Shown piece by piece: positions 1 to 41,533 of a DNA stretch of 41,533 bases. Position numbers and translations under genes: made by a program. The notes below the pieces were generated by a model. That model did no database searches, was not told the DNA's origin, and saw only the letters and a program-made list of their open reading frames with translations. This DNA comes from Candidatus Aminicenantes bacterium (lineage in GTDB: Bacteria > Acidobacteriota > Aminicenantia > Aminicenantales > UBA4085). Where the stretch lies: assembly GCA_026393855.1 (NCBI GenBank), contig JAPKZJ010000037.1, forward strand, positions 1 to 41,533, written 5' to 3'. The first letter of the stretch is position 1. Every line of letters starts with the position of its first letter.

Positions 1-207
1 CCCGACCGCCTGGCCGCCCTTGAAGGCCAGGAGCATGATCACGTCGCAGTAGCCGAAAGCCTTGTTTTTCTTGGGATTGAAGTATTTCCGGTCGTCCATC
101 AGAACGGGATGGACCCAATAGGGCCGTCCGGCGTTGAGCTTTTCGGGCAGGTAGAGGAACGTCTTGAAATCCTTTTTCGAGGCGACTTCCCGGATTTCGA
201 TGCTCAT
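1..207 (-). CDS. GNAT-like N-acetyltransferase family protein, N-terminal part only
   Basis: The minus strand reads an open frame from an ATG at 205-207 to the window edge, so the C-terminal part is missing. The 69 visible residues begin MSIEIREVASKKD and contain the patches YWVHPVLMDD and FNPKKNKAFGYCD. These resemble the N-terminus of a family often annotated as GNAT-type or hypothetical proteins, in which a 'PxWVPP...D....(F)NPKKNPAFE' stretch precedes the acetyltransferase fold. A GGAAGGAG ribosome-binding site lies a few bases before the ATG and fixes the start. No substrate can be given. The catalytic part lies outside the window, so the acetyltransferase label rests on family resemblance only. 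Confidence 0.6.
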   Translation of the reverse strand, partial: MSIEIREVASKKDFKTFLYLPEKLNAGRPYWVHPVLMDDRKYFNPKKNKAFGYCDVIMLLAFKGGQAVG

Positions 208-288
208 TCGCGCTCCTTCCGTCAGAAGTTGCCCCTTTTATCCTCTTTTTCACCGGTTTTGTCAAAATACCTACTTCTGTTTATCAGG

Positions 289-462
289 TTCTTGCCCAAT
301 CCCGAGGAGGGTGGTTCGGAGTGCCGTCCCGGCAATACTTTGATAGCCCTCGCCAGGATAATTGCTTCAACAATCCTCGCGAGGACGGCTTCGGCGTCTT
401 CTCGCAATTTCGCCGTTGGCCGACACCCCGAACCACCCTGATTTCCCCGGGCTTGGGCGAAG
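289..462. repeat. Palindromic repeat family 1, copy A (about 174 bp)
   Basis: The two ends are inverted copies. The left end carries GGGTGGTTCGGAGTG (near 309-323) and the right end CACCCCGAACCACCCT (424-439). An outer pair, CTTGCCCAAT (291-300) and GCTTGGGCGAAG (451-462), extends the match. The 30 bases at 408-437 match the reverse complement of 20385-20414 at about 27 of 30 positions, so this copy is homologous to the element at 20365-20795. The motif ATTGCTTCAAC (361-371) recurs in the element at 12680-12991. No open frame of a transposase is present. It is best read as a non-autonomous palindromic element. Confidence 0.75.
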
Positions 463-509
463 ATTAAAAGAAAGTGGCGGTATCGAGCATTCCGAGAAGC
501 TCTTTCTCT

Positions 510-732
510 GGGGCGAGGGGTGTGAGGGTGAGCGCCGATGCGGAAAATTCGTTGCGTGTTCTCGTTTTTCGAGGGGATTCGGCCCGAAAAGAGGCCGAAC
601 GGCGAGGATGTCTGAGTGGGCCGTACAAAGACCGTAAAATCGATGCGGGACGCGAGTTCCGAGCCGCCGAGAAAAACGAGACGCCACGACGCAAAAATTT
701 CCGCCAGAGCGAACCCCACACCCCGAGCCCCC
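510..732 (+). repeat. Structured palindromic repeat family 2, copy 1 (candidate structured RNA)
   Basis: This 223-nt stretch folds end to end. GGGGC (510-514) pairs with GCCCC (727-731), GGGGTGTG (517-524) with CACACCCC (717-724), and the region around 539-570 pairs with 668-704. An internal hairpin TTCGGCC (578-584)/GGCCGAA (593-599) sits near the middle. A second copy at 27927-28146 has the same layout but different stem sequences that still pair. Both copies have the same orientation. Where pairs differ, several are G-U on the plus strand and would be A-C on the minus strand, which favours a plus-strand RNA. The hydrogenase promoter follows 60 bp downstream. Function is unknown. Confidence 0.75.
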
Positions 733-791
733 TCTTGAGTAAATGTCTGTGAAAATATTGAGGATAAGCGGTGAAAAGCCTGTGAAAACCC

Positions 792-821
792 TTGACAAAA
801 TCCGGGCCGAAAAAGTATATT
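792..821 (+). promoter_or_regulatory. Sigma70-type promoter of the hydrogenase operon
   Basis: A perfect -35 hexamer TTGACA (792-797) is followed after 18 bases by TATATT (816-821). The first ATG of the operon is at 834, so the predicted transcript start (about 828) leaves a leader of only a few bases and no Shine-Dalgarno site. This placement supports 834 rather than 944 as the original start of the first gene. Confidence 0.7.
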
Positions 822-833
822 GACCATCCTCCA

Positions 834-2233
834 ATGAACATTGAGACAATCACCCTGCTCACGGTCTTTGTCCCGATCATTGGCTCGTTGACGATCCCGC
901 GGCGTGGTCCGTCCTTTTAGGCGGCGCCACGGCGTTCCTGCCGATGCTCCTGATCAAGACCGCGCTCGGCGGCGGCGAGACCATCGTCCGGAAGGAGTTC
1001 GTTCTCGGGCTGGACTTCATCCTGGTGATCGACCCCCTGTCGATCTTCATGTCCATCGTCTCCTCGTTCATCGGCTTTCTGATCATCGTGTACTCCCTGG
1101 GGTACATCCGGCACGAGGAGAACCAGAACGAATACTTCCTGATGGTCCTGCTCTTCATCGGGTCGATGATGGGGCTGGTGTACTCGGGCAATCTGATCTT
1201 CCTGTACTTGTTCTGGGAGATCATCGCCGTCTGCTGCTGGCGGCTGATCGGTTTCTACCGATTGAAGGAGCACGTCAGGAAGGCCGATAAAGCCTTCCTG
1301 ATCACCTTCTTCGGCGCCGTGGTCATGCTGCTGGGCTTCATCCAGATTTACGGCCAGACCGGCACCTTCGATCTGACGGCCATGCGGGGGGCCATCATCC
1401 CGGGGAGCGCGGTCCTGCTGATCCTGTTCGGGCTGTTCTCCAAGTCGGCCACCGTGCCGCTCCACTCCTGGCTGCCCGATGCCGGCGTCGCCCCGACTAC
1501 GGTCACGGCCCTGCTCCATGCCGCCGTGCTGGTCAAGATCGGCGTCTACGCCTTCGCCCGGTTGTTCCTGTACGGCTTCCGCTTGCCCGGCTCCTGGCCC
1601 GAAGCCCTGCCGATCATCGTCGTCGTCTCCAGCCTGATCGCGGCCGGCGCGGCCACCGTCGAGACCGACATCAAGCGCATCCTGGCCTACTCCACGGTCT
1701 CCCAGATCGGCTATATCTTCCTGGGCTTCTCCGTAGCCAACACGATCGGGGTCAACGGCTCGCTGCTGTTCATCCTGATGCACGGCCTGGCCAAGGCCGG
1801 GCTCTTCCTCTGCGCCGGGATTGTGATCCACGCCACCCACAAGCGTGACATCCGCGAGATGGGCGGCCTCATCAAGACCATGCCGGTCACGGCGGCGGCC
1901 TTCCTGCTCTGCTCCTTCTCCGTCATCGGCATCCCGCCGTTCGGCGGCTTCTTCTCCAAGTTCATGGTCATCATGGGCACCGTCAAGGCCGGTATGATCC
2001 CGGTCGCCGCGATCGCCCTCTTCACCGCCGTTCTGACCATGTACTACCTCCTGCGGACCTTCGCCCTGATCTTCATGGGCGAAGCCAAGGTCGCGGCCCC
2101 CGAGAAGACCTTCTCCATGGTCTTCGTGGTCGGGCTCCTGGCCGTCCTGTCGCTCGTCTCCGGCCTGCTCATATCCTGGCCGGCCAAGCTGACGACGGCC
2201 GCGACCACCCATATCAGCTGGTGGCTGCGATGA
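834..2233 (+). CDS. Antiporter-like membrane subunit of the hydrogenase complex (NuoM/NuoN/MnhD type), frameshifted near its N-terminus
   Basis: This is a polytopic subunit of the proton-conducting antiporter family (NuoL/M/N, Mrp). The intact frame from ATG 944 gives 429 residues with the typical core: a membrane Glu in LFWEI, FSKSATVPLHSWLPDA, and a Lys-containing helix near ETDIKRILAYSTVSQIGY. An ATG at 834, just behind a strong promoter, encodes a plausible first membrane helix (MNIETITLLTVFVPIIG) but stops at 918-920. The frame used from 944 continues upstream as hydrophobic coding-like sequence (AAWSVLLGGATAFLP) with no start codon or ribosome-binding site. A net shift near 885-900 therefore seems to have split one gene. 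It may be a real mutation or an assembly error. The stop overlaps the next start (ATGA). Confidence 0.7.
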
Positions 2234-4101
2234 ACCCCACAATGCTTTTCTGGACCATCCTCGTGCCGGCCCTGGCCGCCGTCCTGCTGGCCCTCATCCC
2301 TTCGCGGGTCAAGGTTCTGCGGGAGCTCCTGGCCCTGGCCGCCTCGGCCGCCTCGCTTGTCTTTGCCATCCAGCTCTTCGGCCAGAAGACGCTCGAATGG
2401 CGCCCCGGCTGGCTGGGCGACGGCATCGCCTTTGAGCTGCGGCTGTTCCACTTCTCCTCGTTCATCCTGCTCGGCCTGGCCGGTTTCCTCGTCCTGATCG
2501 TCGTCTACTCGACGGCCAAGATGAAGGCTCACCCGCAGGTCCGGCTCTACTACGCCCTGGTCCTCCTGTCGGCCGCCCTGGCCAACGGGGCCGTCCTATC
2601 CGACAACTTTGTCCCCCTGGTCTTCTTCTGGGAAGGCCTGCTGGTGACCCTCTACGGCCTGATCGCCATCGGCGGCAAAGATGCCCATCGGACCGCCATG
2701 AAGGCCTTCATCATCAGCGGCTTTTGCGACTTCTGCCTGATCATGGGCATCGGCATTCTGTGGGCCAAGACGGGGACGCTGACGATCTCCCAGATCTCGG
2801 TCCATCCGACCGGCGTCTACGCCGCCGCCTTCATCCTGATGATGATCGGCGCCGCCGGCAAAGCCGGGGTCATGCCTTTTCACACCTGGATCCCCGACGC
2901 CGCCATCGACGCCCCGGTGACCTTCATGGCCTTCATGCCGGCGGCCTTCGAGAAGCTGCTGGGGATCTACCTGCTGGCCCGGCTGACCCTGGACGTGTTC
3001 AAGATCGAGAAGGGCGGCGCCATGTCCCTGCTGATGATGACGGTCGGCGCGGCGACCATCGTCCTGGCCGTCATGATGGCCCTCATCCAGAAGGACTTCA
3101 AGCGGCTGCTGTCCTACCACGCCGTCAGCCAGGTCGGCTACATGATCCTGGGCCTCGGCACGGGGGTCGCGGTCGGGATCGCCGGCGGCCTCTTTCATAT
3201 GATCAACCACGCCATGTACAAGTGCGGCCTGTTCCTCAGCGCCGGCTCGGTCGAACATCGCTGCGGGACGACCGAGATGAAGAAGCTCGGCGGGCTGGCC
3301 AAGGCCATGCCGCTGACCGCGGCCGGGTTCACCGTCTGCGCCCTGGCCATCTCCGGCGTCTGGCCGCTCAACGGCTTCGTCTCCAAGGAGATGGTCTTCC
3401 ACGGCGCCCTGGAGACAGGCTACACCGTGTTCGCCGTCGCCGCCTGGCTGGGGGCGATCTTCACCTTCGCCTCGTTCCTCAAAGCCGGGCACTCGGTGTT
3501 CTTCGGCAAGCCGAGCGAAGAGCGGCCGGTAGCGAAAATCAAGGAAAGCCCGATCGCCATCGTCCTGCCGATCCTCATCCTGGCCCTGCTCTGCATCACC
3601 TTCGGCGTCTTCAACAAGCTGCCCTTAAATACGTTCATCGGCCCGATCCTCGACGGCCACGTCGAGGCGGGCGAGTCCGTCGACTTCACCTCGCACGCCC
3701 TGGACGTTTTCACCCCGGTGGCCGGGATCTCCATGGGCTGCCTGCTGCTGGCCTTCCTGCTCCACGCCTACGGCTGGAAGAAGGGCGGCAAAAAACCCTA
3801 CCTGGCCTCGGAACCGATCCACAAGGCGCCCGTTCTCAAGACCATCTACGCCTGGGCCGAAAATCGCGTCTTCGACCTCTACGAGCAAGGCGTCGTCTTC
3901 CTGCGCGGCTTGTCGCTCGTCCTATTCCGGGGCATCGACCGGCCCATCGACTTCGTCTACGAGAAGGCCGTCACCTCGGTCGGCGGAGCGATGAGCGGAC
4001 TGCTCAGCAAGGCCCACAACGGACGCTATGCCACCTATCTGGCCTGGTGCCTGGGCGGCCTCCTGGTCCTGGCCGCGGTCATCAGTGTTCTGGTCTCGTA
4101 A
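2230..4101 (+). CDS. NuoL-like antiporter subunit of the membrane-bound hydrogenase
   Basis: This 623-residue membrane protein is close in length to NuoL of complex I. It carries the antiporter core (AGKAGVMPFHTWIPDA, then a Lys helix around QKDFKRLLSYHAVSQVGY) and a membrane Glu in FFWEGLL. After the core there is a long C-terminal part with a charged, probably amphipathic stretch (YAWAENRVFDLYEQG) and a last membrane helix. This matches the NuoL-type lateral extension. The ATG at 2230 overlaps the preceding stop (ATGA), which points to translational coupling; a GTG at 2221 in frame is less likely. The role inferred is H+ or Na+ translocation driven by electron flow to the NiFe centre. NuoL assignment is by length and tail; antiporter family membership is firm. 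Confidence 0.85.
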   Translation: MNPTMLFWTILVPALAAVLLALIPSRVKVLRELLALAASAASLVFAIQLFGQKTLEWRPGWLGDGIAFELRLFHFSSFILLGLAGFLVLIVVYSTAKMKAHPQVRLYYALVLLSAALANGAVLSDNFVPLVFFWEGLLVTLYGLIAIGGKDAHRTAMKAFIISGFCDFCLIMGIGILWAKTGTLTISQISVHPTGVYAAAFILMMIGAAGKAGVMPFHTWIPDAAIDAPVTFMAFMPAAFEKLLGIYLLARLTLDVFKIEKGGAMSLLMMTVGAATIVLAVMMALIQKDFKRLLSYHAVSQVGYMILGLGTGVAVGIAGGLFHMINHAMYKCGLFLSAGSVEHRCGTTEMKKLGGLAKAMPLTAAGFTVCALAISGVWPLNGFVSKEMVFHGALETGYTVFAVAAWLGAIFTFASFLKAGHSVFFGKPSEERPVAKIKESPIAIVLPILILALLCITFGVFNKLPLNTFIGPILDGHVEAGESVDFTSHALDVFTPVAGISMGCLLLAFLLHAYGWKKGGKKPYLASEPIHKAPVLKTIYAWAENRVFDLYEQGVVFLRGLSLVLFRGIDRPIDFVYEKAVTSVGGAMSGLLSKAHNGRYATYLAWCLGGLLVLAAVISVLVS

Positions 4102-4128
4102 CGACTTGACGGAGAGAGAGGAGGACCT

Positions 4129-5589
4129 TTGATTTTCCTTTATATCGGTTTGCCCCTCATCGTCGCCGCGGTTCTGCCGCTCGTCGGGAAGGTCTCCAAG
4201 AAGGTCCTGCCCGACGTGCTGGCCAACGGCGTCTTCCTCTTCCTGTTCGCCTACGCCGTGACGGGCGCCCGCCCGCTTCTCGCCGGCGGGGCGCTCCGCC
4301 AGACCTTCACTTGGTTCGGCGAGCCGCTGGGCATCCAGATCGCCGTCGACGGCTTCAGCCTCTTTTTGCTGACCGTGATCGCCCTCGTCAGCGCCTGCGT
4401 CGGCCTCTATTCGATCAGCTACATGGAGCACTACGGTTCCAAGGCCAACTACTACGCCCTGCTCCTGATGATGATCGTCGGGATGAACGGACTGGTTCTA
4501 GTGACCGACCTCTTCCAGATCTACATCTTCATGGAGGTCGCCGCGGTGGCTTCCTACGCGCTGGTGGCCTTCGGCCGCGAGCACGCCGAGCTCGAGGCGG
4601 CCTTCAAGTACCTGATGCTCTCGGTCGTCGCCTCGGCCGCGGTCCTGTTGGCCATCGCCCTCCTGTTCGGGCTGACCGGCAGCTTGAGCTTCGCCGCCGT
4701 CGGCGAGGGCCTGCGCCGGCTGGACGATAAAATCGCGGCCGGGATCGCCTCGGCCCTGTTCCTGCTGGGCTTCGGGCTCAAGGCCGCCCTGGTTCCGTTC
4801 CACGCCTGGCTGCCGGACGCCCACCCTTCGGCCCCGGCCCCGATCTCGGCCATCCTGTCGGGCCTGCTGATCAAGGTCTCGGGCGTGTACGCCATGACCC
4901 GCGTCTTCTTCCACGTCTTCGGCCTGACCCCGGCCCTGAGCGAGGTTTTGATGTGGCTGGGCGCGGTTTCGATCGTCGTCGCCGCCTTGCTGGCCCTGGC
5001 CCAAAAAGACATGAAGCGGATGCTGGCCTACTCCTCGATCAGCCAGGTCGGCTATGTCGTCCTGGGCCTCGGCATCGGCACGCCGCTGGGCATCGCCGGC
5101 GGCCTGTTCCACCTGCTCAACCACGCCGTGGCCAAGAGCCTGCTGTTCCTGAACAGCGGCTCGGTCCAGCAGGCCACCGGCACCCGCGACCTGGATGAGA
5201 TGGGCGGCCTGGCCAAGCGCATGCCGATCACGGCGACGACCAACCTGATCGGCTCGCTGTCGATCTCCGGCGTGCCGCCGCTGGGCGGATTCTGGAGCAA
5301 GCTGCTGATCATCATGGCCCTCGTCCAGGCCCGCCAGCCGGCCCTGGCCGTCATCGCCGTCCTGGCCAGCGTCCTGACCCTGTGGTACTACCTGATCATC
5401 CAGCGCAAAGCCTTCTTCGGCAAGCTCAACGCGCGCTGGGCGGAGGTCAAGGAAGCGCCCTTCTGGATGTCGGCGGCCACCGTTATTTTGGCCGTCCTCT
5501 GCCTGGCGTTGGGCCTCTTCTTCTCCTCGGTCGTCTCGACCTGGATCCAGCCCGCCGCCGACGGGCTGGCCAAGGGAATGGGGATGTAA
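4129..5589 (+). CDS. NuoM/NuoN-like antiporter subunit of the membrane-bound hydrogenase
   Basis: This is the third antiporter-like subunit: 486 residues, the usual length of NuoM/NuoN/MnhD proteins. Visible signatures are the membrane Glu in YIFMEVAAVASYALVAFG, LKAALVPFHAWLPDAHPSAP with its conserved Lys and His, and AQKDMKRMLAYSSISQVGY with the second Lys helix. The start codon is TTG at 4129, chosen because a strong GAGAGGAGG site ends a few bases before it and the protein then begins directly with a membrane helix (IFLYIGLPLIVAAVLP). Together with the two preceding genes it gives this hydrogenase as many antiporter modules as respiratory complex I. Confidence 0.88.
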   Translation: MIFLYIGLPLIVAAVLPLVGKVSKKVLPDVLANGVFLFLFAYAVTGARPLLAGGALRQTFTWFGEPLGIQIAVDGFSLFLLTVIALVSACVGLYSISYMEHYGSKANYYALLLMMIVGMNGLVLVTDLFQIYIFMEVAAVASYALVAFGREHAELEAAFKYLMLSVVASAAVLLAIALLFGLTGSLSFAAVGEGLRRLDDKIAAGIASALFLLGFGLKAALVPFHAWLPDAHPSAPAPISAILSGLLIKVSGVYAMTRVFFHVFGLTPALSEVLMWLGAVSIVVAALLALAQKDMKRMLAYSSISQVGYVVLGLGIGTPLGIAGGLFHLLNHAVAKSLLFLNSGSVQQATGTRDLDEMGGLAKRMPITATTNLIGSLSISGVPPLGGFWSKLLIIMALVQARQPALAVIAVLASVLTLWYYLIIQRKAFFGKLNARWAEVKEAPFWMSAATVILAVLCLALGLFFSSVVSTWIQPAADGLAKGMGM

Positions 5590-5591
5590 CC

Positions 5592-6074
5592 ATGGCACTC
5601 GATATCGCCCTTCTCGTCGGGCTGGTTCTGGCCGCCGCCCTGGCCATCCTGGCCAAGGACCTGATCAAGGCGGCCGTCGCCCTGGCCGTGTCCAGCCTCC
5701 TGCTGGGCATCGTCTTTTTCCGGATGAGCGCCCCCTTCGCCGGCGTCTTCGAGATCTCGGTCGTGGCCGGGCTGATCACCGTGCTCTTTATCCTGACCAT
5801 CGCCCTGACCAAGACCGACGGCGAAGTCCAGGAGTCCCGCACGGCCCTGTGGATCTTCCCGATCTTCTTCATCGTCTTCATCGCCGTCGACGCCCTGGTC
5901 ATGAAGGGGCTGACGGCCAAGATCGCGACCCTGCCGGCGGGGCCCGAGTCGGGCGCCTTCGGCGACGTCCTCTGGAAGCAGCGGACGTTCGACCTGGTCG
6001 GCCAGCTGGCGGTCATCCTGTCCGGCGTCTTCGCCGTCCTGGCCCTGTTCCGAAAGAGGGACAAAGATGAATAG
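5592..6074 (+). CDS. NuoJ-like membrane subunit
   Basis: This 160-residue protein has about five hydrophobic segments and resembles NuoJ of complex I and the MbhD/MbhE pair of archaeal hydrogenases. The segment FEISVVAGLITVLFILTIAL corresponds to the conserved NuoJ third helix ('E...VGAIMVLFLFVIML'). The ATG at 5592 follows the previous stop after two bases. The last eight bases overlap the NuoK-like gene. NuoJ sits beside NuoA, NuoK and NuoH in complex I and helps pass conformational and charge changes along the membrane arm; the same role is inferred here. Confidence 0.8.
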   Translation: MALDIALLVGLVLAAALAILAKDLIKAAVALAVSSLLLGIVFFRMSAPFAGVFEISVVAGLITVLFILTIALTKTDGEVQESRTALWIFPIFFIVFIAVDALVMKGLTAKIATLPAGPESGAFGDVLWKQRTFDLVGQLAVILSGVFAVLALFRKRDKDE

Positions 6075-6375
6075 TCATTGGCTTCTGTATCTGTTCTTCG
6101 CCGCAGGCCTGGTCGGCATCGGCCTTTACGCCCTGCTGACGATGCGCAACTTGATCAAGCTGTTCATCGGCATCGAAGTCATCGGCAAGGGCGTCAGCCT
6201 GGCCCTTCTGGCCACCGGGTTCGCCAAGGGCAACATCCTGCTGGCCCAGAGCCTGGTCATCACCTTCATCGTGGTCGAGGTCTGCTTGGTGGCGACGGCC
6301 CTGGCCCTGATCGTTAACATCAACCGGCACACCAAGAGCCTGGATGTCCGCAAGCTGACCCAGCTCAAAGGATAA
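6067..6375 (+). CDS. NuoK/MnhC-like membrane subunit
   Basis: The 102 residues fit the usual NuoK length and its three-helix plan. Both membrane glutamates expected in NuoK are present: one in LFIGIEVIGKGVSLALL (matching Glu36 of E. coli NuoK) and one in ITFIVVEVCLVATALALIV (matching Glu72). They are part of the charged half-channel next to the antiporter modules, so the proton or ion path at this position looks intact. The start overlaps the NuoJ-like stop by eight bases, as is usual for nuoJ-nuoK pairs. Confidence 0.85.
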   Translation: MNSHWLLYLFFAAGLVGIGLYALLTMRNLIKLFIGIEVIGKGVSLALLATGFAKGNILLAQSLVITFIVVEVCLVATALALIVNINRHTKSLDVRKLTQLKG

Positions 6376-6379
6376 CGCC

Positions 6380-6712
6380 ATGAACGGCATCGACATTCTG
6401 CTTTCCCCGCCCGTCGCCTTCGTCCTTTTCCTGGCGGCGGCCCTCCTTCTTTACCGGCTCGGCCGCCGCATGGCGCCCAAGATGAACAAGGTCGGCGGCA
6501 AGCTCACCAGCTACGCCTGTGGCGAGGACATGCCCGGGACCAAGATCCAGTTCGGCTACCGGACGTTCTTCTTCGTCGCCCTGTTCTTCACCATCATGCA
6601 CGTGGCGGCTCTTGTCCTGGCCACCGTCCCGTCCGGCAAGATCGTCCTCTTCGCGGCCCTCTACCTGGCCGTGATCTTCCTGTCCATCATGGCCCTCGTG
6701 ACCCGGGACTGA
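6380..6712 (+). CDS. NuoA-like membrane subunit
   Basis: The 110-residue product has three hydrophobic segments, with a connecting loop TSYACGEDMPGTKIQFGYR that matches the NuoA loop pattern 'YECGxxPxG...(R)F..R'. NuoA belongs to the NuoA/J/H junction that links the quinone site to the membrane arm in complex I. Most group 4 hydrogenases I know of (Ech, Hyc, Hyf) have no NuoA, so its presence here is notable. The acidic residues of the second NuoA helix (the 'FDVE' region) are replaced by FTIMHVAALV, so the charge pattern of true complex I is not kept. It lies four bases after the NuoK-like stop. Confidence 0.75.
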   Translation: MNGIDILLSPPVAFVLFLAAALLLYRLGRRMAPKMNKVGGKLTSYACGEDMPGTKIQFGYRTFFFVALFFTIMHVAALVLATVPSGKIVLFAALYLAVIFLSIMALVTRD

Positions 6713-6724
6713 CAAGGAGCCGCC

Positions 6725-7144
6725 ATGCTGAAGAAACTGACCCGCTGGTCCAGGATCAAATCGCCCTGGATCCTGCACCTGAACTCCGGCGCCTGCAACG
6801 CCTGCGACATCGAGGTCGTGGCCGCACTGACGCCGCGCTTCGACGTCGAGCGCTTCGGGGTCCTGCTCAAGGCCACTCCGCGGCACGCCGACGTCATCAT
6901 CGCCACCGGTCCCGTCACCCGCCAGCTCAAGGACCGGATCATCCGCATCTACGAGCAGACCCCGGACCCCAAATTCGTCGTCGCCGTGGGCGCCTGCGCC
7001 ATGTCCGGCTGCGTCTACCGCGGCGCCTACAACATCATGGGCGGCCTGGACCAGGTCATCCCGGTGGACGTCTACGTCCCCGGATGCCCGGCCCGGCCCG
7101 ACGCCATCCTGGACGGCGTCGTCAAGCTCCTGGGAAAACTGTGA
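6725..7144 (+). CDS. [NiFe]-hydrogenase small subunit, NuoB/EchC/MbhJ type
   Basis: This 139-residue protein would carry the [4Fe-4S] cluster nearest to the active site. The ligand set is C24 and C27 (SGACNACDIE), C91 (GACAMSGC) and C121 (VPGCPARPD). The first pair is spaced CxxC, as in group 4 hydrogenases, rather than the adjacent CC of complex I NuoB. It is short, with no N-terminal extension or export signal, so the subunit faces the cytoplasm. GAC and GCP motifs are intact. The start follows a GGAG-like site (ACAAGGAGCC). It forms the catalytic core with the C-, D- and I-type subunits encoded downstream. Confidence 0.9.
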   Translation: MLKKLTRWSRIKSPWILHLNSGACNACDIEVVAALTPRFDVERFGVLLKATPRHADVIIATGPVTRQLKDRIIRIYEQTPDPKFVVAVGACAMSGCVYRGAYNIMGGLDQVIPVDVYVPGCPARPDAILDGVVKLLGKL

Positions 7145-7154
7145 GGAGGCCCGC

Positions 7155-7628
7155 ATGACCGACGCCGAAAAGATCGATAAAGCCAAGGCCCTCCTGGGCG
7201 CCCGCCTGATCGAGAGCGCCAACCCGGCGCCCCACCGGGTCTTCCTGACCGTCGCCCCGGGCGATTTGCGCGCCTCTATCGAGGCCCTCAAGACCGGGCT
7301 CGACCAGTGGTACCTGTCCACCATCAGCGGGGTCGACAAGGGCGACGTCTACGAGATCCTTTACCACTTCGGCGACACGGCCGGCTCGATCACCGTCCGG
7401 ACCGCCATCCCCAAGGCCGAGCCGCACCTCCCGTCGATCTGTATCGTCATCCCCGGCGCCATCCTTTACGAGCGCGAACTGCAGGACATGTTCGGGATCG
7501 TCGTCGACGACATCCCGGACCCCCGCAACCTGCTCATGCCCGACGGCTGGCCGGAGAACAACTTCCCGCTGCGGAAGGACTGGAAATTCGAGCGGCCGAA
7601 GGAAATCATCCCCGGAGGCAAGGCATGA
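7155..7628 (+). CDS. NuoC-like subunit (30-kDa type)
   Basis: The 157-residue protein contains the NuoC family signature YERELQDMFGI, followed by PDPRNLLMPDGW, matching the complex I 30-kDa subunit pattern 'EREvyDlfGI.f..hpdlrRillpd.w'. It is a soluble peripheral-arm protein that packs against the large subunit. A GGAGG site precedes the ATG. Its stop overlaps the next start (ATGA). NuoC and NuoD are separate genes here, unlike HycE and HyfG, where the two domains are fused. Confidence 0.88.
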   Translation: MTDAEKIDKAKALLGARLIESANPAPHRVFLTVAPGDLRASIEALKTGLDQWYLSTISGVDKGDVYEILYHFGDTAGSITVRTAIPKAEPHLPSICIVIPGAILYERELQDMFGIVVDDIPDPRNLLMPDGWPENNFPLRKDWKFERPKEIIPGGKA

Positions 7629-8824
7629 AGTTCCAAATCCCGATCGGTCCCCAACACCCCGCCCTCAAGGAGCCGATCAGCCTGCGCATGACCGTCGAGG
7701 GCGAGGTCATCAAGGACGCCGATCTCCGCCTCGGCTACAACCACCGCGGCATGGAGAAGCTGGCCGAGGAGAAGACCTGGATCCAGAACATCTACCTGAC
7801 CGAGCGCATCTGCGGCATCTGCTCGCACTCCCACGCCACCTGCTTCGTCCAGGGAGCGGAAAAGCTGCTGGAGATCGAGCCCCCGAAGAGGGGCCTATAC
7901 CTCAGATACCTCGTCTCGGAGCTCGAGCGCGTCCACAGCCACCTGCTCTGGCTCGGTGTCGCCGGCCACGAAGCCGGGTTCGACTCGTTCTTCATGTACA
8001 CCTGGCGGGACCGTGAGGTTGTCATGGACCTCCTGGAGATGATCTCGGGCAACCGGGTCCATTACGCCATCAACACCCTGGGCGGAGTCCGGCGCGACCT
8101 GGACGAGATCCAGAAGGCCAAGATCCTGGAGGGCTTGAAAATCCTCAAGGAGCGGAGCGAATACTACCTCAAGATCGGGGCCGGCGAGCCGACTTTCGTC
8201 GGACGCCTGGCCGGCGTCGGCATGCTGTCCAAGCAGCAGGTCATGGACCTCTGCGCTGTCGGCCCGGTGGCCCGGGCCTCCGGCGTCGCCCGCGACGTCC
8301 GTAAGGACGACCCGCACGCTTTCTACAACGACGTGGAGTTCGACGTCGCCACGGCCGACTCATGCGACGTGCTGGGCCGGGCGGTCGTCCGGATCAAGGA
8401 GCTCTTCGAGTCGTACAAGATCGCCGAGTTCGTCGTCCGCAACCTGCCCGACGGGCCGATCGCCGTCAAGTCCCCCCGGCGGGCCAAGCCGGGCGAAGTC
8501 GTCAGCCGCTACGAGGCGCCGCGGGGCGAGAACATCCACTACATCAAGTCCAACGGCACCGACAAGCCGGAGCGGCTCAAGGTTCGGGCCCCGACCCTGG
8601 CCAACTACCCGGCCACGGTGGAGATGCTGCGCCACGGCTTCATCGCCGACATCCCGCTCATTTTCGCCGCCATCGACCCCTGCATCTGCTGCGCGGAGCG
8701 GACGGCCGAGCTGGTCGACGCCCGGACGGGCGAGGAGCGGATCGTCCGCTTCAGCGACCTGCGGCGGCTGGCCGCGAGCCGCGCCGCCCACTCGGACAAA
8801 AGGAACGGGCCATGGCCGCTGTGA
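7625..8824 (+). CDS. [NiFe]-hydrogenase large (catalytic) subunit, group 4 type, NuoD homologue
   Basis: This 399-residue protein is homologous to NuoD but keeps both NiFe-binding motifs: [10 protein letters not shown] with C63 and C66 near the N-terminus, and DPCICCAER with C353 and C356 near the C-terminus. NuoD of complex I lacks these cysteines, so this subunit should bind a NiFe(CN)2CO centre and handle H2/H+. About 40 residues follow the last motif. In HycE and related proteins the maturation protease cuts shortly after the last cysteine, commonly after an Arg or His; R359 is a plausible cut site here. A HycI-type protease is encoded at 12117-12620. The partner is presumably ferredoxin through the NuoI-like subunit. 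Confidence 0.93.
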
Positions 8825-9783
8825 AAACCCTCTTCTACCTGGTCGTCTACCCCGGTCTTCTCTTCCTGTTCGTCTATGCCACCTTCTGCGAATGGTTCGA
8901 CCGGAAGATCTACGCCCGCCTCCAGAACCGCATGGGCCCCACCCATACCGGCCGCGGCGGCGTGCTCCAACCGGTGGCCGACTTCTTCAAGCTGCTGGCC
9001 AAAGAGGACATCGTCCCGGACCGGGCCGACAAGGCCCTGTTCACCTGGCTGCCGGTCGTCGGCCTGGCTATCGTCCTGACCGCCGGAATACTTCTCCCGG
9101 TCTGGCATTCCCAACCCGGTGCCTCCACCTTCAACTCCTTCTCGGGCGACCTCATCATCCTGCTCTATCTGCTGAGCCTTCCGACCCTGATCTTCTTCCT
9201 GGCCGGCTGGGCTTCGACCAACGCCTTTTCGATCATCGGCGGCACCCGCGTCCTGACCATGCTTTTCGGGTACGAGGTGCCTCTCTTCCTGGCCGTGCTG
9301 GGCCCGGCCATGCTGGCCGGATCGTGGCGCCTGGTCGAGATCGCGGCCTTCTATCAGCACCGGCCGTACCTCCTGCTTGTCAACATCATCGGCTTCGGGG
9401 TCGCCCTGGTCTGCGTTCAGGCCAAGCTGGAGCGGACGCCCTTCGATATCCCGCACGCCGAGACCGAGATCGTCGGCGGCACCTTCACCGAGTACTCGGG
9501 CAAGAAGCTGGCCCTCTTCCGGCTGATGACCGACATCGAGATGGTCGTCTCGGCCGGCCTGGTCGCGGCCGTCTTTATGGGCGGGTTCGGGGGCGGCCTC
9601 ATCCTGGGCTTCATCCAGTTCATCCTCAAGACCCTGTTCGTCATCTTCCTGCTGACGCTGATGCGGGCGACGACGTCCCGCCTCCGGGTCGACCAGGTGG
9701 TCACGGTGGCCTGGAAATACCTGGCTCCGCTGGCCGTCCTTCAGCTCCTGATCGTCATCCTGGTCAAGGGATTGGTGTTATGA
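8812..9783 (+). CDS. NuoH-like membrane subunit (EchB/HycD/MbhM type)
   Basis: The 323-residue protein anchors the catalytic arm to the membrane. Family signatures are the first cytosolic loop [19 protein letters not shown] followed by [15 protein letters not shown], and the later loop [17 protein letters not shown] followed by [11 protein letters not shown]. Both match NuoH and hydrogenase counterparts, including the acidic residues of the E-channel region. The ATG at 8812 lies inside the end of the large-subunit gene (13-bp overlap), with AAAAGGA as the likely ribosome-binding site. About eight hydrophobic segments can be seen. Confidence 0.9.
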
Positions 9784-10220
9784 AATTAGGCATTTTCCTT
9801 CCCGAGCTGATCCGGTCCCTATTCAAGAAACCGAACACGGTCGACTACCCCTTCCAGAAGCTCGAAGTCCCGCCGGGCTTCCGCGGCACGCCGTTCCTCC
9901 ACCCCGATTTGTGCATCGCCTGCCGGGCCTGCGAGCGGGATTGCCCGGCCGAGGCCATCGAGATCGAGGAGCTCTCCAAGGAAGAAAAGAAATTCCAGAT
10001 GATCATCCACAACGACCGCTGCATCCATTGCGCGCAGTGCGTGGACTCCTGCCCGACCACCCCGGTCAAGGCCATGGAGATGGATCACCTCTACGAGCTG
10101 GCCGACTTCGACCGCCACAACCTGAAGATGCAATACGTCTACACCCGAGCCCTGCCGAAGAAGCCGGCGGGCTCTGCCGCCGTGCCGACCGTCATCAAGC
10201 CCGAACCGGCCAAGCTTTAA
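9780..10220 (+). CDS. NuoI-like 2[4Fe-4S] ferredoxin subunit
   Basis: The 146-residue protein has two complete CxxCxxCxxxCP motifs: C45, C48, C51 and C55, and C81, C84, C87 and C91. They would carry two [4Fe-4S] clusters that relay electrons between a soluble ferredoxin and the small subunit, as in MbhN, EchF or NuoI. The start codon overlaps the NuoH-like stop. A Pro/Lys-rich tail follows the ferredoxin fold. No nuoE, nuoF or nuoG follows, so no NADH- or flavin-binding input module belongs to this operon. The operon ends with a strong terminator 18 bases further on. Confidence 0.9.
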
Positions 10221-10238
10221 GCCGCGTTTGCCGATCCA

Positions 10239-10269
10239 GGGGAACGGAAAACCGTTCCCCCTTTTTTTT
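10239..10269 (+). terminator. Rho-independent terminator of the hydrogenase operon
   Basis: A nine-base-pair stem GGGGAACGG/CCGTTCCCC encloses an AAAA loop and is followed by one C and eight T residues. It begins 19 bases after the stop of the NuoI-like gene, so transcription from 792-821 should end here. Confidence 0.93.
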
Positions 10270-10349
10270 GCCCTCGACGCACCCGATGCAACCTTTCCGT
10301 TGCCGGACGGTCTATCTGAAAGGAGACCGATTCCGGCCGGGAGGTTCTC

Positions 10350-11855
10350 ATGATTCGGACCCGCGTCTTCATCGGCACCGTTTTGCTCATCCTGCCCATG
10401 CTTATCGCTGCGGAAAGACAGGCCCCGCCCGACGGGCCCCGCATCGAATGGGCCCCCCTCCCGGCCCCTTTCGCCGAGCCGCGTCCGGACGCCAGGACCG
10501 GTTACTTGATCGTTCCCGAACGGAGGGAGACGCCGCGCTCCGGCCGGACCATTCGACTCCCATTCCTCATCCTGAAAAGCCGGAGCGCCTCGCCGCGGCC
10601 GGACCCGGTCTTCTTCACGGCGGGAGGGCCCGGCGGAAGCACCCTCTCCCGGACCGGCTTTTTCAGCCGCTCTCCGCTTCGCGACGATCGGGACATCATC
10701 CTCCTCGAGCAGCGCGGAAACAGGTTTGCCGAGCCGGCCTTGATGGGCCCGGAAATCGACCGCGCCCTCCGGTCAGGCTGGGGAGCGCGGCTCAACGGAG
10801 ATCCGGATCCCCTGGTGGTGAAGGCGGCGCTGAGCGCGGCCGCCCGGTCGCTGAAGGAATCCGGCATCGACCCGACAGGCTATACCACCAAGGAGAGCGC
10901 GGCCGATATCGCCGAGCTTCGGCGGCTGTTGGGGATCGAGGCCTGGAATCTCTACGGCGTCTCCTACGGCACCAAGTTGATTCTGACGATCCTGCGCGAT
11001 CATCCGGAAGGGGTGCGCGCGGTCATTCTCGATTCCGTCCTGCCCCTCGAGGCCAATTGCGACGAAGAGACGCCGGCCAATATCCTGGTTGCTCTCAACA
11101 GCGTCTTCGCGGTCTGCCGCGAGGACGAGAGGCTGCGAGAGCGATTTCCGGACCTGCGCGAGCGGTTCTTCCGTTTATTGGCCGAAGCCAACCGGCATCC
11201 GATCGAGATCGAAACGACGAATCCATCGGAGGCCAAGCCCCTCGCCGTGACCTTGGACGGCGTCGGGATCATGAATTGCGTTTATAACGGGCTGGAAGAC
11301 TCTTCGGTTGTGCCCAGGCTTCCCCTGATCATCGACGCGGCCTGCCGGGGTGAATACGCCCGTCTCGCCCCCTTGGCCAAAACCTATTTGGGCTCCACGC
11401 AGGGAACGGCCTGGGGCATGAGGATCTCGGTTTGGTGCAACGAGGAGCTTCCGTTTATGGATCCCAAGAAGGTTCTCCGCCCCTCCGGGCTGCCGCCCGA
11501 GCTGGCCCGGTTTATCCAGCCCCAGATCCCCTGGGGCGCGCAACGGGCGTGGCCGAGAGGCCATCCCGCCGAGGCCGAAAACAGGCCGGTGCGGAGCTTC
11601 GTCCCGACCCTGATCGCCGCCGGCGAGTTCGACCCCGACACGCCGACGAAATGGGCCCACCAAACCGCCGGCCATCTTCCGAACGCCCGTCTCATCGAAT
11701 TCGCCGGATTTTCACACGCCCCCTTGTTCGGGCATCCCGAAGCGGCCAGAATCATGCGCGAATTCCTAGCGGTTCCTTCCCGGACGCCTGAGCCGGGGAA
11801 AGCGGCCGAACGCCCGGCTTTTCGGATCTCCTGGGAGGAGCCCCCACCGAACTAA
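10350..11855 (+). CDS. Exported alpha/beta-hydrolase, peptidase family S33 (tripeptidyl aminopeptidase/proline iminopeptidase type)
   Basis: The 501-residue product starts with a signal-like segment (VFIGTVLLILPMLIAAE, residues 6-22). The catalytic elements of an S33 hydrolase are visible: an oxyanion loop GGPGG at 92-96, the nucleophile elbow YGVSYGT with S205, an acid in GEFDPDTP (D428), and a histidine in GFSHAPL (H456). The length and the large lid between the nucleophile and the acid fit secreted tripeptidyl aminopeptidase-like enzymes that remove N-terminal peptides, often after Pro. A GGGAGG site precedes the ATG. It is a single gene between the hydrogenase terminator and a repeat and is probably unrelated to the hydrogenase. 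The exact substrate cannot be read from the sequence. Confidence 0.8.
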   Translation: MIRTRVFIGTVLLILPMLIAAERQAPPDGPRIEWAPLPAPFAEPRPDARTGYLIVPERRETPRSGRTIRLPFLILKSRSASPRPDPVFFTAGGPGGSTLSRTGFFSRSPLRDDRDIILLEQRGNRFAEPALMGPEIDRALRSGWGARLNGDPDPLVVKAALSAAARSLKESGIDPTGYTTKESAADIAELRRLLGIEAWNLYGVSYGTKLILTILRDHPEGVRAVILDSVLPLEANCDEETPANILVALNSVFAVCREDERLRERFPDLRERFFRLLAEANRHPIEIETTNPSEAKPLAVTLDGVGIMNCVYNGLEDSSVVPRLPLIIDAACRGEYARLAPLAKTYLGSTQGTAWGMRISVWCNEELPFMDPKKVLRPSGLPPELARFIQPQIPWGAQRAWPRGHPAEAENRPVRSFVPTLIAAGEFDPDTPTKWAHQTAGHLPNARLIEFAGFSHAPLFGHPEAARIMREFLAVPSRTPEPGKAAERPAFRISWEEPPPN

Positions 11856-11928
11856 CGGCTGGCCCGAATCGCAAACGCTCCTCCGAGGCGTCTTTTTCAT
11901 CAGGACGAAACAATTCCCCCCTTCCTTG

Positions 11929-12081
11929 GCCTGATACATTCGCGGCGCAAAACTCCGCTTTTTCAAATCGGGGATATAAGCGCCGCTCAGTATGAACCCT
12001 GTTAATACCCCGGGCTTTAGCCCGCCCTCATCCGCTTCGCGGTTGAGGACTGCAAAGCCCGGGGTATCGAGCGGGTTTATT
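11929..12081. repeat. Repeat family 3, copy 1 (hairpin-rich, about 150 bp)
   Basis: This intergenic stretch matches the reverse complement of 28375-28493. Shared blocks in order are GCCTGATACATTCGCGGCGC, TTTTCAAATCGGGG, ATAAGCGCCGCTCAGTAT, ATACCCCGGGCTTTAGCCC and ATCGAGCGGGTTTATT. This copy has about 40 extra bases (roughly 12020-12062), partly a second CCCGGGGTAT in inverted orientation. GGCGC/GCGCC and CCCCGGGCTTT/AAAGCCCGGGG inverted pairs mean it could form stacked hairpins. It contains no gene and lies between the S33 peptidase and the promoter of the hydrogenase protease gene. Confidence 0.75.
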
Positions 12082-12108
12082 GTCTCGAGCCGGGGTCTGC
12101 GCTAGACT
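12080..12108 (+). promoter_or_regulatory. Promoter of the hydrogenase maturation protease gene
   Basis: TTGTCT (12080-12085) and TAGACT (12103-12108) are spaced by 17 bases. The ATG at 12117 lies where transcription should start, and no Shine-Dalgarno site precedes it, so the mRNA may be leaderless. The -35 box overlaps the edge of the repeat at 11929-12081. Confidence 0.5.
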
Positions 12109-12116
12109 GGACCCCG

Positions 12117-12620
12117 ATGAGCTCGACATGGCGGAAAATCCTGGAAGAGGCCATCCGTGCCGCCAACAAGGTCGTCGTCCTCGCTGCGGGCAATCCGGAT
12201 AAAGGGGATGACGGCGCTGGCCCCGCCTGCGCGGCCGCACTTCGAAGGCGGCAGGCCGAGCGCTCGAACGAGACGGTCCTCATCATCGACGGCCGAGAAA
12301 CTCCGGAAAGCCAGACCGGCCGGATCCGCCGTTTCGGGCCGGAATTGACGATTATTATCGACGCCGCGATCGGCGGACGCACTCCTGGAACGATCTTCAT
12401 CGTCGAACGGGAGAAGATCGCCGACGAGGGCGTCTCGACCCATACGATTTCGCTTCTGTATCTCGTTCGTTATCTGGAAGAAAGCATCGACTCGCAGGTC
12501 ATCGTCTTAGGCATCGAGCCGTCATCTCTTGAGCTCGGCTCCCCCATGAGCCCGGAAGTCCGTCAGGCCGTGGACGAGATTGTCTCGGAGTTGTCCTTGT
12601 GCTTTGGAAAAACATCGTAG
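12117..12620 (+). CDS. hycI: HycI-type [NiFe]-hydrogenase maturation endopeptidase
   Basis: The 167-residue protein follows the HycI pattern closely: AAGNPDKGDDGAGP near residue 23, IIDGRETPES, IIDAAIGG with a PGTI step, STHTISL, and LGIEPSS followed by PMSPEVRQAVDE. The three nickel-sensing ligands of E. coli HycI (Asp16, Asp62, His90) correspond to D31, D82 and H109. The enzyme trims the C-terminus of a group 4 hydrogenase large subunit after nickel insertion. Its obvious client is the large subunit at 7625-8824. It is not in the hydrogenase operon but 1.9 kb beyond its terminator, with its own promoter. Other hyp maturation genes are not in the window. Confidence 0.88.
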   Translation: MSSTWRKILEEAIRAANKVVVLAAGNPDKGDDGAGPACAAALRRRQAERSNETVLIIDGRETPESQTGRIRRFGPELTIIIDAAIGGRTPGTIFIVEREKIADEGVSTHTISLLYLVRYLEESIDSQVIVLGIEPSSLELGSPMSPEVRQAVDEIVSELSLCFGKTS

Positions 12621-12679
12621 ATATAGCCGAATAAAAGTTGGCCTATAAATAAGCGTCAGTCTCTTTGCTCTTTATCCAG

Positions 12680-12991
12680 TCCCGGGGAGAAAAGCGGTTC
12701 GAAGTGCACCGTTGGGGGCAACGGTATCATGCCGCGTGAACAGTTCTTTCTACAGCCGTGATAGCGACGAGAGAACAACGCAGCAAGACCGGCCAACGGC
12801 CAGGCTTTGCGCGGTCCTCGACGGGACGATTGCTTCAACGGTCCCCGCGAGGGCGAAATTGCGAGGGCGGCGTCTTTTTCCACAACTCTCTAAGGGAACC
12901 TGGCTTTGCAGGCGCCGAGGAGAGCTGTGGGAAAAGACGAAAAGAGCCCGAAGCCGCCGGGACGGCACCCCGAACCGCCCTCCCCGGGAAT
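12680..12991. repeat. Palindromic repeat family 1, copy B (about 312 bp)
   Basis: The ends are inverted copies: TCCCGGGGAG...GCGGTTCG (12680-12701) against CCCCGAACCGCCCTCCCCGG (12968-12987). Inside, ACCGTTGGGGGCAACGGT (12708-12725) is itself a hairpin, and its exact reverse complement is found at 20748-20765 in copy C. A second internal inverted pair is GTCTTTTTCCACAACTCTC (12871-12889) with GAGAGCTGTGGGAAAAGAC (12920-12938), 17 of 19 matching. ATTGCTTCAAC (12829-12839) is shared with copy A. The nested pairing suggests selection for folding of DNA or RNA. No transposase is encoded. Confidence 0.75.
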
Positions 12992-13030
12992 TAAGAATGG
13001 ACCTTTAGCGCTAGCTCCCGCAGGTAAAGA

Positions 13031-13052
13031 GGGGATTACGTATACTGTCCCC
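13031..13052. terminator. Short hairpin downstream of dnaN
   Basis: GGGGA (13031-13035) pairs with TCCCC (13048-13052) around a TACGTATAC-containing loop. It lies directly beyond the dnaN stop (minus strand). On the minus strand there is no clear T-run after the stem, so termination is possible but weakly supported. It could be a small repeat of its own. Confidence 0.3.
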
Positions 13053-13059
13053 CTATTTA

Positions 13060-14160
13060 TTAAATCTTCATCGGCATGAGGACATACAGGCTCTTGAGTC
13101 CATCCTCGCCCTCGGGCTTCAGCAGCGCGGCGCTGTTCTCATCCTTGAGCTCGAAGCGGATCTTGTCCCCGCCGACCGTCGTCAGGAAGTCGAGGATGTA
13201 TTGGGAATTGAAACCGATCTCGATCCCGGCGCCTTTGTACTCGACGTCGAGCTTGTCGCGAGCCTCGCCCATTTCCGGATTGGAGGAGAAGAGGCGGATG
13301 CGGTTCTTCTCGAAGGTGAACTTGATGCCGCGTGAACGTTCGGCCGAGAGCAGGGAAACGCGCCGAATGGCGTCGGTGAAGGCGGCTCGGGGCAAAAGCG
13401 CGTGGTTGGGGTTGTCCTTGGGGATGACGGCTTCGAAATTGGGGAATTTGCTCTCGATGACGCGGGAAATAAGCGTCCGCGCGCCGCTGCGGAAAAAGAG
13501 GTTGTTCTCGTCCATGTCGAACTCGATCATTCCCTCCCCGAACTTGCGGAGTTCGTTGAGGGTCTTTTTGGCTACGATCACCCGAAGCTCTTTGGCCGGC
13601 TGCAGATCCGGAATCTGCCGCTGGCAATAGGACAGGCGGTGGCCGTCCGTGCTGATCAGTTCGAGCGATTTGGCTTTGATGACCATCAGGGCGCCGTTCA
13701 AGTAATAGCGCTGTTCTTGAGCGATAGCGAAGAAAACGCGATCGATCATGTCCTGGAAGGCATCCACGGGGAAAGCGATCTTCGTCTCGAACTTGGGATC
13801 CGGCACCTGGGGATAATCGTCTTTGGGCAGGCACATGACCTTGAATTCGCTCTCGCCGGCCGTGACCCTCATCATCAGGTCCCGGTCTTCTTTGAAGGTG
13901 ACGGCTTCGCCGTCCGGAAGGGATTTGACGATCTCGAAGATCTTCTTGCCCGAGATCGTCACCGCACCGGGCTCTTCGACCTGGGCTTCGACATGGGTGC
14001 GCAGGCCGACTTCCAGGTCCGTCCCGGTCAGCTCGACCAAGCCTTCGGCCGCCTGGATCAAAACGTTGGCCAGGATCGGCATCGTATTGCGCTTCTCGAC
14101 AATGCCTTGCAGCAGCTGAAGCTCGTCCAGGATGGCTTCTTTGCGGATCGTGAATTGCAT
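13060..14160 (-). CDS. dnaN: DNA polymerase III beta subunit (sliding clamp)
   Basis: The 366-residue protein has the length and three-domain plan of bacterial beta clamps. It begins MQFTIRKEAILDELQLLQGIVEKRNTMP-like, where 'R.TMPILANVLI' is a conserved clamp element, and ends with YVLMPMKI, matching the 'y.imPmr' C-terminus that forms part of the protein-binding pocket. The clamp rings DNA and tethers replicative polymerases. An AAGGTGAGG site precedes the ATG. It lies 129 bp downstream of dnaA on the same strand, the classical dnaA-dnaN arrangement beside oriC. No recF or gyrB follows; instead the gene meets a repeat and the hydrogenase protease gene head-on. Confidence 0.95.
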   Translation of the reverse strand: MQFTIRKEAILDELQLLQGIVEKRNTMPILANVLIQAAEGLVELTGTDLEVGLRTHVEAQVEEPGAVTISGKKIFEIVKSLPDGEAVTFKEDRDLMMRVTAGESEFKVMCLPKDDYPQVPDPKFETKIAFPVDAFQDMIDRVFFAIAQEQRYYLNGALMVIKAKSLELISTDGHRLSYCQRQIPDLQPAKELRVIVAKKTLNELRKFGEGMIEFDMDENNLFFRSGARTLISRVIESKFPNFEAVIPKDNPNHALLPRAAFTDAIRRVSLLSAERSRGIKFTFEKNRIRLFSSNPEMGEARDKLDVEYKGAGIEIGFNSQYILDFLTTVGGDKIRFELKDENSAALLKPEGEDGLKSLYVLMPMKI

Positions 14161-14289
14161 ATCCTCACCTTCCTCGGAGATTTCCTCAAAACGCGAGCGT
14201 CTTATTCTTTCCTAACCATTCCAGATTAATCAAGAAGAAGAATAAAATCAATTGCAAATGTGACTAACCGGCGTAAGTCCCGCATTTCA

Positions 14290-15615
14290 TTATTGCATGA
14301 ACCCGATCAGGCTGTTGATTTCCTTGTCGAATTCGGGATTGTCCTGGCGCATCTTCTCGATCTTGCGGATGCTGTGCAGGACGGTGGTGTGGTGTTTTCC
14401 ACCGAATTTCTTGCCGATCTCAGGCAGGGAGGCGTCCGTCAGCTCCTTGGTCAAATACATGGCTATCTGACGGGGGAAAGAGACTTTGGGTGAGTTGTTC
14501 TTGGCCTTGAGCTGGGCCGGCTTGATCTTGTAGGTGTGGCAGACGAGCTTTTGGATCTTGTCGACGTTGACGACGCGGGAGGTCGAATCCAGGAGATCCT
14601 TGAGCGATTCGCGGGCCAGGTCGATATCGATCGGCTCGCCCTTGAGGGAGGCGTAGGCGACGACCCGGCGCAGATATCCCTCCAGCTCCCGGACGTTGGA
14701 ATGGACCTTGTCGGCGATGAACAAGGCGACGCTTTCCGGCAGGACGACATTTTCCTGTTCGGCTTTTTTATTGATGATGGCGATGCGGGTCTCGATATCC
14801 GGCGGCTTGAGGTCGGCGATCAGGCCCCATTCGAACCGGGATCGGAACCGCTCCTCCAGCCCGGCGATCTCCTTCGGCGGGCAGTCGCTGGAGATGACGA
14901 TCTGCTTCTGGCTGTCGTAGAGATGGTTGAAGGTATGGAAGAACTCTTCCTTGGTCCGATCCTTGCCGCCGAGCGTATGGATATCGTCCATAATCAGGAC
15001 GTCGATGGATCGATACTTCTGCCGGAAATCCAGGATCTTGCCGTACTGGAGATGGTTGACTAGGTCGTTCATGAACTTTTCGGTGGTGATGTAGAGGATC
15101 TTCAGCCGCGGGTCGTTCTGGAGCGAGGCGTGGCCGATGGCGTTCATGAGGTGGGTCTTGCCGAGACCCGAGCCGCCGTAGAGATAGAGCGGGTTGTATG
15201 AACGGGCCGGGTTCTTGGACACGGCCAGGGCCGCGGCGTGGGCGAACTGGTTGCAGTTGCCGACGACGAAGGCGTCGAAGGAATAGTTGGGGTTCAGGTT
15301 GGGGTTGAGGAGGTTCCCGAACTTGGTCCGGCGCTCGTCGGGCGAATTCCGCTTGAACGAGAAGGTCGCGTCGTCGAAGATGTACTTCACTTCGATCGAT
15401 TTGCCGAGGACCACCTTGCCGATCTCGTTGATCAAGGCTGAATAGTGGAAGGACAGCCAGTCCTTGAAGTATGCGTTGGGCACTTTGACATAGAGGCTGT
15501 CGCCGTCTTGTCCGATGAATGAGGTCGGGTCGAACCAGGTCTCAAAGCTGTTCGCGTCGACCGTTTTTTGGACCTCGAGAAGGACCTGGAGCCACGGGTT
15601 GGTCTTGTCTGACAT
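14290..15615 (-). CDS. dnaA: Chromosomal replication initiator protein
   Basis: The product (441 residues from the ATG at 15613-15615) has all DnaA domains: an N-terminal interaction domain starting MSDKTNPWLQVLLEVQ, an AAA+ core with Walker A YGGSGLGKTHLMNAIG and Walker B VLIMDDIHTLGG, and the C-terminal DNA-binding signature GGKHHTTVLHSIRKIE. An in-frame ATG at 15654 would add 13 residues read through DnaA-box-like sequence, so the shorter start is preferred. No strong Shine-Dalgarno site is seen at either start. The promoter at 15701-15729 and the DnaA boxes between it and the start suggest autoregulation by DnaA. Confidence 0.96.
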   Translation of the reverse strand: MSDKTNPWLQVLLEVQKTVDANSFETWFDPTSFIGQDGDSLYVKVPNAYFKDWLSFHYSALINEIGKVVLGKSIEVKYIFDDATFSFKRNSPDERRTKFGNLLNPNLNPNYSFDAFVVGNCNQFAHAAALAVSKNPARSYNPLYLYGGSGLGKTHLMNAIGHASLQNDPRLKILYITTEKFMNDLVNHLQYGKILDFRQKYRSIDVLIMDDIHTLGGKDRTKEEFFHTFNHLYDSQKQIVISSDCPPKEIAGLEERFRSRFEWGLIADLKPPDIETRIAIINKKAEQENVVLPESVALFIADKVHSNVRELEGYLRRVVAYASLKGEPIDIDLARESLKDLLDSTSRVVNVDKIQKLVCHTYKIKPAQLKAKNNSPKVSFPRQIAMYLTKELTDASLPEIGKKFGGKHHTTVLHSIRKIEKMRQDNPEFDKEINSLIGFMQ

Positions 15616-15805
15616 GATCTTGTTGCTGATATTTTTCCACAGATTTTTCCACAACTGTGGAAATTAGTTATCCCGCTTGCCGGGGGGAATTAGCCTGCTC
15701 ATGATAGCAAACCGATTTTGTTAATTCAAGGACTTTTTTAATTTGTTTTTATATTTCATAAGGTGTTGTATATAAAACAATTAATTAATTCTTATTGATC
15801 CTCTA
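15616..15805. other. Putative chromosomal replication origin (oriC) upstream of dnaA
   Basis: Three DnaA-box-like nonamers lie close to the dnaA start: TTTTCCACA at 15633-15641 and 15645-15653, and its inverse TGTGGAAAT at 15656-15664. About 50 bp further, bases 15705-15800 are strikingly AT-rich for this GC-rich window (runs such as ATTTGTTTTTATATTTCATA), which suits a DNA-unwinding element. The combination of dnaA, DnaA boxes and an AT-rich stretch is the usual bacterial origin layout. The boxes differ from the TTATCCACA consensus at one or two positions. A genome-wide GC-skew switch here would settle it. Confidence 0.7.
15701..15729 (-). promoter_or_regulatory. Promoter of dnaA
   Basis: Read on the minus strand, TTGAAT (15724-15729) and TATCAT (15701-15706) are separated by 17 bases. 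The predicted transcript starts near 15694 and passes through the three DnaA-box-like sites before the start codon at 15615. Confidence 0.6.
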
Positions 15806-15965
15806 GGGAAGGTCGTGGAAGGAAGCGGCGGGCTCTTTGCGGCAGCTTCCGCGCCGGACGCGCCGGGCTTGAGGAAAACTCGATTCGGCGCCTTGCCGAG
15901 CAGGCCGAAGGCCCGAATTTGGGGCCTCAAATCGGGCCCGCACCGGGGAAATCCGGGAAAACCCT
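15806..15965. other. Hairpin-rich spacer between oriC and the envelope operon end
   Basis: The spacer lies downstream of the leftward envelope operon. GGCCCGAATTTG (15910-15921) pairs with CAAATCGGGCC (15928-15938), and GGAAGC pairs with GCTTCC further left. These may act as a transcription end for the operon and shield oriC from it. No T-run typical of an intrinsic terminator follows on the minus strand, so the role is uncertain. Confidence 0.35.
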
Positions 15966-18926
15966 TTAAAAGTCGAAGCCGATCCAGAATTTCAGGACAT
16001 AGGAGCCGAGTCCGCTGAACTTGTAGGGCTTGGAGAAGTCCGGCCACTGCAATTGCTTGACCCATTCGATATGCAGCGGGAAGCCGAAGAGGAAGGCCTC
16101 CAGGCCGTATCCGAACGAGCCCAGGGCCTGGGCCACGCGGTAGTACGGGATGTCCCCTTCCGTGTAGGTCTCGTCGTAAATATAGAACTCGGCCGGATAG
16201 CCGGGGTAGCGCGAGCGAGAGACGTCGAAGAAGACGACGCCGCGGATGGGGCCGATGTTGCCGAGGATGGTCTGGGCGACGCCGATGAGGGGGAAGCGGA
16301 ATTCCGCGTTGCCGATCCAGTACTCGGTCGCGGTCAGGCTGTAATAGTAGGCCGACCGGACCTCGTTGTTGCCGCCGAAATAGAACAGGAACGGATCGCG
16401 GCCCCAGCAGGCATGGCCCTGCAGGCGCAGCGCCAGCAGGATGTCCGAACCGAAGTCAAGATACTTGCGGATGTCGCCGGAGACGGTGGTGTTGCGGATG
16501 AGCTTCTCGGCCAGCGGCAAAGCCTGGCTGACCGAGAATCGGAAAGTGTATCCCGAGGCCGGACCGTAGGCCTGGAAGCGCGTCGTCTCGCCGGTCAGCG
16601 ACAGGCTGGCCGAGGCGATGGTCCCGTTGATGAAGCCGAACCCGGAGGCGTTGGAATAGAGACCGATGCTGTACGTGTCCATCATCTCTTCTTCATAGTG
16701 GAAGAAGCCGAGGCCCGCTTCGGCCCGAACATAGAGGCTGAACGGATAGTAAACAAGGAACTGGGCCCCCGTGATGCGCCGCACCGCGGTCGCGTCGGCA
16801 TAGGTGACGTACTGCCACAGCGAGGGGTCGTAATAGTACATATTGGGGTAATAGTAGTAGCTGTACTGGAAGACGCTGAACGCGCTCTGGAGGCGGCCGG
16901 TCTGGTTGAGATAGGTGGCGGCCATCGAGCGGAACTCGCGGACCTGGTAGGCGGAGACCGAGAACTGGTGGTTGCCCATGATGTCCGAAAAGCCGATGGT
17001 GGCGCCGCCGTAGATGGAGCCGTCCGTCGAGACGACGGCCGCGACCGGCGGGCGCGACGTGACATACAAACGGCCGATGCCGCTGTGCGGCTCGATCTTG
17101 GCGGCGTCGATCGTGAAATTCAGGGCCGGGGCGAACCGCTCGAACGGCGCGCCGGCCGCGACCGGGGCGAAGGTCACGGTGCTTTCCACGGCTCCGGCCG
17201 CCTCGGCCTTGAAGAGCTGGAAGGCGCCTTTATTGAAGGAGGCGAAGATCATCCGGCCGGGCTCGGAGGGGAGGGGGGCCGGGAAGAAGTTGCCGGTCCG
17301 GACGTCGGTGTGGCGCCGGATCTCCCCCGTCGTCAGGCTCAGCGAGTAGACGTTGAAGGCCCCGCGCGCGTCGCCGGCGAAAAAGACGGTCTGGCCGTCG
17401 GGCGAAAAGCTGGGGCAGACCGTGTTGTCGCGGCCGAACGTCAGCTGGGTCTTCGTCGCCAGATCGGTGAGCGGCGAGAGGAAGAGCTTGTCCACCGTCC
17501 CCGTCCGGATGCTGTAGACGAGCGTGCGCCCGTCCGGCGAGATGGCCGGCGCTTTCTCGTAGAGCGGATCGTTGGTCAGCGGGGTCAGGGCTCCCGTCTC
17601 GAGATCGAGCCGGAAGAGGTCGTGGATGCCCTTATGGAAGGCGGCGAAGATGAGCGACTTGCCGTCCGGGAGGAAGCGGGGGCCGGCCGGCTGGTCGACC
17701 GTGAGCCGGATGGTCTTCAGGGTCTGGCCCGTGACTGGGGAGATGAGGAACAAGCTGTGCCGGCGGCCGTCCCGGGCGAAGAAGGCGATCCGGTCTCCCT
17801 CCGGGGACCAGGCCAGGGCCGGGCCGTTGGTGGGATCGATGTCGTATTTGATGTATTCGTAGTCGGTCGTGTAGCCCTTGGTGATGTTCTTCAGGACGCG
17901 CCCGTCCTTGGCCGACAGCAGGACGATGTCCATATCCGAGGCTTGGGCGTTGTAGGTGATGGTGGCCACCAGGTCGCCCGACGGCGATAAGGCCTGGGAA
18001 AAGGCGAAGTAGTAGGGGTTCATCGGGAATTCGGGGCCCAACGGGACGCTGTAGTCCTCCGGATTCTCGCGGGTGAAGTAGTCCTTGAACCGGGCCCGCA
18101 GATAGCGCTTGAACTCCTGACCGAACAGGCGGGCGGAAAGCCGGAAAGCTCTTTGGAATGGATCCCGCCGGCTGAGCAGGGCGCCGCCCTTGAGGGATTG
18201 CCACAGATCGCGGATGGCCCCTGAGCCGTATTTTTCGACCAGGAACTCGTAGATGGCATGCCCGAAGTCGTAGGCCGGATCGCGCGGCAGCGGGTAGCGC
18301 TGGACCAGGTCGCCGGCTTCGTTGAGCTCCGGGATGCGGTCGTTGAGCACGGCGTCGCGAAGAATCAAGGTGGACCAGGACGACCAACGGTCGGTGGTGT
18401 ATTCGGACAAGCCCTCGAAGGTCCATAGCGGCGGCTGGGAGAGGGCCGTGAGCGCCCCGCCCTGGTTGCCCCAGAGGATGTCGAACTCGAAGACGTGAGT
18501 CAGCTCGTGGGTGATGAGCTCCTGCAGCTCGTTGAGAGGCATGTCGCCGTGAATGCCGATCCGGAACAGGACCGGCTCGGAGACTCCCAGAACCCCTTCC
18601 GAGATCTGGAACACGTTGGACTGTTCGAAGTCGGTCACCGTGGTGTAGTAGAGAAGCGGCACGGGGTCCGACAGCTGGTGCTTGAGGTCGGCGCTGACCT
18701 TGCGATAGGCGCTCTCGGCCGTATCGACGACGTTCTTCAGCAACCCCGGTTCATCGGCGTAGAAGAAGACCTTGAAATGCTCGGTGGCGTAAGATTTCCA
18801 GGCGAACTTCTCGTAGTTGATCTTGTTTTTCCCGTAATAAGGGAAATACATGAACTGCGCGGCGGCGGGGACGGCCAGGAGGAGAAGCCCGGCCAGGGCG
18901 AGGAGGGCGGAGGCGCGCCGGATCAT
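15966..18926 (-). CDS. Exported fusion: HExxH metallopeptidase-like domain, TolB/WD40-like propeller and outer-membrane beta-barrel
   Basis: The 986-residue protein begins with a signal peptide (LLALAGLLLLAVPAAAQ). Residues about 40-290 form a gluzincin-like domain: HELTH at 140-144, followed by a Glu in WTFEGLSEY (E171), giving the HExxH...E zinc set. From about 310 to 600 there are repeats of the TolB/PD40 kind (LSPSGDLVATITY, WSPEGDRIAFFAR, FLPDGKSLIFAA, ISPDGRTLVYS, FSPDGQTVFFAG). The last 300 residues are rich in alternating aromatic strands and end in FWIGFDF, a typical outer-membrane barrel terminus. It is presumably surface- or periplasm-facing and anchored in the outer membrane. It is the last gene of a three-gene operon; AAGGAG precedes the ATG. 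Proteolytic activity is inferred from the motif only. Confidence 0.75.
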   Translation of the reverse strand: MIRRASALLALAGLLLLAVPAAAQFMYFPYYGKNKINYEKFAWKSYATEHFKVFFYADEPGLLKNVVDTAESAYRKVSADLKHQLSDPVPLLYYTTVTDFEQSNVFQISEGVLGVSEPVLFRIGIHGDMPLNELQELITHELTHVFEFDILWGNQGGALTALSQPPLWTFEGLSEYTTDRWSSWSTLILRDAVLNDRIPELNEAGDLVQRYPLPRDPAYDFGHAIYEFLVEKYGSGAIRDLWQSLKGGALLSRRDPFQRAFRLSARLFGQEFKRYLRARFKDYFTRENPEDYSVPLGPEFPMNPYYFAFSQALSPSGDLVATITYNAQASDMDIVLLSAKDGRVLKNITKGYTTDYEYIKYDIDPTNGPALAWSPEGDRIAFFARDGRRHSLFLISPVTGQTLKTIRLTVDQPAGPRFLPDGKSLIFAAFHKGIHDLFRLDLETGALTPLTNDPLYEKAPAISPDGRTLVYSIRTGTVDKLFLSPLTDLATKTQLTFGRDNTVCPSFSPDGQTVFFAGDARGAFNVYSLSLTTGEIRRHTDVRTGNFFPAPLPSEPGRMIFASFNKGAFQLFKAEAAGAVESTVTFAPVAAGAPFERFAPALNFTIDAAKIEPHSGIGRLYVTSRPPVAAVVSTDGSIYGGATIGFSDIMGNHQFSVSAYQVREFRSMAATYLNQTGRLQSAFSVFQYSYYYYPNMYYYDPSLWQYVTYADATAVRRITGAQFLVYYPFSLYVRAEAGLGFFHYEEEMMDTYSIGLYSNASGFGFINGTIASASLSLTGETTRFQAYGPASGYTFRFSVSQALPLAEKLIRNTTVSGDIRKYLDFGSDILLALRLQGHACWGRDPFLFYFGGNNEVRSAYYYSLTATEYWIGNAEFRFPLIGVAQTILGNIGPIRGVVFFDVSRSRYPGYPAEFYIYDETYTEGDIPYYRVAQALGSFGYGLEAFLFGFPLHIEWVKQLQWPDFSKPYKFSGLGSYVLKFWIGFDF

Positions 18927-18936
18927 GAGGGGCTCC

Positions 18937-19596
18937 TTATCTCAACAGGAGGTACCGGTCTTGAGCCCGCTCGGCCCCGAAAAGGGCGCGGAACAAGCGG
19001 GGCTGGATCCGGCCCATGAGATCGTAGAGGGCGAACTCGGCCGTCTGGCGGGCATTGTCGGTGGATACGGCGTCCTTGTATTCCTTGCGGAAGACGACCG
19101 CTCCCGAGACGGGATCGATCAGGGCCAAATCGAGCGTCACGGCAAACGACTTCTGCTCCGACCAGGGACTGATCGGCTTGAAGGGGCCTTCGTCGATCTC
19201 CCGCCGCTCGCCGTCCATCAGGGCTTTTCGTGCTTCCTGGCTGAAGGCCGCCTTGCCCGTCAGGATGAGGGTCCGGTCCGGCCCCGCGGCCGCCCCCTTC
19301 CAGAAGTCCCGCGACTCGAGCGCGGCGGCGGAAGGCCAAGCGATGGGCTTCTCCGTGACGGCGGCGTGGAGACGAGGCTTAAGCGCGTCGCGGAAATATT
19401 CGATCAGGGCCTTGTTGAGGTCGAGGCCCTTGACTTCTTTTTCAGTGAAAAAGCCGGTCAGCACGACCGACTTGACGGCGCTCCAATTCAGGGCGGGCTC
19501 GCCCGGGACCTCCAGATTCACTTTGGCGGTCCGTTCGGTCGAACAGGCCGCCAGGCCGAGGGCCAGAAGGACGAGGCCGAGGCTATTTTTTCGCAT
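18937..19596 (-). CDS. Predicted lipoprotein of unknown function
   Basis: The 219-residue protein has a lipoprotein signal peptide with the lipobox LGLAAC (Cys about residue 18). The mature part has no domain I can name. A segment ALIDPVSGAVVFRKEYKDAV looks like a beta hairpin of the kind seen in small envelope proteins that assess or bind cell-surface polymers, but this is weak. It sits between a TPR lipoprotein (overlap of 14 bp) and the large metallopeptidase/barrel protein (10-bp gap), so the three are probably made together and may work as one envelope assembly. Base composition is like its neighbours. Confidence 0.65.
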   Translation of the reverse strand: MRKNSLGLVLLALGLAACSTERTAKVNLEVPGEPALNWSAVKSVVLTGFFTEKEVKGLDLNKALIEYFRDALKPRLHAAVTEKPIAWPSAAALESRDFWKGAAAGPDRTLILTGKAAFSQEARKALMDGERREIDEGPFKPISPWSEQKSFAVTLDLALIDPVSGAVVFRKEYKDAVSTDNARQTAEFALYDLMGRIQPRLFRALFGAERAQDRYLLLR

Positions 19597-19960
19597 CGGG
19601 GGCCTTCTTTGGTTCCGCCGTAGCGGCCGGGGGCTGGATATTTTCTTTACATTTCTGCAGATTGGATTTTACATAGGAATCGTTGGGGGCGATTTTGAGG
19701 GCGGCTTCGTATTCGGCCAGGGCTTCCTTGAACAACCCCTTCTTTTCGTAGGCCACGGCCAGGTTGTTGAGGGCCGCGACGGACCGGGGGTTGGCCTGGA
19801 GGGCCTTCTTCCAGCGGAAGATGGCCTCGTCCCAAAGGTTGTTTTGGGACGCCCAGACCCCGAATTGGAGCTGGTCGGAGGGGCGTAGGGGAGTTGGGAC
19901 CGAGGCGCAGGCGGCGAGGAGCAGGGCGGCCGCAAGGGCCGCGGCGAATCTCATTTTCAT
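19583..19960 (-). CDS. Small TPR-repeat lipoprotein
   Basis: The 125-residue product, from the ATG at 19958-19960, starts MKMRFAAALAAALLLAAC, a lipoprotein signal with Cys in the lipobox. It then shows two to three tetratricopeptide units: SQNNLWDEAIFRWKKALQAN, SVAALNNLAVAYEKKGLFKE and ALAEYEAALKIAPND. A Pro/Ala/Lys-rich tail follows. TPRs usually bind partner proteins; here the likely partners are the two downstream products. An AAGGACG site supports this start; an in-frame ATG at 20026 lacks one and would disrupt the signal peptide. It is the first gene of the envelope operon. Confidence 0.75.
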   Translation of the reverse strand: MKMRFAAALAAALLLAACASVPTPLRPSDQLQFGVWASQNNLWDEAIFRWKKALQANPRSVAALNNLAVAYEKKGLFKEALAEYEAALKIAPNDSYVKSNLQKCKENIQPPAATAEPKKAPDAKK

Positions 19961-20052
19961 GCCGTTCGTCCTTGGTTCAATTAGAACGCTTTTCCCGGCC
20001 ATCGTCAAGGATAGGGGTATGTGCAACTTCTATGCCAATAAGAGGGGGCTCA

Positions 20053-20201
20053 GGGGATGCCCCCCGAAACACGCTCCATTCCCCAGCGCGGAATGTTCGC
20101 TCCGATTTCCTCCCTCGCGCCCCCGCCTCATCGGCTCCTTGATCCGATTCGGCAGGGACCATGCGCGCTCGGTCGTCAACGGGTTTCGGCGGGGCATCCC
20201 C
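20053..20201. repeat. Palindromic element with 18-19 bp inverted ends
   Basis: GGGGATGCCCCCCGAAAC (20053-20070) is matched by GTTTCGGCGGGGCATCCCC (20183-20201), the reverse complement apart from one extra base. Weaker similarity continues outward (AAGAGGGGGCT against TTAGGGGCGAAG read on the other strand). The 112 bases between the arms contain no gene. Only one copy is seen in the window, so its family is unknown. Confidence 0.6.
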
Positions 20202-20364
20202 TTCGCCCCTAATTCTTGATTTTTTCTGCCCGATAAGATGCAAGTCAAGCGGATAAGGTTTCTATGAGGGGGTGGCAGGCTGTGGGCCGTTAGATGGAAA
20301 ACCCGATGATGGGTCCCCCGTCAGGGGAGCCCCTTCGTCCCCTAGTTTTTATAATTTGATCTTT

Positions 20365-20795
20365 ACCCAATTTCGGGAAGACCAGGCGGTTTGGGGTATC
20401 GGCCAACGGCGAAACCGCGAGGGCGACGCCTTTTTCCATAGCTCTCTGAGGGAAGCCAATCCTCGCGGGGACTTTCGAAGCGACGTCCCTTCGAGGACTG
20501 CGAAGCGCTGCGGGCGCCGAGGGATGTTTGAGCACGCAACCATCATTGGCAACGAGACTGAGTGGGAGGTCGTGCAAGACCGAGAGATCGAGTATGCGGA
20601 GTTCCGCCCTCGCGGAGACTATCGAAGCGACGTCCCTACGAGGACTGCGAAGCGCTGGAGGCGCCGAGCGGATTGGCCGGGACGATCAATGCGCCGTCGA
20701 TATTGTTCGGATCAAGAATTTCGGGAAATCCGATCACGGCGCATAGCACCGTTGCCCCCAACGGTGACCCTGAACCGCCCTTCCCGGAATTGGGC
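20365..20795. repeat. Palindromic repeat family 1, copy C (about 431 bp, inverted relative to A and B)
   Basis: The inverted ends are CCCAATTTCGGGAAG...GGCGGTTTGGGGT (20366-20397) and ACCCTGAACCGCCCTTCCCG (20767-20786) followed by GAATTGGGC. Bases 20385-20414 match the right end of copy A on the opposite strand, and 20748-20765 is the exact reverse complement of a hairpin in copy B. Copy C also holds an internal direct repeat of about 54 bp (20471-20524 and 20618-20671, sharing CGAAGCGACGTCCCT and CGAGGACTGCGAAGCGCTG), which explains its greater length. No protein is encoded. Confidence 0.75.
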
Positions 20796-20874
20796 GAAGA
20801 GCCTTTCAATTCTCGCCTTCGCGATCAATTTGGAAGGCAAACGGAAAAGGCTTCCCTGCGCAAGGAAGTCCCAT

Positions 20875-20880
20875 TATAAT
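20875..20880 (+). promoter_or_regulatory. Possible -10 box upstream of folD
   Basis: A perfect TATAAT lies 28 bases before the folD start. No good -35 hexamer is found at the usual distance (TTCCCT at 20852-20857 is the nearest), so the promoter call is tentative. Confidence 0.4.
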
Positions 20881-20908
20881 GGCCCCGAATCGAAGCAGGA
20901 GAATACTC

Positions 20909-21826
20909 ATGGGTCAATGGCTGGAAGGGAAGCCCGTCGCGGACAAGATCCGGGAGCAGGTCAAGGCCGAAGTCGCCGCGGCCCGTGAGGCCTCGGGGAA
21001 AGTGCCAGGCCTCGTCGGCGTGCTGGTCGGCGACAACCCGGCCTCGCAAAGCTACCTGCGGATGAAGGAGAAAGCCTGCCAAAACTTGGGGCTCTTCGGT
21101 CAGATCCAGTATCTGCCGGCCGGTATCTCGCGGCTCGACCTGAAAGCCCGCATCGAAGGCCTCAACGCCGACGACCGGGTGGACGGCATCCTCGTCCAGC
21201 TCCCCCTGCCCAAGGGCTATGATACCCAAGAAGTCATCTCTTGGATCGATCCGGGCAAGGACGTGGACGGCATCCACCCGATCAGCCTGGGACTGCTCCT
21301 GCAGAACCAGCCCTGCTTGAGCGCCTGCACGCCGCGCGGCTGCCTGGAGCTCATCCGTTCGACCGGGACGGCCATCGAGGGCAAGGACGTCGTCGTCATC
21401 GGCCGCAGCCTGATCGTCGGCAAGCCCCTTTCGGTCATGATCACAAACGAGAACGGGACGGTCACCATCTGCCACAGCAAGACCAAGGACCTGCCCGGCG
21501 TTTGCGCTCGGGCCGACATTCTCGTCGCCGCGATGGGCAAGCCCGGCTTCGTCGGCCCGGAGTTTGTCAAGGAGGGCGCGGTCGTCATCGATGTGGGCAG
21601 CAACGCGATCGGCGACAAGGCCCTGGTCCGGCGATTGTTCGGCGAGGATCCCAGGCGCGAGAAGGAGATCGACGACAAGGGCTATACTTGGGTCGGCGAC
21701 GTCCAGCCGCGGGTCATCGACAAAGCAGCCTGGCTGACCCCCTCCCCCGGCGGCGTCGGGCCCCTGACCATCGCCATGCTGATGCGGAACACCTTGGACG
21801 CCTTCAAGCGCCGGCATAAGCTGTGA
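20909..21826 (+). CDS. folD: Bifunctional methylenetetrahydrofolate dehydrogenase/methenyltetrahydrofolate cyclohydrolase
   Basis: FolD interconverts 5,10-methylene-, 5,10-methenyl- and 10-formyl-tetrahydrofolate in the cytoplasm. The 305-residue product has the family motifs: SYLRMKEKAC with the catalytic Lys region, GILVQLPLPKG, DGIHPISLG, the dinucleotide-binding loop VVIGRSLIVGKP, and TPSPGGVGPLTIAML near the C-terminus. It is about 20 residues longer than E. coli FolD because of an insertion (around DKALVRRLFGEDPRREKEID) before WVGDV. The ATG at 20909 is preferred since AGGAG precedes it. It may feed one-carbon units to purine, Met and formyl-Met synthesis or a C1 pathway. It stands alone, with rpmB downstream under its own promoter. 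Confidence 0.95.
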   Translation: MGQWLEGKPVADKIREQVKAEVAAAREASGKVPGLVGVLVGDNPASQSYLRMKEKACQNLGLFGQIQYLPAGISRLDLKARIEGLNADDRVDGILVQLPLPKGYDTQEVISWIDPGKDVDGIHPISLGLLLQNQPCLSACTPRGCLELIRSTGTAIEGKDVVVIGRSLIVGKPLSVMITNENGTVTICHSKTKDLPGVCARADILVAAMGKPGFVGPEFVKEGAVVIDVGSNAIGDKALVRRLFGEDPRREKEIDDKGYTWVGDVQPRVIDKAAWLTPSPGGVGPLTIAMLMRNTLDAFKRRHKL

Positions 21827-21837
21827 CCGGAAAAAAG

Positions 21838-21867
21838 TTGCGGCCGGATAGCCGTCTATGGTATAAA
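21838..21867 (+). promoter_or_regulatory. Promoter of rpmB
   Basis: TTGCGG (21838-21843) and TATAAA (21862-21867) are separated by 18 bases and lie between the folD stop and the rpmB start, leaving a leader of about 30 bases. Confidence 0.5.
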
Positions 21868-21902
21868 GAGGCTCCCTTTCCCTAATAAAAGAGAGAACGA
21901 TC

Positions 21903-22094
21903 ATGCCGAAATTATGCGAAATCTGCGGTAAAGGCCCCGTCTTCGGGCACAGCGTCAGCCATTCTCACAAGGCTTCGGCCAAGAAATGGAGCCCGAACCT
22001 TCAGCATGTGAAGGCCAAGACCGATTCCGGCAACCGTCAGATCTGGGTCTGCACCCGCTGCCTGAGGTCCGGAAAGGTCCAGAAAGCCGTCTAA
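21903..22094 (+). CDS. rpmB: 50S ribosomal protein bL28, zinc-binding form
   Basis: This 63-residue protein matches bL28: CEICGKGPVFGHSVSHSH at the N-terminus and QIWVCTRCLRSGKV at the C-terminus. It keeps C5, C8, C50 and C53, the 'C+' form that binds a zinc ion; many bacteria have lost these. It is a component of the large ribosomal subunit near the E site. AGAGAGAACGATC precedes the ATG. Its stop faces the end of the rel gene, 15 bases away on the other strand, so the two converge tightly. Confidence 0.93.
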   Translation: MPKLCEICGKGPVFGHSVSHSHKASAKKWSPNLQHVKAKTDSGNRQIWVCTRCLRSGKVQKAV

Positions 22095-22109
22095 TCCTGA
22101 TCTTCTCTT

Positions 22110-24233
22110 TCAGACCCGCTCCACCGACTGCACATCCGGTATGCCGGATATCGCCTTTTCGATGGACTGCAGCTCCTGGATGTCGCGGATTCGGAGGGCG
22201 ACCCGGATTCTGGCTTTGCGATCCGGCGTCGTTTCCACTTCGGCCTTGGTGATATCTCCGCCGAGGGCCGATATGGCCGCGGTGATCTTGGCCAACAACC
22301 CGTGTGCATCAATGGACCGGATGACCAGACCAGCCTTGTAATGGTCCTGGGCCACTGCTCCCCAAGCCACTTCGACGACACGCTCGGGGGCCAGGGTTTC
22401 CTTGGTCACCAGAGCGCAGCGCCTGGCGTGGATCGTGATGCCTTTGCCGGACGTGATGTAGCCGATGATCGGCTCCCCCTTGACCGGCGAACAGCAGCGG
22501 GCCAACCGCATGAGGGAGTGGGCTCGGTCCATGACTTGGATTTCGGGCTCGGCCGGTAAGGCCGGTTTGCGCCGCAGATTCGCCCCTGCGGGGAGCAGGC
22601 GCTCCAACAGCTTGCGATTGACGACGAATCTTCCCCGTCCGACCATGGCCAAGAAGGAGTCGAACGATCCGGTCTCGATCCGGAGCGCTTTCCGCAGCCC
22701 CGGGAGCAGCGCCTCGCCCGCCGGAAACGCCGCCGGCAGGTCGTATTTGCGGAGCTCTTTGTCCCACAGCTTGCGGCCCAAGACGACCGCCTTGCCCTGT
22801 TCCAATTGGTTGAGCCGCCGCTTGATCTGCTGACGGGCGGCGGACGTGACGGCCATGTTCAGCCAGGTCCGGGTCGGGCCTTTGTCCGGCCCGGTCTGGA
22901 TCTCCACGATGTCGCCCGTCCGCAGCAGGGTCTTCAGCGGCGCGGGTTTGCCGTTGATGCGTGCGGAGGCGGCGTGAAGCCCGATCTCGGTGTGGACGCG
23001 GAAGGCGAAATCGAGGGCCGAGGCGCCCGCGGGCAGAGCCTCGACCCGGCCCTTGGGCGTCAGGACATAAACCTCCTCCGGGATGAGGTTGATCTTGAGA
23101 CTCTCCATGAACTCGCGCGGGTTCTTTTGGTCCCGGAACAGCTCGGCCATCTCCCGCAGCCAAAGGAGGCGCTTGTCCTCTTTGGGCGCGGCTGGGGAAT
23201 CCCCCTCCTTATACCGCCAATGGGCGGCGATGCCGTTCTCGGCCAGGTCATGCATCTCCCGGGTTCGGATCTGGATCTCGAAGCTCAGCTTGTCGGCGGT
23301 GATGATGGTCGTATGCAGGGCCTGGTAGAGATTGGGCTTGGGCATGGCGATGAAATCGCGGAAGCGCTGCGGCAGGTGGGTCCAGTTTTGGTGGATGATG
23401 CCCAGCGCGGCGTAGCAGGACTTGACCGAATCGGTGATGATGCGCAGGGCCAGGAAGTCGAAGACCTGCGGGAAGTCGATGTGCTTGTCCTGCATCTTGC
23501 GGTGGATGCTGTAGGGCCGCTTGATGCGCGAGACGATCTCGGCCGGAATGCGGTTTTCCTTCATCAGCCGCTCGAGAGTCCGCCGCACTTTGCGGAGCTC
23601 GGCTTCGGCCGTCTTCCGCCGGGGATCGATCAGGGCCGCCATCCGGAAGTAGGCCTCGGGCTCGACATACCGAAAGGCCAGATCCTCGAGCTCGGCCTTG
23701 ATCCGGCCCATGCCGAGGCGGTTGGCGATCGGAGCATAGATCTCGAGGGTTTCGGCCGCGATCCGCTTTTGGGCCGGCTCGGCCAGGAACTTGAGCGTCT
23801 GGAGGTTGTGGAGGCGGTCGGCCAGCTTGATGAAAATGACTCGCAGGTCGTCGGTCATGGCCAGGATGATTTTGCGGATCGTCTCGGCCCGGCGGATCTC
23901 GGCCGGGACATCCTCGACCCGGCCGATCTTGGTGACGCCCTCGACCAGCGCCGCGACGTCCTTGCCGAACGTCGCCCGCAGCTCGTCCGCAGTCACGTCG
24001 GTGTCTTCCAGCACGTCGTGCAGGAGCCCGGCCGCCAGGGTGGTGCGGTCCAGCCCCATTTCGGCCAACTGGTTGGCGACTTCGAGGGGATGGCTTAAAT
24101 AAGGCTCGCCCGACCGGCGGACCTGACCTTTATGGGCTCGGGCCGAGAAGACATAGGCCTTCTGCAGGAAGAGGATATCCTTCTCGCTCAAGCGGGAGGA
24201 GACCCGGTCCAGGATGTCGTCGAAACGGATCAT
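22110..24233 (-). CDS. rel: RelA/SpoT-family bifunctional (p)ppGpp synthetase/hydrolase
   Basis: The 707-residue protein has the long-RSH domain order. The HD hydrolase part includes HPLEVANQLAEMG and AAGLLHDVLEDTDV. The synthetase part includes RIKRPYSIHRKM, FDFLALRIITDSVKSCYAALG and FEIQIRTREMHDLAE. A TGS domain (VYVLTPKGRVEALPAG) and a Zn-finger/helical part with ARCCSPVKGEPIIGYIT follow, and an ACT domain ends the protein. The intact HD histidines and aspartate suggest it can also degrade (p)ppGpp. It controls the stringent response in the cytoplasm. Its ATG overlaps the gmhB stop (ATGA), so translation is coupled to an LPS-heptose gene, and it is last in the fmdB-waaF-gmhB-rel unit. Confidence 0.94.
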   Translation of the reverse strand: MIRFDDILDRVSSRLSEKDILFLQKAYVFSARAHKGQVRRSGEPYLSHPLEVANQLAEMGLDRTTLAAGLLHDVLEDTDVTADELRATFGKDVAALVEGVTKIGRVEDVPAEIRRAETIRKIILAMTDDLRVIFIKLADRLHNLQTLKFLAEPAQKRIAAETLEIYAPIANRLGMGRIKAELEDLAFRYVEPEAYFRMAALIDPRRKTAEAELRKVRRTLERLMKENRIPAEIVSRIKRPYSIHRKMQDKHIDFPQVFDFLALRIITDSVKSCYAALGIIHQNWTHLPQRFRDFIAMPKPNLYQALHTTIITADKLSFEIQIRTREMHDLAENGIAAHWRYKEGDSPAAPKEDKRLLWLREMAELFRDQKNPREFMESLKINLIPEEVYVLTPKGRVEALPAGASALDFAFRVHTEIGLHAASARINGKPAPLKTLLRTGDIVEIQTGPDKGPTRTWLNMAVTSAARQQIKRRLNQLEQGKAVVLGRKLWDKELRKYDLPAAFPAGEALLPGLRKALRIETGSFDSFLAMVGRGRFVVNRKLLERLLPAGANLRRKPALPAEPEIQVMDRAHSLMRLARCCSPVKGEPIIGYITSGKGITIHARRCALVTKETLAPERVVEVAWGAVAQDHYKAGLVIRSIDAHGLLAKITAAISALGGDITKAEVETTPDRKARIRVALRIRDIQELQSIEKAISGIPDVQSVERV

Positions 24234-24814
24234 CGGCCGGCGGCCCGTTCCCGCGCCAGGACCCATGCGACGGCCTCCCCGATGCCGTCCGCGATGTGGG
24301 CCGGCACGACCCCAAGCCCGGCCAGCCGGGATTCGCTGTCGCGGCCGTAGCCCGTCCGGACCAGGATCGGCGTCACCCCCGCGGCCAGTCCGAAGCGGAC
24401 GTCCTCGACCTTGTCGCCGATCATGAAGGATCCGGCCAAGTCGAGGTCGAGCTCGCGAGCGGCCCGCCGGGCCATGCCCGGGGCCGGCTTGCGGCAGTCG
24501 CAGGCCGTCTTGTAAGCCCCCAGCCCGGCTTGCTCGTGATGGGGACAGTAATAGATCGCGTCGACGGGCGCGCCGCCCGCCGCGAGGGCCTCGGCCAGGC
24601 GGGCGTGGAGCCGTTCCAGGGTGGCCTCGTCCAGGTAGCCGCGGCCGATGCCGCTTTGGTTGGTCACCACGACAACCTTGAACCCGGCCGCGCGGGCGGC
24701 GCGGATGGCGGTGAAGCTCGCCGGGTAGATCGTGATCTGGGAAAAATCGCGGGGATAACCGGTCTCCACGTTGATCGTTCCGTCGCGGTCGAGGAAAACG
24801 GCCCGGTGGCTCAT
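24230..24814 (-). CDS. gmhB: D-glycero-D-manno-heptose-1,7-bisphosphate 7-phosphatase
   Basis: GmhB removes the C7 phosphate during ADP-heptose synthesis for the LPS inner core. The 194-residue HAD-family protein shows FLDRDGTIN (nucleophile D9 and D11), VVVTNQSGIGRGY, the zinc loop YYCPHHEQAGLG...CDCRKP with Cys and His ligands, and MIGDKVEDVRFG. These features distinguish GmhB from histidinol phosphatases, although the HisB-N family is close. The neighbour upstream is a heptosyltransferase-like gene, which supports the LPS role. It starts 7 bases after the waaF-like stop and its stop overlaps rel. Confidence 0.9.
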   Translation of the reverse strand: MSHRAVFLDRDGTINVETGYPRDFSQITIYPASFTAIRAARAAGFKVVVVTNQSGIGRGYLDEATLERLHARLAEALAAGGAPVDAIYYCPHHEQAGLGAYKTACDCRKPAPGMARRAARELDLDLAGSFMIGDKVEDVRFGLAAGVTPILVRTGYGRDSESRLAGLGVVPAHIADGIGEAVAWVLARERAAGR

Positions 24815-24821
24815 GGCGGGG

Positions 24822-25832
24822 TTATCCCTGGAGAAAGGCCAGGCCGGCCCGGTACGCCTCTTCGGCCGTGATCGCCGTCATGCAGCGATGGTCGAAGGGG
24901 CAGGATCGGTAGAGGCAGGGGCCGCAGGGCGCGTCCTTCTTGAGCACGGCGGCCGGGGCGTGAAACGGCGCCGTCGCTCTCGGCTCGGTCGGGCCGAAGA
25001 TCGCGACCACCGGGACGCGAAGAGCGTTGGCCATGTGCATGGGTCCCGTGTCGTTGGTCACGAAGAGAGCGGCTTCGCCGATGAGGGCCAACAAGCCGCG
25101 CAGCGTCGTGCGGCCGGCCAGGTCGATCGGCGGCTCGTCGAGCGAAGCGGCGATCTCGGCCGTCAGGGCAGCCTCGTCGGCCGAACCGGTCAGAAGGATG
25201 CGGGCGTTCCGGTCGCGGACGAAGAGGCCGGCCAGGGCCGCGTACCGCTCCGCCGGCCAGCGCTTGGCCGGCCCGTAGGCGGCGCCCGGGTTGAGGATGA
25301 TGAGGGGCCGGCCGTCGTCGGCTCCCAGCTCGCGGAGCCGCGTCTTGGCCGCCTGCTTCTCCGCCGGCGAAAGACTGAACCGGAGCTCGGGCTCGATCGT
25401 CGGGAGGCCCAGCTTCCGCAGGAGATCGAGGTAATAATAGATCTGATGGCGCGGCTCGGCCTGGGGATCGGGCGGCTTGACGCCACGGGTCAGGAGCAAG
25501 CCCCGGCCGTCTCTCCGGTATCCCCAGCGCTCGGGGATGCCGGCTTGCCGGAACTGGAGAGCCGAGCCGAAGGAATTGGTGAATAGAAGGCCGAGGTCGA
25601 AGGCTTCGGCCCGGAGCGCTTCGGCGGCGGCCACGAGCTCGCCGCGGGTCTTGGCGCCGTTGAGGGCCAGAACGCGGGGACCGCCCGCCTCCGTCCCGAA
25701 CAGATCGCGCACTCCGGCGCCGGCCGCGACCGCAATATCGGCGCCCGGAAAATGGGCCGCCAAGCTGTCCAAGGCGGGGCGAGCGAGGATGGCATCGCCG
25801 ACCCAGTTGGGGATGCGGACGACGATTTTCAT
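24822..25832 (-). CDS. waaF: Glycosyltransferase family 9 protein, LPS heptosyltransferase II type
   Basis: This 336-residue GT9 protein begins MKIVVRIPNWVGDAILARPA, the typical 'NWvGDavma.P' N-terminus of heptosyltransferase II. Later signatures are NPGAAYGPAKRWPAERYA and the donor-binding region FVTNDTGPMHMANALRVPVVAIFGPTEP. It would add an L,D-heptose to the LPS inner core at the inner membrane's cytoplasmic face. A conserved C-terminal cluster CGPCLYRSCPFDHRCM is also seen in WaaF proteins. The ATG at 25832 was chosen because it starts exactly at the conserved N-terminus; the upstream in-frame extension is Pro/Arg-rich and unlikely. Specific substrate is inferred, helped by the neighbouring gmhB. 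Confidence 0.85.
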   Translation of the reverse strand: MKIVVRIPNWVGDAILARPALDSLAAHFPGADIAVAAGAGVRDLFGTEAGGPRVLALNGAKTRGELVAAAEALRAEAFDLGLLFTNSFGSALQFRQAGIPERWGYRRDGRGLLLTRGVKPPDPQAEPRHQIYYYLDLLRKLGLPTIEPELRFSLSPAEKQAAKTRLRELGADDGRPLIILNPGAAYGPAKRWPAERYAALAGLFVRDRNARILLTGSADEAALTAEIAASLDEPPIDLAGRTTLRGLLALIGEAALFVTNDTGPMHMANALRVPVVAIFGPTEPRATAPFHAPAAVLKKDAPCGPCLYRSCPFDHRCMTAITAEEAYRAGLAFLQG

Positions 25833-25851
25833 AGGGCTTTCGGGCCGGACC

Positions 25852-26250
25852 TCAATCCGAGGTTTTTTTGGCCGGCGTCTTTGTTTCGGGCTTGCTCTCG
25901 GAGGTCTTGGCCGCGAATTCGCCCTTTTCGGCGGGCTTGGCCGATCGATCGGGGTTCGTCGAGGCGGCGGCGGAGCCCGTCTCGGCATTTTTCTCCGACT
26001 TAGCCTCGGACTTGGCTTCGGGCTTGGCCTCGACGTCCGCCTTGGCTTTTCTCTCCTCCGAGGGAGAGTGCTTCTTGGCGTAATCGGTGATATAGAAGCC
26101 GTTGCCCTTGAACTGGATGGCCGGGGAGGAGATGAGCTTGGTCAGGGACCCGCCGCATTGGGGGCATTTCTTGCAGGGCGGATCGGAGAGCTTTTGCAGC
26201 TTCTCGAGCCGGTGGCCGCAAGCGCCGCATTTATACTCGTAGATGGGCAT
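25852..26250 (-). CDS. FmdB-type zinc-ribbon protein with a long charged tail
   Basis: The 132-residue protein starts MPIYEYKCGACGHRLEKLQ, the hallmark of the FmdB/CxxC_CxxC_SSSS family. It has C8 and C11, then C26, C29 and C32 in PPCKKCPQCGG, followed by SSPAIQFKGNGFYITDY, also a family pattern. The function of these small proteins is not settled; the name comes from a putative regulator of formamidase. The last 70 residues are low-complexity, rich in Lys, Glu, Ala and Ser, longer than in many members. AAGGAA precedes the ATG, and an extended -10 promoter lies about 35 bp upstream. It is first in the fmdB-waaF-gmhB-rel unit. Confidence 0.88.
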   Translation of the reverse strand: MPIYEYKCGACGHRLEKLQKLSDPPCKKCPQCGGSLTKLISSPAIQFKGNGFYITDYAKKHSPSEERKAKADVEAKPEAKSEAKSEKNAETGSAAASTNPDRSAKPAEKGEFAAKTSESKPETKTPAKKTSD

Positions 26251-26285
26251 AGCCGATTCCTTCGCGCAACTATCAGAGAACCCAT

Positions 26286-26291
26286 ATTATA
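26286..26291 (-). promoter_or_regulatory. Extended -10 promoter of the fmdB-waaF-gmhB-rel unit
   Basis: On the minus strand the sequence reads TGCTATAAT, a perfect -10 with the TGn extension, 36 bases before the fmdB start. No good -35 hexamer is present, as is common with extended -10 promoters. It lies in the 69-bp gap after the MEMO-AMMECR1 gene. Confidence 0.5.
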
Positions 26292-26319
26292 GCAGAATTC
26301 TAAGGATTTTGGGGGAGCG

Positions 26320-27810
26320 TTACTCTCGGAAGACGATCGCCTCGAACACCTCGATGACAGCCCCCTTCTTCCAGGCGTCGGCCGGCAGCCCAGCTTTGAG
26401 GCAGGTCTGGCCCAGGAATTCCTCCCGTCCCCAGTGATATTCGGCGGCCACCTGGGGTAGGAGCAGGCCGCGGCGCCCGTCGCGGGACATGATTAGGCCG
26501 TGCTTCCCCACTTCGACCAGCTTGGGGTCGTCGATCCGGCGGGCCGGAGTCAGGACTGAGATCTCGATCTTCAGATCCTTGACCTCGCGGGCCGCGACCC
26601 GCGGGAAGCGGGGGTCTTCCGTGGCCGCGTAGACGGCGCACTGCCGGACGGCCTGGGCCAGCGGCATAACGGCCTCGATGTAGCCGATGCAGCCTCGAAG
26701 CGCCCCGTTCTTCGTCAGGGTGACGAAAGCCCCACGCGGCTCGGCGTAGAGCGGGCTCGCGGTCGGCAGGGACGGGAGCGAACCGTCGCGCAGGAACGAT
26801 TCCAAGGTCCGGCGGGCCAGGGCCAGAAGCTCTTTTTTCTGCTCGTCCGTCAAGGAAGCCGCTTGCTCCCCTTCCTTGGCCGAGCGTCCCGACACGGCCG
26901 CTCCCTCTTTGCCGGCCTGATCCGCGCCAGCGGGCGGGACCGAAATCGCGGCCGCGAAATACCCGACGACGCGGTCGTCGGGGCCTCCGCCCTCGGTTGA
27001 GTCGGCGCGGGCGAGGATGTCGACGGTCGGCGACCCCAGGCGTTCGGCGTAATAGAGCGCCGTCAGAACGCCCGCTCCGCCGCAGAGTATATTCTCCCCT
27101 CTCTCGACCAGGCGCAGGAGGGCGGATGTTTGGCGGCTGCGGACCAGATCGATCGTCGCGGCGTCCTCGGCAGCGGCTTTCTTTTTGTTCAGAAAATGGG
27201 ACATATCGGTGGAGGCGACGACTAGGATCCTGCGGGACTTGGCCAGCCCGGCCAGGGCCGAGGCCAGCGTCCGCATCGTTGCTTCATCGGGCCGACCCAG
27301 GACGATGGGCACAATCCGGGCCTTCGGCAAGACCCGCTGGATGAACGGCACTTGGACCTCGACCGAGTGCTCCTCGGCATGGGCTTCAGGGACGAACCGG
27401 AATCCGGTAGCCTTGGCCAGGGCGGCGGCGGCCTCGGCATCCACTGCGGCCGAGCCAAGCGGTGTTTCGAAAGCGCCGTCGGGCCAGATCGAGGCGCCCC
27501 GGAAGTCGACTCGATGCGTCGGCCCGAGGATGACCACCGTTTCGAAGTCTGCGCTTTGGACGAGCTTGTAGCCGAGGGCGGCAATGCGGCCGGAATAGAC
27601 ATAGCCGGCATGGGGCACGATAAGGGCCCGGATCGGGCCGGCCGGGTGGGCCGGGGCGGCGGCGGCCAGGAAGCCGTCGATCTGCCGTCCCAGGCGCTCG
27701 CCGTCGGCGTCATAGAACTGGCCCGCCCAGACGGGCTTGCGGACGCCTTGGGCCAAGGCGAATCCGGCTACGAGAAATAGAACGGTCAGCAGCAGCAGTA
27801 GGACTCTCAT
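26320..27810 (-). CDS. Exported MEMO-AMMECR1 fusion (AmmeMemoRadiSam system B and A domains in one protein)
   Basis: The 496-residue product starts with a signal-like stretch (LLLLLTVLFLVAGFALAQ). Residues about 20-290 are a MEMO domain: VPHAGYVYSG, LGPTHRVDF, EEHSVEVQVPFIQ, STDMSHF and CGGAGVLTAL. The His and Cys positions that bind metal in MEMO proteins are kept. Residues about 320-496 are an AMMECR1 domain: EPRGAFVTLTKNG, LRGCIGYIE and EDPRFPRV. In many prokaryotes these two domains occur with a radical-SAM partner (AmmeMemoRadiSam). No radical-SAM gene is in this window. The ATG at 27810 is favoured by a GGAG site. The reaction is unknown; the export signal implies a role outside the cytoplasm or at the membrane. 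Confidence 0.85.
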   Translation of the reverse strand: MRVLLLLLTVLFLVAGFALAQGVRKPVWAGQFYDADGERLGRQIDGFLAAAAPAHPAGPIRALIVPHAGYVYSGRIAALGYKLVQSADFETVVILGPTHRVDFRGASIWPDGAFETPLGSAAVDAEAAAALAKATGFRFVPEAHAEEHSVEVQVPFIQRVLPKARIVPIVLGRPDEATMRTLASALAGLAKSRRILVVASTDMSHFLNKKKAAAEDAATIDLVRSRQTSALLRLVERGENILCGGAGVLTALYYAERLGSPTVDILARADSTEGGGPDDRVVGYFAAAISVPPAGADQAGKEGAAVSGRSAKEGEQAASLTDEQKKELLALARRTLESFLRDGSLPSLPTASPLYAEPRGAFVTLTKNGALRGCIGYIEAVMPLAQAVRQCAVYAATEDPRFPRVAAREVKDLKIEISVLTPARRIDDPKLVEVGKHGLIMSRDGRRGLLLPQVAAEYHWGREEFLGQTCLKAGLPADAWKKGAVIEVFEAIVFRE

Positions 27811-27926
27811 GGGGTAGTTCTCCGGCTTCAATATAGAAGCCGCCGAGCTAAAAATCAAACCGACTTTTTATTGTTGGGGTTCTTTCTTAAAGCGATGTTT
27901 TGCCTTTAAACGAAGCCTTCCACAAA

Positions 27927-28146
27927 GGCGCCGGCGATGGGGGTGAGCGCTTATGCGGAAATATCGCCGCGTGTTCTCGTTTTTCGCGGGTATCCCGCTC
28001 GGAAAGAAGCGGGACGGCGAGGATGTCTGAGCGGGCTGTACAAACACCGTTAGATCAATGCGGAACGCGAGTTCCGAGCCGCCGAGAAAAGCGAGACGCC
28101 ACGGCGCAAATATTTACGCATAGCGAACCCCCATCGCCGGAGCCCC
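27927..28146 (+). repeat. Structured palindromic repeat family 2, copy 2 (candidate structured RNA)
   Basis: This element aligns over its whole length with 510-732. Strictly conserved blocks include GTGTTCTCGTTTTTCG, GGCGAGGATGTCTGAG and ACGCGAGTTCCGAGCCGCCG. The outer stem is CCGGCGATGGGGGT (27931-27944) with ACCCCCATCGCCGG (28127-28140), 14 perfect pairs, although copy 1 has a different sequence there. The central hairpin is TCCCGCT (27993-27999)/AGCGGGA (28008-28014), again different from copy 1 but still paired. A promoter for a small gene begins seven bases after it, much as copy 1 precedes the hydrogenase promoter. Confidence 0.78.
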
Positions 28147-28152
28147 TCCTAG

Positions 28153-28180
28153 TTGACTTTTTTGCGCCATCGGCTACAAT
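28153..28180 (+). promoter_or_regulatory. Promoter of the 39-residue membrane protein gene
   Basis: TTGACT (28153-28158) and TACAAT (28175-28180) are separated by 16 bases. Transcription should start near 28187, about 11 bases before the ATG at 28198, too short for a normal Shine-Dalgarno site. Confidence 0.55.
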
Positions 28181-28197
28181 AATCGCGGGTAGTTCTG

Positions 28198-28317
28198 ATG
28201 AAAGACTTTTTTCGAATCCTCTTTACCGCAATGGTCGTGACCTCGGCCTTTGTCATCGGATTCCAGATCGGCCGGGATAAGGAACGCCGCAAGATCCCGG
28301 AGTTTCAGGAAGACTGA
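28198..28317 (+). CDS. Small single-pass membrane protein (39 residues), unknown function
   Basis: The frame encodes MKDFFRILFTAMVVTSAFVI followed by GFQIGRDKERRKIPEFQED. It has one hydrophobic helix (about residues 6-24) and then a strongly charged tail, a common layout for small membrane proteins with the tail in the cytoplasm. A good sigma70-type promoter lies right upstream, which is the main support for it being a gene. There is no clear ribosome-binding site. I recognise no family. Its upstream neighbour is the structured repeat copy 2. Confidence 0.55.
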   Translation: MKDFFRILFTAMVVTSAFVIGFQIGRDKERRKIPEFQED

Positions 28318-28374
28318 CGGCCTTGGCCCATCCGGCCCCGCGGCCGCCTTCCCTTTTCTCTTCTTCCCGCCTAT

Positions 28375-28493
28375 AATAAACCCGCTCGATGCCCTGGGCT
28401 AAAGCCCGGGGTATTTGCAGGGTTAATACTGAGCGGCGCTTATGACCCCGATTTGAAAATCGGGGTTCTAGCGCCGCGAATGTATAATTAGGC
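28375..28493. repeat. Repeat family 3, copy 2 (inverted relative to copy 1)
   Basis: The 119 bases match the reverse complement of 11929-12081 without its internal insertion of about 40 bases. This copy contains a near-perfect hairpin ACCCCGATTT/AAATCGGGGT around 28444-28467 and the pair GAGCGGCGCTTAT/TAGCGCCGCG. Its right end includes TATAAT (28483-28488), which may serve as a -10 box for the gene starting at 28537. It encodes no protein. Confidence 0.75.
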
Positions 28494-28536
28494 TCCGGTG
28501 CGCCCTGCAGGGCCGCCCGGGCCGCGAGGAATAATC

Positions 28537-28824
28537 ATGAACATCGGGACTTACGGTATATTAATCGTTTTCGGGGTCTTCATCCTTCTGCTCATCCGCA
28601 ACCCCAATATGGCCTGTTTCGGGAAGAAGCTCAAATCCCCCTTCTACCCGATCCTGCGGCGCAAGCGCATGCAGCGCGAGGCCGAGGCCGTGCGCCTGGA
28701 GAAGCGCAAGCGGATCCAGACCAGCGATTACGGGTTCAAGCTGGATGAGCCCGGCGCGCCCCGGGCCGACGTCTCTCCCGAAGCCAAAGCCAAAGCCGAG
28801 GACTACGGCTTCAAGCTCGATTGA
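28537..28824 (+). CDS. Small membrane protein with a duplicated DYGFKLD motif, unknown function
   Basis: The 95-residue product begins MNIGTYGILIVFGVFILLLI, a single membrane helix, followed by a basic region (LRRKRMQREAEAVRLEKRKR, partly helical). The C-terminal third contains DYGFKLD twice, once mid-tail (SDYGFKLDEPG) and once as the exact C-terminus (EDYGFKLD). The repeated motif suggests a short binding peptide. GAGGAATAATC gives the ribosome-binding site for the ATG at 28537; an in-frame GTG at 28498 is less likely. I do not recognise the family. It lies immediately upstream of the lolB-like gene. Confidence 0.65.
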   Translation: MNIGTYGILIVFGVFILLLIRNPNMACFGKKLKSPFYPILRRKRMQREAEAVRLEKRKRIQTSDYGFKLDEPGAPRADVSPEAKAKAEDYGFKLD

Positions 28825-28853
28825 CGGCGCGCCGCAGCAAGAGGAACCGACCG

Positions 28854-29531
28854 GTGAAAGGCCGATTCGCAATTGGCGCGGCAGTCGTTCTCCTGGCCGT
28901 TGCCTGCCGCCCGGGCCGTCTCTCGCTGGCCCCCCTTCCCGAACGAATCGAGTCCATCCAGGGATCCGCTTCGATCCGCTACTCCCGCGGCGGCGCGTCG
29001 GCCCGGGCCAAGATGGTCTTTCTGCTCGTCCCGCCGGAGCGGGCCGGCCTGGAAGCCCTTGACCCCCTGAGCCGGACGATCTTCTCGGTGGTCGTCGAGG
29101 GCGAAGAAGCCACCCTCGTTGTCCCGGCCCGAAAAGCCTATTGGACCGGAGCCAGGGCCGACGTGCTTGAGGCTGGGCTGGGATTTCCGTTGAGCGTCGC
29201 CGAAATGGTCGGCCTGCTGAGCGGCCGCTGGCCGGACGGTCCGGACGGAGCCGGGAGTCCCGCCGGCTGGACCTTGACGCGCGATGCGCAAGGCTGCGTC
29301 ATCGCGGGCAGCCGGAACGGTTTCGATTTCCGTGTGGACGAGCTATTCCCTCGCTCGGCCGTCCCGCGCAAGCTCGGCTTCCGGGCCGCGACCAGTTCGG
29401 GGTCGCTGACCGTGCTCGGCCTGACCGCGAACGAGGCGGGCGCCGCTGCGGCCCGCCGGCCGTCCCTCCCTCCTTCATTTGTCCGCTTGACGAAGCTCGA
29501 GATGGAGAGGCTGCTTCGCGATGAGGATTAA
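28854..29531 (+). CDS. LolB-like/DUF4292-like outer-membrane lipoprotein
   Basis: The 225-residue product starts at a GTG (28854) with AGAGGAA just before it, and has a lipoprotein signal ending in the lipobox LAVAC. The mature part has the LolB-like run of beta strands: IQGSASIRYSRGGASARAKM, FLLVPPERAGLEALDPLSRT and ATLVVPARKAYW, followed by a helix (LSVAEMVGLLSGRW) and more strands. LolB inserts lipoproteins into the outer membrane. Sequence similarity alone is modest, but its position directly before ispE matches lolB-ispE in gammaproteobacteria. Its end overlaps the ispE start by 11 bp. A TTG at 28821 in frame would give a longer, less signal-like start. Confidence 0.65.
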   Translation: MKGRFAIGAAVVLLAVACRPGRLSLAPLPERIESIQGSASIRYSRGGASARAKMVFLLVPPERAGLEALDPLSRTIFSVVVEGEEATLVVPARKAYWTGARADVLEAGLGFPLSVAEMVGLLSGRWPDGPDGAGSPAGWTLTRDAQGCVIAGSRNGFDFRVDELFPRSAVPRKLGFRAATSSGSLTVLGLTANEAGAAAARRPSLPPSFVRLTKLEMERLLRDED

Positions 29532-30471
29532 ATCCTTCGCCAAGATCAACCTCGGCTTGGAGGTTGTGCGCCGCCGGCCCGACGGCTATCACGATATAAG
29601 GACCCTGTTTCAATGGGTCGGCCTGCATGATGTCCTGGAGATCGAGGAGATCCCCGGGCCCGAGGTGCGGATCGCGGGCGATGATCCCGAAGTCCCCTGG
29701 GACGAGACGAACCTGATCGTCAAGGCGGCCCGTCTCCTGCAGCATCGGACCGGAGCCGCGCGGGGGGCCGCGATCCGGGTCGAGAAGCGGATTCCGGCCG
29801 GCCGGGGGCTGGCCGGCGGCAGCAGCGACGCGGCCATGACGCTTCTCGGACTCAATCGCCTTTGGGAGCTGGGCCTCGAGCCCGGCGAGCTGGCCGGGTT
29901 GGGCCGTGAGCTCGGAGCGGATGTGCCGTTCTTCTTCACCGGGGGGCTGTGCCTGGGCGAGGGCATCGGCGACGTGCTGACGCCCTTGGTCGAGCTCGAG
30001 CTCCGCTTCCTCGTTCTAGCGATCCCCGATTTCCCCGTCCCGACCCCTCTCATCTACCGCGCTCTCGAGCCCCCCGCCCCGTCATTGACTTCGAGGCCTG
30101 AAAACAGTAGAATAAGCCGCTTTTTCGAGACCGGAGAGATCGCCTCTCTCGAGAACGAACTCGAGGGGACGATCTTTCGCTTTTATCCTCAGCTCCAAGA
30201 GATAAAGCGGTTTTTCCAGGCCCGGGGCGCCGAATTGTCCCTGGTGACGGGATCGGGCTCGGCGGTGTACGGAGTGTTCCGCGACCGGAGCGCGGCCGGC
30301 GATTGCCTGGCCGCGGCTTCCGGGCCGAGCCGTTTTGTCCTTCTGGAAACCGTGACCCGGGAGCAAGGCTGGCCGGACATCGAGGCTGGGGTGTCGCCAA
30401 GTGGTAAGGCAGCGGGCTTTGGACCCGCCATTCGGGGGTTCGAATCCTCCCGCCCCAGAACCAGGCGATAA
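29521..30471 (+). CDS. ispE: 4-diphosphocytidyl-2-C-methyl-D-erythritol kinase
   Basis: IspE phosphorylates CDP-methylerythritol in the MEP route to isoprenoids. The 316-residue frame has the GHMP-kinase motifs: KSFAKINLGLEV, DGYHDIRTLFQ, the ATP loop IPAGRGLAGGSSDAA, GADVPFFFTGG and VTGSGSAVYGVF near residue 245. The family is usually about 280-300 residues. The last 28 or so codons run straight through the tRNA-Gln gene (30387-30458), so the C-terminus (from about residue 289) is a by-product of the tRNA sequence. ispD and ispF of the same pathway are 8 kb downstream. The start overlaps the lolB-like gene. Confidence 0.94.
   Translation: MRIKSFAKINLGLEVVRRRPDGYHDIRTLFQWVGLHDVLEIEEIPGPEVRIAGDDPEVPWDETNLIVKAARLLQHRTGAARGAAIRVEKRIPAGRGLAGGSSDAAMTLLGLNRLWELGLEPGELAGLGRELGADVPFFFTGGLCLGEGIGDVLTPLVELELRFLVLAIPDFPVPTPLIYRALEPPAPSLTSRPENSRISRFFETGEIASLENELEGTIFRFYPQLQEIKRFFQARGAELSLVTGSGSAVYGVFRDRSAAGDCLAAASGPSRFVLLETVTREQGWPDIEAGVSPSGKAAGFGPAIRGFESSRPRTRR
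30387..30458 (+). tRNA. tRNA-Gln (anticodon TTG)
   Basis: The 72-nt cloverleaf is complete. The acceptor stem TGGGGTG pairs with CGCCCCA and G is the discriminator base. The D arm is GCC/GGC, the anticodon stem GCGGG/CCCGC encloses CTTTGGA with anticodon TTG, and the T arm has loop TTCGAAT. U1-A72 is typical of bacterial tRNA-Gln. CCA is not encoded directly after the discriminator. The gene overlaps the 3' end of ispE and precedes prs. Confidence 0.95.
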
Positions 30472-30500
30472 GTGCTGAATTCGACGATAAAGGAAGGACC

Positions 30501-31430
30501 ATGAAGATCTTTGCCGGGAGCTCCAACCTCCCCCTGGCGCAGGAGATCGCCCAGTACGGCAAGAAGTTCCTGGGCAACAGCGTCCTGGAGCGCTTCAGCG
30601 ACGGCGAGATCCACTACTACATCGACGAGAACGTGCGCGGCGAAGACATCTTCATCATCCAGAGCGGCTGCCATCCGGCCAACGCCCACATGATGGAGCT
30701 GTTTCTGATGATCGACGCCTTCAAGCGGGCCTCGGCCGAGCGGATCACGGCGGTCATGCCGTATTACGCCTACGCCCGCCAGGATTGGAAGGACCGACCC
30801 CGGGTGCCCATCTCGGCCCGGTTGATGGCCGACCTGCTGGAAGCGGCCGGCGCCGACCGCCTGCTGGCCATGGACCTGCACTCGCCCCAGATTCAGGGTT
30901 TCTTTTCCATCCCCGTGGACAACCTGACCAGCGTCCCCGTCCTGACCCGGCATCTGCTCAGCCTGGGGCTGGGCGAGCTGACCGTCGTCTCCCCCGATGC
31001 CGGCGGCGTGGGCCGGGCCAAGCATTTCGCCAAGAAGCTGGGGGCCAAGCTGGCCATCATCGACAAGCGCCGTCCCCGCCCCAACGTGGCCGAGGTGTTC
31101 AACGTCATCGGCGACGTCACGGACCAGAATTGCGTCATCTACGACGACATGGTCGACACCGCCGGGACCCTGGTCCTGGGGGCCGAAGCCCTGGTCAAGT
31201 CGGGGGCTAAGCGGGTCTTGGCCTGCGCCACCCACCCCGTCCTCTCGGGCCCGGCCGTCGAGCGGCTGATGGCCTCGCCCATCGAGCAGCTGATCGTCAC
31301 CAACACCATCCCCCTCAACGAAGCCAGCAAGGGCTGTCCCAAGATACGGACCCTGTCGGTGGCCGAGCTCTTCGGCGAAGCCATCCGGCGGATCAACGAG
31401 CGCAGCTCCGTGAGCTCACTGTTCGACTAA
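30501..31430 (+). CDS. prs: Ribose-phosphate pyrophosphokinase (PRPP synthetase)
   Basis: Prs makes phosphoribosyl pyrophosphate from ribose 5-phosphate and ATP for nucleotide, His and Trp synthesis. The 309 residues match class I enzymes: MKIFAGSSNLPLAQEI, RFSDGEIHYYIDENVRG, PYYAYARQDWKDRPR, AMDLHSPQIQGFF, VVSPDAGGVGRAKHFAKKL and the PRPP loop VIYDDMVDTAGTL. A GGAAGGACC site precedes the ATG. It follows tRNA-Gln by 42 bases and is followed 12 bases later by rplY, the order also seen in pseudomonads. Confidence 0.96.
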   Translation: MKIFAGSSNLPLAQEIAQYGKKFLGNSVLERFSDGEIHYYIDENVRGEDIFIIQSGCHPANAHMMELFLMIDAFKRASAERITAVMPYYAYARQDWKDRPRVPISARLMADLLEAAGADRLLAMDLHSPQIQGFFSIPVDNLTSVPVLTRHLLSLGLGELTVVSPDAGGVGRAKHFAKKLGAKLAIIDKRRPRPNVAEVFNVIGDVTDQNCVIYDDMVDTAGTLVLGAEALVKSGAKRVLACATHPVLSGPAVERLMASPIEQLIVTNTIPLNEASKGCPKIRTLSVAELFGEAIRRINERSSVSSLFD

Positions 31431-31442
31431 GGAGAAAAATCC

Positions 31443-32117
31443 ATGAGCCTGGTCATCCCCAGCGAAAAACGCGACGCTTTCGGCAAGAACGCGTCTTACC
31501 GCATCCGGCAGTCCGGCAAGCTTCCCGCCATCCTCTACGGTGCGGGGGTTGCCAGCCTGCCGCTCGTCCTGAGCAAGAAGGACGTCATCCAGATCCTCAA
31601 GTCCGAGCTGGGCTTGAACACCCTGTTCCGGATCGCCGTGGGGACCGAGGAGCGGGACGTCATGATCAAGGACGTTCAGATCGACTCGACCACGGACGAG
31701 GTTCTGCATGCCGATCTGATCCAGATCGCCATGGACAAGATCATCCGGGTCCAGGTCCCGATCGAGCTCGTCGGCGAGGCCTTCGGCGTCAAGACCGAGG
31801 GCGGGTTCATCGACTTCATGACCCGCGAGTTGACCGTCGAGTGTCTGCCGGCCCTTATCCCCGAGCATCTCGCCGTCGACGTCTCGGAGCTTCACATCCA
31901 CCAGTCGCTCAAGGCGTCCGAGGTGGCCCTGCCCGAAGGCATCAAGCTCATCACCGAGCCGGGCGTGGTCATCGCCCTGGTCCAGGTGCCGCACGAGGAG
32001 AAAGTGGAGGCCCCTGTGGTCGAAGAGGGTGTCGAAGGTGCGGAGGCCGCCGCGGCCGAGCCCGAGGTCATCAAGAAGGAACGGGCCGAGAAGGGCAAGG
32101 AAGAGGAGAAGGGGTGA
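31443..32117 (+). CDS. rplY: 50S ribosomal protein bL25, long (CTC/TL5) form
   Basis: The 224-residue protein has the 5S rRNA-binding L25 domain at the N-terminus (KRDAFGKNASYRIRQSGKLPAILYG) and the second TL5/CTC beta domain (HADLIQIAMDKIIRVQVPIEL and PEHLAVDVSELHIHQSLKASE). A charged Glu/Ala/Lys tail of about 30 residues ends the protein. It binds 5S rRNA in the large subunit; long forms are linked to general stress in some bacteria. AAGGAG precedes the ATG. The stop lies three bases before the pth start. Confidence 0.95.
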   Translation: MSLVIPSEKRDAFGKNASYRIRQSGKLPAILYGAGVASLPLVLSKKDVIQILKSELGLNTLFRIAVGTEERDVMIKDVQIDSTTDEVLHADLIQIAMDKIIRVQVPIELVGEAFGVKTEGGFIDFMTRELTVECLPALIPEHLAVDVSELHIHQSLKASEVALPEGIKLITEPGVVIALVQVPHEEKVEAPVVEEGVEGAEAAAAEPEVIKKERAEKGKEEEKG

Positions 32118-32120
32118 CCT

Positions 32121-32678
32121 TTGTGGGCCGTCGTGGGCCTGGGGAATCCGGGCCGTCGCTACGCGGAGACGCGGCATAATGCCGGCTTTCTGCTGGTCAA
32201 GCGGGCGGCCGAGGAGTGGGACGTGCGCCTGAAGAAGAACCGCTTTCTGGCCAAGACCGGCGAGGGCCGGCGCGGCGGCGAGCGGGTCTTGCTGGCCCTG
32301 CCCCAGACCTTCATGAACGACAGCGGCCAGTCGGCCCAGGCCATCGTCTGCGGCGGACCGGTCGCTCCGGACCGCCTGCTGGTGGCCTACGACGACGTCG
32401 ACATCCCGCTCGGCCAGATCCGGGTCCGCCGCGAAGGCAGCCCCGGGACGCACAAGGGTATGGCCTCCGTCACGGCCTGCCTGGGCACGACCGGGTTTCC
32501 CCGGCTGCGGCTGGGCATCGGGCCGGCTCCGGCCGGCGCCGACATCGTCCGCTTCGTCCTGGCGCCCTTTCGCAAGGACGAGCGGAAAGCGTTCGACGAA
32601 GCCCTGGACCGGGCCGTGGAGGCTCTCGACCTGGTCCTGGCCGGGAATATCGACAAGGCCATGAACGATTATAATTGA
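32121..32678 (+). CDS. pth: Peptidyl-tRNA hydrolase
   Basis: Pth releases stalled peptidyl-tRNA so the tRNA can be reused. The 185-residue protein begins WAVVGLGNPGRRYAETRHNA, with the catalytic His (H19) and its Asn partner (N9), and has YDDVDIPLG with the catalytic Asp. In the substrate loop the usual 'GGHNG' reads GTHKG, so the Asn that contacts substrate in E. coli (N114) appears to be Lys; this is unusual. The start is TTG at 32121 with AAGGGGTGA upstream, since the conserved N-terminus begins right there. rplY-pth adjacency is common. Confidence 0.93.
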   Translation: MWAVVGLGNPGRRYAETRHNAGFLLVKRAAEEWDVRLKKNRFLAKTGEGRRGGERVLLALPQTFMNDSGQSAQAIVCGGPVAPDRLLVAYDDVDIPLGQIRVRREGSPGTHKGMASVTACLGTTGFPRLRLGIGPAPAGADIVRFVLAPFRKDERKAFDEALDRAVEALDLVLAGNIDKAMNDYN

Positions 32679-32684
32679 ATGCAC

Positions 32685-32731
32685 GAGGGGACCTAAAAAT
32701 CCCCCTCCTTGTCCTCACCGTAAGAGTGAGG
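32685..32731 (+). promoter_or_regulatory. Leader hairpins upstream of rpsF
   Basis: Two hairpins lie in the 78-base gap before rpsF: GAGGGG (32685-32690)/CCCCTC (32702-32707) and CCTCAC (32713-32718)/GTGAGG (32726-32731) with a CG-rich loop containing ACCG. In several bacteria the S6:S18 complex represses its operon through a leader RNA with an exposed CCG. The second hairpin could play this part, but the match to that motif was not tested. A TATAAT lies at the end of pth (32670-32675) without a clear -35 box. Confidence 0.35.
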
Positions 32732-32756
32732 GCTGCTAAACCATAAGGAGAACGCG

Positions 32757-33155
32757 ATGAGACAGTACGAGACGGGGTTCCTCCTCTCCCCCCAATTGAC
32801 CGAAGAGGAGGCCGAGGCCATCGTCACCCAGATGGCCGACGTCATCGCCCAGCGTCAGGGCAAGATGGCCAAGGTGGACAAGTGGGGCAAGCGCCGGACG
32901 GCCTATGCCCTGGGCAAGTTCCACGACGCCTACTACTTCTTCTTCCACTACGAGGGCGGCCCCGACATCCCGGCCGAGCTGGCCCGGCGGTTCCGCCAGA
33001 TGGACACGGTTCTGCGCTACCTGACCCTGATCAAGGAGACGCAGCAGAACATGCGCCGCAAGAAGAAGCCCCACAGCAAGCCCAAGCCGGGCGAAGCCCC
33101 GGCCCCGGACGCCGCCGCCGAGGCCCCGGCGGACAAGAAACGCGAGGAGGCGTAA
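32757..33155 (+). CDS. rpsF: 30S ribosomal protein bS6
   Basis: The 132-residue protein matches bS6 over residues 1-95: [41 protein letters not shown] and [16 protein letters not shown] Lys/Pro/Ala-rich tail follows, longer than in E. coli. S6 pairs with S18 on the platform of the small subunit. TAAGGAGAACGCG is the ribosome-binding region. rpsR follows after one base; the ssb gene often found between them is not here. Confidence 0.95.
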
Positions 33156-33156
33156 G

Positions 33157-33447
33157 ATGGCTGAATCCAGCGGACCCCGAGATCGCCGCGACGAGCGGCC
33201 CGACCGCCAGGAGCGCGGCGGCTACAAGAAGTTCTTCCCCCCCAAGAAAAAGTTCTGCCGGTTCTGTCAGCGGAACGTCAAGTTCATCGACTACAAATCG
33301 GCTGATATCCTGAAGAAGTACATCCCCGACCGCGGCAAGATCTCCCCCCGGCGTGTCACCGGGACCTGCTCCTTCCACCAGCGCAAGCTGGCCGAGGCCA
33401 TCAAGCGGGCCCGCCACCTGGCGCTGCTGCCCTACGTCGAGAGCTGA
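33157..33447 (+). CDS. rpsR: 30S ribosomal protein bS18, zinc-ligand-containing form
   Basis: The 96-residue protein has the S18 core [20 protein letters not shown] and [17 protein letters not shown] followed by ALLPYVES at the end. A ~20-residue basic/acidic extension precedes it. It keeps C34 and C37 (FCRFC) and C71 with H74 (CSFH), the putative zinc-binding set of 'C+' S18 proteins. GAGGAGGCGTAAG in the rpsF end serves as ribosome-binding site. It is translationally close-coupled with rpsF. Confidence 0.95.
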
Positions 33448-33458
33448 GGGAGAGCCCC

Positions 33459-34037
33459 ATGAAGGTCATCCTGAAGCAGGACGTGGAGAACGTCGGCCAC
33501 AAGGGCGACATCTTGAATGTCGCCGCCGGCTACGGCCGCAATTACCTGATCCCCCGCAAGCTGGCTCTGGAGGTCACCGCCTCCAACCTGAAGATGATCG
33601 ACATCGAGAAGGCTTCGCTGAAGAAGAAAGTCGAGGTCGAGCGCTCGAGCTTCCAGGACCTGATCAAGAAGCTCAACCAAGTGACCCTGACCTTCGCCCG
33701 GAAGGCCGGCGAAAAGGACCACATTTTCGGATCGGTCAGTGCGTCCGACCTCAAGGACGCCCTGGACAAGCTGGGCTTCGACATCGACAAGAAGAAGATC
33801 GTCCTCGACGAGCCGCTCAAACGGCTGGGCAACTACGCCGTCCCGATCAAGATCTACCACGACGATCGGGCCGAGATCAAAGTCCAAGTCGTCAAGGAAG
33901 AGGAAGAGGCGCCGGCAGGCTCTGCCGTCGCCCCGATGAGCCCCAATCGACCGGCGAAGACGGTCGAAGAGGGCGAATCCGCGACCGAGCCGGCCGCCAA
34001 GCCCGAGCCGGTCGAAAAGCCGGAAACCGAAGTCTAA
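33459..34037 (+). CDS. rplI: 50S ribosomal protein bL9
   Basis: The 192-residue protein starts MKVILKQDVENVGHKGDILN followed by VAAGYGRNYLIPRKLA, the bL9 signature. The C-terminal rRNA-binding domain follows (AGEKDHIFGSVSASDLKDAL and LKRLGNYAVPIKIY). About 40 extra residues rich in Glu, Ala and Pro extend the C-terminus. bL9 reaches out from the L1 stalk base and helps keep the reading frame. The rpsF-rpsR-rplI-dnaB order is common in bacteria. Confidence 0.96.
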   Translation: MKVILKQDVENVGHKGDILNVAAGYGRNYLIPRKLALEVTASNLKMIDIEKASLKKKVEVERSSFQDLIKKLNQVTLTFARKAGEKDHIFGSVSASDLKDALDKLGFDIDKKKIVLDEPLKRLGNYAVPIKIYHDDRAEIKVQVVKEEEEAPAGSAVAPMSPNRPAKTVEEGESATEPAAKPEPVEKPETEV

Positions 34038-34048
34038 GACATCAGTCC

Positions 34049-34082
34049 CCATCGCCATCGCCGCCAACGGCGATGGCGATGG
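34049..34082 (+). terminator. Perfect 15-bp hairpin between rplI and dnaB
   Basis: CCATCGCCATCGCCG (34049-34063) pairs perfectly with CGGCGATGGCGATGG (34068-34082) around a CCAA loop. It begins 12 bases after the rplI stop. Only a weak T-rich stretch (CTTTCAT) follows, so it may be a partial terminator that lowers dnaB expression relative to the ribosomal proteins, or an mRNA-stabilising 3' end. Confidence 0.6.
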
Positions 34083-34123
34083 CGGCGGGGCTTTCATCTC
34101 CGCATGGACGGAAGGAGGGGCGC

Positions 34124-35527
34124 GTGGAACTCGACCTGATGTTCTTGAAGAAGACGCCGCCCCACAGCCCCGAAGCCGAGCGGACGGTCCTGGGCGCCAT
34201 CCTGGTGGCCAACGAAAACCTGAACGTCGTCCTATCGATCATCAGCCTCGACGATTTCTATAAAGACGCCCACAAAAAGATCCTGGGCGCCATCATCGTC
34301 CTGATCGAGAAACACGTTGGGGTGGAGCTGCTCAGCCTGAACGAGGAGCTTCGCCGGGCCGGCCTCCTGGACGAGGTCGGCGGGGCGGCCTACATCGGCT
34401 CGCTCGTGGACGGCGTCCCGCGCAGCCTCAACGTCGAATACTACGCCCGGGTCATCAAGGAAAAGGCCGTCCTCCGCCGGCTCATCTTCGCCTCGGCCCG
34501 CATCATCCAGGCCGGCTACGAGGAGAAGATGGACCCCGACGACCTCCTGGGCGAGGCCCAGGCGGCCATCATTGACGCTTCCGAGCAGCGGATCAAGCAG
34601 GGCTTCATCCCGCTTCGCGAAATCGCCGAGCCGGCCCTCAAGATCATCGAGGAGCACCGCGGCAAAAACAACGCCGTGACCGGGGTGCCGACCGGATTTC
34701 CCGACTTGGACCGGTTGACCCTGGGCTTTCAGCCGTCCGAGATGATCATCGTCGCGGCCCGGCCCTCCATGGGCAAGACCGCTCTGTGCCTGAACATCTC
34801 TCAGCACGTCGGACTGAAGACCAACTACGCGGTCGGTTTCTTCTCCATGGAAATGTCCAAGGAATCCCTGGCCATGCGCATGCTCTGCGCCGACGCGGAG
34901 GTGGACATCCGGGAGGCCCGCTCCGGATTCGTCAACGACGTCGAGATGGAGCGCCTGCGGCTGAGCGCCGAGTCGCTGTCGCGGGCCCGCATCTACATCG
35001 ACGAGACGCCCGGCCTGTCGCTGACCGAGATGAAGGCCAAGGCGCGCCGACTGAAGCTGGAGCATCATCTGGACATCGTTTTCCTGGACTACATCCAGCT
35101 GATGCGGGCCGGCGACCGGTTCGAGAACCGCAACCAGGAGATGGCCAACATCTCCCGCTCCCTCAAGGAGCTGGCCAAGGAGCTGCACATCCCCGTCGTC
35201 GGCATCTCCCAGCTCAGCCGGGCCCCGGAGAAGGGCCGCAAGGAGCCCAAGCCCCAGCTCTCGGACCTGCGCGAGTCGGGCGCCCTGGAGCAGGACGCCG
35301 ATGTGGTCATGTTCATCTACCGCAAGGAGCGGTATCTTTCCAAGGAGGACCGGCTCAAGGACGACACCTGGAAGGGAATCGCCGAGATCGACGTGGCCAA
35401 GCAGCGCAACGGCCCGACTGATTCGATCTACGTCGCCTTCCGCGACAAGTTCGCCAAGTTCGAGAGCACCGACCAGGCCGCCGTGCGGGCCCTCATCCAG
35501 AGGTCCCGGTCCGGCGACGAAGAGTGA
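34124..35527 (+). CDS. dnaB: Replicative DNA helicase
   Basis: DnaB is the hexameric fork helicase. The 467-residue protein has the N-terminal domain beginning PPHSPEAERTVLGAILV and the RecA-like domain with VTGVPTGFPDLDRLTLGFQP, Walker A ARPSMGKTALCLNIS, FFSMEMSKESLAMRML, Walker B IVFLDYIQLM and SDLRESGALEQDADVVMF. No intein is present. The start is GTG at 34124 with GGAAGGAGG ahead of it. It is preceded by a perfect hairpin and followed three bases later by radA. Confidence 0.96.
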   Translation: MELDLMFLKKTPPHSPEAERTVLGAILVANENLNVVLSIISLDDFYKDAHKKILGAIIVLIEKHVGVELLSLNEELRRAGLLDEVGGAAYIGSLVDGVPRSLNVEYYARVIKEKAVLRRLIFASARIIQAGYEEKMDPDDLLGEAQAAIIDASEQRIKQGFIPLREIAEPALKIIEEHRGKNNAVTGVPTGFPDLDRLTLGFQPSEMIIVAARPSMGKTALCLNISQHVGLKTNYAVGFFSMEMSKESLAMRMLCADAEVDIREARSGFVNDVEMERLRLSAESLSRARIYIDETPGLSLTEMKAKARRLKLEHHLDIVFLDYIQLMRAGDRFENRNQEMANISRSLKELAKELHIPVVGISQLSRAPEKGRKEPKPQLSDLRESGALEQDADVVMFIYRKERYLSKEDRLKDDTWKGIAEIDVAKQRNGPTDSIYVAFRDKFAKFESTDQAAVRALIQRSRSGDEE

Positions 35528-35530
35528 GCC

Positions 35531-36895
35531 GTGGCCAAGCCCAAGGCCGTCTTCATCTGTCAGTCCTGCGGCGCCCAGACCCCCAAGTGGATGGGCCGTT
35601 GCCCGTCCTGCGGCGAATGGAACACCCTGGTCGAAGAGCTGGTCGAGAGCCCGGCCGTTGCCGAAGAAGCCGCTTTCGCCCCGGCCGAGCCGGTCGCCTA
35701 CAAGGACATCAAAGCGGCCCGCAAGCCGCGGGTCCGGGTCGGGATGGAGGAGTTCAACAAGGTTCTGGGCGGCGGGGTCGTTATGGGATCGCTGGTGCTG
35801 ATCGGCGGCGAGCCGGGGATCGGCAAGTCGACCCTCCTCCTGCAGATATCAGGCGACTTTGCCGGCCGGGGCGAGACCGTCCTCTACGTCTCCGGCGAGG
35901 AATCGCTGGAGCAGATCAAGCTGCGGGGCGACCGCCTGGGCGCGCCCGGCGACGCGCTCTTCCTCCTGGCCGAGACCGGCCTGGAGCGGATCCTGGCCCA
36001 GGCCGAGCGGCTGCGGCCGCAGGTCTTGGTGGTGGACTCGATCCAGACCGTCTATTCCTCCAAGCTCAGTTCCAGCCCCGGCACGATCAGCCAGGTCCGC
36101 GAGGTCGCCAACCAGGTCTTCCGGTACGCCAAGAGGAACGGCGTCGCCGCCTTCTTAATCGGGCATATCACGAAGGAAGGCGCCCTGGCCGGACCCAAGT
36201 CGCTCGAGCACATGGTCGACGTCGTCCTGCTGTTCGAGGGCGAGCGCGACCACAGCCACCGGGTCCTGCGGGCCCTCAAGAACCGCTTCGGCCCGGTCTC
36301 CGAGCTGGCCATCTTTGAGATGACCTCGGCCGGGCTGCAGCCCATCCCCAACCCTTCGGCCTTCTTCCTCAAGGAGCGTCCGGCCAACGAACCCGGCAGC
36401 GTCGTCGTCGCCACCATCAAGGGCTCGCGCCCGCTGCTGATCGAGGTGCAGTCGCTCGTTTCCTCGACCCTGTTCGCCGGCAACCCCCGCCGGATGTCGG
36501 TCGGGCTGGACCATTTCCGGACGGCCATGCTGTTGGCGGTGGTGGAGAAGAAGCTGGGCTACAGCTTCGCCGGCGAAGACATCTACCTCAACGTGGCCGG
36601 CGGTGTCACGATCGAGGAGCCGGCGGCCGATCTGGGGATCGTCCTGTCCGTCGTCTCCGGCCTCAAGAACCGCCCCGCCCCGCCCGGCTTGGCCGCGTTC
36701 GGCGAGGTCGGCCTGAGCGGCGAGGTCCGCTCCGTGGGCCAAGCCGCGGCCCGGGTCCGCGAAGCCGCCGCCCTGGGGTTCGATACGGTGATCCTGCCGC
36801 AGGGCAACCTCCCCGGCCTGGAAAAGGAAAGCCTGCCCGACGTCCGGCTGATCGGAGTCCCCTCCGTCCGCAAGGCCGTCGATCTCGTTTTGTAA
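35531..36895 (+). CDS. radA: DNA repair protein RadA
   Basis: RadA helps process recombination intermediates. The 454-residue protein shows the N-terminal zinc finger (FICQSCGAQTPKWMGRCPSC), the RecA-like ATPase with Walker A GGEPGIGKSTLLLQIS, the RadA-specific KNRFGP motif, and the Lon-like C-terminal domain (DIYLNVAGGVTIEEPAADLG). All four zinc cysteines are present. The start is GTG at 35531, three bases after the dnaB stop, which points to coupled expression. Length and domain order are normal. Confidence 0.96.
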   Translation: MAKPKAVFICQSCGAQTPKWMGRCPSCGEWNTLVEELVESPAVAEEAAFAPAEPVAYKDIKAARKPRVRVGMEEFNKVLGGGVVMGSLVLIGGEPGIGKSTLLLQISGDFAGRGETVLYVSGEESLEQIKLRGDRLGAPGDALFLLAETGLERILAQAERLRPQVLVVDSIQTVYSSKLSSSPGTISQVREVANQVFRYAKRNGVAAFLIGHITKEGALAGPKSLEHMVDVVLLFEGERDHSHRVLRALKNRFGPVSELAIFEMTSAGLQPIPNPSAFFLKERPANEPGSVVVATIKGSRPLLIEVQSLVSSTLFAGNPRRMSVGLDHFRTAMLLAVVEKKLGYSFAGEDIYLNVAGGVTIEEPAADLGIVLSVVSGLKNRPAPPGLAAFGEVGLSGEVRSVGQAAARVREAAALGFDTVILPQGNLPGLEKESLPDVRLIGVPSVRKAVDLVL

Positions 36896-36937
36896 TATAA
36901 TGGAGTCCGCACTCATCATCCTTGAAGAGGCCGGTCC

Positions 36938-37924
36938 ATGGGCATCCTGATCTTCCGCTTGTTCATCCTTCTTTTAGCCGCGGCGGCGGGCTACTTCGTC
37001 CCCCCGTTCGGCCTCGCTCCGCGGCTGGCGGCCGCGGTCGGCCTCCTGCTGGCCGGGGTGATCATTTATCTCGAGACCCTCATCCGCAAGACGCCCTTTA
37101 AGATCATCTGGGGCTCGACCGTGGGGACTTTCGCCGGCGTCGCCCTGGGCTGGGGCTTGGGGACGGTGGCCGCCACTGTCGCGACGGACGCTTCCTCGGC
37201 CCGCTTCCTGCGGATTCTCTTTCTCCTGATCATGCCGTACATCGGATTTCTGACCGGGACGCGGAAGTCCGAATGGCTGGACCCGGCCTACCTCTTCCGC
37301 TTCTTCCGGGAAAAGAGCGTCGGCCGCGTCTACAAGATTCTGGACACCAGCGTCATCATCGACGGCCGCATCGCCGACCTTTGCGACACCGGGTTCATCG
37401 AGGGCACCCTGGTTGTGCCCCAGTTCGTGCTCAAGGAGCTCCAGCTTGTGGCCGACTCGGCCGATGGGCTCAAACGCCAGCGCGGCCGGCGCGGCCTAGA
37501 CATCCTGGACCACCTCCAAAAGTCCAAGACCGTTTCGGTCATGATCACGGAGCTCGACTTCCCCGAAGTGCGCGACGTGGACTCCAAGCTGATCGAGCTG
37601 GCCAAGCAGATGGACGGCAAGATCGTGACCAACGATGTCAACCTGAACAAGGTGGCCCGGCTGCACGGCCTGGCCGTCCTCAATACCAACGAGCTGGCCA
37701 ATTCCCTCAAGCCCGTCGTCCTGCCCGGCGAGCAAATGAGAGTTTTCCTGATCAAGGAAGGCAAGGAGAAGGACCAGGGCGTCGCCTACCTGGATGACGG
37801 GACGATGGTCGTGGTCGACAACTCCCGCCGCTGGATCGGCCAGACCATCGACATCACCGTCACTTCGGTCCTGCAAACCACGGTGGGCAAGATGATCTTC
37901 GGCCGCTACAACGAGGACCGCTGA
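36938..37924 (+). CDS. Membrane protein with PIN and TRAM domains (YacL type)
   Basis: The 328-residue protein has four N-terminal membrane segments (about residues 4-22, 27-45, 56-78 and 88-105). A PIN domain follows from about residue 130, starting KILDTSVIIDGRIADLC and carrying further acidic residues (VPQFVLKELQ, DGKIVTNDVNLNKVA). A TRAM-like RNA-binding domain ends it (GVAYLDDGTMVVVDNSRRWI). PIN domains are usually metal-dependent ribonucleases. B. subtilis YacL has this layout and, as here, lies between radA and ispD. The target RNA is unknown. Its stop is two bases before ispD. Confidence 0.88.
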   Translation: MGILIFRLFILLLAAAAGYFVPPFGLAPRLAAAVGLLLAGVIIYLETLIRKTPFKIIWGSTVGTFAGVALGWGLGTVAATVATDASSARFLRILFLLIMPYIGFLTGTRKSEWLDPAYLFRFFREKSVGRVYKILDTSVIIDGRIADLCDTGFIEGTLVVPQFVLKELQLVADSADGLKRQRGRRGLDILDHLQKSKTVSVMITELDFPEVRDVDSKLIELAKQMDGKIVTNDVNLNKVARLHGLAVLNTNELANSLKPVVLPGEQMRVFLIKEGKEKDQGVAYLDDGTMVVVDNSRRWIGQTIDITVTSVLQTTVGKMIFGRYNEDR

Positions 37925-37926
37925 GC

Positions 37927-38592
37927 ATGAGCCGGGTCGCGGCCGTGATCGTCGCTGCCGGCGAAGGACGTCGCTTCGGCGGGCTCAAGCAGTTTGCGCC
38001 GCTGCGGGGCCGTCCGGTCCTGGATTGGAGCCTGGCCGCCTTCGATGCCAGCCCGCATGTCGACGCCGTCGTCCTCGTCCTGGGTGAGGCGGCCCAAGGG
38101 GCCAAGGACGCTTCCCGCTACGCCAAGGTCACCGCCGTCGTGCGCGGAGGGGAGCGCCGCCAGGATTCGGTGGCCAACGGAGTAGCCGCCCTCAAGCTCA
38201 AGGACGACGACATCGTCTTGATCCACGACGGGGCTCGGCCGCTCGTGACCCAGGACCTCATCGAACGGGTTCTGGAAGGCGCCCGGGCCTTCGGCGCCGC
38301 CGTGCCCGGACTTCCGCTCGAGGATACCGTCAAGGAAGTCGAATCCGGGCGCATCGTCCGCACGATCGAGCGCGACCGGCTGGTTCGGGTCCAGACGCCG
38401 CAGGGCTTTGCGGCAGGGCTGCTCCTGCGGGCTTTGGACGCGGCCCGGGAGGCCGGGGTCTCCGGCACGGACGAGGCGTCGCTGCTCGAACGGCTGGGCC
38501 TGCCGGTCATGATCGTCCCCGGCGATCTCCGCAACCTCAAGATCACGTCCCCGTTGGACCTGACCGCGGCGGAGGCCTTCCTTGGACGCTAG
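37927..38592 (+). CDS. ispD: 2-C-methyl-D-erythritol 4-phosphate cytidylyltransferase
   Basis: IspD joins CTP and methylerythritol 4-phosphate in the MEP pathway. The 221-residue protein has the CTP-binding start AAVIVAAGEGRRFGGLKQF, RRQDSVANG, VLIHDGARPLVT, PLEDTVKEV and QTPQGFAAGLLLRA, then GTDEASLLERLG and GDLRNLKITSPLDL. These match IspD along its length. The N-terminal loop has 'EGRRFGGLKQ', keeping the catalytic Arg and Lys. It follows the PIN-TRAM gene directly; ispF comes 174 bp later, after several hairpins. Confidence 0.95.
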   Translation: MSRVAAVIVAAGEGRRFGGLKQFAPLRGRPVLDWSLAAFDASPHVDAVVLVLGEAAQGAKDASRYAKVTAVVRGGERRQDSVANGVAALKLKDDDIVLIHDGARPLVTQDLIERVLEGARAFGAAVPGLPLEDTVKEVESGRIVRTIERDRLVRVQTPQGFAAGLLLRALDAAREAGVSGTDEASLLERLGLPVMIVPGDLRNLKITSPLDLTAAEAFLGR

Positions 38593-38781
38593 TTGTGCGT
38601 CCCGGAAATTCGTTGAGATGAATCTGAACTTGGAAGACGCACAACCGCTGGGGAGTATGAGGGGGGCGGCGAAGCCTCCCTCAGGGGGTCAGCGCAGCGC
38701 CGAGGGGGGAGCTTGTCTCCCCCCTGGAAGTGTCCCGTCTCCAGGGCGATCATGGGAGTTATCTTCATGAGACGGGACACT
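38592..38781. repeat. Cluster of inverted repeats between ispD and ispF, reaching into ispF
   Basis: Three perfect inverted repeats follow one another: GTTGTGCGTC (38592-38601)/GACGCACAAC (38636-38645), GGGGGGAG (38704-38711)/CTCCCCCC (38717-38724), and AGTGTCCCGTCTC (38729-38741)/GAGACGGGACACT (38769-38781). The last pair places the ispF ribosome-binding site in the loop and the first codons in the stem. The region looks like an inserted palindromic repeat that has been taken into the ispF start, or a translational control element. Confidence 0.65.
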
Positions 38782-39282
38782 AGGATCGGGCTGGGATACG
38801 ATTTACACCGACTGGTCAAAGGGCGCCCGCTCTTCTTAGGCGGCGTCGAGATCCCGCATGACCGGGGCTTGTTGGGGCATTCCGACGGCGACGCCCTCAT
38901 CCACGCCGTCATCGACGCCCTGCTGGGGGCCGCGGGCCAAGGCGACATCGGGACGCTGTTTCCGGACACCGACGTGCGCTATAAAGGCGCCCGCAGCCTC
39001 GAGTTGCTGGATGCCGTCATGGCCGGGCTGAAGAAGCGCCGGTTGGCCGTCCGCCACGTGGACGTGGTGGTCGTGGCCGAGCGGCCGAAAATCGGACCAC
39101 ATGTCGCGGCCATCAAGGCCGCGCTCTGTCCGCGGCTCGGGATCCGGCCGGACCGGCTGGGGATCAAAGCCAAGACCAACGAGGCGACCGGGCTCATCGG
39201 TCGCGGCGGCGCCATCGCCTGCTGGGCCGTGGCGCTTCTATCCCCCGGCGGGCAAAAAAAATCCCCCAGGAAGATCTCATAG
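38767..39282 (+). CDS. ispF: 2-C-methyl-D-erythritol 2,4-cyclodiphosphate synthase
   Basis: IspF forms the cyclic diphosphate of the MEP pathway. The 171-residue protein begins MRRDTRIGLGYDLHRLVKG, with the zinc ligands Asp and His in YDLH, then LLGHSDGDALIHAVIDALLG with the third His, GTLFPDTD, and KAKTNEATGLIGRG, the usual substrate loop. The ATG at 38767 is chosen because it starts at the conserved N-terminus and GGGAG lies eight bases upstream; ATG 38752 is an alternative. Its first five codons form one arm of a 13-bp inverted repeat. About 13 residues extend the C-terminus into a terminator. Confidence 0.93.
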   Translation: MRRDTRIGLGYDLHRLVKGRPLFLGGVEIPHDRGLLGHSDGDALIHAVIDALLGAAGQGDIGTLFPDTDVRYKGARSLELLDAVMAGLKKRRLAVRHVDVVVVAERPKIGPHVAAIKAALCPRLGIRPDRLGIKAKTNEATGLIGRGGAIACWAVALLSPGGQKKSPRKIS

Positions 39283-39300
39283 AGCCTTCCTGGGGGTTCT
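39263..39300 (+). terminator. Terminator overlapping the end of ispF
   Basis: CCCCCAGGAAG (39263-39273) pairs with CTTCCTGGGGG (39286-39296), an 11-bp perfect stem, followed by TTCTAT. The ispF stop codon lies in the loop. This should end the long rightward transcription unit. Confidence 0.8.
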
Positions 39301-39436
39301 ATCGGATGGGAATGGGGCGGGCCGAACGCGCGGTGTTTTGGTCTGGGTCTCGGTCCATCCTTGACAGGACCGCCGTTTCGATGACCACCCTCTCTTCCCG
39401 GCTCTCCGAACGATTCTTCAAAGACTTGCCTCGATC

Positions 39437-39622
39437 TTAGCCGCGGACGGTGATGAACACGGGCGGGGCTTCGATCTTTTGCAGGTAGTTGGCGATGATC
39501 TCGTTACCGGCCTGCTTGCCGATCTGCAGCATGCCTACGGACGGCGACGCGATCAGGCTGAACCCGATCAGGCTCAGCACCAGGGCCGCGGCGAAGATCC
39601 CGAGTTTCTGTATGGCTTTCAT
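39437..39622 (-). CDS. Small exported or membrane-anchored protein (61 residues), unknown function
   Basis: The minus strand encodes MKAIQKLGIFAAALVLSLIG followed by FSLIASPSVGMLQIG and a short polar end (NEIIANYLQKIEAPPVFITVRG). The N-terminus is a clear signal peptide or membrane anchor. A strong AAGGAGAAAAACA ribosome-binding site precedes the ATG, which supports expression despite the small size. I recognise no family. It lies alone between the ispF terminator and the divergent M14 peptidase gene. Confidence 0.65.
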   Translation of the reverse strand: MKAIQKLGIFAAALVLSLIGFSLIASPSVGMLQIGKQAGNEIIANYLQKIEAPPVFITVRG

Positions 39623-39752
39623 TGTTTTTCTCCTTATTTATCGTTTCCATTATTTAAGACGATGGATCTCGCAAAAAGGTTCCAATTATTTTTACGAGCG
39701 ATCCGATAGGGAAAAGGGATCAGGGCTTCACCGCGCCGATTCCGGGCCTGAA

Positions 39753-39782
39753 TTGACTTCGCGCGCAGTGGCGGAGTATGCT
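39753..39782 (+). promoter_or_regulatory. Promoter of the M14 carboxypeptidase gene
   Basis: TTGACT (39753-39758) and TATGCT (39777-39782) are separated by 18 bases, giving a leader of about 27 bases with an AAAGGAG ribosome-binding site before the ATG at 39816. Confidence 0.5.
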
Positions 39783-39815
39783 CCGGGCAGCCTTCGAGAA
39801 AGGAGCGTTTCCCCC

Positions 39816-41533
39816 ATGAAAACTTCATTCCGCGCCGTCGCTTTCGGGGCCTTGTGCGGGCTCGTCCTGTTGTCCGCCGCCGGCCAGGACTTCCCGCGGG
39901 GCGGCTTCGAACCGAAGCCGACGAACGCCTACATCGTCGGCGGCGTCCGCCACGGGGCCAGCTTCTTCCCCAGGGCCAACTATGTCTTCGTCAAGCCCAA
40001 GACGCCGGGGACGATGGACTTTCTCCACTACCATACTTACGACGAGATCACGGCCTTCCTGCAGCAATGGGCCAAGGACTACCCGGGCTTGGTTGATCTC
40101 TACTCGGTCGGCAAAAGCTTCGAAGGGCGCGACATCTGGCAGATCACGATCACCAACAAGGCGACCGGCAAGGACACCGACAAGCCGGCCATGTTCGTCG
40201 AGGGCAACCGCCATTCGGGCGAAGTCACGGCGGCCGAGTCCGCCCTCTGGCTGGCCCACCACGTCCTGACCCAATACGGCAAGGACCCCGAAATCACCGC
40301 GCTGGTGGACACCCGGGCCCTCTATGTCAGGGTCAAAAACAACCCCGACGGATCCGAGCTCTACCTTCAGACGGCCCAGTCCCTGCGCAGCACCGTCAAG
40401 CCTTATGATGACGACCGCGACGGACTGCTGGACGAAGACCCGCCCGAGGACCTCGACGGCGATGGGTTCATCCTGCAGGTCCGCAAAAAGGTCGAGCCGG
40501 GCAAGGGCACGATGATCATCGATCCGGCCGACAAGAGCGGCCGGGCCATGATCCGGGCCACCGACGGCAAGGGTGACTATATCGTCCAGAGCGAGGGGAT
40601 CGACAACGACGGCGACGGCCGGGTCAACGAAGACGGCATCGGCGGCCTGGACTTGCACCGCAACTATCCCGAGAACTGGCGGCCCATGCCCGGCCTGGAC
40701 CTGACCGGCCGCGGCTGGACGCAGGGCGGGGCCGGGGACTACCCGCTGTCCGAGGTGGAGACGCGCTATGTCGTCCTATTCCTCCTCGAGCACCCCAATG
40801 TCTCGGTCGTTCAGACCATGGATACGAGCGTGCCGATGCTTCTGCACGGGCCGTCCACGAGCAAAATGGACGAGGCTATGTTCCCCGAGGATCTGAAGAT
40901 CTATAAGTTCTTCGATCAGGAAGGCAAGAAGCTGACCGGCTACTCCCGGGCCGGCGACACCTACTTCGACTACTCCACCGGCGGCGAGCGCGGCGGCGGG
41001 ATGGGCGGCCGGCCCGGCGCCGCGGCCGGCGAGGAGCCCGAGCCCCCTCGAGGGTCTCCCCTCTTCGGCCATTCGCCCGATTTCGGCTATCTCTATTACG
41101 GCGCCGTATGGTACGGCGACGAGCTTTGGAACGGAGGCCGTTTGCAGGATTACGACGGCGACGGCCGGGTCACGACCCTCGAACAGCTCCGGTTCATCGA
41201 CGAAACGCTCGGCGGCCGCTATTTCAAGCCCTGGACCAAGTTCAACCATCCCGTTCTGGGCGAGGTCGAAATCGGCGGCTTCAACCCCAAGTTCTGGAGC
41301 CAGAACCCGCCCGTGGAGCTGCTCGAGGATTGGATCGTCAAGGAAGCCAAGTTCAACCTGTTTATGTACAAATCCCTGCCCCTGCTCAAGGTCATGGGGG
41401 GCGGGCTCAAGCCGCTCAAGAAAGAAAAGGACGTCTTCGAGCTGACCGTAACGGTGGCCAATCAGGGGTATCTGCCGACCGCCCTTAAGATGGCCGATCG
41501 GGTCAAGATCGTGCGGCCGGACAGCGTTGCCGT
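39816..41533 (+). CDS. Exported M14-family zinc carboxypeptidase with Ca-binding-type loops, 3' end outside the window
   Basis: The 572 visible residues begin with a signal peptide (FRAVAFGALCGLVLLSAAGQ). The M14 fold is recognised from FVEGNRHSGEVTAAES, with zinc ligands H133 and E136, YVRVKNNPDG, and LDLHRNYPENW (usual form 'DLNRNFP'). The strand that normally supplies the third ligand ('..HTSGG.LLRP') reads VVQTMDTSVPMLLHGP, with D336 where His is expected, so metal binding or activity may be altered. Four Asp-rich loops (DDDRDG, DLDGDG, DNDGDGR, DYDGDGR) look like calcium-binding sites. The gene continues past the window edge. It likely cleaves peptides outside the cytoplasm. Confidence 0.82.
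   Translation, partial: MKTSFRAVAFGALCGLVLLSAAGQDFPRGGFEPKPTNAYIVGGVRHGASFFPRANYVFVKPKTPGTMDFLHYHTYDEITAFLQQWAKDYPGLVDLYSVGKSFEGRDIWQITITNKATGKDTDKPAMFVEGNRHSGEVTAAESALWLAHHVLTQYGKDPEITALVDTRALYVRVKNNPDGSELYLQTAQSLRSTVKPYDDDRDGLLDEDPPEDLDGDGFILQVRKKVEPGKGTMIIDPADKSGRAMIRATDGKGDYIVQSEGIDNDGDGRVNEDGIGGLDLHRNYPENWRPMPGLDLTGRGWTQGGAGDYPLSEVETRYVVLFLLEHPNVSVVQTMDTSVPMLLHGPSTSKMDEAMFPEDLKIYKFFDQEGKKLTGYSRAGDTYFDYSTGGERGGGMGGRPGAAAGEEPEPPRGSPLFGHSPDFGYLYYGAVWYGDELWNGGRLQDYDGDGRVTTLEQLRFIDETLGGRYFKPWTKFNHPVLGEVEIGGFNPKFWSQNPPVELLEDWIVKEAKFNLFMYKSLPLLKVMGGGLKPLKKEKDVFELTVTVANQGYLPTALKMADRVKIVRPDSVA

What the first reader, a model, noticed from the sequence alone, without database searches (positions are those of the whole stretch)
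510..732. A 220-nt palindromic element whose two copies keep pairing while changing sequence
The copies at 510-732 and 27927-28146 align end to end. In copy 1 the outer stem is GGGGTGTG/CACACCCC; in copy 2 it is CCGGCGATGGGGGT/ACCCCCATCGCCGG. The inner hairpin is TTCGGCC/GGCCGAA in copy 1 and TCCCGCT/AGCGGGA in copy 2. Nearly every changed base has a matching change in its partner. Differences such as CGGGA/TTCCG versus CGGAA/TTCCG are G-U on the plus strand but would be A-C on the minus strand. Both copies share orientation, unpaired conserved blocks (GGCGAGGATGTCTGAG), and a promoter just downstream. This is what a conserved structured RNA, or a folded single-stranded DNA element, would look like.
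Basis: seen in the sequence. Interest (0 to 1): 0.85.

Follow-up and report, generated by a model that had tools for sequence, protein, structure and literature searches.

The report
Mobile repeat carrying a conserved RNA fold
The two window sequences belong to a large, previously uncatalogued family of short mobile repeats, scattered by the dozen through the genomes of uncultured sediment bacteria, and all of them carry the same folded core whose paired bases change together and whose loops stay fixed across three phyla, as expected if the core works as a folded RNA.

Summary
Observation confirmed and much extended. The element at 508-732 and 27923-28147 is a dispersed family: 59 core hits in the host genome, 49 of 94 genomes of its order, and homologues in Omnitrophota and Bacteroidales. 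No Rfam family matches. Over 53 copies from three phyla the core helices P1-P4 are 93.5% paired, 30 of 32 pairs show double changes, and the covariation score is 0.517 against 0.146 +/- 0.008 shuffled and at most 0.106 slid. Loops are more conserved than stems (29/63 against 10/57 columns at >=90%). The core, not the arms, folds better on the + strand in 57 of 60 copies outside Bacteroidota. Relatives are transposable: matching terminal repeats, 8-bp target duplications (16/22, control 5%), and an ISL3 transposase gene with the same ends. Best reading: a non-autonomous ISL3-type mobile element whose payload is a conserved structured RNA domain. Mobility is well supported for relatives, inferred for the window copies. 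RNA-level selection is strongly suggested; transcription and function are unshown. Promoters downstream belong to neighbouring genes.

The parts
508..732 (+). Copy 1 of the element (subfamily 1), outer stem to outer stem
   Evidence: core hit 547-695 E 1.5e-29
562..679 (+). Conserved structured core of copy 1: P1 562-570/671-679, P2 hairpin 578-584/593-599, P3 600-603+606-607/659-660+663-666, P4 616-625/644-653
   Evidence: Family structure, pair counts on 32 and 53 sequences
27923..28147 (+). Copy 2 of the element (subfamily 1)
   Evidence: core hit 27962-28110 E 5.3e-31
285..464 (-). Core-less relic of a subfamily-2 element (arms kept, core replaced by another hairpin), lying head to head with copy 1
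   Evidence: 83-87% identity to the arms of subfamily-2 elements L097 and L100; repeats of this stretch in G002
12790..13003 (+). Subfamily-2 element with P3-P4 deleted
   Evidence: R2 hit 12868-12943, E 6.2e-6 over the window; sequence read
20345..20680 (+). Subfamily-2 element with further small palindromes inserted beside P2 and P3
   Evidence: R2 hit 20424-20636, E 0.002 over the window; sequence read
792..821 (+). Promoter (TTGACA-18-TATATT) of the gene downstream of copy 1; not part of the element
   Evidence: conserved in congeners without the element
28153..28180 (+). Promoter (TTGACT-16-TACAAT) of the gene downstream of copy 2; abuts the element but not part of it
   Evidence: present in G001, G002, G005, G011 at the same gene

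Best explanation
The element is a non-autonomous transposable element (MITE-like): a structured core flanked by long complementary arms and terminal inverted repeats. Copies of the wider family are moved by an ISL3-family transposase acting in trans and leave 8-bp target duplications. Its payload is a conserved RNA domain on the + strand: helices P1 to P4, with tandem G.A pairs and a fixed internal loop (UGUYUGA opposite GAGU) at the foot of P4. Shown: dispersed copies, covariation, loop conservation, strand preference of the core, and terminal repeats, target duplications and a matching transposase in relatives. Inferred: that the window copies (subfamily 1) arrived in the same way; that the core is transcribed, probably by read-through from host genes; and that it is kept because the folded RNA is recognised by a host or element protein that favours survival or spread of the element. 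The arms are best read as DNA-level palindromes.
For: Copies. Covariation: (score 0.517 against shuffled 0.146 +/- 0.008 and slid at most 0.106; 30 of 32 pairs changed on both sides, up to five or six pair types per pair). Tandem G.A pairs are swapped for Watson-Crick pairs at the same slots (P3 GA/GA 27, GA/UC 5; P4 UC/GA 17, GA/GA 10). Loop conservation: 29 of 63 unpaired columns against 10 of 57 paired columns at >=90%. Strand preference lies in the core: 57 of 60 copies outside Bacteroidota, arms about even in most groups. Mobility: 16 of 22 elements with the GGTTCTCTTCC terminal repeat have 7-8 of 8 matching flanks against 23 of 462 control pairs; subfamily 2, 4 of 16 against 1 of 240. 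ISL3 transposase with the same terminal repeat in G044. Presence/absence between congeners at both window loci. Specificity: in a draw of 247 Acidobacteriota genomes all five with a hit at E <= 1e-4 lie in this order.
Against: No transcript data. Within subfamilies single-sided changes give G.T and A.C about equally, so recent drift shows no RNA-strand constraint. Bacteroidota cores do not fold better on the + strand (1 of 6, near-identical copies). No clear target duplication was found for subfamily 1, and no ISL3 transposase remains in the window's genome or its sampled relatives G001, G002, G006, G009 and G040. Omnitrophota and Bacteroidota copies were fetched by a pattern covering the P3 3' strand, which inflates conservation there, although the conserved UGUYUGA block lies outside it. 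Alignment A5 was fitted to the model.
Confidence: 0.72

Rival explanations
1. Purely a DNA-level repeat: a palindromic MITE whose arms and hairpins stay complementary because template switching or arm-to-arm conversion (quasipalindrome correction) rewrites both sides together, without selection on RNA.
For: Arms show no strand preference in most groups; G.T and A.C mismatches are about equal within subfamilies; core-less and nested derivatives are common.
Against: It predicts perfection of imperfect palindromes, yet tandem G.A mismatches and an asymmetric internal loop are conserved across phyla. It does not explain loops more conserved than stems, nor the strand preference of the core.
Confidence: 0.15
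2. A cis-acting regulatory or insulating element: a hairpin kept between genes, next to -35 boxes or 3' ends, acting as a bidirectional terminator or promoter insulator.
For: Subfamily 1 usually ends a few bases upstream of the downstream gene's -35 box; subfamily 2 often lies between convergent genes, flush with stop codons. Smaller palindromes sit at the same promoters in relatives.
Against: The same genes have the promoter without the element in congeners. In other genomes the orientation to neighbours is mixed. Target duplications are A+T-rich 8-mers, so preference for such targets plus selection against gene disruption can explain the placement. Placement would not conserve the core.
Confidence: 0.08
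3. The core is a guide-like or recombinase-bound RNA (in the manner of omega RNA/HEARO or bridge RNA) serving transposition of its own carrier.
For: Conserved structured RNA domain carried by mobile elements that have at least four different kinds of ends.
Against: The transposase that shares the ends is ISL3, a DDE enzyme not known to use RNA (general knowledge). No match to the HEARO family or any Rfam family. No target-matching variable loop was identified.
Confidence: 0.05

Closest known systems
bcr1 and other bcr repeats of the Bacillus cereus group
   Same: 100-400 bp dispersed elements with dozens of copies (average 39 bcr1 copies per strain) and mobile-element features (PMC6542083); RNA-structure conservation of bcr1 is from my own knowledge
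   Different: bcr elements are confined to one species group and associated with TTTAT motifs; here the core spans three phyla, with ISL3-type ends and 8-bp duplications in the best case
ERIC, Correia/NEMIS, CIR and related small mobile repeats
   Same: Intergenic, non-autonomous, terminal inverted repeats and target duplications in several, stable RNA folds; CIR has a conserved fold in two genera (PMC2229807)
   Different: Those are mostly long hairpins within related genera; here a branched core with P1-P4 and conserved loops is shared across phyla, while ends and arms differ
ISL3-family insertion sequences and MITEs derived from them
   Same: Terminal repeat GGTTCTCTTCCATTTTGTG shared with a DDE_Tnp_ISL3 gene; 8-bp duplication
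   Different: A typical MITE is an internal deletion of its autonomous parent; the core here has no seen counterpart in the ISL3 fragments and occurs with other ends too
HEARO / IscB omega RNA
   Same: Structured RNA of about 200 nt on mobile elements, many copies without an ORF (general knowledge)
   Different: No Rfam match and no HNH/IscB gene seen in the copies read

Membership tests
MITE (non-autonomous TIR element) | Terminal inverted repeats | tested here: met
   TIR pairs at fixed distance in G044, G005, G058; subfamily 2 and Omnitrophota ends. For the window's subfamily 1 the outer arms are complementary but the exact ends are unsettled
MITE (non-autonomous TIR element) | Target site duplication of fixed length | tested here: met
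   8 bp, 16 of 22 against 5% of control pairs; subfamily 2, 4 of 16 against 1 of 240. Not found for subfamily 1
MITE (non-autonomous TIR element) | Autonomous partner with the same ends | tested here: met
   ISL3 transposase fragments at contig ends with the same TIR in G044; none in the window's own genome
Structured noncoding RNA | Covariation beyond controls in the proposed helices | tested here: met
Structured noncoding RNA | Conserved unpaired positions and preference for one strand | tested here: met
   Bacteroidota is an exception for strand preference
Structured noncoding RNA | Transcription of the structured strand | not testable with these tools
   No expression data on hand
Any Rfam family, including HEARO | Match at or above the gathering score | tested here: not met
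   low-threshold searches gave only chance-level hits on the element
IS200/IS605 or REP/RAYT elements | Conserved tetra- or pentanucleotide target flank without duplication | tested here: not met
   Duplications of varying 8-mers are present in the relatives with clear ends; subfamily 1 flanks are inconclusive

The most novel reading that the evidence does not exclude
The core is an unrecognised class of structured bacterial RNA, shared by Aminicenantes, Omnitrophota and Bacteroidales, that spreads by riding on several unrelated transposon ends and does something as RNA, such as binding a conserved protein, that benefits the element or its host.
Probability: 0.45. Interest if true: 0.85.

Novelty: new variant of a known kind. 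Interest (0 to 1): 0.68.

Why it matters
Small mobile repeats with RNA folds are usually confined to one genus or family. A branched core with fixed loops that keeps covarying across three phyla, while its arms and transposon ends change, would be an RNA gene that travels as cargo of DNA transposons. It is absent from Rfam, occurs in tens of copies per genome in uncultured sediment bacteria, and can be searched for with the covariance models built here (R1, R2), so its transcription can be looked for in existing metatranscriptomes.

Tried and rejected
Known RNA family: rejected after six Rfam searches. Promoter as part of the element: rejected, because the same promoters stand without the full element in congeners. 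Promoter-embedding target duplication for subfamily 1: considered from the TTGAC flank, but left and right flanks of the same copy do not match, and the left flank is shared between copies. IS605-like target rule: not supported by the 8-bp duplications of relatives. G.U versus A.C asymmetry within subfamilies as proof of RNA: tested and not found. ISL3 gene in the host genome: none. Presence in viral contigs, plasmids and phages: none found. Canonical k-turn at the foot of P4: the loop has tandem G.A but two extra bases on the other strand, so not claimed. Literature searches found no earlier description of this family, in an open-access library only.

Full report
What was claimed. Both copies are there, in the same orientation, at 508-732 and 27923-28147. 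Each folds much better than dinucleotide-preserving shuffles, z -5.8 and -7.1. Two copies alone prove little: only 3 of 32 core pairs differ on both sides between them. The case rests on the family.

How large the family is. DNA similarity finds about 14 more or less complete copies in the host genome, several carrying inserted hairpins, and diverged copies in congeners and in other genera of the family. A covariance model of the 150-position core (R1, built from 32 copies) finds 59 copies in the host genome, most of them a second subfamily with different arms, and copies in 10 of 12 genomes of the host family and 49 of 94 genomes of the order. The host belongs to the same order as named Candidatus Aminicenantes genomes: G040 matches CP070825.1 by length and by hit positions. 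In a draw of 247 Acidobacteriota genomes the broader model R2 hits five, all in this order. An exact pattern from the P3 strand finds at least 120 stretches in named genomes, mainly Aminicenantes, Omnitrophota and Bacteroidales (a few others such as Zoogloea, Mesorhizobium and Rhodococcus look like chance matches). R2 gives 1-6 copies in each of five Omnitrophota genomes, 10-18 in three Bacteroidales genomes and 47 in the complete Aminicenantes genome CP070750.1. None was found in viral contigs, plasmids or phages, and nothing in Rfam matches.

The fold. On 32 near copies 91.5% of cells pair, 21 of 32 pairs have double changes and the covariation score is 0.367, against 0.135 +/- 0.009 in shuffles. 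On 53 copies from three phyla the values are 93.5%, 30 of 32 and 0.517, against 0.146 +/- 0.008 shuffled and at most 0.106 when partners are slid. A5 was fitted to R1, which leans towards the structure; A2 was aligned by MAFFT without structure. Two slots hold tandem G.A pairs in some copies and Watson-Crick pairs in others: P3 GA/GA 27 and GA/UC 5; P4 UC/GA 17 and GA/GA 10. P4 ranges from a GC-GNA-GC mini-hairpin to more than 80 nt. Unpaired columns are more conserved than paired ones (29 of 63 against 10 of 57 at 90% or more), including UGUYUGA and GAGU at the foot of P4. Part of that conservation (GAGUUMCGCAG..GCCGA) was imposed on Omnitrophota and Bacteroidota copies by the search pattern; the UGUYUGA block was not.

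RNA or DNA. The core folds better on the + strand in 57 of 60 copies from five groups, by about 4 to 7 kcal/mol on average, whereas the arms show little preference except in subfamily 2; the Bacteroidota core is an exception, 1 of 6 (whole elements). Against this, within each subfamily single-sided changes give G.T and A.C mismatches about equally once the bias of the strand used for prediction is balanced. I read this as a core shaped by selection on + strand RNA over long times, in arms that behave as DNA palindromes. Template-switch repair could keep arms complementary without selection; it would not keep the mismatches and loops of the core. This reading is inference from sequence; nothing here shows a transcript.

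Mobility. Elements of another family of the order carry the terminal repeat GGTTCTCTTCCATTTTGTG in pairs 268 bp apart, or 400-540 bp apart when a second palindrome sits in the element. In 16 of 22 the flanking 8-mers match at 7-8 positions, against 23 of 462 control pairs; subfamily 2 gives 4 of 16 against 1 of 240, and Omnitrophota elements with a similar GGTTC end 2 of 5 against 0 of 20. In the same genome G044 two contig ends hold fragments of an ISL3-family transposase behind the same terminal repeat. So relatives are ISL3-type non-autonomous elements. For the window's subfamily 1 the ends are not settled: outer stems GGGC-GA-GGGG / CCCC-GA-GCCC, a semi-conserved left flank, and no clear duplication. 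Both window loci differ between species: copy 1 and its neighbour relic are absent from G001 and G002, and at the copy 2 locus G002 keeps only a stub of the left arm. The host genome has no ISL3 gene, so its copies may be relics.

Surroundings. Subfamily 1 often ends a few bases before the -35 box of the next gene, and subfamily 2 often fills the gap between convergent genes, flush with a stop codon (gene calls by a simple codon score). Promoters are present in relatives without the full element, so they are not part of it. Target 8-mers are A+T-rich, which in a G+C-rich genome favours promoter and 3' regions. That, with loss of insertions that break genes, is the simplest account of the placement, though the tight spacing to -35 boxes stays partly unexplained. 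In CP070750.1 and G025 orientation to neighbours is mixed.

Verdict. Best supported: a mobile, non-autonomous element carrying a conserved structured RNA domain. Shown are the family, the fold, its conservation and the mobility of relatives. Not shown are transcription, any partner and any function. As a kind it stands with bcr, ERIC, Correia and CIR repeats (PMC6542083, PMC2229807; systematic survey PMC2267715), from which it differs by the branched core shared across phyla under different transposon ends.

Noticed in passing
window 28375-28485: Another dispersed repeat of about 110 bp with two hairpins (CCCTGGGCTAAAGCCCGGGG and CCCCGATTTGAAAATCGGGG), dozens of copies in congener G002.
   Followed up: no
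window 12790-13003, 20345-20680 and 285-464: Three damaged subfamily-2 relatives of the element in the same window, one without P3-P4, one with nested small palindromes, one without core.
   Followed up: partly
L005, L010-L013, L097, L100 and window 20400-20660: Small palindromic modules (for example GGTCGCTTCGCAGTCC..GGCG and CCTCGCGAGGAC..GTCC) are inserted inside stems of the element, as nested repeats.
   Followed up: no
G001 upstream of hslV (L296), G002 upstream of ftsY (L295), G005 at the copy 2 locus (L264): Core-less GC-rich palindromes stand at the same promoters where the window genome has the element; derivatives or independent hairpins, undecided.
   Followed up: partly
L348, L349 (Rikenellaceae UBA12406): Bacteroidales copies occur in pairs and short clusters about 381 bp apart, as tandem units.
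   Followed up: no
L108 (CP070825.1, left arm): The TTTGTCCCAAAG-type left arm holds a promoter-like TTGACA-17-TATAAA reading into the element, and an imperfect direct repeat of about 25 bp flanks this copy.
   Followed up: no
L155 (Zixibacteria), L210 (Syntrophobacteria), L228 (Bacillota), L191 (Eubacteriales): Single near-identical copies in bins of other phyla, possibly horizontal transfer but more likely contigs misplaced in metagenome bins.
   Followed up: no
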